A stretch of DNA of 64,000 bases from Liolophura sinensis (taxonomy: Eukaryota; Mollusca; Polyplacophora; Chitonida; Chitonidae), in contig NC_088295.1 of the NCBI RefSeq assembly GCF_032854445.1, positions 48,657,385-48,721,384 of the forward strand, in the 5' to 3' direction. Below the pieces are notes generated by a model. That model was not told where the DNA came from and did not search any database. It saw only the letters and a list, made by a program, of their open reading frames with translations. Below are positions 1 to 64,000 of this stretch, piece after piece. Within the stretch, counting starts at the first letter, position 1; each line of letters opens with the position of its first letter. The position numbers and the translations under genes were made by a program.

Positions 1-837
1 CTGGCACCAGCTTGTCCGTTCTCACCAGAGAGTTAAACAATTACATGAATGCCATCCTGACTCGGGGAAAACATCACTAACTACTTACACGAGCCAAGGG
101 ATAATAATTCCCCAAAGGTAGCCCCGTATTATATCAAAGTGCACATGGCAACTCCAGCATGTGGCTCATAATTATGAAGAAAACATTAACACGGTGAGCC
201 TCTGTACATAGACTCGATCTCATCGTAAATCTCTCCCAGATCGAGAGATGACATTTTCATATGAATATAATGAGTAATTCACATACAAATGACACACTGT
301 ACATGCACATCCGTAAACTGAAGAGAGATATATGTATGGCCTTGTATCTGAGGTAATGTGTTTTCAGACTGGAAGATGGATTGTGTGTTCCAAATTCAAT
401 TCTCTCACGGAGATATATATATCAGATCAGGTGTCATTTTAACTTGCTCCAAACTTTAATTACCATACACTAGTGATGCTGGTCCCAGACTCGCCATGTG
501 TATGCATTATTTTTTTTTTTTTTAATTCGGTCTTTTTATTTTCAGTTTTTTGGGGCATTTTTCCAGCTTTCAGCAGATATTGGTTCACAAACAGCAACCG
601 GCTTGCCCATGAATGCATTGGCACTATGTCCCCAAGGATGACACGATATTGCCACATCGTAATGATTGATGGCAACACAAAATGCCATATTACCAAGTGC
701 TCACAGTTGATAGCTTCCCAAAAATATACTGTTGACAGCACCAATGATAAATATGTTGTGTAAGCCCAGAATTCAATAAAGCCCATCCAAAGAATTAGGA
801 TCTAGCCATAATAATGGAATAATGACTATAATGCTCT
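1..837. other. Non-coding AT-rich sequence, no gene recognised
   Basis: Overlapping ORFs of about 100 codons occur on both strands around 460-786. One strand contains a T-run and neither has family motifs, consistent codon use or splice signals. I see no gene here. Confidence 0.6.
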
Positions 838-849
838 CAAAAATAAAAT

Positions 850-1114
850 TTATTTATTTATTTGATTGGTGTTTTATGCCGTACTCAAGAATATTTCGCA
901 TATACGATGGCAGCCAGCATTATGGTGGGTGGAAACCAGGCAGAGCCCGGGGGAACCCACGACCATCCGCAGGTTGCTGCCTGACCTTCCCACTTACGGC
1001 CGGAGAGGAAGCCAGCATGAGCTGGACTTGAACTCACAGCGACTGCATTGGTGAGAGGCTCCTGGGTCATTACGCTGCGCTAGCGCGCTAACCGACTGAG
1101 CCACGGAGGCCCAC
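850..1114 (-). mobile_element. tRNA-derived SINE family 1, full-length
   Basis: On the minus strand the element starts with a tRNA-like head carrying a box A-like stretch (TGGCTCAGTCGGTTAGCGCG) and a box B-like stretch (GAGTTCAAGTCC). It continues through a conserved central body and ends in an (AAAT)n tail. It is flanked by a 12-bp target-site duplication, CAAAAATAAAAT, at 838-849 and 1115-1126. The body resembles broadly distributed molluscan SINEs (RUDI/V-SINE or MetaSINE type); that family name is from memory and unverified. Confidence 0.88.
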
Positions 1115-1420
1115 CAAAAATAAAATGAACTAGCATACAACTTGATTAGGGGGTATGTTCATGTACAGTTATCTTCATATTTACAGCATTAAATTGTACA
1201 GAAAGAAACTAAATATATATACATGTATAACTCCACTATAACTTGTGCAACAAATTACAAAACAGGTCAAAACTGTTCAAATGCATGTAGGTTAAAGAGG
1301 GTTATCAACAGCCCTACTACACCTGTACATGATGCAGTCCAGTTTCTTGTAGGATCCCATCTACAGTGTGTATTTGGGAAGACAATTGGTCATAAATATT
1401 TCATATATGTGTATATTGGT

Positions 1421-1515
1421 TTACTTATTTATTTATTTGATTGGTGTTTTACGCCATACTCAAGAATATTTCACTTATACGACGACGGCCAGTTTTATGA
1501 TGGCAGGAAACCTGC
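1421..1515 (-). mobile_element. SINE family 1, 5'-truncated fragment
   Basis: The (AAAT)n tail and the first part of the conserved body are present. Similarity stops near the position of the body's aggaaacc segment and no tRNA head is present. Confidence 0.8.
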
Positions 1516-1798
1516 ATATTGGTGAGCAAAGAATTAGAATCTTACGTCAGGTAGACATGATTTGAAAACCTTGGGCATTTACACAAGTTGTATGTGTATG
1601 TTGTGGTACAAAGACCTTAATGGCCGAAACTTGAAAGAACTTCACAGCATTGTCAATCATACAACACACACGCTCAACATTTTGGTTTTAATACGTAAAG
1701 CAATAGTCCTTCAACCTATCAGCTCATGTACTTTTAGCTTATTTCAAAGTAAAACACAAAATAATTATACCAAGCAAACAAGTCAAGCCGTACAGTAT

Positions 1799-1990
1799 TG
1801 TATTTATTTGTTTACTTTTTTTTTTTTTGGTGGTTGTTGGACATTGTACTCGAGAAAATTTCCCTTATATGATGGCGGTAAGCATTGTGGAGGAAACAAG
1901 GAAGAGCCTGCGGGAAAAACACAACCATCCACAGTTTGCTGGCAGACTTTCCAATGTATGACTGTAGAAGAAGCCAGTATAGTATTAGGC
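1799..1990 (-). mobile_element. SINE family 1, diverged copy without head
   Basis: The tail, the cttatatgatggcggtaag-like body core and the ccatccacagtttgctggcag segment are recognisable but diverged. The tRNA head is missing. This is an older copy than its neighbours. Confidence 0.7.
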
Positions 1991-2091
1991 ATACCTGTGT
2001 AGACCCAATTAAATATAAAAGTTATCTTAGGCAGATTTTTAGCATATTTATGTGAAACCAACAGAGTGAAGTGATAAGCAGCCAGGTCATT

Positions 2092-5005
2092 AATGCTATA
2101 TTATGATCTGGTCTCTGTTTTGCTCTTTATCCTAATTAGTACAGCCCACTGGCAATGATGATAATTATCACCATCTGAAGCATGCAGAACTGGTTGGATA
2201 TCAGTACACTGGCCAGACAAAGTAGGCCAGATAGCATAAATTCTTTATTGAAACATGTTCAGGCCAGGTTATATTAAAGCCTATATATTATGTAGTTATA
2301 GATGTCACTGATTAAATTTTGGTCCTAGCCATAAAACAATTATCTTATTGTGAATTAAATATCAACAAAGTTTTATGTTGAACGTAATGGCCAGATTGTC
2401 TTGCAATCAGATTACGGTACCATATAATTGCCATTACAGAATTAATCTCTTATGATCTTCTTTTTATGGCAAAATAGATGAGACTGAGTTAGTCCATGGG
2501 TGTTGGGGACTGACAATCACTAAAAACTTTTCTGTCTCAAGCAAGCTTTAAGCCTAATGATTGCATATAATTCCCCATAATACATGTACCAACAATGAAA
2601 AGATTGTTGAAACAATTAGTACACTAATGAATTAATTATTATTGTTAAGGTTAACGATGCTGTGGGCGGGAGAGGATTGGTGTTAGCCTCACATACATGT
2701 AGCTCGAGATTTTCAGTGCATACACATACAAAATTACATCATGAGTTCGTAACTGATTAAATTCCTTAAAACATCTCCTTATGGCGAATTAAATATCAAA
2801 CAATGTTGTGTGCTATGTTCTTTGATAAGTAAAACCGATCTTAATTCAAAACTGATAATATAATCTGCTGCCACAAATCCAATGTGTATAGTGAAATAGA
2901 GAAGTCAATAACTGCATAAATTAGATAAATAATAAAGTGTGCAAGTAGTGAATAATAGTCAAATAATAATGTTCAGGTTTATGTTTTTATAACCTTTGCT
3001 TCGAAACTTGAACCTTGTATAAAAGACTCAAGATAATACCTCAAACCTCTAGCACTAAACTTAACCTCAACAGCTGACACCTGCCAGCCAGCCAGATTGA
3101 CTTCACCTATCAGGTTTTGTTTTCACAATCCTGCCAATAAAATTAGCTACAAATGGATTTTGATGACTCTGTTAAATTTTGTGTTGCTCAAAATCATACA
3201 GGTAAATACAAGAATGATTTATTAATACCTGTGTATGATTTAACCAGACATGTCATCAGTACTAAATCTGTTTAACCAGACTGGTTAATAGCACTAAATC
3301 TGCCCATATCTGTACAATAAAATAAGCAAATAAATAAACATCTGATCATTATGAATTTTTCCACTTATATAACCAGTTTGTATAGATTACTTTTTACAGT
3401 TTCAGTTTACCACAATTTCGATTAACTTTAAACAACTTTACCTAACTTCAAGATAAGATGTATAATAGATGGAACATAGTACATGCAGTAAGCAAAGAAA
3501 GGTTTCTCACCAGAATGAGATGTATGCATAATTAGTGCTCTCAGTTAAATTAGCCTGCCCACAAAAGTAGGTTATATCAATTAATTAATGAACAGCCAAC
3601 ACCTACACAAAAACCTAATCACCAGACAATTAAAGGCAGACACATCAAGCATTGCCTATTGCATATAATCCAGGTACAGATACATGAACACACATTTACA
3701 ATGTCAAAGGTCAAGATGACCCCAAATTAAAGGACATCAGTTCACTCATATACAGATTCAAATGTATACAAACGCATGCTGCACCACATGGCAAAGCATA
3801 TTTGTAGCAGCTCTAAAATCAAGGTGTCGCTAAGTGAAATGACCACTTAAGAAGAATGAAGTGATAATCACTCAAGCTGCATCAATTATATAGCTCACAG
3901 TATTACTAAAATCTTTCCTACCTTACAGCTAATTACCCTAAATAACCTAAAATTTCGCTCACAAAAATGCATTTTTAGACGGAAATAAATGTCACAAAAT
4001 TTTATTTTTTGGAGCTGTAACTTAAAATTTTTCAGTAAAATATCACCCCAAGTTTTCAACAAACCTCAAAATACATTTCTAAAATCAATGGAATTCTCAG
4101 AATCAGGAAAAATGGGTAAGTTAGTCATGGACAATATTTATGGTGATTTAGGGTATACATTTTGTTTCATGTGACCTGCTTATACTAAACTTACATTATA
4201 GTGCTGCCTCACTAAACCTCGCAATCATGAAGCATCTAGCGGTGTCTGACCAGATTCAGTTTTAATGCATATAGGTTGTTTCCAAATCGCACTGATTATC
4301 AGCTCTGACATAGTAAGGTGACAGCCACTAGACCTGTTTCATATGTGATGCATCACAATGACCAAGTATTGGCAAACTCTGCTTAACTGTCCGCAAGGCA
4401 CGCGTAAATCAACACAACTGGAGACAACTGAATGTTTAAGGCTGCAGTAAAGTAGTTCAACTCAGAGCAACATGCTGAGTCAGCAGTTGATGATGATCTC
4501 AATCCCACATAGATTAACTAAATCCAGCCCCCATCAAATGCTCCCAGTTGCTTCCAGTTAACAAAACCCCGTTTAAAACTCCAACTCAAGCTAGGATTAA
4601 TAATTCACACTTACCCTAATTCTTCTAATTTTTAGGGAGATTTGGCCTGCTCCTTTTAGCCAATATAATACATGTAACTGTGGCCAGAATATTGAGTTTC
4701 TTTCATCAACATGGTTAGTTCATCTACTGTACAACACATTTATATCTTAACTTTTCCAAAAAACTGGGAGAGAAATGTAATTCTCAGCTTTAAGCAACTA
4801 CTAGTATCTGTCCTAAGAAAGTATTTTCAGTAATCTAAGGGTACTGTATATGGCTATGTATCTTATGCAACAGTGGGATAAGCAGCTCTCATCAGCTAGA
4901 ATGGTTTCCTATAAATATGGTTTCTTACCAAACCAGGGACTAGATAATACTAATAATTACTGGCAAAAAAGGGGGAAAATTAGGACAGCATAGCTGTAGT
5001 ATCAA
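2092..5005. repeat. Copy 1 of a 2.9-kb direct duplication ending at the gap
   Basis: The sequence matches 5206-8110 almost base for base, with scattered substitutions and small indels. One example is an AAATAAAT stretch near 3325 that is absent from copy 2. Copy 1 stops exactly at the first N (5006) and copy 2 starts exactly after the last N. The content is non-coding: both copies carry the same 61-codon ORF without recognisable features. The geometry is that of two overlapping contigs or haplotypes placed end to end. Confidence 0.95.
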
Positions 5006-5205
5006 NNNNNNNNNNNNNNNNNNNNNNNNNNNNNNNNNNNNNNNNNNNNNNNNNNNNNNNNNNNNNNNNNNNNNNNNNNNNNNNNNNNNNNNNNNNNNNN
5101 NNNNNNNNNNNNNNNNNNNNNNNNNNNNNNNNNNNNNNNNNNNNNNNNNNNNNNNNNNNNNNNNNNNNNNNNNNNNNNNNNNNNNNNNNNNNNNNNNNNN
5201 NNNNN
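5006..5205. other. Assembly gap of exactly 200 N
   Basis: 200 unresolved bases. The round length suggests a fixed-size scaffolding gap rather than a measured distance. Confidence 0.99.
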
Positions 5206-8110
5206 AATGCTATATTATGATCTGGTCTCTGTTTTGCTCTTTATCCTAATTAGTACAGCCCACTGGCAATGATGATAATTATCACCATCTGAAGCATGCA
5301 GAACTGGTTGGATATCAGTACACTGGCCAGACAAAGTAGGCCAGATAGCATAAATTCTTTATTGAAACATGTTCAGGCCAGGTTATATTAAAGCCTATAT
5401 ATTATGTAGTTATAGATGTCACTGATTAAATTTTGGTCCTAGCCATAAAACAATTATCTTATTGTGAATTAAATATCAACAAAGTTTTATGTTGAACGTA
5501 ATGGCCAGATTGTCTTGCAATCAGATTACGGTACCATATAATTGCCATTACAGAATTAATCTCTTATGATCTTCTTTTTATGGCAAAATAGATGAGACTG
5601 AGTTAGTCCATGGGTGTTGGGGACTGACAATCACTAAAAACTTTTCTGTCTCAAGCAAGCTTTAAGCCTAATGATTGCATATAATTCCCCATAATACATG
5701 TACCAACAATGAAAAGATTGTTGAAACAATTAGTACACTAATGAATTAATTATTATTGTTAAGGTTAACGATGCTGTGGGCGGGAGAGGATTGGTGTTAG
5801 CCTCACATACATGTAGCTCGAGATTTTCAGTGCATACACATACAAAATTACATCATGAGTTCGTAACTGATTAAATTCCTTAAAACATCTCCTTATGGCG
5901 AATTAAATATCAAACAATGTTGTGTGCTATGTTCTTTGATAAGTAAAACCGATCTTAATTCAAAACTGATAATATAATCTGCTGCCACAAATCCAATGTG
6001 TATAGTGAAATAGAGAAGTCAATAACTGCATAAATTAGATAAATAATAAAGTGTGCAAGTAGTGAATAATAGTCAAATAATAATGTTCAGGTTTATGTTT
6101 TTATAACCTTTGCTTCGAAACTTGAACCTTGTATAAAAGACTCAAGATAATACCTCAAACCTCTAGCACTAAACTTAACCTCAACAGCTGACACCTGCCA
6201 GCCAGCCAGATTGACTTCACCTATCAGGTTTTGTTTTCACAATCCTGCCAATAAAATTAGCTACAAATGGATTTTGATGACTCTGTTAAATTTTGTGTTG
6301 CTCAAAATCATACAGGTAAATACAAGAATGATTTATTAATACCTGTGTATGATTTAACCAGACATGTCATCAGTACTAAATCTGTTTAACCAGACTGGTT
6401 AATAGCACTAAATCTGCCCATATCTGTACAATAAAATAAGCACATCTGATCATTATGAATTTTTCCACTTATATAACCAGGTTGTATAGATTACTTTTTA
6501 CAGTTTCAGTTTACCACAATTTCGATTAACTTTGAACAACTTTACCTAACTTCAAGATAAGATGTATAATAGATGGAACATAGTACATGCAGTAGCAAAG
6601 AAAGGTTTCTCACCAGAATGAGATGTATGCATAATTAGTGCTCTCAGTTAATTAGCCTGCCCACAAAAGTAGGTTATATCAATTAATTAATGAACAGCCA
6701 ACACCTACACAAAAACCTAATCACCAGACAATTAAAGGCAGACACATCAAGCATTGCCTATTGCATATAATCCAGGTACATATACATGAACACACATTTA
6801 CAATGTCAAAGGTCAAGATGACCCCAAATTAAAGGACATCAGTTCACTCATATACAGATTCAAATGTATACAAACGCATGCTGCACCACATGGCAAAGCA
6901 TATTTGTAGCAGCTCTAAAATCAAGGTGTCGCTAAGTGAAATGACCACTTAAGAAGACTGAAGTGATAAATCACCCAAGCTGCATCAATTATATAGCTAC
7001 AGTATTACTAAAATCTTTCCTACCTTACAGCTAATTACCCTAAATGACCTAAAATTTCGCTCACAAAAATGCATTTTTAGACGAAAATAAATGTCACAAA
7101 ATTTTATTTTTTGGAGCTGTAACTTAAAATTTTTCAGTAAAATATCACCCCAAGTTTTCAACAAACCTCAAAATACATTTCTAAAATCAATGGAATTCTC
7201 AGAATCAGGAAAAATGGGTAAGTTAGTCATGGACAATATTTATGGTGATTTAGGGTATACATTTTGTTTCATGTGACCTGCTTATACTAAACTTTACATT
7301 ATAGTGCTGCCTCACTAAACCTCGCAATCATGAGCATCTAGCGGTGTCTGACCAGATTCAGTTTTAATGCATATAGGTTGTTTCCAAATCGCACTGATTA
7401 TCAGCTCTGACATAGTAAGGTGACAGCCACTAGACCTGTTTCATATGTGATGCATCACAATGACCAAGTATTGGCAAACTCTGCTTAACTGTCTGCAAGG
7501 CACGCGTAAATCAACACAACTGGAGACAACTGAATGTTTAAGGCTGCAGTAAAGTAGTTCAACTCAGAGCAACTGCTGAGTCAGCAGTTGATGATGATCT
7601 CAATCCCACATAGATTAACTAAATCCCGCACCCCCCCCCCCCCCCCCCCCCCGCACCCCCCAAATGCTCCTAGTTGCTTCCAGTTAACTAAACCCCAGTT
7701 AAAACTCCAACTCAAGCTAGGATTAATAATTCACACTTACCCTAATTCTTCTAATTTTGGGGAGATTTGGCCTGCTTCTTATAGCCAATATAATACATGT
7801 AACTGTGGCCAGAATATTGAGTTTCTTTCATCCACATGGTTAGTTCATCTACTGTACAACACATTTATATCTTAACTTTTCCAAAAAACTGGGAGAGAAA
7901 TGTAATTCTCAGCTTTGAGCACTACTAGTATCTGTCCTAGAAAGTATTTTCAGTAATCTAAGGGTACATGTATCAACAGTGGATAAGCAGCTCTCATCAG
8001 CTAGAATGGTTTCCCTATAAATATGGTTCTTACCAACCATGGACTAGATAATACTAATAATTACTGGCGAAAAAAGGGGGAAAATTAGGACAGCATAGCT
8101 GTAGTATCAA
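5206..8110. repeat. Copy 2 of the 2.9-kb direct duplication
   Basis: Near-identical to 2092-5005. The most obvious difference is a 22-nt C-run at 7631-7652, where copy 1 has only a short C-rich stretch near 4528. No gene is recognised within the unit. Confidence 0.95.
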
Positions 8111-9747
8111 TAGTGACATTGCAGATGTACAAAATGAGGTGGGAAAATTTGGTCATGACCTTTTACATGCAGCTGTACATGTATAGGAATATAACATATA
8201 TGTAGAATGCACTATGTAGATGATGAACATCTACAGCTGTAACATGGTGAACCATGAAGACCACAAAAACGTCTTGTACCACCATTAAATCCACACTGCA
8301 TTACCTCGCTAACAATAACGGGAACCAAAGAGACTGTGGGAAGGTCTGCAGCAATCAGGTGATTACATACTTAAATTAAAACATTGAGGTTTGAATGAAA
8401 ACTAATTTAAAATAAAAATAAAGATGTCTGGGTGTCATTACGGTTGATCAGGGTTTGGATTCTAATGGCATTGTATGTTGACGGATGTGTTTCATATATA
8501 TTTTAAAACAAAAGTTGGTCCATATGGTCAAATTATCCTTATAACTGGAAAAGGTCGGTGAGTCGTGGCTGAGTAGTTCAGTTTTTCTTAAGCGCTAGGA
8601 CACATGAAGATAGGTTCAATTCCAGCCTTAGATAAGGAATTTCTTACTTCTCCAGCTCTTATTGTTTGTGAGGCTTTGGTGGCTATAGGTGATCGATAGT
8701 GCTTGTGTTGCCACATTTGCTTCAGTTTTAGTTTTCATTCAAACCTCAATGTTTTAATTTAAGTATGTAATACATGGTGATAAATGACTAATTAATAGTC
8801 CAGCTGTGTCCTAAAGGCAATGCACTCTTGTATATAGGATGAAGTAAAGCGCAAGGTTCAACTGGCATATTATATATGTGTGTATATGAACCTTGTGTTT
8901 GTTACCTGTGCTTTAATCCATCCTATAAACAACAATGAATTGCCTTTGGGGGCATAAATGGATATATATATATAATCATTATAAAAATATAATTTTACTT
9001 GCATGTGAAGGAAAGGAATGTTTAAGTCTTCAAGGTTCATCCCTGATAAATCCCAAATAATGCTGAAGAGCACACCACACTATGAGAAAATGGCACAGAA
9101 AACAATTTATCAAAGGGTCCAACCATGTGAAACCGTCGATCTATATTAATGATATTTTCTTCACAATAAAGCAACAGAAAGATACACAACAATAGACTCA
9201 ATATACTGTTCTGCATTGTACCTGCATGTAGTATGTTTTCAGCTTTAGTAATGCCTACAGGACATGTATATAAATGTATATGTACCTGTACGCCTCTAAT
9301 GGTCGATTTTCAGATACAACATAGCGTATTTCTCTTGTGATGGTAAAACGCTGTCTATGAAATAGAAGGTACTGCCCTCAACTGAATAAATAAATAAATA
9401 AATACATTACAGTATATCAAAATTACTGACACATTGAACTTAATGTCATTTTAACCTACATTGATGTACATAGTCAACAGAAAGTGTATCCAAGATAGGG
9501 TTATAACCTAAAAGCCCTGGACAGGTGAAATGTTTGTCACAAGTATATAATACACCTACATGGTTACTACATCTACTATAGCGTCTTCTAAAGGATAATA
9601 GCAGAAACACTTCAATGCCTTCCATACAAAAGTTAGTACAACTTAGTCAGAAGAGCTTTGACACTATCATACCATGTAGACCAAAGTAGAATATTTCAGA
9701 TCAGAATGTGTTCCTGGCAAAGTAACTAACTGCCTACACATTATAAT
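8111..9747. other. Non-coding sequence with a diverged tRNA-like stretch
   Basis: Around 8541-8640 a stretch resembling gtggctgagtagttcag and aggttcaattccagcct suggests an old tRNA-derived SINE head on the plus strand. Sequence near 8310-8380 recurs inverted near 8690-8775. Two short minus-strand candidate exons (about 9000-9060 and 9310-9385) have splice-like ends but no recognisable homology, so they are not called as genes. Confidence 0.4.
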
Positions 9748-9903
9748 ATTTATTTATTTATCTATTTTTTATTGGTGTTTCACGCTGTACACAAGAATAT
9801 TTTTCTTATACAGCAGTGGCCAACATCATTGTGACAGGAAACTGGGCAGAACCTCGGGGAAGCCCACGACCATCACCTGATTGCTGCAGACCTTCCCACA
9901 TAC
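9748..9903 (-). mobile_element. SINE family 1, headless diverged copy
   Basis: The tail repeats, the ttggtgtttcacgctgtac motif, the body core and the gctgcagaccttcccaca segment are recognisable. There is no tRNA head. Confidence 0.78.
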
Positions 9904-9928
9904 AACATATATATGTATATTATATAAT

Positions 9929-10062
9929 CAGGGGCTGGTGTCATGAAGCTCAGTTTAACACCTAAGTAAGGCCTCAACTATCATGACAACATATGTTGTA
10001 GAGATATAAAGTGCACCTAGTCAAGGGCAACTCAACACTAAGTATGCTTCATGAAACAGCCC
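9929..10062. mobile_element. Short MITE-like palindromic element
   Basis: The ends are imperfect inverted repeats: ggggctggtgtcatgaagct at the left and gcttcatgaaacagccct at the right. The interior is about 95 bp, without coding potential. This fits a non-autonomous DNA transposon. Confidence 0.65.
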
Positions 10063-10559
10063 TAGTATATGATAAATATAAAAATAGTATAAATTTTATG
10101 ACTAGTTTTTGAATGATAGATGTACATAATAACATAAATAAAGAATTAATAGCAGTCCTACATTTTCTTGTGCCGTCCGCAGCTTTAGAGAATTCAATAT
10201 GGCAAAATTTGCTTGACTACTACCATTCGGAATGAAATAATGTATCCGGAATCTAAGAGAAAATGTAAATGGTCTTAACAGGACGTACATCTTGCCAATT
10301 TCAAATTTCTGAGCAATCTGTAACACATACAGTATTGCATGCCATATCATGTCGGTGCTGATATCAAGTTAGTTGTTCACAGACCACAAAACATTTTTTA
10401 CAACATTAATATGAAATTAAAACATTATTATTATTATTATTCACATGTAAAGTGACAATGCCAAATTTGTCAGGAAGATTCTCCATTCTGAACTACAGGT
10501 GTCTAGTCTTTCCCAACTTTTTGCATGTCTAAAATATATTGATACTGATATGCACGCCT

Positions 10560-10745
10560 CTGGCCCTTCGATCACAAAGCGATCTTAGACTGAAGTCAAA
10601 ATTTCAAATCAATTTACAACTCTTATTACTGATCTGACCAGGTAAAAACATGGCTTGTTAACCCAAACTCTAGGTAAGTTATTGTAGAACAGAAATTTCA
10701 GATACAATATGGAAAGGAACATACCAAATTTAATAGTTAATTTAT
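10560..10745. mobile_element. Truncated MITE, inverted relative of the 54465 element
   Basis: The start (gatcacaaagcgatcttaga) and the segment around 10700 (gaaaggaacataccaaattt) match the reverse complement of 54465-54695. The distal terminal repeat seen in that copy is missing here. Confidence 0.7.
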
Positions 10746-11202
10746 AATTAGACTGACATGTCTGGACAGGTACATGTATGTACAGTAACTCCAGCTTGTC
10801 CCCCATGCAGTGTACCGGGAAGTGAAGTGTTTTTAGCTTCTAGGATCGGCCTGTATTATTTAGCTCTGCAAATAATAAATCCCCTGTCAGTATTTTGCCT
10901 TCAATAACACACCCAAACAATCGGCCCAGGTCAGGTTCATTCATCCACTATGTACAGGTGAATGACAAGTTTTCTGTTACTATTTGTGTACATATTGGCA
11001 CTAACCTATGGAGTCATTCTGCTATGACATACATATCAAACAAAGACTAGACAGAAAAACAGTGTCCCAATGTTCCAGTTTCACAGTGTGATTTTTATTC
11101 ACAAAACATCTTCACAAAAAAGCACACTTTTATAGCTGGAAAACTTTGTCAGTGGTACTGAATCAATTTCTCATGAGGTCAGAATGTATATGTACGCATG
11201 TT

Positions 11203-11358
11203 CATTTATTTATTTATTTATTTGATTGGTGTTTTACGCCGTACACAAGCATATTTCACTTATACGATGACGGCCACCATCATGGTGGGAGGAAACCGGG
11301 CAGAGCCCAGGGAAAACCCATGACCATCCGCAAGTTGCTGCCAGACCTTATCACGTAC
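11203..11358 (-). mobile_element. SINE family 1, 5'-truncated, with target-site duplication
   Basis: The tail and body are present and the tRNA head is absent. The 12-bp repeat TGTACGCATGTT flanks both ends (11191-11202 and 11359-11370). It is therefore a genuine truncated retroposition event, not a degraded full-length copy. Confidence 0.88.
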
Positions 11359-11379
11359 TGTACGCATGTTTATGTATAA

Positions 11380-11417
<38 letters not shown>
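11380..11417. repeat. (TA)n/(TG)n microsatellite
   Basis: A short run of alternating TA followed by about ten TG dinucleotides. Confidence 0.9.
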
Positions 11418-12113
11418 ACCCTAATTGCACAACCTTATAGCATATGAAAGAGCAACTCTCAGTGTAACTTATGAACATTTTGATTTTTTTGAATAAACAC
11501 CTTGTAAACATTTTAAAATGATGTACGCATATGGATAAAACGTACCAGATAAAACGTGACAGAAAACAAATACAAATGGCTGACTAACAAATACATATAG
11601 GGGTTATAACTCATACACAGTTTCAGTTTCATTCCCAGTGGAGAGATTCATTTCAAAAACGTGCAGATCACATGAATTATCATGACGTCAGCACTGTCAT
11701 GGCCATTGAAGCAGAAAATACTATCTAAGCCGGTACAAATGAATGTTACCCAACATGGCAGTTGAACTACATGCAGTTCAGCCTCAATACTTTTCACCCT
11801 GATTCATTTTAAAATGTTTGTAACACCTGTCATATTCTGGATGAAGAGACATTATAATTTGTGCCACTGACCTGTACACATGTTTTTATTTTTTATTCCA
11901 TGAAGAATACTTGCAATATATCTTGAGACAGATAGTTGGTCTTTCTCCAAAACTATCAGAACTCAAAGAAAAATCTTATTTCTAGTTTCAGAGGAAGTTA
12001 ATTTGGCCTACATATATTTAAACATTGAAATTAATGGGACATGCTGTTATTTCTTAGTTTTTATATAACTAATCAAGAAGCTGCAAGATGAAATTACCCA
12101 CTATAAAGTTTTA

Positions 12114-12550
12114 TGTATTTCCTTGCAGGTGCATGCCATAAAAAAGAATTCTAATGTGTACCTCAAGTTGATAAATTATAAATAAAGTCAGCACCAAAAT
12201 CCCCTGTGGGCGTCTCCATTTTGCCTAAGAACTAGTCCTGAAGTCTTCTGTGTTAGAAGAATTGCCATCAGAAACCGTCGAAGTGCAGTTTGTACATTTC
12301 CAGTAGAACTCTTCTTCCCAGAGGGTAGCGAAGAGTACAGTTCGATTTCTGCTTGACGATCGGGAAACCGGAATGTTGGACGTAGGTTCCGAGTTTACAC
12401 GAACAAGCCGGCAGTTATAACGACTCTCATTGGCTGAGAGGCAACACACCCCCAGCATAAATTACAGAGTGTTAAAGATGGAAGACGCGATGGACTCATC
12501 GATTTATGCCATCTTTGATGTTTTCAGGCTTTACGTGTATGGCGAGGAAA
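12114..12550 (-). repeat. Dispersed repeat 'A' with a coding-like core
   Basis: The reverse complement matches 44411-44853 over its whole length. On the minus strand a frame at 12225-12458 stays open for 77 codons and contains the motif LWEEEFYWKCTNC. The second copy preserves the same frame apart from one stop, and at least one indel between copies is a multiple of three. I do not recognise the family. It could be a transposon ORF fragment or a dispersed gene fragment. Confidence 0.6.
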
Positions 12551-12559
12551 AATCGCAAA

Positions 12560-13287
12560 ATTAATAGTGTCATGTTTTTAAGGTTTCTTCTCCTTTAACA
12601 TTATGTTTATATCATTCACAATGGACCCATCTCCATCACCAGACTGATGGCTTCTGGTTCTCATACCAACACTTATTCCAACATTGGCTAAGATTTACAT
12701 GAGAATATTGTGATGTAATGGCAAGTAGCGATTCTGGCAAAATGTGCGTAAATATTTTAGCTTTCATAATTGCCGTGCTTTAAGTGCATTCAGGACAAAC
12801 CTAACGTGTCTTCATCGGAACTGAACGAGGAGGTAGCTCTTCGTAAGCATTATACTGGAATCAGGTCCACATAGCTCTCGGGCTAAGGGTGGCCAGCGTT
12901 CCTCTCATATCCATATAAGCCACCCTACATCTTAAGCTACATGTAGTTAATGCAGTCTACTGTCTAAGCCTACTCTTGATAGTGATTCGTAACTGTCAAA
13001 GGTTTTATTAACTTTCGAGATGTTTCAAAACCAGCAGTGGATTAGAAAAAAAAATATGGGGAATTTTATAGTTGAGGTTGCTGTCACCTGCAACAGTACC
13101 ATCTTTTAACAATGAACATGTGGGAAGGGGGCTTAATGACTCACAAAAGGACAAACCTAGCCTTTACAACTGCCAAAATATGAAAATTAACCTATGCATC
13201 AAAGTTATTACACGATTTAATGGTTGTGATGTACAAAAAAACAGGAAGTGTACGGTAACTCAACCAACGGTGACAGCATGCACTCAC
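12560..13287. other. Non-coding, presumably first intron of the 13288-13506 gene
   Basis: No recognisable gene or repeat. It lies immediately downstream of the minus-strand donor at 13287. Confidence 0.5.
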
Positions 13288-13506
13288 TTTTGACTTGGCG
13301 ATGGATGATGCATCCTTCAATAACTCTTCATCGTCCGAATCATCCTGCCAACTTTTAAAGTTACTTTCAGATATGGCAGTAGACTGGTGAGGCTTTCGCT
13401 TGATGATCTGGTGCCGGCTTTGTTCGATTCTCGCCTCCCCCGGCGTGGAAGAGACCTTGAGTTGAGAAAGTTGTTGCCGGTAGTCCGTGAGAGTGTCCTG
13501 CGCCAT
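13288..13506 (-). CDS. First coding exon of an unrecognised hydrophilic protein
   Basis: The exon opens with ATG at 13504-13506 and stays open for exactly 73 codons. It ends at a good donor, AAA followed by gtgagt, in phase 0. The predicted peptide starts MAQDTLTDYRQQLSQL. It is rich in Gln, Ser and charged residues, and has an acidic patch (QDDSDDEELLKD) near its end, suggesting a soluble, partly coiled-coil or disordered protein. I do not recognise the family. No downstream exon to the left could be identified with confidence, so the rest of the gene may lie in the low-complexity 1-13 kb region or outside the window. It is divergent from the exon at 13889, with 382 bp between the two starts. 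Confidence 0.6.
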
Positions 13507-13888
13507 GTTTGCTGAGCATTGTACGACAACTTGGAGCTGGGCCGTCGGCGACTTCGGTTACGGGACGTGTGCAAAATGGGTGCCGCGGAATTTAAATTAA
13601 GTGAAACTTCTTTCTAAATCAATATAGGCCTTAATTATCCATAATTATAATCCAGTCTTTGTATTATAGTAAACATATACGCCTGTTGGTATATACATCT
13701 TTATCCTACAAATGTTCATTTTTCCAGGTAATAAAGGCATGACGTATCGTTTTGATATGCACCACGTGTAGCATAAATTCCGACATTTTGATTGGTCTGT
13801 GTATCTTTTCATTCATCAAATCGACTAATCAAAAGTTACAACTCGACTGTACAGGCAATACTTTTTCTTGTCGTCTGCAAATGTCAAC
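13507..13888. promoter_or_regulatory. Putative bidirectional promoter region
   Basis: 382 bp separate two head-to-head start codons. The part next to the minus-strand gene (13507-13600) is GC-richer and contains several CpGs, whereas the middle is AT-rich. The promoter role is inferred from gene arrangement only; no TATA or initiator element was assigned. Confidence 0.4.
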
Positions 13889-14059
13889 ATGGCCGATTTT
13901 CGACCAGGAGACATCGTAAAAATGGACAAAAACGGATGCGCCTGAGTTATAAATGTGACAAGAGATAAAATCGAATCAATGTGGAAATCCTCTGCATTGA
14001 CTACGACATAGAGCTGTCGCTACGAAGGCTAAGTAAAATCCCCAGAACGGAAACATTGG
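13889..14059 (+). pseudogene. Damaged first exon of an unrecognised protein
   Basis: From ATG at 13889 the frame reads MADFRPGDIVKMDKNGCA and then meets TGA at 13943-13945. The frame resumes as VINVTRDKIES. A one-base shift near 13975-13980 is then needed to continue into VEILCIDYDIELSLRRLSKI, which ends at a possible donor after 14059. Both segments look like real protein and together would make an exon of about 57 codons. The PGDIVKM start hints at a small beta-barrel (tudor/SH3-like) module, but I do not recognise the family. The TGA and the frameshift could be sequence errors or true decay; selenocysteine is possible but unsupported. Confidence 0.45.
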
Positions 14060-14618
14060 GTAGGCCATTATTTTTCTTAATACTACGATATTGGCGTAAA
14101 ACTTTGTGCTTCGCTATTTTTGACATTGATGAAACCTATAATTTCTACCGTACTTAAATTCTCTTAGAAATCAATACACTGTAGACTGTTTCGCTTGTTC
14201 AACCTTCGTTAAGTTAAACTGTCAGTTGTTTTTTTGAAAGCTGCATGGCGTGTACTCAGCGCACGTGAAATATGTCTATTTTTAGACCGTAATTATTTCT
14301 GTAGTACAATGTTAAATTTTTGTTATAAATGTTAACGTATTCAACGATATATTGTACCGGTATAAAGCAATTTTTTTACATGTCTATGGTATAAAAAAAA
14401 GTGGCCATGTAAATAAATTTTGTCTATACTATATTATACTCCGCCATGTACTTGTCACTTACTGATGACGCCTCACTTGACCTATGTATGGGATATCACT
14501 ACGGGGTTAGTCGTCGGCGCAGTTTCCGAAAGGTTTAAATCGTAAAGATTTTTCCGCTATAAATTTACAATAAGGCATGTGTGGTATAAATAGGATATGA
14601 AATTCGTGACCGTCGATA

Positions 14619-14723
14619 TCAAATTTATTAAATTAGAGTAGGCCTAGTAATTTTCATTTGTTCCTCGCCGGAGGCTTCGAACAAATGAAAACTACTAGGC
14701 CTACTCTCGTTTAATAAATTTGA
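14619..14723. repeat. 45-bp near-perfect inverted repeat (hairpin)
   Basis: The left arm 14619-14663 pairs with the right arm 14679-14723 with three mismatches in 45, around a 15-nt loop. The arms contain the palindromic word TAGGCCTA and AT-rich outer ends. It could be a minimal foldback element, a cruciform or a small-RNA precursor; sequence alone does not decide. Confidence 0.85.
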
Positions 14724-15850
14724 CATCTTTGGGTCACTCATGACATATCCTCTTATGGGGCCTATGTGTGTACGTGCGTGTGTGTGTATCATGGGGAATA
14801 TATTCTTGATTTCAGACTTGATGCCGGGAGGCGAACTTATATGCTCTGCCCCCCCCCCCCCCCCCACTAAAAAATGCTGTTTGCCGTCTTATAACGGTAT
14901 TATTCTTGAGTTTGAGTACGGCGCTCTAATCTCAAATCTCCAGTCTGGTATTAAGACATCTTACTCCCAGCTCCAATCAAATAAGTAAATATGACACATT
15001 ATCTGTACGTAGGCCTACATAGGATCGACCTAAAATGTAACAGAATGCATCATGCACAGAGAAATTGATATGGATGAAATGGGCTGAGCTATTATACTAT
15101 ACACATAACCCAGTCATATGCTTTTGTCAAGAAATTAATTTGTGAAGCTTCATTTTTTCATTTTATGTAGACCGTATATAAAATTTAATGTACAGACCTG
15201 GAAATGACACAGGCCTATAGGCCTATATTCTTCGTCTCAATTCTTCGTCTTTTTAAATAAACGATCCGCAACAAAAGGGATGAGAGCAGTAGCATCTTAT
15301 AGGTTATTCACTTTGGTAAACATTGCATGCATATTGTTGCTGTTGTTGCTGATGTCATTATAATATGCACAAACAATTCCCACTTGCAGGTATAGTATAA
15401 GCCTAGCCTATAATGAGCGCAATAGATACAGGCCTATATGTGTGCTTCATATATTTAGATCTATAGCCAAAGGACCATTGCACAGAAGGACGGTTTGCAA
15501 CAGATCAAAACAGCGGTCAAAAGTTGCACTCGTATCATTAACAGATTCAGTTATATACCGAGCGAGCTCCCAGTGAATTATATCAGTTATACCAGCTCTA
15601 TGGACCTGCTAAAAAAAGTCCAGCAGAGTATTTATAAATGTAGATATAGAGATCCAGTTCAGCTGAAACCAGCAGTCAATGTTCTCGGGCAGGATGTCCC
15701 ATGCACATCCTGGGGCTTGCTTCATTGAATTAACAGTGTCTCCTCTCTCATATCAGCCATTACTCAGCCATTGTGCATACACCATTCGCGTATACACACC
15801 ATTGTCCTATATAGGTCTATAATAAATTAGTTACTTATGAAAGCCTATCG
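14724..15850. other. Non-coding; one weak plus-strand ORF
   Basis: Contains a C-run at 14850-14865. A 77-codon ORF at 15495-15728 has protein-like composition but no motif I recognise and no clear splice context. It is not called as a gene. Confidence 0.4.
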
Positions 15851-15854
15851 ATAG

Positions 15855-16140
15855 TTCAAGCTTTATAGTGAGGCAGCGCGGTAACGAAGCAAGACACCGA
15901 GGTGATCGTGTCATCTCGCTACCTCACTACTCTGCTCTCTCGCTTCGCTGCCTCCATCGATATCCACGTTTCGCTATCTTGCTACATCGCTCTTTAATCC
16001 CACCCCCCTGGCTACCTGACTGAATGCTCCGTTTTCTCTCTTCGCTTCCTCGCGGCTTTGCTTCGCAATTTCGATATCTCAATATACCTGGCTGCCTCGT
16101 TACTTCGCTCCGCTATACCTTTCTCTTTTGAAGTGTATCA
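15855..16140. repeat. Degenerate tandem repeat of TCGCTACC-like words
   Basis: The stretch is built of variants of tcgctac, ttcgct and cctcgct spaced 7-10 bp apart, with no stable period. It is a decayed short-period satellite. Confidence 0.65.
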
Positions 16141-16854
16141 GAAAGGGCGACGTAGCAAGGTAGACGATGGTCATCATCGCATTACCTTTCTGTATTCTTT
16201 TCGATGACAATGCTTGTTCGGATCAATCACTGGACATTTATTCATATTGTACTGAACATATCTTTACAATGCTATTGGTTCTTCATAAGTTGGTTTGGCT
16301 ATGTTTTCAGCTTAGCATTAGTATTTCTGAAAGCAAAGCTGGGAGAAATGAAACAGATCTCAGATGTACAATGGTATATGTACGTACAATGTCACGTAGT
16401 CTTGTCGTATACATGGGCGTCTAAAAGATAATTCATATATGCCTGTATATAATATTACCTTTCCCTACTTCGCTACACTATATCAGCGTTGACATTTTTT
16501 TCTGTTGAATGACTAAAATCACAGGTAAGAAATTAAGCTGTCCTTCAATCTTGTTTGAGTGATTATAAAACAGAGATCTAAGCTGATACTTCTGATTGCT
16601 TTGAAGCACTGTGTAACCGTTCATCAGCGTGTAGTGCCGTGCATGATTTATTATGGAAGAAATCAGAGATGGATATCACGTTCAGGAATGGACTGTAGGG
16701 ATCAACTTCATTAGCACAGAAAATGAAATCCATATAAAATACTACAGAAAACAATTATTTTACTTTCGTCACGGAGAAAAAAATTTAAATTGACACAGAA
16801 TTTGAATCACCATACTTAACACCAAACTTAAGGTCATACTTAACGCAAGAAGCA

Positions 16855-17142
16855 GACTTTTCACTTATACGATGGCAGGCGATTGTGTGGGTGGAGCAAA
16901 CAGGAGTACCCATGCTTGCAGGGTAAATCATGCAATGAAGTTACCGACGCACAAGTCACGTGATATGTAGACATACCGATGGTTCAGCTAAAGGGTAGAC
17001 TGTCGTAACGGACACCACTTATAGTATTAGTGAGAGCGAGGGAATCTACAAATTCCCTTTCGTAGGTCATGCAGATTTGAACCCGCACCTTAGGTGTCTA
17101 GCAACTATAGACTATAACAGTCTCAACCACGGAAGAAAAAAC
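16855..17142 (-). mobile_element. Probable tRNA-derived SINE, third family
   Basis: The left end carries cttatacgatggcaggcg, like the family 1 body. The right end has a box B-like element on the minus strand (reverse complement of gcagatttgaacccgcacc). It is diverged and boundaries are approximate. Confidence 0.5.
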
Positions 17143-17399
17143 TGTTATATGACGTCCCGCGTTGTTTTCTTACCACATACAATTGAGGTCTTGAACATGC
17201 ATTGAGGCATCTACTCCTTTATGTAATTTAATATATGGCCTATATGTACGCATTTGAAGAACATAAAAACAAGACAGGCATTCATCTTTCATACTTATCG
17301 TTAATAAATATTATTTATATATTTATTTTATTAGTGCATAACACCGCCACTGTATAGAACATATCATTTCACGTATATTTTGAGATCTCGTACTTAAAC

Positions 17400-17630
17400 T
17401 GATATAATGTGCGGATATGTCATGAACACCTTTATCAGAAAAATAAGAAAAATTCCTAGTATTAAATAATACTGGTATTAAGTCATATTTTATATTTAAG
17501 ATTTTAGCCAATGTAGTTGTCCAAAGTTAAAGTATAACAGCAGCAGATTTAGTTTCATATTGTGCAAAATTGAAAACTTGGCTTAAAGTTAAATCTGGTA
17601 TTTAGTCTTAAAACAGTTAAGAATAATAAA
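17400..17630. mobile_element. MITE-like element, inverted copy of the 46560 element
   Basis: The segment with ttaagattttagccaatg and tgtagttgtccaaagttaaa matches the reverse complement of sequence at 46560-46800, including the order of internal motifs. Ends are approximate. No coding potential. Confidence 0.6.
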
Positions 17631-17676
17631 TTGTTAAGGAGCTGTATGCACGCTTAAATTTTGTATATATATGTAT

Positions 17677-17972
17677 GAGTAAGTGAATGATTAGGGTTTA
17701 TATGGCGACGAAGGAGTCCTTTGAATGAATATACGTATAGTGTGCTTCCTTGTTGCAGGATTGATTTCCATCGCTCTTTTATCGAGTCCTGCTTCACTGA
17801 TTTTATACTGATATGGGTCAACCAGTCTTTGCACTATCCCATTAACAATTAACGCCAAGCGAGGAATCTACAGCTTCCTATTTTCAGGTCTTAGGTATGA
17901 GCCGACTCAGGACTGACCCTGGATCTACCGCCCCAGAAGCGGAAGCTCTACCAACTGAGTCATCGGGGCCGG
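17677..17972 (-). mobile_element. tRNA-derived SINE family 2, diverged copy
   Basis: It shares with the copies at 26577 and 51263 the atggcgacgaaggagtcc body, the ttgttgcagga segment and the cgccaagcgagga motif. It also has the tRNA-like head at its right end (minus-strand box A-like TCAGTTGGTAGAGCTTCCGC). Confidence 0.82.
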
Positions 17973-18044
17973 TATATCCGTGTATCTATGAAAGTATGTA
18001 TGTCTGTATATGTATGTATGCTTGGGGATTTACTTCGTATATAT

Positions 18045-18390
18045 TTATGACGACGAGGCGCCATTAGGTATGGGTACATCTACTGTGTGTTTGTGGCACG
18101 ACGAGTCCATTCCGCCACTGAAGTATCATACCGAAGACACCTTCCACGACACCCAACCCAGTTACATTATATTGACACCGGTCCACCCAGTCCTGATTCC
18201 TTGCTGTAACCTGTCAACGCTGAGCGCCAAGCGAGGCATCAACAAGAACTATTTATAAAGTTTATGGTATGACCCGACCCTGGTTTGATCTCAGGTCTCA
18301 TAACTTCAGACGGCTTTGATTGTGTTACCTTGAACTCACAGCGACCGAATTGGTGAGAGACTCCTGGGTTATTACGCTGCGCTAGAAACG
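18045..18390 (-). mobile_element. Mosaic of SINE fragments
   Basis: At 18045-18300 a SINE-like stretch includes gctgagcgccaagcgaggc, shared with family 2, plus a different body. At 18330-18388 the sequence switches to a family 1 head (cgaccgaattggtgagagac, gctgcgctag). Two element types are joined, either by nested insertion or by template switching. Confidence 0.55.
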
Positions 18391-18853
18391 CCATGTGGTT
18401 GGATATAACATATATTAGGTGATATGGCGTACAGGCACGTCTTTATTTATTTGGGTTCAACCTTATAAGAGCATAACGTCGCTTTCAACGTTATCACGAT
18501 TACGTCAGTACCGTGTCTAAGGAATGCTTACTTTAAATCTGGTGTACAGTTTATGCTTGTCATTTAGAAGCTGGATAGATATGGTTGAATCATCAGAACA
18601 AAAGTAAATTACATCTCATAAATGTATTTATTTAGAACCTTGAAAAGAGTACATGGCACTCATGAGGCAAACACCAACAAAATTCAGTATAATGCGCAGG
18701 TGAGGAAGTGTGAGGAAATTTAAGTGACATTTAGTTAACATGCATATCAAAGCCTTCAAGGTTAATGATTTCCTATGTACAAATTCATCTTTTCCATGCA
18801 CAAAATAGGTCGCAATAAACTACAGACAAGGAAACTGATGATATTGGTATAAA

Positions 18854-18859
18854 TTTATT
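18854..18859 (-). terminator. Candidate poly(A) signal of the kinase gene
   Basis: AATAAA on the minus strand about 150 nt past the kinase stop codon. It is the nearest canonical hexamer, so it is the likely 3' end signal. Confidence 0.5.
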
Positions 18860-19009
18860 TTGGAACATTTGCAAATGATATTTGTTTTAAAAGCGGCTAG
18901 AATAACAAGATGTCATAATGTGCCATAGTGTTGAAGCCGTACAGGTTGTTTTAACTCTCCGTACAAGATATCACAAAATATACTGTCTAAGGATTGTCTA
19001 AATGAGATC

Positions 19010-20947
19010 TTATGAGACTCTGCTGTTGTTGCTGTTGTGATCTTGACTTTCAAGCCTGTTGTTTGTTTCTTCATCTTCATCTTCTTCAATAACGGTGAAG
19101 ATTTCACGCTTAACACATGCGGAGAAATGGAATTCTTCGTTGGAATCTTCATCGGAGGAAGAGGAGGCCCACAGCTCCCAGCTGTTGTTGTTTTGGCAAG
19201 AGGAGGATGCTGAGGCCTGGCGAGTCAATTCTGCCACATTGGTAGGCAATACTTCTTCAGATCCCAGCTTGTGTAATATGTCCAACAAGTGCGAGTCGTC
19301 GTGACGATGCCCATACTTAACACGGTCCCAGTCGACCTCTCGGAATATCTTGTGACGCATGATCTCTCTGGCACCAGCCGAGAAACCCAGCCTTTCGGTC
19401 ACAGTCGGTCGGAGCTGAGATGTAACGAAATTCTGAGCTGTAGGTGATAACATAGATACGTCCGGTGTGAGAACTAGAGACGCTCTGAGCTCGGTCTCAG
19501 CTCGGCTCTTACCCTGCCAGGGACTTTTGGTAGTAATGATCTCATAAAATATACAAGCGACTGGCCACAGATCCCAGAGTTTCACCGGTGGAAAAGGCGA
19601 CTGGACTTCGGGGCATGCGTACGCAGGTGTGATCTTCTGACATCTGGTAAAATTTTTCAAGTTTGCTAAACTCACTGCAGAACCGAAATCCCCCAAGACG
19701 GGATATCCTTTGTCATCGATGAGGATATTACCTGGTTTAACATCCAGGTGGAGAATAGACTTACTGTGGAGAAAGTCCAGGCTTGCCAAAATGTAGGCGC
19801 AAATCCAAATTGCCTCTTTCTCACTAAAATATTTCCGAGGGCAATCTTTTCTCATCCAGTGAGCAAGGTCCTTGTTTTTGTAATAGTCCATACAGATATA
19901 TCGCTCATCACCAAGAACAAAACTAGCGCACATTTTCACCACAAAGGGACTTTGGCAATCCATGAGGTGGACTGCTTCTGTTAAACTGGTTTCATAGTTA
20001 AGCGTTTTCAATGCGAATGCTTCCTGACGATGTTGTAATGTGATAATATCAACCTCGCTTCTATGGTTTCTCGAGATGTTCCTTTGTATTTTCCAATCGT
20101 ATGGACGTAATCTGTACCAGAACTCATCACGGGCGAATTCCAGCCTGAACTGAGGAGGGGAATCTGCCCTTGGTGAAATTATTTCAGAGAGATTAAGAGT
20201 TAGGTCAGGTTTCTGATTAAGTTTGTTCGGCGGATTCATGGAAGGAATCACTATTAAATCTGCATCACAATCAATTTCTTCAATAGCACTCAAGACAACA
20301 GAACTAACAATTCCAGAATTTGGCAGCGGATTTGTCACGTTGATATTTTGGGCGTACTTGAGTCCATTTGATACTTCTATCGGCGTGTAGCAATTTCTCA
20401 TTGGTAGTTGATGCACTAAATCACCAGGTTGCTTGTAAAGAGGGACTGGACATGATCTCATAGAGAGAGGAGGACTTACTGTCTCTTGTGAACTACTGTC
20501 TTCCACTGGAGACTGATTGTCGGTACTGGATGAACCGTCTGAACTTCCTGGCTTTTCTCCATTCACCGTTGACTCTCCAGAGCCAGTCTTCTGCTGTCGT
20601 GGAGAGCAGTTAGGTTTCCCGAAGTTGCCTTGGCTAACATAGACGAACTCACTCTCCGCTGATCCTATGTTTCTCTCAGAACACCGCACATCCTCTTGAT
20701 GTCCCTTTTGTCCCATCAGCCAACAGTCGTGTTTCAGAGGGTGACAGCAGGTCCCTACGGGGTTATCTACCCGGATTGGGCGTGACCACATGGCCGCGGT
20801 TCCTGATATGACTGCTGTTAGTGGCACAATGTCTTTACGAGTCTCTTCTCGAATCCCTCCACAGCAAACACATGTTTTCCAAATTCTTCTTGTAACCTCC
20901 ACTACTTGTTGACGTAAACGTTTAAATCTCTTAAAGCGTCGACTCAT
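19010..20947 (-). CDS. Divergent AGC-type serine/threonine protein kinase, single exon
   Basis: The uninterrupted 645-codon ORF starts at ATG 20945-20947. Residues 1-275 are non-catalytic: a basic N-terminus (RRFKRFKRLRQQ), cysteine clusters (CVCC 26-29, CC 67-68) and a Ser-rich linker. The kinase domain spans about 276-540. It has an invariant Lys in FALKTL (K314), a likely helix C Glu (E324), the catalytic loop HLDVKPGNIL (D402, K404, N407; HLD instead of HRD), DFG at 420-422, YACPE in place of APE, and DLW (459-461). The block ERLGFSAGAREIMRHKIF (518-535) is the AGC-family signature preceding the HxxF segment. The glycine-rich loop reads NISRNHRSEV, with none of the usual glycines. Catalysis may therefore be weak or absent even though Lys, Asp and DFG are kept. 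The C-terminal tail is Ser/Asp/Glu-rich. It is intronless, so a retrogene origin is possible. The subfamily is not recognised. Confidence 0.88.
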   Translation of the reverse strand: MSRRFKRFKRLRQQVVEVTRRIWKTCVCCGGIREETRKDIVPLTAVISGTAAMWSRPIRVDNPVGTCCHPLKHDCWLMGQKGHQEDVRCSERNIGSAESEFVYVSQGNFGKPNCSPRQQKTGSGESTVNGEKPGSSDGSSSTDNQSPVEDSSSQETVSPPLSMRSCPVPLYKQPGDLVHQLPMRNCYTPIEVSNGLKYAQNINVTNPLPNSGIVSSVVLSAIEEIDCDADLIVIPSMNPPNKLNQKPDLTLNLSEIISPRADSPPQFRLEFARDEFWYRLRPYDWKIQRNISRNHRSEVDIITLQHRQEAFALKTLNYETSLTEAVHLMDCQSPFVVKMCASFVLGDERYICMDYYKNKDLAHWMRKDCPRKYFSEKEAIWICAYILASLDFLHSKSILHLDVKPGNILIDDKGYPVLGDFGSAVSLANLKNFTRCQKITPAYACPEVQSPFPPVKLWDLWPVACIFYEIITTKSPWQGKSRAETELRASLVLTPDVSMLSPTAQNFVTSQLRPTVTERLGFSAGAREIMRHKIFREVDWDRVKYGHRHDDSHLLDILHKLGSEEVLPTNVAELTRQASASSSCQNNNSWELWASSSSDEDSNEEFHFSACVKREIFTVIEEDEDEETNNRLESQDHNSNNSRVS

Positions 20948-22490
20948 CTTTTCACGTATAAGTCTTACCTAAAGTTTCCCTTAAAACTCGATGGATATTG
21001 AATGCGAAGAGATGCATGCACATTGTCGTCTGACGACGTTGAGCGTACAATGGTTGTCCGTCGCAACGTCATCCGGGTACTAAAACACCATTGTGTCGTC
21101 GAGAGTTCGGCAAACGTTTCGCGGACGTCACCGAAATCATACCCGCCACCAAACAGGGGGATGGAATGAGTAGCACGTTCGTCAAAAGATAATTGAAAAT
21201 AGAATCTCAGAGAATAATAGTATTATGACACAACTATGGAGAGCACAGGTGGCTTATCTGTCTTGTATTTTGCTTTTTATGGATGTCTTAAATATTCAAA
21301 TGTTAGAATAGGAATACAGAATAATACAACCATTTTCTTTGATTGTAAGGATATCAATAACGTTCTGTGACAGTACTTTATAAATTCTAGGTTTGAGTTG
21401 AAACCGTCTCTTTACGAGAAAGCCGGACTGTCACTAGTCCTAAAAGGATTCATGATTACTTGGTTTATATTTCTTAATACGGAGTACATGATGTGGCGTA
21501 ATACATGTACATTAAAGTATTAAAAACTTTCAGCCTTCATGGGGAATAAAAACGGCTTTAAACTATACTTTTTCTAAGGCTCCAGCAGTCAGCTCGGATA
21601 TTAATTTGCCTTCTGTGGTGACGTCAACAGTGATAGCTGCCAAAACAAGACACTTTTTTTTCAAAATTTTGTGGCCATATATTTCGTCATTTTCCTTAAA
21701 ACCGTACTCTTGGTTGTATAGTAACTTTTCAGGTATCCTTTAAACAATGAGGTGGCGCCTGCGCTGCTTTGGCAGACCACCAAACCACCTCATCGATCAA
21801 AACTTCTGCCTGACCACCTATGTACAAGTGAAATATTCTTGACGATATAGAATAAATGAAACAATGAAATCAGTGAAGAAGGTAAAGAAAAATTTACTAT
21901 CGGATACATGTAGATGTGAGAAGCTTGCGATAAATATTAGATATATACAGCGATCATCGAACTCAAAGAGATAACTGGCGATAAGGAAATGATGGATGGA
22001 ATGTAGAGGAATTCGGGGAAACAAGATTGGACTGCTAAAACGGATCAAACATCAGAAAGCTTTTGGCGCATAATATTTTAAAACTTTGTAACAAAGCATG
22101 TTTAAAGAATCGCCGCTTTTTCTCATTCTTTTGTATTAATTTTCTTCTTTTTGCGATATGCCATGTCCTATTTTGTTACGTTGCGTGGCACATAAGTGAT
22201 GCTAGGCGAATAGGGGCTAGAGATCTTGGAAGACTGGTGTTTACGTACAGGTAATTTGTGCTGAGCAAAGCAAGTAGAGGACGCTGGAAACCACATAACC
22301 TTGTACCACATACTCATGACACCGCACGCACCACACTCTCTATGTTCGTTTTACATCACGACTAGCAAATTTTGCAGAGAAATCTGGATCGACGTCAGCG
22401 TCATTGGGATCACAGTGATGAGGAATAAAGTGATCTCAGAAAACACAATTCTGTCTGAACCTTTGTTTTTATTAACACATTTGCATTCTT
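20948..22490. other. Kinase upstream region and intergenic sequence
   Basis: The first 200 bp upstream of the kinase ATG are CpG-richer than the surroundings and may hold its promoter. The rest is AT-rich, and short ORFs on both strands lack recognisable features. Confidence 0.4.
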
Positions 22491-22499
22491 TTTATCTAA

Positions 22500-22960
22500 A
22501 ATATACGCAGCATAATTCTAAAGGGCGTCTCAAACAAAAACCGCTAAAAAAAAAGACACTTTATCAGATGAAAGACCATTAAACACCCTCCAGAAAAATA
22601 GTTTGATTTTCTGTCGTTAATTTTCTGTTGGGACCCAGAGGTTATCAGTGACGTCACAGAAATATTTCTGGCTTGGAATAGGCTGTTTGAAAGTCCATTT
22701 GGTGAATGCAATCACAGCTGTAAATGACGATGCATGAAATATAGCCATCTATTTGTGTCAAGTGGCAAAAGTGACATAACTGCTCCAATATGGTCAGAAA
22801 TGGCCACCCTAGAATCTAAAGTTTTAGATGTATTTTTTACTAGGTCGAATAGTATTCTAAAATAAAAAAATCAATCTATTTCCCGGGACAATATTTAATG
22901 TTCTTTCATCTGACATGTACTTCATGTTAGTGTATTCTTTGCCTTTAAGAAAACCTATGT
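22500..22960. mobile_element. Long-TIR MITE-like element, copy 1
   Basis: The left end (cagatgaaagaccattaaac, then gaaaaatagtttgattttc) is the inverse of the right end (gacaatatttaatgttcttt). The arms are about 80 bp and flank a non-coding interior containing gtgacgtcac. The same architecture and related sequence recur at 56530-57008. Confidence 0.72.
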
Positions 22961-23275
22961 GGGTCGCACATATCGGATAAGTCAAGCTTTGTCTATCGAG
23001 ATGGCAGTGATGCAAAGCGAGCATAGAAAGCGGCTCTTCAAAGTAACTGATATATACAAGACTGAAAGTTAAAATGGATACTTTATTCCGAGAGATATAC
23101 AAATATAAAACTAAATGATGAAACAACGTTAAAATGTGATGTTCATTAGAAAATAATTAATAAAATCGCTTTTATGCAATGCTGAAGCCATCAGAAATAT
23201 AAGACGCCTCATCCCAGTATCAATGTACGGAAGCCACGTACAGACATTCTCGTGTGCAGATTTAATGACAAATTA

Positions 23276-23620
23276 CAGGTGAGTGAGTGCTTGGGGATCA
23301 ACGTCGCACTTAATAATTTTTCAGTCATATGGCGACAAAGGAATCCTTAGAGTGCATGTAATGTGCCTCCTTGTTGCAGTGCGGATTTCCACCGTGCTGC
23401 GTCACTGAGGCGGCTTACCGAAGGCAAGTAAGCTGCCCCGCCCGAGCCTTTATACTGATACGAGTCAACCTGTCATTGCGCTATCCCCCTAATGCTGAAG
23501 ACTAGCGAGGAAGTTACAACTTCGTCTTTTAAGATCTCAGGTGTGACCCGACCCAAGCTTGACCCTGAATCTAGCGCCCTCCTAAGCGGACCCTCTACCA
23601 GCTGTGCTACTGGGTCCGGT
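23276..23620 (-). mobile_element. tRNA-derived SINE family 2, full-length
   Basis: Full body and head. The head is at the right end with a tRNA-like stretch before tgggtccggt. Flanked by ACAAATTA at 23268-23275 and 23621-23628. Confidence 0.88.
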
Positions 23621-23762
23621 ACAAATTAAAAAGTACCAATAATTTCAATTTGCTACAGTGGCTTGACCAAATTAAGGATTTATTCCCTGCCACATGGACA
23701 TTGTACTAATGACTACATTCTGTCATCACTGAGGTAACAGGGTTTCTGTTAAATTTAACAGT

Positions 23763-23768
23763 TTTATT
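23763..23768 (-). terminator. Candidate poly(A) signal of the ASPG-like gene
   Basis: AATAAA on the minus strand, about 20 nt beyond the TAA stop at 23786-23788. It is close but usable. Confidence 0.5.
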
Positions 23769-23785
23769 TTTTGAGTGTACCTTGC

Positions 23786-23968
23786 TTAGAGCTCTTCTCC
23801 GTGTGATATCGCGTTCTCATTGGTGAGGGGATCATGGTTGTTCAAGATATCCAGAATAATAGTCTTTGCGTGGTCATAAGCTGTGTTGCCAAATGCGTCT
23901 TTCTTGTCCATCTGGGTACCGTGGTCAAGCAGGAACTCCACAGTATCTGGTAGATCGGAGCAGACAGC
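23786..23968 (-). CDS. ASPG: ASPG-like terminal exon: last ankyrin repeat and C-terminus
   Basis: The acceptor ...cgcttgcag precedes GCT GTC TGC, in phase 0. The exon encodes an ankyrin repeat (PDTVEFLLDHGTQMDKKDAFGNTAYDHA) and a short acidic tail ending GEEL followed by TAA. It aligns with the last ankyrin unit of ASPG and joins in phase to the exon at 27210-27309. Confidence 0.88.
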   Translation of the reverse strand, partial: AVCSDLPDTVEFLLDHGTQMDKKDAFGNTAYDHAKTIILDILNNHDPLTNENAISHGEEL

Positions 23969-24678
23969 CTGCAAGCGCCAGAGGGTAAATCGAGTTTACA
24001 CACGTAAACCTTTAGGTTTTAGCCGTAACGTATAGTACAAAGAGTTGAATAAATCAACTGTTATTGGAGGGCATGTGCGGGACATTTGCCGCCTAATGAT
24101 GTCGGTTCCAAGCTTTGTAAAAACACGCCATTCTGATGGTCTTATGCTGTACTCGGTGCTTGTGAACTACTTCTTTGCTTTGTGATGATATCTATAAAGA
24201 AACTTTGAAGACCTATCACAAAAGAAGTACGCCGCTTAGACCGACTTCTGTAAAACACGTGAAAAGATTATAACTGTATAATCCACATACCTCCGACTCC
24301 TTCGGCGTTCTTTAGCCAACGAAAAAGCCAAAATGGCCCATTTAGCCCCTGTACTGTAGATGTTTTGTATGGCGTAGTACCTGCTATCGGAGATGTAGGG
24401 CCTATATTTCATCACGCAGGTGTTTGACCCAAATTCCTCGAATTGGGACTGTATGTTAAGTATACGTTCGACGACGCTTGAGAAGGATTACTTTATACAG
24501 TATGAGGCGTAATAATATACCATATTCTATTACCCTTTGATTCCTTTTTATTACATACAACGCACTACTTGGCTCTATGCGAAGTGCACATTATCCTGGT
24601 CGTTAGATACCCCCTATCACGAGACAGAAGCCTTTGACTTCTGGACGGGTCTATTGTAGTTCTATGGGTGGATAGAGG

Positions 24679-25179
24679 TTGTTGTTTACATTGAATAAAG
24701 CAGACGACAAATATAAACAAAGAAACAAAATGGCTATTTTTTCTGTCGGAGCGAACGTTTATTTTAAAGAAGAAAACTATCAGGTTACAGATAATTTAAA
24801 GCCCATAGGGACGTTTGAATGCTACACAGTAAGAGTTAATAATGGTTTCACGAAAATTTTTTTTTTTTACATAGGACCTGATAATTCTTCCTCCGGGTCT
24901 TTCTTTCAGCGGCCTCTCCTAAACGTCCCAGTTGACCACAAACCATGGTATGGCAATCAACCAATGGGTCTCAAAAAGTTCGGATCCATGATGTCTGATA
25001 TTTCCCGCCCTGCAAAACTTAGCCGCCGGTACACGAATCATTGCGTCTGGGTTATGACAGCCACAGTTCTTACTGATGCCGGGGTTTCTGTTATGGACGT
25101 TATGTCTCTGACAGGCCACCGCAATGAATCCAGTGTACGGAGTTATGTCACCAAAAAGGTCCGTTTCAAAACGCCGTGA
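24679..25179 (+). pseudogene. Crypton/DUF3504-like tyrosine-recombinase fragment
   Basis: The ORF has 166 codons with an in-frame ATG at 24730. The C-terminal half (about residues 78-160) has the hallmarks of the Crypton-derived recombinase domain also found in ZMYM and related proteins: PWYGNQPMGLKKFGSMM, SRRYTNHC, and MSLTGHRNESSVRSYV with the nucleophile Tyr156. In family members the HxLR motif supplies a catalytic arginine; here H121 is followed by C-V-W, so Trp replaces that Arg. The N-terminal 70 residues are not recognised, and a T-run at 24860-24871 may hide a frameshift. A pyrimidine-rich tract ending in cag lies just before RPLLN and could be a splice acceptor. Likely an inactive transposon remnant, or possibly a domesticated exon. 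Confidence 0.7.
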
Positions 25180-26576
25180 AATCAGCATTATCCTGCATGC
25201 TTCATGCGTACGTGTTATCAGAAAATGTTAAAAGTGAAAATGCCGTTGAGTGAAAATACTTCCATGTTAATCACGCCACTCCCAGTGCAAATGCCCGACG
25301 CTAGCTGTCGACTATATTGTTACACGTAATAGTAGCAATACCATCCAAATGGCAAAATCCCAGTTTTCAGTCATGCCTCAAAGTTTTGGAGGGCTGTTCA
25401 ACAATGCAACAATAAATAACAGCAGAGTTCACATCAGCTTCACATCCTCTGGATAGCGGACTGGCTGCAGATCGCCATTTTCAATTCCCAATCCTTGTTT
25501 GATGTTTATCCGAGTTAATAAACCCTTTTTTTTTTTATCCACAATGTTCAGTCCGTTTACTCATGTTTTCTCTCCGCGAACGCTATGTCTGACTGCCGCC
25601 AATATATTGCCGTTGACCCAGATCTTCAAATTTGGTACATCATGTGACGTTTATGCATGAGTGCGACCTGTATATTTTACGTAACTGGTACGGCGCACTG
25701 AGTGAAATATGTGCACGGGGTTGGTTTAATGTACTATAACTTTGTACAGATTGCGTCATTACAAATTTAAATTGTGATCCATCCATTGTATTTCACAATA
25801 CAATAAACGCAAATCATATTTATGTTCATGATACCTTCAACATATAAATTATAATATATTTATTTGCTTACTTATAATAAGCATAAACACATATCTATGA
25901 TGTTGTTATTGTTTTGTTATTTATCAACATATGTTGAGAAAGAAATATTAAATTGAAAATGTGAACTGAAGTGTTCCATTATTTCAACATTCGTCACCCA
26001 ATGTTAAGAATTTGATACAGAATACAACACGACCGCAAAGCATTTACACAAGTAAACCAAATAAATTTCAGTATCAAACTACTGTTAACCTAATTTTGTG
26101 TTTGAATTATTTATTTTTCGTAGGTAATTCAAACTTCAATTACGTTTAAACAGTTGAGCTCCCCACTTTTGTTGTCGTTTTGCTGATGCCAGAGGTTTCC
26201 AGCTCCTTTAGCTCTGTCAGACAGAGTTTGGGAAAACTTTTGATCTGCCCGAACTCTCCCTTCCAGCAACGAGCGACCTCCCCGGCTCACTATCAGTGTG
26301 GTCGCTCTTGGACACCGTGCCTTTCTCACCGAAGCCTACCCTGATAACAGCGTCTTAGCTGAAATATGAAAGCAACACTGCAGATGTGTTATTTTATAGT
26401 GCTTTATTTTATAGTCGGAATTGTTTTCGAGAAACAAACGTATTCTTTTTACTATTCTATCCTAGTCGTGAAGCACGTCCGTAATATTTAGCATGGCTTT
26501 TTCACACCCCCTGTAAAACACATTATGGTTTCGTCGAGAATTAGGTCACGCCCCTGTAGAACGTTCGGTTGGACGA

Positions 26577-26933
26577 GTGAGTGAGTGAGTGCTTGGGGTT
26601 TAACGTCGTACTTAACAATTTTTCAGTCATATGACGACGAAGGAATCATTAGGGTGCATGTACGTGTAATGTGCCTCCTTGTTGCAGGAAGGATTTCCAC
26701 CGCTTTTTTATTTAGTGCTGCTTCACTGAGACGACTTACCGAAGGCAAGTAAATTGCCCCGCCCGAGCCATTATACTGATAAGGGTCGTTGCACTATCCC
26801 CTTCACGCTGAACGCCAAGCGAGGAAGTTACAACTTCCTCTTTTAAAGTCTTAGGTGTGACTCGATCAAGGATTGATCCTGGATCTACCGGTCCCGAAGC
26901 GGACGCTCTACCAACTGTGCTATCCGGGCCGGT
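26577..26933 (-). mobile_element. tRNA-derived SINE family 2, full-length
   Basis: Complete element. On the minus strand the head has a box A-like region (GATAGCACAGTTGGTAGAGC) and a box B-like GGATCAATCC, followed by the body and a GTGAGTGAG-type terminal repeat at the left. An exact 11-bp duplication, CGGTTGGACGA, flanks it at 26566-26576 and 26934-26944, indicating recent retroposition. Confidence 0.93.
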
Positions 26934-27209
26934 CGGTTGGACGAAAACAACGTGTCAGGGAAAGTGGGGGCGTTTTTGCTCTTAATCTATACCGCAATGG
27001 CGTTTTTGTTGTAATTACGAAAACATTTTGCTTCTACCAAGGTAATAGAATAGAAATAATGTTGGCGTCAGGGTGGTCTAACGGTAGTTTTACATAAAAT
27101 CGATGTGGAAGAGTTTACAAATTTTAGGTCGAAGGCGACATATATCAGTCCATAGACCTTACTTAATATCTTAATTATAGTGCACGCCTATAGTGCGTGA
27201 GGAACTTAC

Positions 27210-27309
27210 TACATTAAGGGGTGTGTGCAGGTCAAAATCTGACACGTTAATATCCGCCCCCGCTTCACACCAGGCCTCTAATAATGGCATGTCCTCCATC
27301 GACGCAGCG
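27210..27309 (-). CDS. ASPG: ASPG-like exon: ankyrin repeat
   Basis: Acceptor ttgttgccag and donor gtaagttcc. One base completes a Cys codon begun in the preceding exon, then 33 codons follow, including EAWCEAGADINVSDFDLHTP, a typical ankyrin hairpin. Phase is compatible on both sides. The 47-bp minisatellite begins about 35 bp upstream of the acceptor. Confidence 0.9.
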
Positions 27310-27344
27310 CTGGCAACAAAAGAATGAATGAATTAATGTTTTTT

Positions 27345-28605
27345 TATTTTATTATACACGCGAGGTTAACCTTTGCATAAAACTGAGCAGAGCTCTGTTT
27401 GCGCACATGTTGTTTGCGCTTGTATGAAAATAGGCAAAGCTCGGTCCATATACACATGAGGTTTACCCTTGTATGAAACTGGGCATAGCTCGATTCGTTC
27501 ACGCGAAGCCTACGTTTGTATGAAACTCGGCATAACTTGGTTTGCACACGTGATGTTTACGCTTGTATGAAACTGGACAGAGCTCAGTCTGTACACGAGG
27601 ATTACACTGGTATGAAAATGGGCATAGATCAGTCCATACACGCGAGGTTTACCTTGTGTAAAACTGGACATAGATCAGTCCACAGACGTGAGGTTTACCC
27701 TTGAGTAAAACTGGGCATAGATCAGTCCATACACGTGAGGTTTACCCTTGTGTAAAACTGGGCATAGATCAGTCCATACACGTGAGGTTTACCCTTGTGT
27801 AAAACTGGGCATAGATCAGTCCATACACGTGAGGTTTACCCTTGTGTAAAACTGGGCATAGATCAGTCCATACACGTGAGGTTTACCCTTGAGTAAAACT
27901 GGGCATAGATCAGTCCATACACGTGAGGTTTACCCTTGTGTAAAACTGGATATAGATCAGTCCATACACGCGAGGTTTACCCTTGTGTAAAACTGGGCAT
28001 AGATCAGTCCATAGACGTGAGGATTACGCTTGTATAAAACCGGACAGAGCTCGGTCCGTCCACGTGAGGTATACGCTTGTATAAAACCGGAGAGAGCTCG
28101 GTCTGTCCACGTGAGGTATACGCTTGTATAAAACCCGACAGAGCTTGGTCCATACACGTGAGCTTTACGCTTGTATAAAATAAGACAGAGCTCGGTCCGT
28201 ACAAGTGAGCTTTACGCTTGTATTAAACTGGACAGAGCTCGACCCATACACGTGAACTTTACGCCTGTATAAAAACGGACAGAGCTTGGTCCATACACAT
28301 GAGGTTTCCGCTTGTATAAACAGGACAGATCTCAGTCCGTACACACGTGCGGTTTACACTGGTATGAAACTGGGCATAGTTCAGTCCATACACGTGAGGT
28401 TTACCCTTGCATGAAACTGGGCAGAGCTCAGCCCATACACGTGAGGTTTGCCGTTGTATGAACTGGACATAGCTCGGTCCGTATACATGTGATTTACTCT
28501 TGTATAAAACAGGACCGAGCTTGGTTCTTGCACGTGAGCTTTACGCTTGTATAAAACCGGACAGAGCTTGGTCCATGCACCTGTATGAAACTGGATACAC
28601 GGAGG
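27345..28605. repeat. 47-bp minisatellite, about 26 units
   Basis: Unit of the type gaggtttacccttgtgtaaa...cagtccatacacgt. The central units are nearly identical and the outer ones diverged. It fills most of an intron of the ASPG-like gene. ORFs across it are by-products of the periodic sequence. Confidence 0.95.
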
Positions 28606-28727
28606 ATTCGAACCCAACTTTTTTTGTCTCTTTTTTTTGTATGTTTTTTTTTTATTTTTTTTTTCATCGATTTTTTTCTGTAATAATACATATACGTCTT
28701 GTCGCTGGTTGAAAATATAGGACATAC

Positions 28728-28975
28728 CAACAAAGTTCCATGGCTAGTTTAGTGAGCGGAATTGATACTTTCGCTCCAGCCTTTACCAACAAACGTATCA
28801 CTTCCAAAAGCTTCCCACGGATGGCGTCTATCAGGGGTGTTTTCCCCTCGCCGTCCTTCGCGTGGACAGACGCTCCGTTCTTAAGGAAGTACTGGACAAT
28901 GTTCAAATGGCCCTCAGAGGCGGTGACGTGAAGACCTGTTCGTTTGTTATAGTCTGGAACAGATATATCAATTCC
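28728..28975 (-). CDS. ASPG: ASPG-like exon: two ankyrin repeats
   Basis: Acceptor ctacattttcag and donor gtatgtcc. The exon has 82 codons plus two bases. It contains two ankyrin units (TGLHVTASEGHLNIVQYFLK and GKTPLIDAIRGKLLEVIRLL) with the expected G-A-x-V/D turns. It is intact. Confidence 0.92.
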
Positions 28976-29286
28976 CTGAAAATGTAGAAAAACAAAGATA
29001 CCTTACATTTATATAATATGAAGGAATAAAACAACTCATAAATTAACTGGTGGAACTCCAGTGTGTCATATTCAGTTAGTTTACAAAACATGTTTGCATG
29101 TTTATCAACTTTTTACACTCACAGTCATGCACACTGGACTATTTGTGCTTTAATATCCAATATATCCACGATATTACCAAATTTTAACATGTTAGTGAAT
29201 GGAAAATTATAGTTGTGGACTGTGGCCTCCTCACTGAGCAGTGGCCAGCCACACTGGACACGCATGGTATAGGGGAGGCAACTCAC

Positions 29287-29382
29287 GCTATTCAGGAACT
29301 TTTCCAGCGCCTTTAGGTCACCACTGTGAGCAGCAGCACACATCAGTGTTGGGAAAATAGCATCCCGAACCTGGACGATTTC
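29287..29382 (-). CDS. ASPG: ASPG-like exon: first ankyrin helix pair
   Basis: Acceptor ttaattcggcag and donor gtgagttgc. It has exactly 32 codons in phase 0. It encodes PTLMCAAAHSGDLKALEKFL, which matches the start of the ASPG ankyrin region (ACAAAHAGD in the vertebrate protein). Confidence 0.88.
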
Positions 29383-29613
29383 CTGCCGAATTAAAACGTT
29401 GTTTTTGAACTTATACCGACCACGAGACACCACTTTTCTAGACAAGTCAGATGATGTGAAGTTGTCCTTCGCAACATGAATATAGGACTCGTACAGGGGA
29501 ACGTCGAGGAAGTGAGGCGGCCACATGCCCATCCCAAATCCACATCAGTTGGCCGCAGTTTATTCAGGTTATCAAATATACTGGACAAGTTTTGTATCAT
29601 ATATAATTTTAGG

Positions 29614-29680
<67 letters not shown>
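29614..29680. repeat. (AT)n microsatellite
   Basis: About 33 uninterrupted TA dinucleotides. Lies in an ASPG intron. Confidence 0.97.
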
Positions 29681-29682
<2 letters not shown>

Positions 29683-29816
29683 TTCGCGGTCATCAATCAA
29701 ATTATGCGTTAAGAAGGGAATTACAAAATCATGAAAATAAGACTTTCCGTGAAAAGTTTTGTATCCTTTTTGTTTTAAAATTCAAAATTTGATAAATCTG
29801 TCTTTAGCCGCTGTGG

Positions 29817-30126
29817 CCGAGGTGGTTAGCGTGCCAGTTTGGCCAGTTCAAGTCGAGCTCCTGAGGTAGGTTTTAAGCAACCTGCGAATGGTCATGGGTT
29901 CCCAGACTTCCACTGGTAGTATAGCATCCCAAACCCCACTACTATTATGCTATTATTTTATTACTGGGACTGGTGGGGAAAATAGAATCATCTCTACGGC
30001 GTTGCCGTTATATGCACACATGCTCATCTGCAGCCACTTTTACATCATTTGTGTAAGACCTGAACCTAAGTAACGTAAGTGGCCAGGTCTGCCAGCAACC
30101 TGTGGATGGTTGGCAGAGAAGGGAGA
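29817..30126 (+). mobile_element. tRNA-derived SINE in the opposite orientation to most others
   Basis: It starts with a tRNA-like head on the plus strand (GCCGCTGTGGCCGAGGTGGT, then agttcaagtcgagctcc, a box B-like element). Body segments include caacctgcgaatggtcatgg and tggccaggtctgccagcaac, which are inverse relatives of family 1 body motifs. Confidence 0.72.
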
Positions 30127-30510
30127 CAATTCATCGATGTTATAAACGTTACATTTGATGTGTTCTTATAAATTCACGCCGAACAATGTTAACCTGTGAC
30201 TGATCGGGGCAAAACAACATTTCTCGCCCCTATCCGTGCACAAGACATCTGCATTTACTTCTACATGTCCGTGTGTTACCTAAACCACAATATATTAGCT
30301 ATTCTAACAAACTTAAAACCATCCTCACGAAAGTGAAGCAATTGTCATAAGCGACCTCTCCGTGGAAATATGGTTACTATTTTATTTGAAATGAACCTGC
30401 CTTTTTTCTCCTTTACACCAGAATACTGTCAGTTGAAAGTATGCATTCAAAGGCGTTCCTGTTGGTAACCCCGACATGTATAGGTATGGCTGTCAACTTA
30501 CACGTACCAA

Positions 30511-31339
30511 ACACATTTTCTTTGTGGCATTCACGGTTTATGAAAAACACTCCACGAGACTGATGTTGTTTTCTGGTTGCCAAGAAAATGACTTTTGCGT
30601 GGTCCGTATCTCATACCAACATTACCACACTTAAAACATGTGGCCAAAGCATGTCTCACCAAAGTGAGGCGGTGAAATTTGTGGCCCAAGTAGCCACACT
30701 GGAGGGCAACATTCCGAATAAAGCGCTTTCCTTTCAGATTTCTAGCATGAGTTAAGGTGTTACATAGTTCGGCGTGAATGTAAACACACGAGACATAAGA
30801 TATACGAACTGGGTGAATTACCGCCCTTCTTTACTTGTGTGCCTTTCGATCATAGCGTTTAAAAAGGCTTCCATATTTTCATAACCTGACTAATTACACT
30901 GAGGATATGAGTCAGTGAATTTGTGTTTCCTCTCAAAGTACATAATGGTGTCAGAAATCTGAGAAGAAAGCGCTTTATTCGGAAAGTGGCCAACCAGTGT
31001 GGCCACCCGGGCCACAAATGTCACCGACTCACTTTGATTTATTTGATTATTTGATTGGTGTTTTACGCCGCTCTCAAGAATATTTCACTTATACGACGTC
31101 GGCCAGCATTATGGGATTATTATGGGAGGAAACTGGGCAGGGCCCGGAGGAAACCCACGACCATCTGCAGGTTGCTGAGAGACCTTCCCACTTACGGCCG
31201 AAGAAGAAGCCAGCATGAGCCGGACTTAAACTCCAGGCATGCTTTCGGCACATGAAGTGCGGTAATGTTGGTATGAGATATACCGACATCAGTCTCGTGA
31301 AATGTTTACCATAAACTGTGAATGCCACGAAGAAAATTT
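30511..31339. mobile_element. Long inverted-repeat (foldback) element split by a SINE
   Basis: The left arm 30511-30741 is the inverse of 30955-31036 plus 31237-31339. Matches include tctcataccaacattacc against ggtaatgttggtatgaga, and ttccgaataaagcgctttc against gaaagcgctttattcgga. Total arm length is about 185-230 bp around a 213-bp centre. Its right arm is interrupted by SINE 31037-31236. No transposase ORF is visible. Confidence 0.82.
31037..31236 (-). mobile_element. SINE family 1, 5'-truncated, nested in the foldback element
   Basis: Tail, body and the start of the head are present; it is truncated after gccggacttaaactcc. It interrupts the right arm of the foldback element, so it inserted after that element. 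Confidence 0.85.
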
Positions 31340-32037
31340 GTTGCAAGATTTTTATTATGATGCATGTAAGTTGAATGGATACTTTCCACTGACAATTTTC
31401 TGATGAGTGAAAGAAAAAAAAAAACGTTCAGTTCAAATAAGATAGTTACTATATTTCCCCAAGGAAGGTCGCAAATGACATTCACTTCACTTTGTTGAAG
31501 GTGGTTTCAAGTAAGATAAGAGAAGATAACGCATTATGGTTGAGGTTATACACAGTTGTGTTATACACAAGTGATGAATTGCGCTGATGTTTGATACTTA
31601 TGAGTATTATAGTATCTACATGTAGGTAATATAGTGTGACCTTATTGATTGTTCGGTGTTAATATTTAAGTTCGCTTTGAACACAATATTTCAGACATAT
31701 TATGACAGCATATCCAGGTACAGGCAACTCAGAATGCTGGCGTACATACAATGATGTCTGCATGAAACATTATGTCGAAGACACCTGCAGACATGACATC
31801 CCACCTGATCAGAATTTACCAACACCAAACCTCCTACAGCCGATAACCATTCTAATTCTGAGTCATAAAACGTGAAGCCAAATGTAACATTTTGCAATGT
31901 CTTTGAATGGTGACCAGCGTCGAGCTCAACGCTGTATTACCTCCCGAGGACGAGGAGAACAATTATGTACCACCATGGCGGTAAAATATTTCAAGATACA
32001 TATATCTTCCCTGTTATCCGGAACCATGCATCCATTT

Positions 32038-32305
32038 GATTTTATTTATTTATTTGATTTGTGTTTTACGTTGTACTCAAGATTATTTCACTTATACGAC
32101 GGCGGCCAGCATTATGGTGGGAGGAAACCGGGCAGCGCCCCGGAGGAACCCAGGACCATCCGCAGGTTGCTGGAGACCTTCCCGCGTGCACCCGGAGAGG
32201 AAGCCAGCATGATCCGGACTTGAACTCACAGCGACCGCATTGGTGAGAGGCTTCTGGGTCATCACGCTGCGCTAGCGCGCTAACCAATTGAGCCATGGGG
32301 GACCC
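32038..32305 (-). mobile_element. SINE family 1, full-length
   Basis: Complete tail, body and tRNA-like head (minus-strand TGGCTCAATTGGTTAGCGCG). An imperfect flanking repeat (gcatccatt versus gcaaccatt) is plausible as a target-site duplication. Confidence 0.87.
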
Positions 32306-33254
32306 TGCAACCATTAGAGGCACAGTCATTATTTATATATAAATATTGCTTCATCCCTAGGAAAGTTACATGGTGATAAAATAAATTCCTGAAAGAAATA
32401 CTCACGACGGCTATAGAATGAAATGTGGCGTTTGGTTAAGATTTATGCAAATCACGGTATTTGCTCTTTTTGTAGAAATGGGCACCCCTGCTGAGATAAT
32501 TCTTTGTGTCCAAACGAGTCTATATATACAAAATATGGTGCTTTATTTTAACTCAATCACAATCTCGACCAGCAGCCACCGGACTACAACGTTAGTTGTT
32601 TAATTTGTAATAACACAGGCATATTTCAGTGGAAATATTCGAATATACACGTTGGCCTTCAAATGTCTCATGTAGGCCTATAGCTATAATATACAATGGG
32701 TAATCTGCCTCACGTTATTGTTATGTGGCACGGTTTTAACTCGGGATGCTGGAAAATGAGGAAAAAGTGCTTACAGAGCGAAGGAAAGTATAAATGTGTC
32801 CTTAACTTTAGTGCATATCTCTTGAGAGTTGAGTTGAGTTCACACAAGATAAATTTATGCGTGTTCGGCATTTGTATCACTGTGAGGAGTTTAATAGATC
32901 ACCACTATCACCGAGGGTCAAGAGTAGTTTACCTAAAACATTATAGGAGTGTTTCGGTGTGGATATGCGACAGTTTATTTCCGTGCCTTTGTTCTTTAGT
33001 CAGGCCCTTTTTTCGAGACGTAGTACTTATCTATCTAATAAACATGGAAAGGAAAAAAAAATAATCCTGTTTCTTTATTGCCTCTGGTAGTGTTGAACAG
33101 ACATGTACGTGCACGTATGCAGGTCTACACACTAAGACTAGCACAGCAATTCTGAGCCGCCAAAGCATATTTCATCAACAAATATTTATCTTTCATCTAC
33201 AGTTAATGATGTTAGTTCTGAACTTTTAAAATATTCTTACTTATACCCATTTCT

Positions 33255-33525
33255 GGTCAGTCGGCTGACAAAGATCTTTATGGTAGACTCCGCTGGTGAG
33301 TTGGCGATATGTGGCCAATTTTTATGTGGCTTTAGGATGGGCATGTAGCCGCCTCTCGTCCTCGGGGTTCTTCTGTCCCATAGGACTTGATAGGAATGAA
33401 TACCTGTCTACATGGTAATCAGCAAATTTATGTCTAGGTCGTGAAATTACAATGTGTGCCCATTGTCGGTTTTGAACCCGCGCAACTTGCTGTCTTGTGG
33501 TTATAGGAGTTGTGCACTGGCTTAA
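33255..33525 (-). mobile_element. Probable tRNA-derived SINE, another family
   Basis: The body contains ggctttaggatgggcatgta and ctctcgtcctcggggttctt. On the minus strand a box B-like element (inverse of cggttttgaacccgcgcaac) precedes it. Boundaries are uncertain. Confidence 0.5.
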
Positions 33526-33760
33526 GGACAAAACGCAGTGGAAAGGTGTACTTTTTGTCCGTATCTAAATATTCAGAATATAGTGCTAAATCGCATAGAT
33601 TTCAGCTTACTAAGAGAAATTAAGGCGCCAAGAAAACGAAATACATAATGTTCACCACAATACACTCAAGAAAATTTGTATTGGGAATAGTTAACACTAT
33701 GTATCTTGAATCTAAAACATTAAAGCTTATGACGAAGTTAGCAAGACTATTACTCGATCT

Positions 33761-33926
33761 GTGAACTCCTGAGTTTCGAGGGCTCGCCTGTGATGTGCCT
33801 AAACTCACGAGTTTCCAGTACTCCCTGCGATGTGCTTGAACTCCTGAGTTTCCAGAACTCATTAGTGGTGTGTACCTCTCGAGTTTTCAGGACTCACCTG
33901 TGATGTGCTTAAACTCATGGATTTGG
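33761..33926. repeat. ASPG: 37-bp tandem repeat that includes a splice donor
   Basis: About four units of 35-38 bp. The rightmost unit contains the last codons and the donor of the ASPG exon at 33898. The others carry degraded versions of the same junction (minus-strand GCACATCACAGGCGAG and GCACATCGCAGGGAG, against the real GCACATCACAGGTGAG). Confidence 0.82.
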
Positions 33927-34011
33927 CCAAACTTCGAAGCAGATGAATATCTTTGAGGGACACTTCAGAGCGAATCACTTTCATCTCCCCTCGTAGACTT
34001 TTCTTCATTTT
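33898..34011 (-). CDS. ASPG: ASPG-like exon: linker after the asparaginase domain
   Basis: Acceptor actattccttag and donor gtgagtcct. It has exactly 38 codons in phase 0. KSLRGEMKVI corresponds to the LRGEM motif at the end of the catalytic part of ASPG. Its donor lies in the tandem array 33761-33926. Confidence 0.88.
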
Positions 34012-34279
34012 CTAAGGAATAGTAAACGGACTGAGAACTGATTGATCATTTTACAAGAGGATCACTGTCCCATTACTTCTAGCTAATGGTTATCACCAAA
34101 ATAATATATACACTTCAAGACGGAATATACACAGTGTGTTCGTTTACAAGAAGTCATCTTGTCTGTCACGATGAAACAACGATGAAACAACGTTTGTTTC
34201 GAAAGTGGAAGCTAGTCTTGGGTTTTAAACATTTTGAACAATTGGAGATCAAAGAGAGTTGTGCTTTTTTTGACCCACC

Positions 34280-34538
34280 TAGTATATTTATTTATTTGAT
34301 TTGATTGGTGTTTTACAACGCACTCAAGAATATTTCACTTATACGGCGGCGGCCACATTATGGCAGTGGAAGGAAACCGGGCAGAGCCCAAGGGAAACCC
34401 ACGACCATCCGCACGTTGCTGGCAGACCTTCCACGTACGGCTGGAGAGAAAGCCAGCATGAGCTGGACTTAAACTCACAGTGATCGCATTGATGGGAGGC
34501 TCCTGGGACATTGCGCCGTGCTGGCGTGCTCGGTCACG
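34280..34538 (-). mobile_element. SINE family 1, near full-length
   Basis: Tail, body and head are present. It is flanked by GACCCACC at 34272-34279 and 34539-34546, consistent with a short target-site duplication. Confidence 0.84.
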
Positions 34539-34738
34539 GACCCACCCACCCCTCCCCATCAATATATACAATAATGTCTATGGTACTCTGCTGTAGTTTT
34601 AAGAATTCAATCCATCGCTTTTATACTCCGTCAGGGGAGAGACTTGACTCGGGCACAACTTTTTGTTCTTACAAGCACACTGATGGTGAAAAATTAAGTC
34701 AACAACATAAATTGCAGAGACTGATAGTTCCTACAGAC

Positions 34739-34852
34739 CTCTCGTTTCCTTTGCATGTCCCACTTGGATTTCCCTAAGACATAACTGAGCTTTGTCAGAG
34801 CTGCTTCTGCGGTCATGTCACTTCCTGGTATGACACCAGCATCGAGTAACGC
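34739..34852 (-). CDS. ASPG: ASPG-like exon: C-terminal part of the asparaginase domain
   Basis: Acceptor acatggtttccag and donor gtctgtagg (a weaker donor). It has exactly 38 codons. GVIPGSDMTAEAALTKLSYV matches the conserved [21 protein letters not shown] block of type I asparaginases. Confidence 0.93.
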
Positions 34853-35169
34853 CTGGAAACCATGTGTAGAAAACAAAATTTTAATCCAATGTAACAAATC
34901 GAAAGAAGAGCCCTCCGGATTAGCCTGACTATCGGTCCATTGCTTCAACATAATTCTAAACTTAGTATTATACGTCCTGAAAAAATGCAGAACTTTGAAC
35001 ACTATAATGCATGTACACGGTAAAATGATATTTATCCCCTGTGACTATCTGGCAGAATTCATACGGATCACATCATGACTGTCCCTGCCCCAAATGTACT
35101 GTGTACAGTGGGTTACGAAACAAGAACGCGCTAAACCCTGCAAACTCCTCACAGACCACCGTGTATACG

Positions 35170-35850
35170 CCGGTTGCAAACTTCTTGCAGTGATGCATAT
35201 TTCCTACCCGTCACATTAGGAAAGCACATAGTGGAAGACAAGTTTTTGCCACTTCGTACTTTTGCCTCACTCTTACATACTTTTGTTTCACCCGTTGGTA
35301 CTTTCGACTTCTCCTATATGTCAATCATACAAAAGGGCGAGTTTCCACCAAATCTCGCACTTTTTACCTTTGCCGTCAACTTTTTGCTAAACAGCCAAAA
35401 GGCAAACCGGAAGATGAAATGTCAAAAGGGCGAGCTTTCACCAAGGTACTTTTGCCTTCGGCTTTTAACTCGTAGATCAACTTGTGGTTCGTTAGCGAAA
35501 GGCAAAATGTAAGAGGTTTAATACAATGTCGTCTTTCCGACCTGTAATCTTTCGGTCAGTCATGCTTACTGTGAGTTAAAATCGAAAAACAAAAGGGTAA
35601 AAATGGAAATTTTCGCACTTGTTCGCACTTTCTTGTTCACGTCCGTTCGTTTGTTTTATATTCAGGAAAAGTACAAAGTACAAAAGGGCGAAACAACAGC
35701 ACAAACGGACAAGGTGGAAATACACAAGGGCGAGGTGGTTGAACGTCGTATTTTCGCTCCGTGCTTTCGTCCTTTCGCTTAGAGTTTTTGTACCTTTGTT
35801 TCCACATTTTGTACGTATCCCTCTCACTTTCGACTTGTTCAATACTTAGG
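35170..35850. repeat. Degenerate repeat switching from pyrimidine- to purine-rich motifs
   Basis: Many variants of tacttttgcct and ttcgcactttt occur on the plus strand in some parts, and their complements (aaaagggcgaaa, aaggcaaaa) in others. The region is thus internally self-complementary. There is no fixed period and no coding signal, although ORFs of about 110 codons occur. Confidence 0.6.
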
Positions 35851-35937
35851 TAATGCTTACTGTATGTTTACAGTTTCTTTCCTTTTAAGCCGATAACCAA
35901 ATTAGCTGTATGGCAAAACGGATTGGCAAAGCCTTAC

Positions 35938-36123
35938 CTTTCCCGTGGCATATGTAGTCTCGACACCACCACGGTGACACTGGCTTATATTGAGTATGAG
36001 AATCCCCCGGGCTGTGGCCTCTTTGAAGAGCGTTATAAGATCCTCTCTGGCGTGGGGAGCATTTTCCGCCCCACACGTCTGCAGTACCACGCCCTGTATA
36101 GGAGGTTCCAAGAAAACGAGCAC
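35938..36123 (-). CDS. ASPG: ASPG-like exon: core of asparaginase domain 2
   Basis: Acceptor gtataattgacag and donor gtaaggc. It has exactly 62 codons. FLEPPIQGVVLQTCGAENAP and LILNISQCHRGGVETTYATG are characteristic of type I asparaginases (vertebrate equivalents [20 protein letters not shown] and VNCTHCLQGAVTTDYAAG). It is intact. Confidence 0.95.
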
Positions 36124-36576
36124 CTGTCAATTATACGGAATTGAAAGCAGATCAGAAAATATGACATCGGTATTGGCTTTTGTGTTGGCAATACGTTGTA
36201 TGCATGCCTCCACGTGTAAATTTCTGCTGTTGAATCATTCACATGAACAGTTACAAAAAAAACCTTGACTGAAGTAAATTGATAGGTGACCACACTTCAC
36301 TGGTTACCTGTGACCATTTGTTAACTTTCACACTATCGTCACTGCTCCGTTTTCATTCTCAGTGCTGTATTTTTTATTTTTTTATTTTAACCTGTCAACT
36401 AGAAATCGGTTGATGGAATAAGAGGTCCCCAGAGGTCTTCATGGCTCCTATGAATTACACTCGTGTGATTATTTATATAAACTGTAAGGACAAAGCAGCA
36501 ATTTGAATAATTTTAGACCAATGAAGTCTAACAAATTGCACTATCATCACTGTAACTCGGCTAAAGCAATGGCGCT

Positions 36577-36599
36577 GGGGGGGGGGGGGGGGGGGGGGG
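36577..36599. repeat. G homopolymer of 23
   Basis: Uninterrupted G-run; its exact length is unlikely to be reliable. Confidence 0.9.
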
Positions 36600-37195
36600 T
36601 ATAAGCTACTGCTGTTAAAACATTCACATACAGTTAGAATAAGCCCTTAACTGAGGCAAACTGACAAGAGTCTATGTGTCGAAACAGACATTCGTATAAC
36701 AGCCGTCAGCCAAGATGGACGTTCCAGCTCAATAATCGCACATCCAATTACCAAAATGACGTTTAACACAATTTAAATTGCGCACGAAAATAGGACGATA
36801 TCATGCAAAGAGAAGCAGTCAGAAGTTTTCAAAGAGGTTGGAAAGACATAAGGAATGTTCCAGGCGAATGAGGGGAATCAGTATTCTACTCGTGTACCAT
36901 GCTAGAATATAAGTGGCAATAATAAAATATGTATCTCAGTTTCGCTTTGTTTGCAACTGTTCATATATCCAACATGGCGATCTAATTCAACACGATGAAT
37001 ATACCGCCGTATAGGGGCCGTGTTTCAACGGTTATGTGTGACTATAAGCCATTTAGCACATTGTCTTTGAGGCTCTGGTTTTCGTCTATGCTGTGTTTTT
37101 TTTTTATTTGAATCGATGGTCTGTCGGTATATAGATAAAGTCAAAGTTTGAGTTGATCACTTCATCCATGTTAGATGTGAGAAAACATTATTTTT

Positions 37196-37516
37196 GAGTG
37201 ACGGATTTCTCATTTCCACAGATCTGGTCACACCGGTACATACAGCAGGCAGATTTTTCAGTTTCACACATCTGGTTACACCAATACATACAGCAGACAG
37301 ATTTCACCTTTCCACACCGCTGGCCACTCCGATACATACAGCAGACAGATTTCTCATTTCCACACACATGGTCACACCGATGCATACAGCAGACATATTT
37401 GTCAGTTCCACACATCTGATCACACGGATACATACAGCAGACAGTTTTCTGAGTTTCACACTTCTGGTTACACCGATACATACAACGGACAGATTTGTCA
37501 GTATATATATAAGCGT
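37196..37516. repeat. 48-bp minisatellite, about seven units
   Basis: The unit contains cagacagatttctcatttcc and ggtcacaccgatacatacag. Because 48 is a multiple of three, the minus strand shows a 16-residue Cys-rich pseudo-repeat (CCMYRCDQMCG) that mimics a protein. Related units recur at 38205-38385. Confidence 0.93.
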
Positions 37517-38204
37517 CAAGTCCGATATTCATATACCATTCGTAGATAATCGCAAGATCCATTTCCAAAACAACGTTTAACACTAACTCCCAAAGACAAA
37601 GGTATGTAAGGAATTATACAAATAAGACATAAAGCCAGTAACACACAAGAGAGAAGCGGTCATCAGTTTTCAATGATGCCGGGCAGACAATGAATATTCC
37701 AGGCATGAATTCCATATCAAAGTTCAAATTCGTAGTCCGTGAATGAGTTCCATGTCAAATAACAATTAAACAAGTATCTCAGTCACGCTTTAATTGCAAC
37801 TGTTCATAAAGGCATCATGCTGTTGTAAGGAGCATGGCTACCTTTACGGCCCCTAGACCCAGGTTAAGCGGTATTAGATACAGTTTGAAAATGACGAGCG
37901 TTACAGACCCTAACCGATCAGATCGTGATTCAAAAGTAACGGACGATTACGTCTTTCCCGTTAATATGTACAGATCTCATGCTACAAGAGGCGCCATTTA
38001 TGATGTTACACATGACATACAAGATAGACGGTTACACTGGGCAACCAGCGCCATCTATGTTGTTAATACCATGAACGTGATAGACATGTACATGGGGATA
38101 ACAGCGCCGTCTAGGTGGTTGATTATAATGCAGATCGCCAGACATTCTGAACGCTCTGTCCATACCTGCGAACGAGAGTGTTATACTGATTGTAAAATTT
38201 GAGA

Positions 38205-38385
38205 AACTTCCACACATCTGGTCACACGAATACATACAGACAGTTTTCTCAGTTTCACACTTCTGGTTACACCGATACATACAACGGACAGGTTTGTCAG
38301 TTCCACACATCTGGTCACACCGAAAGAGCTCCGCATATCTGGTAACAATGATACAACAAACAGATTTTCCAGTTTCCTAGAAACT
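38205..38385. repeat. Second block of the 48-bp minisatellite
   Basis: Two clear units and a degenerate third, of the same type as 37196-37516. It starts about 25 bp downstream (in transcription) of the donor of the ASPG exon 38411-38504. Confidence 0.85.
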
Positions 38386-38410
38386 GTACGCATACACCAT
38401 ATACGAATAC

Positions 38411-38504
38411 ATACCATCCGGAAATACTTGGGAAAAGCCGAAATACCCCTACATTTTGGCACATTTTTGAATTGAGAACTTCTTTACACCCCCATTCCTG
38501 AACA
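38411..38504 (-). pseudogene. ASPG: ASPG-like exon with a one-base frameshift
   Basis: Acceptor tggtctacag and donor gtattcgta. The first part reads VFRNGGVKKFSIQK. A one-base shift in the A-run at about 38463-38467 is then required to continue into CQNVGVFRLFPSIS, which matches the VGLLRLYPGI block of ASPG. The exon is 94 bp; the phases of its neighbours require 95 (2 + 93). One base is therefore missing, and both splice sites agree with this. Confidence 0.82.
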
Positions 38505-38555
38505 CTGTAGACCAGTCCACTGAGTAAGGATAAATCACGGAATTTAGAAATGCAT

Positions 38556-38650
38556 GATTGATTGACTGATTGATTGGCGTTTAACGCCGTAATCGAGAAT
38601 TTTTCTCTTATAAGACGGCGGCCATTGTCATGAGTGTACGAAGATAACGA
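38556..38650 (-). mobile_element. SINE family 1 fragment
   Basis: gattggcgtttaacgccgta and cttataagacggcggccatt mark the tail-proximal body only. Confidence 0.72.
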
Positions 38651-39045
38651 AGAAGGCCAGGAGTAAACTACGGGCTCGCCACAAAATTATGTGTGACCAT
38701 TTGCCAACTTTCACACTGTCGTCGTTGCTCTGGTTTTTCTCTCTATGTTGTGCGTCTTAATGATATCGTCTTATTCTATTTGCTTGTGTGGAATTAATTC
38801 TAGACGCCCTCAAGGCTGCCAATTATATATGCCGTATTCCCTAATTTTTTTTTTTTACTTAAAATTTGACATATTTCAAATGAAGCATTTTCTTTGATTC
38901 TGATTGATTTATCCATCTTATACCGCTGCTTTGTGTCGAGATTAATTAAATTCTTATTTTAAAAAAAACTTCTAAAGTACCATTTCACGGGGTTTATGTG
39001 CATTTTGATTATACCGGACTTTAGGTGAACAACAATACTACTTAC

Positions 39046-39171
39046 CATTGACAAATATATGTAAGTTGACCAGCGGGGGAGAGTTAGGAGAGTCATAAGC
39101 GCGGAAGCTGGAAGTGTCGTTCTTAGTAGTACGGCTCTCACGGTAAATTTATCACTGAAGCAGAGCATCAC
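39046..39171 (-). pseudogene. ASPG: ASPG-like exon with a one-base frameshift
   Basis: Acceptor tttctacag and donor gtaagtagt. It begins VMLCFSDKF, then needs a one-base shift in the T-run near 39147-39150 to continue YRESRTTKNDTSSFRAYDSP. This aligns with the ASPG segment CLFFQNQLFRGNRATKVDA. Its length is 126 bp; phase bookkeeping with the neighbouring exons requires 127. Confidence 0.87.
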
Positions 39172-39394
39172 CTGTAGAAATAGCAGATCGAAGAAGAAAT
39201 TTCTGGTTGTAAGTGATGATTTATGTTCACTTCAATGATTCATTGGTTTCAATACCTGTACTGGCATGATTGGAGTGTGAATTTCTGGATTGCTCTGCTT
39301 TCATTATTCATGCAGATTTGATAGAAATAAAACGTCGATTAGCTTGTGCCTCCGTTTTTACAGTCTTACGTTCATGGAAATGGTCTTTTCAAGA

Positions 39395-39795
39395 ATAACA
39401 TGGAGAGTTAATAACATGGGCAGTCAATCGCATTGACAATTAATAACATGGACAGTTAATAACATGGACAGTTAATAACATGGACAATTAATAGCATGGA
39501 CAATTAATAACACGGACAATTAATAACACGGACAGTTAATAACACAGACAGTTAATAACATGGACAGTTAACAATATAGACAATTAACAACATGGACAGT
39601 GAATAGCATGGACAGTTAATACCATGGACAATCAATAGCATGGACAGTTAACAATATGGACAATTGATAACATGGGCAGTGAACAACATGAGCAATTAAT
39701 AACATGGACAATTAATAACATGGGCAATTAATACAATGGACAATTAATACCATGGACAGTTAATAGCATGGACAATTAATAACACGGACAGTTAG
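39395..39795. repeat. 16-bp minisatellite, about 25 units
   Basis: Unit of the type taataacatggacagt with variants (cacggacaattaat, tgggcagtgaat). Lies in an ASPG intron. Confidence 0.95.
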
Positions 39796-40283
39796 AATAA
39801 ATCCCTAACTGAGGTAAGCTTACAAGAGGCCCTATTTCACCAGTTACCTGTAACCATTTGCTATCACACTGTCGCCACTGACCTAGTTTTTCTCTCTATG
39901 TTGTACGTCTTAATTATATTGCTAATAGTCTATGGTCTAGTACCATAAAACTTCGGTTTTCTCACGTACAAAACTTACGACCATCTTATTAGTGGAAAAT
40001 TATTAGCTATGGCGTTAAGCAAGAATCGAAAGGCTAGTTGGGCTCGCCTGATTCGTCAGCAACTTCGAGTTAGAAAGTGAGTCACATATGTGACAAAGAG
40101 CTGTGGTTTATTTAGAAAAATCTGGTGTCCTCCACCCATAAACTCATCTGTGGTCGCATAACCAAATAATTATTGGGTATACTATGTTATACACGTAAAA
40201 TGCCAGTAATACATATAATGCCAGCAATACATATAAAAATATTTGTTTCTTCATCAAGCATGAATCGTAGCAAGGGATTTTAT

Positions 40284-40367
40284 CTCTGGTAGGTCGTAGA
40301 GACCGGCAATCATCAACGCTGAGAGAAAATTATCTCGACCATCACTCCTCATTTTAAATATTGGAAT
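40284..40367 (-). CDS. ASPG: ASPG-like exon with a non-GT donor
   Basis: Acceptor ggtgtctttgcag. It has exactly 28 codons. MRSDGRDNFLSALMIAGLYD matches the SDGRENLLGALLMAGQY block, and the homology boundary (PE, then V in the next exon) falls exactly at 40284. The intron there begins ATAAAATCC, not GT. All other assigned donors are GT, so this is either a splice-site mutation, a base error, or a rare AT-starting intron. Confidence 0.85.
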
Positions 40368-40931
40368 CTGCAAAGACACCAAATCTTTCAAAAACATATA
40401 CGCCTTCTGAAGGTGATAAAAAATCCACGACCTTCTGGTATACCCTGATGATAATAGATGTCGAAGAAGACAGCATTATCCGCCTTGTTGGCCTCCTGAT
40501 CAAATTGTGTCCATAGAGCAAAAATATATTTAAGTCCTGGAACACAAGCTGTTTAATTCATACATAGCCTACTTTTCATATCGACATTTTGTTCAGCATG
40601 GAAATGATTTGGACTGAAAGCCAAACTTTGAGTTCTAATCAAAGCTTCGTGCTGGGTTTGGTGGCAAATTAGGTCAGGAAACCAAGCAGCATTTCCTTTT
40701 TTTTTTGACAGAGTGAGTGTCCTGTACTGATCCTAGAAATGTGATATAGGTAATATGGCGTACAGGGAAACAGGCTTTTCAAAAAAGGTCTTTCGAGTGC
40801 ACAATAAAAAACCGCTCACGCTTGGTCAGGCCAAGGGAATCACATTGGCAATGGAGAAGACGCCACTTTTATGTACAAACCTTACGTAGCAGTGGTATTG
40901 GTTTCGGGTACTGGAGAAAACTTATCGTAAT

Positions 40932-41178
40932 GTTTATTTATTTATTTATTTATTTATTCATTTATTCATTTATTTATTTCATCGATGTTTAACACCGTAC
41001 TCATCAATATTTCGCTTATGCGAAGGCGGCCAGCATTATGATGGGAGGAAACCGGGCAGAAACCAAGGCCGGAAAGGAAGCCAGTATGAGTTGGACATGA
41101 ACTCACAGCGACAGGGCTGGTAAGAAGCTCCTGAGTCACTGCGCCCCGCTGGCGCGCTAACCACCTGGGCCACAGACC
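40932..41178 (-). mobile_element. SINE family 1, near full-length with an internal deletion
   Basis: A long (TTTA)n tail at the left, the body core and a tRNA-like head at the right. The segment between gaaaccgggcag and ggccggaaagg is shortened. Confidence 0.83.
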
Positions 41179-41618
41179 ATCATTAATTTTCCATAAGCGA
41201 CAATGTTAACGTTTAGCACTGTAGCTCAGTCCCAAGCATTCCGTGGCCAATAAGCTTTGGTGCATACCTGGCCCAGCCTGTGAGAAAGAATCAGTAAAAA
41301 TCCTGACATAAGTTGACAGTCAAAATCTGGACCTTCCTATGCCGCAATTTGGAAGGGGTGCCCAGCAAAGCCAAGGGGACGTAACTCGCCGCCTCATCAC
41401 CACCTGTCTCCTTAAGTACACCGAAAATGGCAGGCTGGCAGCGAAAAAAGACTTTACACCCTGAAATACACAGAATTACATTTGTCCTCCCGAAAAACGG
41501 AAGTTGTAATGGGGTGTTGTTTTCACCTCGGCCACGGATCGCAATGTAGTCGTCTCGTTGGAATGTTAGGGTTAATATACATACGCCTAATTAGGGTTGT
41601 GATATGCGTATGTCGCAC

Positions 41619-41744
41619 CTGTGATCCTGTTAGAATGACGGGCTTGCCCAGGTTCTCACAGATAAAGGAGAGAGCCGATGCTGTGTAAATCATTGTGTCT
41701 GTACCGTCAAGGACGACAAAGCCGTCGTACTTGTCATAACATTC
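41619..41744 (-). CDS. ASPG: ASPG-like exon: asparaginase active-site block
   Basis: Acceptor ttgttgttgtag and donor gtgcgacat. It has exactly 42 codons. [20 protein letters not shown] and [11 protein letters not shown] are signature sequences of type I asparaginases. The Thr-Asp pair of GTDT contributes to catalysis in this family. Confidence 0.96.
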
Positions 41745-41999
41745 CTACAACAACAACAACAAATTGAAGAACAGTTACATAGGCCTACTATGCTTATAAA
41801 TCATTCAGTATGCAATGAAATCATTTATTACGGCACTAACCCATCAGTCCTAGAAAACAAAGAAAAAATTCCCCTGTATACATGTATATCTGACTTATAT
41901 GAATATATCATTTAGGCCTATGTCTATACACATTTGGTTCTACGTATTTATGTGACTACCGTTACACATACATACATGTCCTCATCTGACGTAGCCTAC

Positions 42000-42712
42000 A
42001 CGTATACCTCCCCCATCAAGATGTAGACTTCACATGCGTGTTTATCTGACGTACACATATACCTCCCACATCAAGATGTAGACTTCACATACGTGTTTAT
42101 CTGACGTACACGCATACCTCTCCCACCAAGCTGCAGACCTCACTAGCGTGTTTATGTGACGTACACGTATACCTCTTTCAGCTAGCTGTAGACCTCACTC
42201 GCGTGTCTATCAGTTAGGTGTAGACCTCACTCGCGTGTTTATCTGGCGCACATGTACACCCAACCCATCAAGCTGTAGACCTCACTTGCGTGTTTATCTG
42301 ACGTACATGTATACCTCTCTCACTTAACTGTAGATCTCACTTGTGTGTTTATCTGACGTACACGTATACCTCACTGTCAACTGTAGACCTCACTCGCGCG
42401 TTTATCTGGCGTACACGTATACCTCTCTCACTTAGCTGTAGGTCTCACTTGCGTGTTTGTCTGACGTACACGTATACCTCTCACTTAACTGTAGACCTCA
42501 CTTGTGTGTTTATCTGGCGTACACGTATACCTCTCTCACTTAGCTGTAGGTCTCACTTGCGTGTTTGTCTGACGTACACGTATACCTCTCACTTAACTGT
42601 AGACCTCACTTGTGTGTTTATCTGACGTACACGTATACCTCTCTCACTTAGCTGTAGATCTCACTCGCGTGTTTATCTGACGTACACGTATTCCTCTCTC
42701 AGCTTATCTGAC
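42000..42712. repeat. 57-60-bp minisatellite, about 12 units
   Basis: The unit contains tctgacgtacacgtatacct and cttagctgtagatctcact. The last few units form higher-order dimers that are almost identical. Lies in an ASPG intron. Confidence 0.94.
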
Positions 42713-43021
42713 GAGAAACCCACGACCAAGGGTGTGTGGAGGTCTGTTCTGTGTTTGGGCGCATAGTTTCGAACGTGCACTTAGATTACCTAGGATTATA
42801 AGACTGATGGCGAAGTGGGAGATTTGTTTCCTAAAGCAAGTATTGACATAGATAGCAAACTATAGTTTATAGCAAATATCTCTGTGTAGAGTAGGTTATA
42901 GCGGTAGTATTGTGCACAGAGTGAAGCATGAACAGAGCGCTTTTTGTTCTGTCCACAGCCCGGAGCAGCTCTTGGGCGGCCCCTTCTAGCCCTCTAACAG
43001 CCTTTACGTAATAACGCAGCC

Positions 43022-45702
43022 GTGATTTATCTGTTGACCGAACCAGCTCAGAGGAAAAAAAATAAAGCAATCGAGCTGAGAACTAATCAAAATAGCCACA
43101 ATGTCATTATAATCGCTGTGGGAAGGGGCCTACCAGTTTCGGCTTGGAGTAATATAAAGTTTGGTCAAGCTATACAACAAGCTATAGGTAATATCAAGGA
43201 AGTCAAGAAGTATGGTACCAAAGACATCTTAATGAAATGCTCAGGTCCTGCACAAGTTAAAAAACTTTAGGTTTAAATACACTTATGGGAAGGGATACAC
43301 AATACAGCCATCGACCATTTCTGTTCGAGAAGTTATACATACGGTGTGGAAGAGTTGACACAGGATGATGTTTTGGGAGCGCTGAAGAAGGGTAAGTGTG
43401 TTACAGTTGAAAGAATGTGTAAGGGAAAAGACAAAATTAAAACGCCATACATGTTGCTGTATTTCGACCTGAAGGAATTACCCACTGAAGTCACTTTAGG
43501 TCACGTCAGGCCTACGTCCATATTTCGACCCCATGCAGGGGTAAGCGGAGATGTCTGAGGTGTTCAGGCGACCATGATTTTGAGGATTGCAACAACTTAG
43601 AGAGACCAGTGTGTCAACCGCGATTCTCCCGGTCACTCGTCGGCATACCTCGGATGTACTAATAGGAAGCAAATGGACAGAGCCCACTACATCCGGGTTA
43701 CCCAAAAGATCTCGTTCTCTGAAGCCCTGAGGAATGTAAGATATGACACAAGATAGACAGCCGTACCTTTGTGGGTCCTGAAGAGAGAACGTTGATAGAA
43801 GGTGATATTTCACCATCTTCTCCAGTATAACCAACCGTAATCCAGGCCATAACACAGTTTAAACGTGTCAAACCTGTCATGAAGTCCGCTTCAACCCAAA
43901 CTGAATCCACCTCCTCTAGACAAACCGAAGATCTATCTTTTAATATGGCTACTCGTATCATTGCCATATTTGCTGAAATTATGCTGAAAGTCTTTGACCT
44001 GAACGACAACAAGACCTTCGTCTTTGAAATACTCCGTACCACCCAGGCCCGTTTGGGGCCCGAACTAGTAATTTTTTCTCCTTCAACTTGTGTATTGAAC
44101 AGTTTAGCGGAAAACGCCGATTCATAAAGTATTCTCTCACTAGCTTGTATTTATATCTTGCCCTGCTTTATTTTACAACAATGGCTTTTCATCTGCTTCA
44201 TCATAACATAAGAGGCATTGGCACGCACGGACAAGAATTTAAGTTCTACACTTTTAATATGAATCCTTCTCCACATGCCATATGTTTACAAGAAACATTC
44301 TTAAAGCCACACCTCAGTTTTACGCACCCCAGGTATTTTTTAAAGGAGAAGGAAATTATTTAAAAATTACACTATATGCTGAAAAGAGCACATTTTTTCT
44401 CTCTGGTGGTGCCTGCTGCATAATTTTGCGATTTTTCCTCGCCATACACGTAAAGCCTGAAAACGGCAAAGCTGGCATAAATCGCTGAGTCCATCGCGTC
44501 CTCCATGTTTAACACGCTGTAATGTGTTGCCTCTCAGCCAATGAGAGTCGTTAAAACTGCCGACTTGTTCGTGTAAACGCGGAACCTATGTCCAACATTC
44601 CGATTTCCCGATCGTCAAGCGGAAAACGAACTGTACTGTTTGCTAATTTCTGGGAAGAAGAGTTTTACCGGAAATGTACGAACTACCCTTCGGCGGTTTC
44701 CGTCGGCAATTCTCCTCCTAACATACAAGACTTCAGGACTAGTTCTTAGGGAAAATGGAGTCGCCCACAGCGGATTTTGGCGCTGACTTTATTTACAATT
44801 TATCAACTTGAAGTACATATTAGAATTTTTTATGGCATGCACTCGCAAGGAAATGCATACTCTTTTCAATCGTATTTGACTGATATTTAAATTCTCTTCT
44901 CCTTTAAGGAGAATTGACAAGTATGCAAGGGACGATGGGGGGGGGGACTTGCCATGTTCCTTAAACGTGGGATTTCATCTTCTGAAATTAAAATCCCCCA
45001 GCTTAAAAACAATGAGGCCCAAAGCTTTAATATAGCAAGGCCTTCTGGCCCTGCTGTCAGCATTGTTAACATATATAACCCCTCCAAACGTGTCAAGCGG
45101 AACGATCGAAACATTATTATGTCTGTCGTTATCCATTCATTTATTTTGTGCGGGGATTTTAATGCCTACAGTCCGATCTAGGGGTAATGCTACCACCAAC
45201 CGTAATGGGAAGTTACCACTAACTGTAATGGGAAGACTGTCTCTGAGTTTATCGATGATTACAACATTTGTGTACTTAATGATGGGACGGGCACTTGCAC
45301 TCAGGCAGTGTGTCTCACTTTGACATTAAGTTATGGTCATCCGACACAAGTTTGTCCTTCGATTGGTCAGTCGATACTACTTCAGCATGTGGCGGTGACC
45401 TCCTCCCTATTTTAGCCTAGTGTAATTTCCCCCTTGTGTTAACGAATTCGGTCACACTCAAAGCTAGAGTGTCAAATTTGCTAACTGGCCACTTTACCAG
45501 AAATATGTACTAACTGGTTCTCGGATATTTTCACTGATAATGATGTAAGCATATTTTGTGATAATATTTTCAGTGTTATTAATGCTGCAGCCGCCAAAGC
45601 TATCCCCAAGTCAGTGTGGATTTACAATAAAATGCCCGTACGTAGTTGGAATGACGATTGCTCCAGGGCAATTGAAGAACGTATATATCTCTCAACGTTC
45701 TC
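43022..45702 (+). mobile_element. Decayed jockey/CR1-type LINE, ORF1 and endonuclease remnants
   Basis: ORF1 remnants run from 43022 to about 43950, with several frame changes. They end in a zinc knuckle (RRCLRCSGDHDFEDC, C-x2-C-x3-H-x4-C) and a KISFSEAL-like tail. ORF2 starts near 44180 with an AP-endonuclease-like domain (HHNIRGIGTHGQEF, CLQETFLKPH, VNIYNP, FILCGDFNAYSP). It decays before the reverse transcriptase, the last recognisable part being PKSVWIYNKMPVRSWNDDC near 45600-45660. Repeat B (44411-44853) interrupts ORF2. The element lies antisense in an ASPG intron and ends against the minisatellite at 45703. Confidence 0.85.
44411..44853 (+). repeat. Dispersed repeat 'B', inverted copy of 12114-12550
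   Basis: Same sequence as the reverse complement of 12114-12550 with roughly 10-15% differences by eye. It interrupts the LINE endonuclease region and is therefore younger than that LINE. The open frame (FWEEEFYRKC) is preserved apart from a stop codon. Confidence 0.85.
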
Positions 45703-46141
45703 GAGAGATATATAGGAGGATAGCACCTCTAACACCTACGGGAGATGAAGAAGGATAGCAACTCCTATATTTACGGGAGGCAGAGAGGGGAGGATACTAC
45801 CTCTTACATTTCGGGGGAAACGGAGAATACGACCTCTTACACTTCGGTGGATAAGGAGAGGTGGATACCATCTCTTACACTTTGAGGGAAAGAGAGAGGA
45901 GGATACCAGCTCTTACATTTAGGATACCACCTCTTACAGTTAGGGGCAAAAGGAGAGGAGGATACCAACTCTTACACTAAGGGGAGAAAGGAGAGGAGGA
46001 TACCAACTCTTACACTTCGGGGGGGGGGGATAAGGAGAGGAGGATACCAACTCTTACACTTTGGGGGGGATAAGGAGAGGAGGATACCACCTCTTACACT
46101 TCGGGGGATAAGGAGAGGAGGATACCACCTCCGATACTTAC
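45703..46141. repeat. ASPG: About 40-bp minisatellite derived from an exon-intron junction
   Basis: Roughly ten units of the type aggataccacctcttacac...gggggataaggagagg. The first units on the left carry tatttacgggaggcagagag, and the right end runs into the ASPG exon, whose own end on the plus strand is cttacgggaggtacagagag. Thus units copy the last exon bases and the donor. Confidence 0.9.
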
Positions 46142-46274
46142 GGGAGGTACAGAGAGGAGGATAATTCCTCCATATTGTCTAGGGTTATGCCATGCCTTAG
46201 AGCGTACTCTCGGTCGTGAAACAAGGGACTTTCAATGAGCTCGTTGTATAGATAATTCGCTTCCGGTTCATATC
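46142..46274 (-). CDS. ASPG: ASPG-like exon 2: N-terminal asparaginase segment
   Basis: Acceptor cgtttcacacag and donor gtaagtatc. It reads YEPEANYLYNELIESPLFHD and EYALRHGITLDNM, matching the ILRTLPMFHDEEHARARGLSEDTL region of ASPG. The exon begins with two bases completing Gly and ends with two bases of a codon, so the next exon must start with one base. The exon at 41744 begins in phase 0, so one exon is missing between them. Confidence 0.9.
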
Positions 46275-46337
46275 CTGTGTGAAACGAGAAAATTACAGTC
46301 ACTATTTTAACTGGGTTTTTAAGACATCAACATAACC

Positions 46338-46461
46338 TGCTGAAGGCCATGAGCTTTCCCCAAGCTCTACCCGGTTCCCTCCTATCATAACGCTGACTTC
46401 CGTCGTATAAATGAAATATTCTTGAGCACAGCGTAGAGCACCAATTAAATAAATAAATATA
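46338..46461 (+). mobile_element. SINE family 1 fragment, opposite orientation
   Basis: cgtcgtataaatgaaatatt and a caattaaataaataaat tail identify the tail half of the element on the plus strand. Confidence 0.75.
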
Positions 46462-46559
46462 CAGGTAGATAGACTGATTGATTAGTGTTAGTGGCCGTAT
46501 TTGATTCATTTCATGATACGAAAGTGGGCAGCTTCACTGGTTATGGAAACCAGGGCCCG

Positions 46560-46800
46560 GTTGTTCAAAACTGTTTCAGGGCTTAATACCAGATATAAGT
46601 CTTCAGTTTTTCACTTAGTTTAAAAATAATTGCGCATCAGTATATTAAATATGACCTAAATCTGCTGCTCTTATAATCTGATTTTGGACAACTACACTGG
46701 CTGTTGAATTTGGCTAAAGTCGTAAATACAAAATTTGACTTAATACCCGTATTAGCTAATACACTTTTCAATAACTACGCCCAGAGTATACGGAAATAAG
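46560..46800. mobile_element. MITE-like element, inverted copy of 17400-17630
   Basis: Shares ordered motifs with 17400-17630 on the opposite strand (tctgctgctcttataatctg, ggacaactacactgg, taatacccgtatt). Non-coding. Confidence 0.65.
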
Positions 46801-47672
46801 GCCTTAAACAACAATGAAATAAATGACAAACAATATTATACTGGTCCTCCGTAAGGCCGAGTTCTTAAGACAACATTAACCATGTATGGGTAGTTAAAAC
46901 ACGCGGTCCGTAACTAAGCTGCTGGAATACCCATTTGTACCCACGAAAAATACGTTATGATATGGTCTACGTTTGGGCTTGACCAAAATGGAAATTATAT
47001 AACGTATGCCATGACTCTTTATCAAAACCAAGTAAAACGTTACGGTGACTGTGACAGCAGATTACAGGTTGGCATGCCATAGCACATAGGAAAGTACGGA
47101 GACAACACATCATAAAGTTTCCTGATCCAGTACTGTATTATGACAGATATACAGTAAGAGTACATGCATATATGTGCAATCAGCCCACTCCGGGTTTCCT
47201 GTTCGACTGACTTCTTGATGTCACCGCGCAACTCTCTTACTATTGTAGGTGTGAATACGCGGAAACATATAGTTCCATATTTAATATATGGATCAAGATG
47301 GATCAAGGTTATCACAGTGGCTGTATCAAGGAAGGCAGTTCCTTGATAAAAAGTTGATCCTTTTTAAGGACGGCCTATACAGCTTGATCACCCGTGTGTA
47401 CTAGATACGTTTTGAAATCTGCACCTCATTTCCTTTATATGAACAAATTTAAACTGTAGTTTTACGCCCACTCATTGCCCGTGAAGACCTTGGATTTTGC
47501 TATTGTGTAATCTCATTGGATCAGTCTCCTACGGTCCCATGCAGTTACTCCGGTTTTCCACCCCATTAAACTATACGTTATAGCATCTGTTCTTTTCTTT
47601 AAAGAAATGAACTCACTTGTAAGTCTGTAAAAATGGTTAATCGTGGCCCTTATTCGCACTACTATTACTTGT

Positions 47673-47812
47673 TTTATTTATTTATTTGATTGATGTTTTA
47701 CGCCCTACTCAAGAATGTTTCATTTATACGGTGGCGGCCAGCATTATGGTGGGTTTTTATTTATTTAATGGGTGATTTAGGATGTACTCAAGATTGTTTC
47801 ACTTATATGATC
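47673..47812 (-). mobile_element. Two tandem SINE family 1 tail fragments
   Basis: One fragment runs at 47673-47752 through ggcggccagcattatggtgg. A second begins immediately at 47757 (tttatttatttaatgggtga) and reaches cttatatga. Confidence 0.68.
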
Positions 47813-48290
47813 GATGGATTGATAGTTTTTAGGGTGGAGAAACAATAGCTTATGCTGTTGGCCTACAACTCAATCAGAAGCTTGTATTGATCACTAAGAC
47901 ATACAGAGCACGGATTCAGTCCTCATCTTGGATCCCTTGCTCTCCCTTGTTGTTTAGACACTGGAGACAAGAAGTGGTCAGCAACACTCGTGTGACCGTT
48001 TGCTTAATCTCACGTTTGTTGAAGATCACTTGTCTACCACCAGTAAGGTGGGCATACCTGTGAGTAACACGTGGTAAAGTTGGAATTCGTAAGTACCGAA
48101 TATCGGTGATTTTACCCCTGACACTCCGGTTATTACCACCCATTAAGCTGACCCCAATCCTAAATCAACAATTTTTCACTATATGGCGTTAAACATCCCA
48201 GTAAATAAAATCACGAAAATATATCACGAGCATTGTAAACAAAGCATTCACCCTCCTTTTATACTCTAAGTAAGCGACTTCAAAAGCGTT

Positions 48291-48358
48291 TCAGCCGCCG
48301 TCGTATAAGTGAAATATTCTTGAGTACGGCGTAAAACACCAATCAAACAAATAAATAA
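48291..48358 (+). mobile_element. SINE family 1 tail fragment, opposite orientation
   Basis: gccgtcgtataagtgaaata, ggcgtaaaacaccaatcaaa and an (AAAT)n tail, read on the plus strand. Confidence 0.8.
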
Positions 48359-48599
48359 ATCAAAAGCGTTTCGTGTGTCTTTTTTTTCTCTTCCACCAAT
48401 CAGATTCCATGTTTGATTTCATTCTTTGTCATCCACAAGCACATACCACGCTCATTCAAAACTTCACGCTTATGACATTTCTGAGTCTAAAATGGCAAAT
48501 TTTTCCATCACTTTGAGAATTCATCTTGTTTTCCGGTTACTTCAGATATATATATTTCTAGTCTTTAGTCGTTCGCTGTATTTTTGATCAGATGCTTTA

Positions 48600-50930
48600 G
48601 ATTCATTTTGGTTTTGTTTTGTCTTTTATCACACATGTACTTTTTAGCTAGAATCATCAGTAAATTTAAGATGTCTTTTTTCCTGTCTCGCCCCATCCCA
48701 TAATTATAATTTTAGGCGTAATTTTTATATTAACCTTGCATATTTGTGACAACCACTTTTCATTCTCGCTCCAAAGCTTTTGTGATTCGGGACATTCAAT
48801 GAATTTGTGCTCTATTGTATCTTTGTCCAGTCTGCAGTAATCACATATGTCGTCCGTTCTCTGCCCTGTTTTATGGAGATAAGATTTTGTTGGTGTTATC
48901 CCGGGTAGAATTTTATATTGAAAATCTCTCAGCCTCGTATATTGAGTCCACTCATATATAGATATGAAAACATTTTTCCTATTTTCTCCCTGCAGACCTA
49001 AGGACTTATCCATTTTTCGAGAATTTTTAGCTTGGATTGTGAATCGTTACTTAGTAGGTCATAGAAAATCTTTGTACCTCGTTTCTGCTTCGCCAATAAT
49101 CTGAGAACATTGGGGAAAGAAGGACAGTAGGTGTCTTTTTTTATTGTTTATGAGTTTAATCCATTTGGTTGGAACACTTTTAAGTAGCCGATTATAATCC
49201 AGGAATGTACCATTTACTTTGAATTTTTGCTTAAACTCGGTAAATGTCAACAAATGTCCGTCCGGTTTTGCCAGGTGTTCATCAAGTATATTTCTGATGC
49301 ATTTATTATCCATTTTTTGTGTAAACCCTTCCCAGAAAGGGTTGCCTATTCTTATTGTTATTTGCGGAATATATTTGCCACCTGAAGTGGACAGTCTTTC
49401 CAAGTCATTTTGACAAAAACTTACACTTGCCATTTTCGTTTCGCGAGAAGTAGTTTTCTCATCCAAGACATTTTTATTGATTGTATAAATGGCATCAAAT
49501 TTACCATACGAATTCCACCTTCATCGTAAATTCTGTTTAAGATCAATCTTTGTATCTTATTGGGACCGTCGTTCCATATGAATTCATAAAGCAGCACATT
49601 TATTTCTTTCAGAGTATTGTCAGGTGGGGATGGGAGGGAAAGAAACAAGTGAATTAATTTTGACAAAGCTAGGGATTTTATAACTGTTAATTTTCCTTGT
49701 AATGATAGGTTCCTGATCCTCCATTTTTGAAGGTCATTTTTCAAGTTTTCTATTCTGGCAAGATAATTTATTTTCCATATGTTGTAAAAATCGACCGTAG
49801 AAAAATTTTTGCCCGGTATGTTTAGTTTTTCGACAAATCTAATTTAACCAAGTGCCACAATTTTACATCTGAGCCCGAGAGAGTTCCTATCCACGCATCC
49901 TTGGTTTTTCTATGTTCATTTTTAATCCCGAGTATTCATAATACTCCTAAGCAACTCCTAATGAACTTAAGCAAGTTAGAACGTGACTTTTCAGATCCAA
50001 AAATAGCTGAGTATCATCAGCATATTGGCTTATTTTATGTTCTGTGTCGTTTATGGATAGTCCCTTTACGTTATGATTGCTTCGTATCATTGAACCCAAT
50101 ATCTCGGCACATAAGAGAAAAAGATATGGAGAAATGGGATCGCCTTGTCTACAGCCCCTGCTGATATTAAACACAGGAGACACAGTGCCATTTTGAAGAA
50201 TGCGGGCAGAGATATCTGTATGAAACAATTTAATCCATGATCTCATATCATTTCCAAAACTGAACGTCATAAGCACTTCTTCCATGAATTTACATGAGAT
50301 AAAATAGTAGAAGTCCCAAGATTCCTTTAACTTTGGTTTCGAACATGATGTCGTAAATTAGACGTCTAATGGGGCGCCAGTTTTTCAAGTTGTCTCTTGG
50401 TTTATTTGGGTTAAGTTAGCATGTTATAATTCCTTGCTTCTGAGATATTGACATTTCGCCTTTTGCAAAACCTTCACTGCCCGATCTTAGAACAAATTGT
50501 CCAACGCCTTTCCAGAACATTTTATAAAATTCAACCGGAAAACCACGCATTCCTTTGTCGTTTATCATATTTCTCAAGGCTGTCGTTATTTCTTTGAAGG
50601 TCAGTAAGCCTTCTAATTTGGCTGCCTCCCTTTTCGAGAGTCTGTCTAGTTTTATATCTTTCAAACATCCCCTAAGGTCATTTCTCTCCTAACCTGTTTT
50701 CTCATACAGATTTGAGTAATAATTTTTTGTGCCGCTAAAATTTCCGTCGTTTGATATATTTCTTTTTCATCACCGAGTGTTAATTTTGAAATAAGTTTGT
50801 TTGTATAATTTCTCTTTTCCAGTGCCAAAAAATATTTTGTCGGTTTTTCTTCCCGTTTAATTTTGTTTGCCTTTGATCTGATCAATATACCTTCCATCTC
50901 TTTTTCTCTAAGGTTATTAGTATTTCGTGT
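48600..50930 (-). mobile_element. Tx1/L1-like LINE, reverse transcriptase, frameshifted
   Basis: Read on the minus strand in several frames. It has an N-terminal RT segment (LTFKEITTALRNMINDKG...FVLRS...SISQKQGIITC), then an RT core (FGNDMRSWIKLFHTDI, RGCRQGDPISPYLFLLCAEI, SQYADDTQLFL with an intact YADD). A thumb region (LQKWRIRNLSLQGKLTVIK) and a C-terminal segment with a CxxC/H motif (CDYCRLDKDTIEHKFIECPE) follow. At least five frame breaks occur. The 5' end is truncated near 50930, within 50 bp of the ASPG exon 1 donor. It lies in the sense direction in intron 1. Confidence 0.88.
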
Positions 50931-50970
50931 AGTTAACAAGAAAGACAGAAAAACATAAAACAATACTAAC

Positions 50971-51201
50971 CATTTTCCCCCGCCTTCATTCCTATGGTAC
51001 CACTTGTATATAACACCAAGACGCTTCGCTCCGCCACCTCAGATTTGACCTTGATCAAGTCTCTTACGTCCTCTTTGATCAGTGTCAGTGGCCGCGGAAT
51101 GTTTTCAAAACCTTTTCCCGATAGGATGGATCAAATGACAGACCCATTCCTTCTCCAGGAATCAAAGTGTTACGTCTACGGTTAATTAAAGCGGACGACA
51201 T
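50971..51201 (-). pseudogene. ASPG: ASPG-like exon 1 with a one-base frameshift
   Basis: The proposed start is ATG at 51199-51201. One frame reads MSSALINRRRNTLIPGEGMG on to SYREKVLK. One base must then be supplied in an A-run near 51097-51105 to enter IPRPLTLIKEDVRDLIKVKS and SVLVLYTSGTIGMKAGEN, followed by donor gttagtatt. YTSGTIG is the catalytic N-terminal motif of asparaginases (usually YTGGTIG; the nucleophilic Thr is kept, the first Gly is Ser). Length 231 bp; 232 is required by the phase of exon 2. No second in-frame ATG precedes the motif. The start is tentative because an in-frame stop lies only about 12 codons upstream. Confidence 0.85.
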
Positions 51202-51262
51202 CGTTTTAGGCTCTATGAAATCTGTATCCTGTATTTATGTCTACTTTACACCTTGGCCTTGA

Positions 51263-51636
51263 GTGAGTGAGTGAGTGCTTGGGGTTTAACGTCGTACTCA
51301 ACAATTTTTCAGTCATATGACGACGAAGGTGATTAGGGTGCATTAGGGTGCATGTACGTGTAATGTGCCTCCTTGTTGCAGGACGGATTTCCATCGCTCT
51401 TTTATTTAGTGCTGCTTCACTGAGACGACTTACCGAAAGCAAGTAAGCCGCCCCGCCCGAGCCATTACACTGATACGGGTCAACCAGTCGTTGCACTATC
51501 CCCTTCATGCTGAACGCCAAGCGAGGAAGTTACAACTTCCTCTTTTAAAGTCTTAGGTGGGACTCGATCAAGGATTGATCCTGGATCTACCGGTCCAGAA
51601 GCGGACGCTCTACCAACTGTGCTATCCGGGCCGGCC
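51263..51636 (-). mobile_element. tRNA-derived SINE family 2, just upstream of the ASPG start
   Basis: Full-length, with its head at the right. An 11-bp flanking duplication (CTTGGCCTTGA at 51252-51262 and CTTGGACTTGA at 51637-51647) has one mismatch. It lies about 60 bp upstream of the proposed ASPG ATG in the same orientation, and carries pol III-type promoter boxes. Confidence 0.92.
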
Positions 51637-52139
51637 CTTGGACTTGAGGTAAATCTGAAAAGAACCTGGTACCTCCTGCGATTCAGTGATCATCAACCTT
51701 CTCCCTGAAATTTTGTATGACGACTGATATTTTATACTTCTGAATGGAACCCTCAAGGCAATGCAGATATATACAAGCTGCACCAATCACAGGGAGCCAA
51801 TCAGAACGTTCCACCACTTTAAGAACTCACAGTTGTCGCTCTGAATCATTTGATAAATGACTTTGTTCATGTAATGGACAGGACTCTTCGCACTGTTACC
51901 CATATTGCACTGTGGGGCTTAACAGGGGTGTATACAACCCGGTCGGTTTAAGGTGATTTTGCCTACCACATTAATGGCGTCTTCATCATCCTGCATGGAT
52001 TAAGCAGGATGTGGTGGAGGCTCTGAGTATGCAGGTAACAGTCATCTGTGTGCTTGGAAATGGATGAATAACACATAAATGGACACGTGTCCAAATAATC
52101 TTTATCCTCTCAGGAAATATGACGGAAATAACTCATTCA

Positions 52140-53040
52140 GGCCAGAATTCCGTATCACAGCTGCCCGACAAACATTCTGTAACACAGCTGCCCGACAAAC
52201 ATACCCTAACACAGCTCTCCCACAATCATTTTGTAACACAGCTCTCCCACAATCATTCTGTAACGTAGCTCTCCCACAATCATTCTGTAACACAGCTGCC
52301 TGACAAACATTCCCTAACACGGCTGTAACACAAACATTCCCCAATACAGCTCTCCCACACACATTCTGTAGCACAGCTCTCCCCCAAACATTCCCTAACA
52401 CAGCTCTCCTACAAACATTCCGTAACACAGCTCTCTCCCTAAACATTCCCCAATACAAGTCTCCCACAAACATTTCCTAACACAGATCTCCCCCAAACAT
52501 TCCGTAACACAGCTCTCCCCCAAACATTCCCTAACACAGCTTCCCCACAAATATTCTGTAATACAGCTCTCCTACAAACATTCCGTAACACAGCTCTCTC
52601 CCCAAACATTCCCCAATACAGGTCTCCCACAAACGTTTCCTAACACAGCTCTCCCCCAAACATTCCGTATCAGAGCGCCCCGCCCTCCAAACATTCTGTA
52701 ACACAGCTTTCCCACAAATATTCCCCAATACAGCTTTCCCGCAAACATTCCGTAACAAAGCTCTCACACAAACATTCTGTAGCACAGCTCTCCCACAAAC
52801 ATTCCCCAATACATTCCCCAATACAGCTCTCCCACAAACATTCCCCAATACATTCCCCAATACAGCTCTCCCACAAACATTCCCCAATACATTCCCCAAT
52901 ACAGCTCTCCCACAAACATTCCCCAATACAGCTCTCCCACAAACATTACCCAAAAGAGCTCTCTCATAAACATTCTGTAACACAACTCTCCCACAAACAC
53001 TCCATGACACAGCTCTCCCAACTACATTCTGTAACATTCT
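52140..53040. repeat. 27-bp minisatellite with 12-bp sub-repeats, about 30 units
   Basis: Unit of the type cattccccaatacagctctcccacaaa. In places an extra cattccccaata is duplicated. The 27-bp period makes long minus-strand ORFs (VLGNVCGRA repeated), which are artefacts of periodicity. Confidence 0.95.
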
Positions 53041-53089
53041 CTCGAGAGAAAAGAATTTAAAGAATTTAATTCAATCGTTGCTGCTGGAG

Positions 53090-53530
53090 GGTCTGTCTGG
53101 GCAGCTGAAAATATGCCTGAGGGGTCTGGAGAACTGGGATCTGAGAAGCTGGGGATATATCTGAGCTGAGATATGCCTAGGGAGCTGGGAATATGTCGCG
53201 AGCTCAGAATATGCTTGGGGGAGCTGGGAATATGTCTGGGGAGCTGGACATATATCCCGGGAACTGGGCCCCGGGAGCTGCATGGGGACATTTCTGGGGA
53301 GCTGGGGATATATCTGGGGAGCTGGGGAGCTGTCTGGGGATCTGGGAATTTGTCTGGGGAGCTGGGGATCTGTCTGGAATCCGGGGATCTGTCTGAGAAG
53401 CTGGGGATCTGCCCGGGAAACTGAGCTTGTCGTTGGAGATGGGGATCTGCCCGGGGAACTGAGCTTGTCGTTGGAGCTGGGTATCTGTCTGGGGAACTGG
53501 GTATTTGTCTGATGAGCTGGAGATATATCC
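53090..53530. repeat. 20-24-bp minisatellite
   Basis: Unit of the type gtctggggagctggggatct, diverged at the edges. The ORFs of up to 223 codons over it are period artefacts. Confidence 0.93.
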
Positions 53531-54155
53531 GATTGCTTAGATGGTTGGGTATCGATTTTCTCATTTTCAGAACCCGGCAGGAGTGTGGAAAAGTGCAAGC
53601 AATGGGTACGATTGGTAACACCAGTACAACCAGTCCAACGACGGCATCGTAAAAGGGCGGAGACGAGTGAAAACACCGTTTTATTTGTAGCAAAAGTATT
53701 TAAAGATTGTTGCTTTAGTGGATCTCTAATTCAAATATGAGCAGAAAACTATAAAAGACAAAACCCCTGCGTCGCACAATGTAATCTGGTAGGAACAACT
53801 GACGTTTACTTTATACGGAAACCGACTACAAACATTTCACTTGCCGCCGTAAACTTCAATATTGTTCCGTTCCAGGAACCCAGTTACTTGTCATACGAAT
53901 GCACATATTAACTGTATAACTGTAGAAAACTACATGATAAAACGGAACGAATGATCACGAAATGGCATATGCATGTAAGTCTACTTATTTGACCTTGCCT
54001 AACATTATCATTTTTTTTATACTCTTCACAACTGAACTGACTCAGTTAAAGATCATTGTGCACTATCAACAAAAACCATGACGTTTTCATTTCACTGGAC
54101 ATTCTGATTCACTATTTGGTTAGTGCACTTACAAAAGATATCGAAGTTTTGAGTT

Positions 54156-54401
54156 ATGACTGTGTGTCTTAGAACAAAGATTGCAGCCAATTTTCAGGCC
54201 AAAGGGTTTTGGTTTGAGTTAGAAGACGGTGTACCTAAACTAAACTGCCACCCTTCCCCAGGTGATATGTACCCCACAAACCCTTTACCCGTTATATACA
54301 GTAAATGCAGTGAAGACGATGGCGTGATTATTTCTGTTGGTAAAACTTTGTATGCCAGTGGTGCTGTTTTACGTACATTGTGCCACCGCGTCGGCAAATA
54401 G
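54156..54401 (+). CDS. Hypothetical 81-codon ORF, weak
   Basis: It starts at ATG and ends TAG. The peptide (GFWFELEDGVPKLNCHPSPG...KTLYASGAVLRTLCHRVGK) has globular protein-like composition and no low complexity. I recognise no family and see no clear splice context. It may be a fragment of a transposon or an isolated exon. Confidence 0.2.
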   Translation: MTVCLRTKIAANFQAKGFWFELEDGVPKLNCHPSPGDMYPTNPLPVIYSKCSEDDGVIISVGKTLYASGAVLRTLCHRVGK

Positions 54402-54464
54402 CATAGTTCGTTCCGCATCAAGATTAACTCTGTATATCAACGACTGTTGAGATGCATGGTGTCA

Positions 54465-54695
54465 AAGGTCAGGCCCCGGGGTCATGAAGCTATCTTAGAC
54501 TTAAGTCAAATTGTAATCATTAAATTTGGTATGTTCCTTTCTGTTGTTTTAGCTGAAATTTATTGTACAATAATTTATCCAGAATTTACGTTGTCTAGCA
54601 ATACTTAGACCTGATTACACCAGAAATAACAATTTTAAAGTGATTTTAAATTTTCACTTCAGTCTAAGATCACTTCGTGATCCCAGGGCCAGGTC
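54465..54695. mobile_element. MITE with roughly 40-bp imperfect terminal inverted repeats
   Basis: The left end (ggtcatgaagctatcttaga, cttaagtcaaatt) mirrors the right end (aattttcacttcagtctaag, atcacttcgtgatccc). The interior is AT-rich and non-coding. A truncated inverted relative lies at 10560-10745. Confidence 0.8.
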
Positions 54696-54994
54696 CTTTC
54701 TGTGTATTAATTTTTCTTACGTACCTAATACGTGTTAAAATTATTTTAATAAATCATTCAAGTCATGGGTGAATGTAAAATAAACATTCACGTAGGTCAT
54801 GGGATGTCCTGTATTTTTGCATTTTAAACTTTTAAATTAAGACAAGGAACATTCAGAACAACAGCCGGAGGAAACAAACAAATAAACAGCTTTAAAGAAC
54901 GTGTACAGCGAAATCTGCTGACAGGTTTGTACCACTGTGGCGCCAGTTGTTTGCACAGAATGTCGTATCACGTATTTGTTACTTTGTTTAACGC

Positions 54995-55932
54995 CATTTA
55001 TTTGCTACTTTTTTTAAACACAAAGATGAGGTCGCGAAAAGAGGAGGCGCGCGTAAATACTGAGAAGACATGCACAAACACATAGAAGGTGTGCACAAAC
55101 ACAAAGATGAGATCGCGATCGAACAGAAGAGGCGCGCACAAATACCGAGAAGACAAGCACAAATCCATAGAAAAACGTACACAAACATAGAGATGAGGCC
55201 GCGCAACAGAGAAGGCGCTCGCAAATTCCGAGAAGACAAGCACACATGAACAGAAGGCGTGAACGTAAACGGCAAGCGCATGCAGATACTGAGGCAGCAT
55301 GCACAAGGCGCCTGGATATAGAAGATGTGCACAACTACATAGAAGGCGTGCACAAATACTGCTCCAAGTTGCAAGGAGAGGAGAGACGACATGCATAAAT
55401 AAGGACAAGGTGAGCACAAACACAGGGAAGGCATGAGCAGACGGTGTGCACAAATTACACTTAAAGCGTGGACAAACTGATATGGAGGGTGTGCGCAAAT
55501 ATATACATGTGGTAGGAGTGGACATAGACCGCAAGCACAGATACAGAGGCGTGGACAGAGAGGATCAGCATAAATGCAGGGACAGTTTGGACCTAGAAAA
55601 TGTGCACAATTCATAGAAAGTGAGCACAAACACAGAGACGAAATCGCGATCTAAGAGGGGAGGCGCGCACAAATACCGAGAAGATATGCACAAATACACA
55701 GAAAGCGTGGACATAAACGACAAGCGCATGCAGATGGAGAGACAATATGCACAAGAGGCGTGGGTATAGAAGCTGAGCACAAATACACAGAAGGCGTGCA
55801 CAAATACTGTTCCAAGTGGCGAACAGAGGAAACGCCCACAAGTACTGAGAGGGCATACATAAATACAGAGAAGGCGAGCCCAAATACAAGAACGGAATGG
55901 GCAAAATAGGTGCACCAAACACATTTCTGAGA
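54995..55932. repeat. About 20-bp minisatellite, first part
   Basis: Units of the type gcacaaatacagagaaggcg, quite diverged. Minus-strand ORFs with Cys/Leu-rich pseudo-repeats are period artefacts. The array continues after the SINE at 56304-56480. Confidence 0.9.
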
Positions 55933-56292
55933 GTGAGTGAGTGCTTGGGGTTTAACGTCGTACTTAACAATTTATGACGACCACGAAAGAATCCTTAGAA
56001 TGCATGCAATGTGCCTCCTTCTTGTAGCACGGATTTCCACCGCTCTTTTACCTAGTGCTGCTTCACTGAGACGCCTTACCGAAGGCAAGTAAGCTGCATC
56101 GCCCGAACCATTAAACTGACACGGGTCAACCAGTAGTTGCACTATCCCCTTCATGCTGAATGCCAAGCGAGGAAGTTACAGCTTCCTCTGTCAAGGTCTT
56201 AGTTGTGGCTTGACCCAGGATTGACCCAGGATTGACCCTGGATCTACCGCTACCGAAGCGGGCGCTCTACCAGCTGTGCAAGCGGGGCCGGT
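55933..56292 (-). mobile_element. tRNA-derived SINE family 2 inserted in the minisatellite
   Basis: Full-length body and head. It is flanked by an exact 11-bp duplication, CATTTCTGAGA, at 55922-55932 and 56293-56303. The interrupted array resumes on the other side. Confidence 0.94.
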
Positions 56293-56303
56293 CATTTCTG
56301 AGA

Positions 56304-56480
56304 AGACGAACACAAATACTGAGGCGGTGTGCACAAATAGAGAGATGTGCACAAATTCATATAAAAAGTAGACATTTACAGAGAATGTGATGTCAACTAC
56401 ACAGAATGCCGGCACAAGTACACAGAATGCCATGGCACGTACAAAGAAGGCATGGACAAGTACGAAGAGGTATACTGATG
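56304..56480. repeat. About 20-bp minisatellite, second part
   Basis: Continuation of 54995-55932 (gcacaaatagagagatgtgc, ggcacaagtacacagaatgc). Confidence 0.85.
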
Positions 56481-56529
56481 GAATACATGCATTTATCTTG
56501 GCCGACGCTTGCGCTCTCGGAGTACCGCC

Positions 56530-57008
56530 TAGCACAAAAGATTAAAGGCAAAGAAAACACTAAAAAAAACCCATTAAGTACTGTCTAGGAAAATAGTTTG
56601 GTTTATATTTTTCGAATATTTTTCGACCTAGTAAATTGCATTTTTTTAAACTTTGGATTCTACTGTGGTCTTTTCTGACTTTATTGGGACCAGTGACGTC
56701 ACTTCAGCTTTTTGCCACTTGACAGATGTAGATTGTTATATTTCATGATTCAAAATAGAGCTTCATTTGAAGGTATCGATGCATTCAACAAATGGACCTT
56801 GAAACGAACTATTTCAAGGCAAAAATATGGCTGTGATGTCACTGATATGTGTGTCCCAAAACATCACCATAAAATCCTATGTTTTAAATGTAGTTTAGTT
56901 TAGTAAGAAAAATTCGAAAAAAAAATCAAACTATTTACCTGGACAGTGTTTAAAGGTCTTTCATCAGAAAAATACTTTTTTCTTAGTGTTTTCTTTGTCT
57001 TTATAAAG
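56530..57008. mobile_element. Long-TIR MITE-like element, copy 2
   Basis: The left end (aaaggcaaagaaaacactaa, then gtctaggaaaatagtttgg) mirrors the right end (caaactatttacctggacag, then cttagtgttttctttgtctt). The arms are about 90 bp. It is related to 22500-22960. Confidence 0.8.
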
Positions 57009-57234
57009 GGCCAGTGTACATATGACGTTTCAGGGCATCACTGCAACGATTTTTTTCCTGGGACAAAGAAACAAACGAACTATTTGTATGTCGGGATACT
57101 ATTTATTTTACAAATTTATTTCATCACATAGATCTAAAAAATCATATTATTGTAAACTTGCAAAGTTCAACAAGGATGATGGAACTGATCCAATTGTTTT
57201 CATTCAGAAATATTATCCGAGTGCTTACACGATT

Positions 57235-57975
57235 CAGACAGTGCAGGTGTATTAAAAAGCTTTAGACGTCAGAGGTGTAGTATGATGATTCAGACAGCGA
57301 AGGTGTATAAGAGCGCTTCAAACATCAGGGCTGTACTATGATGATTCAGACAGCGAAGGTGCATAAGAGCGCTTCAAACATCAGGGCTGTACTATGATGA
57401 TTCAGACAGCGAAGGTGCATAAGAGCGCTTCAAACATCAGGGCTGTACTATGATGATTCAGACAGCGAAGGTGCATAAGACCACTTCAGACGTCAGAGAT
57501 GTAGTATGATGATTCACACAGCGAAGGTGTATAACAGCACTTCAGACGTGGTGGGTGTAGCATAATGATTCAGACGGCGAATGTGTATTATACAATTTCT
57601 AACGCCAAGGGTGTAGAATGATGATTCAGACGGCACAGGTGTATTACATCATTTCAGACGTCAGGGGTGTAGTATGATGATTCACACCACAATGGTGTGC
57701 AAGAACACTTCAGAAGTCGTGGGTGCAGTATGATGATTCATACAGCGAAGGTGTATAAGAGGACTTCAAACGTCAAGGGTGTAGTATGATGATTCAGATA
57801 GCGCAGGTGTAATGTAGCGCTTCAGACGTATTAGAGTGCTTCAGACGAAGGTGTATTATAGCATTTCAGACGCCAGGGTGTAGTGTGATGATTCAGATAG
57901 CACAGTTGTAATGTAGCGCTTTAGACGTATTAGAGTGCTTCAGACGCCAGGGGCGCAATATGTTCCTTCAGACAG
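57235..57975. repeat. 56-bp minisatellite, about 13 units
   Basis: Unit of the type gatgattcagacagcgaagg...catcagggctgtactat. Three consecutive units near 57290-57460 are virtually identical. Confidence 0.95.
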
Positions 57976-58490
57976 CGTGGATGTATTACAGACAGACCGA
58001 GTGCACGCTCCTTATTCTGACGCCGTGACAGAATAGTTATAGGACATTGATTCACACAACACAAAACTAACCATGTGGACATTTTCTAGACATGAGTAGA
58101 CGTCTGGAAGAAGTTGGTTATAACGCTCTGGGCCACTCTGTAGGGTTCTGTCAGAATAGGGGTTTGAGTACGGACGTCCTGTAGGAGAGATCCCACGGCT
58201 GAAATAAACACAGTTCTAGGACTTCACAACAATGTAAACACTCACATACATAAACATTCACAATAGACTTGATTAATTTAGAGTTTATTGTTTCTTCAGA
58301 GATCACATCTGGAATATGCAAGAGAAATCTTTTGGAAAATCTCATTAAATAAAATTTATCGATTAATAAATCAACAAAAATAATACATATTTCTCTTTTG
58401 ATTTCACCTTAAGGATCCTGTACGCTCGTATTCTGTGCCCACTTTCACAAAATTTTGTAAATCAATGTTCCTAAACCACCTCCCCTTGTG

Positions 58491-58800
58491 AGTGAGTGAG
58501 TGCTTGGGGTTTAACGTCGTACCTAACAATTTTTCAGTCATATGACGACGAAATAGTCTTTAGAGTGCATCTAATGTTCCTTCTTGTTGCAGGACGGATT
58601 TCCATCGCTCTTTTATCTAGTGCTGCTTCACTGAGACGCCTTATCGAAAGCAAGTAAGCCGTCCCGCCCGAGCCATTATTCTGATACGGGTTAACCAGTC
58701 ATTGCACTATCCCCTTCATGCTGAACGCCAAGCGAGGAAGTTACAACTTCCTCTTTTAAGGTCTCAGGCGTGACTCGAGCCAGGATTTATCCTGGATCTA
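58491..58800 (-). mobile_element. tRNA-derived SINE family 2, 5'-truncated
   Basis: The body is present but stops at ctggatcta, before most of the tRNA head. Flanking CCTCCCCTTGTG (58479-58490) and CCTCGCCTTGTG (58801-58812) form a target-site duplication with one mismatch, so the truncation happened at insertion. Confidence 0.9.
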
Positions 58801-58812
58801 CCTCGCCTTGTG

Positions 58813-61102
58813 GTGCTATATCCCACAAAATGTCATTTACCAAAAAAGTGGTATTCAATTCTATGACAGTGGTCCCCTATTACGGATTAGTCGGATTATA
58901 AATTTATGTAAAGTTTCATCGAAAATGGTATGAATGTCCTAGTTATGATCTCAATAGTTAAATTATATAAATATATTTAAATCCACCATTCCTGACATGA
59001 CGTCGCCGCTATCTTTTGTTATTTTGAATAACATCGGCTGATAACAGCAGAAAGTTTGATTAGCTTCTTAATTATCCATAAATGGCCGCAAATGTGGACA
59101 TCTCTCCGCCATCAAAATAATCATAAGAACACAAGGAACATATTAAGGCTAAACACTTCACACATCTAATTCGGTATTTTTACATCTTGTAACACAGTTG
59201 TACAGCCTAAGAAATGGTTACATTTTCCGCCTAATTACCCACACTAAGGCACAAAACAAGCCTTTTGTATCCTTCTACAGGGAGCTGTACAAATTAAAAA
59301 CAGTAGTATCAAATCAATCATTCAAAGTTTACTATTCACATGCATGTCAGACACATGGCGTGGTGGCTTAAATGGACACACGAGGATTGCTGTACTAGTC
59401 CATGGACCAAGGCCCCACATTCCACATTTTGGTACCACCCAGGGTAGCCAAGTCTCTTTGCTAATTTTAAGTTGGTACATGCATTTAGTTCATCTTTTGA
59501 AATGATAGCCATCGCAGATGGGTAGCTTTGTATTGCTTATGCTCTTTTAATAAACATACTTATTGTTCAATGTGCTAACTCATATAGTGCCAACAGTCAT
59601 AAAATGACAGTGCTATTTGAACCCCCAATCAACTCAGGAACAAAAGTGTTTACATTTAGGGATACCTCCTTAAATAACTTAAGCCAATCTTCTCAAACAC
59701 AATGGCAGATTTGCTGATGACGCCTTAGCCTTAGCTGGGATGGGAGAAGGGTGAGCTACAGGGGCGAGAAGGACGGCACCAGCAGTTTTCCTTGCAGCCA
59801 GAAAACGATAGAAGACATAAAGTCTGTGTTTTATAACATTTTAGGGCATTCTATCGCGGTTGTGTTAATAATTAACGGCTGACTTCAGGTCTAAATATCC
59901 AAATGGTAAATTCCGAATGGCACACACGACCCCAAACACCAATGGAAACTGCAAGAATTCTTCCAGAGGGATATTCAGACACTCATTTATCTGTCAGCGG
60001 GTGCCATCGTTGTTTAATCAACGCTATCCTTCATAATTTGACGTCTTAATTGCATGGTGGCTTTAATTACGGAACCCTGGGTGTTGGCAGTCATTGTTTC
60101 ATTGTATGGTCAAGCGGTCTGAATAAAGAAGAAGATTTCTCTTCTCACTCGAAAAACAACGTAGTAATTCATCTAATTCGCTCTGAAACATGATTGTTTG
60201 TGGACGTTTTGATCTGGCGTTCTATCTGTCAAGCGTAGCACTTTTTGATTCAGAAGGAGAACTTATAAGAAGAGTTTTTCATTGTACGTTTTCATTAACT
60301 TCTACAATGTGCTTCTGTTCTGTTCATGTTGCATGTTTGGAATTTGGAATTCTTGGTGGAAATTCAAAAAAACTGATCAGAGGTTTGCTCTGACATTGTA
60401 ATTTTCAGACTTGTTGATCAAAGATAAATAAATGCCACGAACGTTTAGTTACCTGAACTAATCTACCTTATCTCGCCGTAATAATGGGGGTAAATAAAAG
60501 AAGTACACGGCAGGGCATTCCTTGCAAATCTTACATGTAAATGTACAGGCGTTAACTGCTAAATTTTTTCTGCTTCATAAAAAATACAAACCACCCTTTT
60601 AAATTGGTCTTATTACATAAATAACTGAGAGTCAACGACACATTGACGTTTTCCTTCCTAAGGCAACGCCTTGTAAGGTGATTGTTTAATTTTTTTTATT
60701 TTAAAGCTGCCATTGGAGAATGGCATCAAATTAATCATTCAAAGTTTACCGTTTATGTAAATTACATTTCTTCAGATGTTTAGTAATATAAAATATGATA
60801 TTTTCGAAAAGCACAGGTGGATTGTCCTACATAACCACATGAAGGTTGTTTTACATGATAGCTTATACATGTATATGAGAAAGACAAAAAGCTATGCACG
60901 TTTTTAGTCCATGCCATTGTCTTTGAATATAATTAGATAAATCTTAATTACCGGTGGTTTTATATATGTATATATTCAGTGTTTAATATCGATTATTTGA
61001 GTCTTTTATTGTTGGACTATGTTTAGTGTAAATCAAGATCTGGTATGTATAAAATCTAAAGATTTCTGACATCAGAAGATCCTCTACTGTGTACTCTCTT
61101 AC
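58813..61102. other. Non-coding region, no gene recognised
   Basis: AT-rich sequence with isolated short ORFs lacking motifs or splice context. Downstream exons of the 61103-63164 gene could lie here but were not recognisable. Confidence 0.45.
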
Positions 61103-61232
61103 CGGGTCGAAGATAGTGGGCGTTGAGATATGTTTCGGTCCACTGGCATACGGACTGTGTGAATTGGCAGTGATTGATAGTTGAGACTGAGGTATTGTAG
61201 GAGGCGAACAACTGTCTGACAAGAAGGCTGAA
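61103..61232 (-). CDS. Exon 'c' of an unrecognised coiled-coil protein: Ser/Pro-rich segment
   Basis: Acceptor catctcacag and a strong donor gtaagagag. One base plus 43 codons. It encodes SAFLSDSCSPPTIPQSQLSI and SGPKHISTPTIFDP, a Ser/Thr/Pro-rich, probably disordered linker. Phase fits the exon at 62305-62404. If the donor is not used, the frame continues about 40 codons to a stop at 60983. Confidence 0.7.
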
Positions 61233-61782
61233 CTGTGAGATGATTAAGTGTAATCAGAATGTGGAAAAGACACTGAAGCACTTCTGTTATATGAATTAGC
61301 CTACAGCTTCATATACAGGTTACTACCTCATCGACCTACTGGCTGCTATGACACTTACCTGCGGGTAACACCAGGGTAAAGGGCCATCCATGTGATTACA
61401 CAAAACACATACTAATCTCTAATACAATTTCATGCCATCTTACATGAAGGACGGAGGTTGGACAGACTGTTTTGAACCAGAGAGTCGATCCAGAAGAACG
61501 TGATGCACATCGAAAGACATACCGTCTGTTCAGTGCCTCTGACATGAATTCGTCTCCAAGGAATTTAAAGTGTCGCTTTAAAACATTCGCAGGATAGGAA
61601 TGTAAGCAAGAACTTCAAGGATACCATCCAGAATTTCCAGTTGTGATAAATCCTAGATCTGACGTAGTTGTCGAGCATTGTGTCGAGGAAGCAAGGAGGT
61701 TTGTCCACTTGCTGGATTCCCACGGCCGGTAGACAGGACTGCCGTTCTCTGTAACAGTATGTTACCTGGTTCGTACAATGAT

Positions 61783-62053
61783 TTATTTATTTATTTATTT
61801 GATTGGTGTTTTACGCCGTTCTCAAGAATATTTCACTTATACGACGGCGGCCAGCATTATGGTGGGTGGAAACCGGGCACAGCCCGGGGGAAACCCACGA
61901 CCATCCGCAGGTTACTGGCAGACCTTCCCACTTACGGCCGGAGAGGAAGCCAACATGAGCTGGACTTGAACTCACAGCGACCACATTGGTGAGAGGCTCC
62001 TGGGTCATTGCGCTGCGCTAGCGCGCTAACCGACTGAGCCACGGAGGCCCCTG
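61783..62053 (-). mobile_element. SINE family 1, best-preserved full-length copy
   Basis: Tail, body and head are complete and close to the consensus. An exact 10-bp duplication, GTACAATGAT, flanks it (61773-61782 and 62054-62063). Lies in an intron of the coiled-coil gene. Confidence 0.94.
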
Positions 62054-62304
62054 GTACAATGATAAAAACAGAGATGTCACATACACGACATACGGCAGAT
62101 ACTGTGTTAAGTCTAACGATATCTGTTGTAAGTTCTAATCGGACTGCATCTAGATTTCATTACTCTTTTTACAGGAAACCTTGATAAAAATTTAAAATTC
62201 GTTTTTGATACACACACAGCTAACAGACGAATAATCTTTCTTTAGCAAACATTCTTTTCTGGCCACGAGCTGCACCACTCCATGATATTGTACCTGATAC
62301 TCAC

Positions 62305-62404
62305 TGGATCTCGCTAGACATCCTTTCAATTTGTTGCCGTAGGCTGGCTATCTCCTCATCTCGCTGTCGGCTTTCACCTGCCAGTCGGCGACAGTGGTCA
62401 GAGA
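62305..62404 (-). CDS. Exon 'b' of the coiled-coil protein: heptad segment
   Basis: Acceptor tcttttatgcag and donor gtgagtatc. Two bases, 32 codons, two bases. SRQRDEEIASLRQQIERMSS has heptad spacing of Ile, Leu and Met typical of a coiled coil. Phases match both neighbouring exons. Confidence 0.78.
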
Positions 62405-62637
62405 CTGCATAAAAGAAGAATGAGTTCAATCAACTTTTGGAAAATTATCAGGACAAATCCGTAAAACAAGTTTCCAAATCCAAAGACAAAGAACAGATCT
62501 GGGAGACAAAGAAATGAGATAAACATACACAATGTATATGAACACAACCCTGTAAAAGCGATGATTTAATGTTTTTAAGTGTAACTTTTCATGGTTTGCA
62601 CATTATTTAGCACATAATTTAGGTTTATTTCTTTGTT

Positions 62638-62705
62638 TTTTATTTATTCATTGGAGTGATTGGCATTTTACGATGTATTCAACAATATTTAACTTAGTGG
62701 ACAGA
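62638..62705 (-). mobile_element. SINE family 1 tail fragment, diverged
   Basis: ttattcattggagtgattgg and cattttacgatgtattcaac resemble the tail-proximal body only. Confidence 0.45.
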
Positions 62706-63076
62706 TGTCAGTTTTATATTACCTCCACAAAAGATATTTTGTCTTTGCCGGCGTTAATTTGTCTGTCTCTGTTGGTGAGAACTTTCGGGAAAAGCTATGC
62801 AGATCAATACTTTTGGTTGTAATTCTTATAGGAATCCGGATACGGTAGTTTTTGTAAAATTCTTCGCTTTTGGCAGACAAGACAAAAATGCATAGTATAG
62901 GTCTTTCGTCTGCTGGGCAAGCATTTCTGCATTAAGCTATGACAGAGGTTTGCGCTCTCCTATTGCCTTCGAGTTAGTATAGGAAATCTACAGTAACCCA
63001 GCACAGTTTTTCAACTAATTAAACCACGAGTAGAGTACTGAATGAAGTTTTGTTTGTGAGTTGTATGAGGCCTTAC

Positions 63077-63164
63077 CTTTAAAAAGTTTTGCTGATTTGC
63101 TGTCTTGGCACACAGGGTGATCGTTGATTTCCGGAACCAACTTCTCTAATTCAAAGAAAGCCCG
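63077..63164 (-). CDS. Exon 'a' of the coiled-coil protein
   Basis: Acceptor cttttgttgcag and donor gtaaggcc. 29 codons plus one base. RAFFELEKLVPEINDHPVCQ is charged and helix-compatible. It joins in phase to 62305-62404. The protein family is not recognised, and its N-terminal exons lie outside the window or in the repeat-rich 63.2-64 kb. Confidence 0.72.
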
Positions 63165-63389
63165 CTGCAACAAAAGTAAAACAAAGCGGGTCTTGTGGAC
63201 TTGTATAACAGGTGCCGAAAACATTCTTTGGACGGTCCAAACTAAAAAATATTGATGATCAGAGAAAACGTGTTCACATAACGCCTAATAACTATAGACT
63301 TGTAAGAAAATGAAACAGCCTGCTAAAGGAACCATGCCAGTTAAAAATGAAGAAACATAGCATTCTAAACCGAAGCAGTTTGGTAGAAA

Positions 63390-63640
63390 TAATCTGGAGT
63401 GAATATTTGACGCCACTATGGAACCGAAATAGTTTATACTCAAAAAGAGACACCAATATTGAACCGAGTTACATGTATTTTGTACTCCAGACGAGACACC
63501 AGTATTAAACCGAGATAGTTTTTACTCTAGATGAGATGGATATTGAACCGAGGTAGTTTTTACTCCAGATGAGCCGGCAATATTGAACCGAGGTAGCTTT
63601 TACCTATGAAGAAATGCCAATATTGGACGGAGATATGTGG
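63390..63640. repeat. About 40-bp minisatellite, four to five units
   Basis: Units of the type caatattgaaccgaggtagtttttactccagatgag, 39-46 bp long. Confidence 0.82.
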
Positions 63641-63644
63641 CTTC

Positions 63645-63980
63645 TCAAAGTAAAATTCATCAAGAATCTGATACATCAAGCGCAGTCTTGTGAGGTAGGT
63701 TTGTTTGTTTGCTTTAAACTGGTTTAAGTGTCGCTTTGACTGCCGATTCATGACCCAAGAAAACCAATTTGGAATGGATCTGATTTTAGTGGGTGGGGGG
63801 GGGGGGGAGACAAGAAGCAGAAATAGCTGGTGTATAACAATCACACTTTGCAAAGTAAATTTCATCAATAATCTGGTTTGACTCGCTTTGACTGCCGATT
63901 CATGCCGATTGCAAATGGACCCAAGAATGCAAATTTTGACTTGATCTGATTGCAGGTGGGGGGAGACAAGAAACCTACAA
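63645..63980. repeat. Diverged tandem duplication of about 200 bp
   Basis: The segments at 63645-63815 and 63845-63975 share cgctttgactgccgattcat, atcaa(g/t)aatctg and the G-run followed by agacaagaa. They differ by indels. Confidence 0.65.
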
Positions 63981-64000
63981 TGGACGATAAGGTTGTGCAA

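Follow-up and report, generated by a model that had tools for sequence, protein, structure and literature searches.

Copies of exon-intron junctions expanded into minisatellites in the chiton Liolophura sinensis, with a lean toward intron 5' ends

Mirages, tandem copies of exon-intron boundaries, have been described in amphioxus in Adh3, in the globins BflGb6 and BflGb9, and in the TnC and PGBD5 genes (PMC3087553, PMC3902484). In the portions of these accounts available to us, the edges of a mirage cluster escape homogenisation and mirages are proposed as a route to new introns (PMC3087553), and neither a donor bias nor an estimate of frequency was found there (PMC3087553, PMC3902484). Allele-length and somatic instability, with aberrant mRNAs absent, are likewise reported for amphioxus mirages. 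Tandem genomic duplication is reportedly also a route of intron gain, as in the Rogers model and the potato RdRp case. The chiton arrays reported here share with that model the tandem duplication of a segment carrying splice signals, but in them the copied segment straddles a junction that was already present, and it lies within an existing intron. In human segmental-duplication genes, according to the accessible part of the account, minisatellites with units of about 30 bp and four repeats on average occur at exon-intron boundaries; 27 intron modifications are reported, and some cases are linked to new introns by way of cryptic splice sites (PMC2812944).

The arrays that we describe in the chiton correspond to amphioxus mirages in being minisatellite-like boundary copies at either kind of splice site (5' or 3'), with AG/GT signals in many of them. 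The mirages are the same thing as the array for which the original prediction knew of no standard category, so that a category does exist (PMC3087553, PMC3902484). Unit lengths are comparable (10-72 bp for amphioxus Adh3, as cited in PMC3087553), ancestral edge units enclose a homogenised interior in amphioxus as in the ASPG array below (PMC3087553), and the PGBD5 array abuts the 5' splice site as in the chiton (PMC3902484). The host differs, being a mollusc, and the chiton arrays are known from the sequence of one assembly alone. The human internal tandem repeats are likewise minisatellites at exon-intron boundaries, but that set concerns exon and intron length changes between recent paralogues, with RNA evidence, and its units are not described, in the accessible part, as copies of a donor junction retained within a long-standing intron (PMC2812944). 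Given these human cases, we do not claim that junction arrays were otherwise confined to lancelets. In the open-access literature, to the extent of its available text, arrays of junction copies called mirages were found only for lancelets, and a molluscan case of junction copying was not found; the accessible text on an abalone intron minisatellite does not locate it at a junction (PMC6905558), and copied junctions are not described in the accessible parts of PMC12783039, PMC4039745 and PMC3862624. The apparent novelties here are the phylum, the frequency in the sample and the lean to donors.

The window, a stretch of 64,000 nucleotides of contig NC_088295.1, carries on its minus strand an exon whose 3' end is the starting point of the analysis (a slash marks an exon-intron boundary throughout):

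46142..46274 (133 bp), minus strand: ASPG-like exon, from splice signals and frame
46134..46141, minus strand: authentic donor GTAAGTAT, 5' end of the intron after the exon ending at 46142

The exon, translated as GYEPEANYLYNELIESPLFHDREYALRHGITLDNMEELSSSLYLP, is preceded by the acceptor CACACAG and followed by GTAAGTAT, with the donor G at 46141. Together with six further predicted or aligned gene pieces, it matches the type I asparaginase model NF006998 (E 2.5e-61; 207.8 bits, under the curated cut-off of 376), and the same chain matches PF00710 (2.1e-28) and PF17763 (1.5e-20), which makes ASPG a fair name for the gene; the 62-aa open reading frame of the exon alone gave no match in Pfam or PDB searches. 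According to a position weight matrix (PWM) trained on chiton donors curated in nine genes, the authentic donor is weak, scoring 2.9 where the lowest tenth of curated donors ends at 4.4. The reading frame across it is CCG-TAA, so that translation would stop immediately if the intron were retained or a downstream decoy used, and decoy use would truncate the ASPG protein.

As had been predicted, an array runs straight on from this exon:

about 45690..46169, minus strand: minisatellite of mostly 37-44 bp units, from TRF rows at 45785-46163, the unit split and shuffles
45802..46097, minus strand: nine donor-like GTAAGA sites in middle units, PWM 3.2-5.7
45767..45774, minus strand: distal donor copy CCTCCC/GTAAATAT, G at 45774, from the unit list
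45732..45739, minus strand: further distal donor copy TCATCTCCC/GTAGGTGT (TCTCCC/GTAGGTGT), G at 45739, read from the unit list

The array begins within the exon, about 28 bp before its end (46169), is continuous with it and ends at about 45690, its first unit consisting of the last ~28 bp of the exon and the donor. TRF reported 38 bp x 6.2 at 45921-46163 and more rows from 45785, and splitting at an anchor gave 11 rows, two of them fused, which are mostly 37-44 bp long with one truncated unit of 22 bp. A donor-like sequence after CCTCCC, which the original prediction had ascribed to the distal units, is present there as CCTCCC/GTAAATAT. The middle units have a GTAAGA variant instead: they lack CCTCCC/GTAARTAT, and most read CCCCGAAGTGTAAGAGG or a variant of it, with GTAAGA a few bases further on (G at 46097, 46057, 46013, 45975, 45937, 45916, 45878, 45840 and 45807). 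Judged by eye from the unit list rather than from a tree, the edge units at both ends resemble the junction and the inner units share a drifted variant. A genome search with the array (609-Mb assembly, 632 contigs, with simple repeats and very common words skipped) found it in one place only, where a dispersed satellite or a transposon-borne minisatellite would occupy many.

Alignment supports the descent of these units from the junction. The last 30 bases of the exon plus 12 of the intron scored 47 against the array, and 300 shuffles, which kept dinucleotides but not longer pyrimidine runs, gave a mean of 20.2 (s.d. 3.0, z = 8.8) and a best score of 30-31. Against the far-end 126 bp alone z rose to 10.8, with the unit that carries the distal donor copy identical to the exon end and donor at 34 of 41 positions, CCTCCC/GTAA-TAT included, which bears out the relation of the units to the exon end that had been proposed. 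Exon bases alone gave z = 5.4 for the whole array and 6.5 for its far end, and the intron past the array did not match the exon and donor (z = -0.2). The repeat unit spans the exon-intron boundary, as in the definition of a mirage. Three copies still align to the exon and donor at threshold, with an identity of 0.79 in the exon part and GT in register in one of the three; so few aligning copies mark the array as a degraded member of its kind, whose middle units alone would not prove descent. In a paralogue on contig C6, the matching exon ends at the same aligned residue (SSTLFLP/ vs SSSLYLP/), so the exon end predates the array. We conclude that the array at 46 kb is in all likelihood a tandem expansion of the exon-intron junction.

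A second array, which we take to be the other donor-derived array foreseen for this gene, lies on a later exon:

33898..34011, minus strand: predicted later ASPG exon, from the gene model and sequence
33764..33917, minus strand: 37 bp x 4.2 array that begins within the exon at 34011-33898, about 20 bp before its end, from TRF and sequence

It sits on the exon donor CACATCACAG/GTGAGTCC and repeats TTTAAGCACATCACAG/GTGAGTCC in varied form; by eye, its units are unrelated to those at 46 kb. Beyond the donor of the matching exon, the C6 paralogue carries a 64 bp x 23 array, which starts 18 bp into the intron and would thus not count as touching the donor; by eye, its units differ from those at the donor of this exon in the window (contig C1). 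At a later exon of the paralogue, the end GGCTCACAG/GTGAG is present in 30 copies within 2.6 kb, with GT intact in 28 of them. The two ASPG genes thus hold three junction-spanning arrays and one donor-near array. Separately, a dispersed repeat with a translation like LTNAVAVSSSPAHAGFLSGRKWEGLPATCGWSWV occurs throughout the window (at 853-1079, 31042-31310, 32036-32320, 34295-34512, 61790-62017 and elsewhere) and in the C6 ASPG region.

Since the ASPG arrays had been located via the original finding, they were kept out of the frequency sample, for which genes were picked by protein family, blind to repeats. Nine chaperonin genes, anchored on 47 of 50 PF00118 matches (the other three, at two loci, fall in long open frames), supplied 92 introns, each between neighbouring curated exons. 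Hand curation of a dynamic-programming model, guided by CCT sequences, supplied their exons; all other exon ends were set by score. Adding 111 exons from AAA, DEAD, ABC and myosin genes (18 of 20, 35 of 49 and 18 of 19 matches, and the best 40 of 81, respectively) yielded 200 donors and 206 acceptors after uncertain sites had been dropped, namely 6 of 206 donors (L069, L077, L087, L107, L148 and L152) and 6 of 212 acceptors (L068, L070, L077, L110, L111 and L121). Matches were excluded before any look at arrays, on grounds of open frames longer than about 250 aa, multiple stops, near-duplication or rank, and one DEAD match (C1:54011693) was left out without a stated reason. Cut-offs in this sample were slightly looser than in an earlier one of 144 donors and 151 acceptors.

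Arrays cover 16% of the intron bases of the nine chaperonin genes, in which there are 21 arrays of at least 60 bp. Seven of the 21 start upstream of a donor or no more than 15 bp past it, and one ends at an acceptor. Uniform placement within the intron would give 0.79 donor arrays (P = 4e-6); allowing the seed to overlap the exon by one unit, with unit lengths entered by hand, raises the expectation to 2.54 (P = 0.006), and removing gene G5 as well leaves 4 arrays against 1.83 expected (P = 0.09). The predicted enrichment of array starts at donors is thus seen in the sampled genes under the first two calculations and fades without G5. This gene (C8:53403323-53413982) has five arrays of at least 60 bp, three at donors, two of those junction-copied, and one ending at an acceptor; we presume it to be CCT-gamma-like. 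Donor arrays may cluster by gene.

Across the whole sample, arrays touch 12 of 200 donors and 5 of 206 acceptors (p = 0.06), or 12/200 and 6/207 if the uncertain acceptor L068, near which an array ends, is included (p = 0.10). Of the 200 donors, 11 have the junction itself copied in the adjoining intron, as do 2 of the 206 acceptors (p = 0.009); p is 0.015 without the locus L056 and 0.037 when L068 is counted in addition (10/199 vs 3/207). The 11 donor matches comprise seven plain arrays, the duplicated exon of L056, a single copy at L112, and the marginal L138b and L144 (z 6.3 and 5.2). About one sampled chiton donor in twenty to thirty therefore carries a copied junction. The contrast was stronger in the first sample (7/144 donors vs 0/151 acceptors) and weakened when ABC and myosin genes were added.

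Array edges were also counted by distance from the two kinds of site. Up to 15, 50, 100, 200, 300 and 400 bp, successive bins hold 12, 3, 7, 5, 3 and 5 near edges after donors and 5, 2, 2, 7, 6 and 6 before acceptors. From -60 to 100 bp around donors there are 19 edges in 32.0 kb, against 13 in 57.6 kb at 101-400 bp (ratio 2.6, p = 0.005), the exposure being approximate because the fragments have about 400 bp of flank and do not place the next exons. Relative to the same 101-400 bp, the ratio is 2.2 (p = 0.016) for -120 to 100 bp, 3.1 (p = 0.003) for intron bases 0 to 100, and 2.6 (p = 0.021) for 16 to 100 only. With exposure limits matched, as they were for donors, acceptors show no excess: 9 arrays lie within 100 bp and 19 at 101-400 bp, and the ratios for the -120, -60, 0-100 and 16-100 limits are 0.61, 0.84, 0.90 and 0.71. 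Within 100 bp, 22 donor arrays stand against 9 acceptor arrays (bootstrap over 112 loci, P = 0.004). The shared mechanism that had been proposed for exon borders therefore finds partial support at donors, where edges are 2.2-3.1 times denser, and none at acceptors.

Our main reading, to which we assign a probability of roughly 0.87, is that a junction segment was tandemly duplicated and then expanded, by the process that makes mirages in amphioxus, here acting in a mollusc, frequently and with a lean to intron 5' ends. In the ASPG gene, the last ~28 bp of the exon and the first ~11 bp of the intron would have been duplicated in tandem, plausibly by slippage or break-repair duplication, and the duplicated segment would have grown into an array of roughly twelve units. 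Since exon end, frame and donor stay intact in the unit adjoining the exon, all further copies are intronic and the coding sequence survives, at little cost unless decoys are used; the intronic copies would accordingly be near-neutral provided that splicing uses the first donor. They may then have turned over in the fashion of a minisatellite, a variant spreading through the middle units while both edges kept the ancestral junction. The lean to intron starts could reflect a donor-linked mutational bias or selection.

In one alternative, arrays arise uniformly along genes, those overlapping donors being survivors whose exonic part was kept by selection, a serious possibility that we put somewhat below even odds. 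In its favour, 16% of chaperonin intron bases lie in arrays and yet the first base of the intron falls in an array at only 5 of 92 donors, and arrays spanning acceptors occur too (L148 and L138b). The two- to three-fold rise in edge density near donors, with no rise near acceptors, is harder to reconcile with it.

That rise, the excess of donor over acceptor arrays within 100 bp and the seven chaperonin arrays where 0.79 were expected are consistent instead with a donor-specific process that seeds duplications at intron starts, through nicks or R-loops behind the polymerase, microhomology of AG/GTRAGT or U1 binding. We put such a process, too, somewhat below even odds, since allowing for seed overlap and omitting G5 shrink the chaperonin excess as given above, touching arrays differ only at p = 0.06, and the comparison could be affected by selection on branch point and acceptor. 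The originally suggested mechanism, at work on exon borders of any kind, is not needed given the absence of an acceptor excess, the array cover of 16% and the shrinking donor excess. The stronger proposition that minisatellites repeatedly originate at the chiton 5' splice site, with a mutational process at intron starts that keeps copying exon-donor junctions, appears doubtful to us. If true, it would mean a supply of cryptic exons and donors that differ in age and are continuously replenished, a possible source of new exon ends and introns, and a chiton process either convergent with that of lancelets or as old as it. With arrays leaning to donors alone, the existence of a mutational process linked to donors can be put to a direct test.

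It is improbable that the repeats are retained for a function of the extra donor-like sites, in U1 binding or as alternative 5' splice sites. The nine GTAAGA sites outscore the real donor (3.2-5.7 vs 2.9), several arrays keep GT in all copies, and in 7 of the 10 arrays examined the copies match the six bases of the donor slightly better than the exon part, for example 1.00 vs 0.94 in the array at G5:8009 and 1.00 vs 0.95 in L136. This difference is small, however, and is reversed in the other three (C6, 0.82 vs 0.92; G1, 0.92 vs 0.96; G6, 0.83 vs 0.85); GT is lost in 10 of 20 copies of G6, and any ASPG decoy would come after the in-frame TAA. Finally, the chance adjacency of an unrelated pyrimidine-rich minisatellite is very improbable: the units are of low complexity and, like the exon end, pyrimidine-rich, but the best shuffled score lies far below 47, z reaches 10.8 at the far end, and other genes show the same arrangement with different units.

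The sampled arrays form an age series from near-perfect to badly decayed, with the ASPG array at 46 kb among the decayed. GT is intact in every copy of the near-perfect arrays (L099, 4/4; G5:8009, 10/10; L136, 6/6; G1, 6/6), in 5/7 and 4/6 copies of the middling L081 and G5:6579, and in half of those in G6. Such a series offers material for studying the origin of junction copies, splicing past decoys and the fate of copies as exons or introns.

Several single loci deserve mention. In a myosin gene (L148, C1:67512093-67513712, positions 162-458), a 95 bp x 3.1 array copies an exon start with TTTTCAG/CCAACCCCTT. At an ABC-transporter locus (L112, C1:89875398-89876447, oriented position ~632), the exon end is copied once, 39 bases downstream; the gap, GTAACT..TTTTGACAG, starts with GT and ends with AG and may be either a tiny intron or an incipient array. 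L056 (C1:39401194-39402525) contains two similar AAA-domain exons, 447-606 and 708-867, 261 bp apart and both ending RGESEKLVRLLFEM/GT; it is a tandem exon duplication, and the duplicated exons are perhaps mutually exclusive. Elsewhere in the assembly, contig C99 (G000:C99, 108,685 bp) has seven COX1 matches, about one every 15.5 kb; from this periodicity, the contig looks like concatenated mitochondrial genomes, and the concatenation is probably an assembly artefact.
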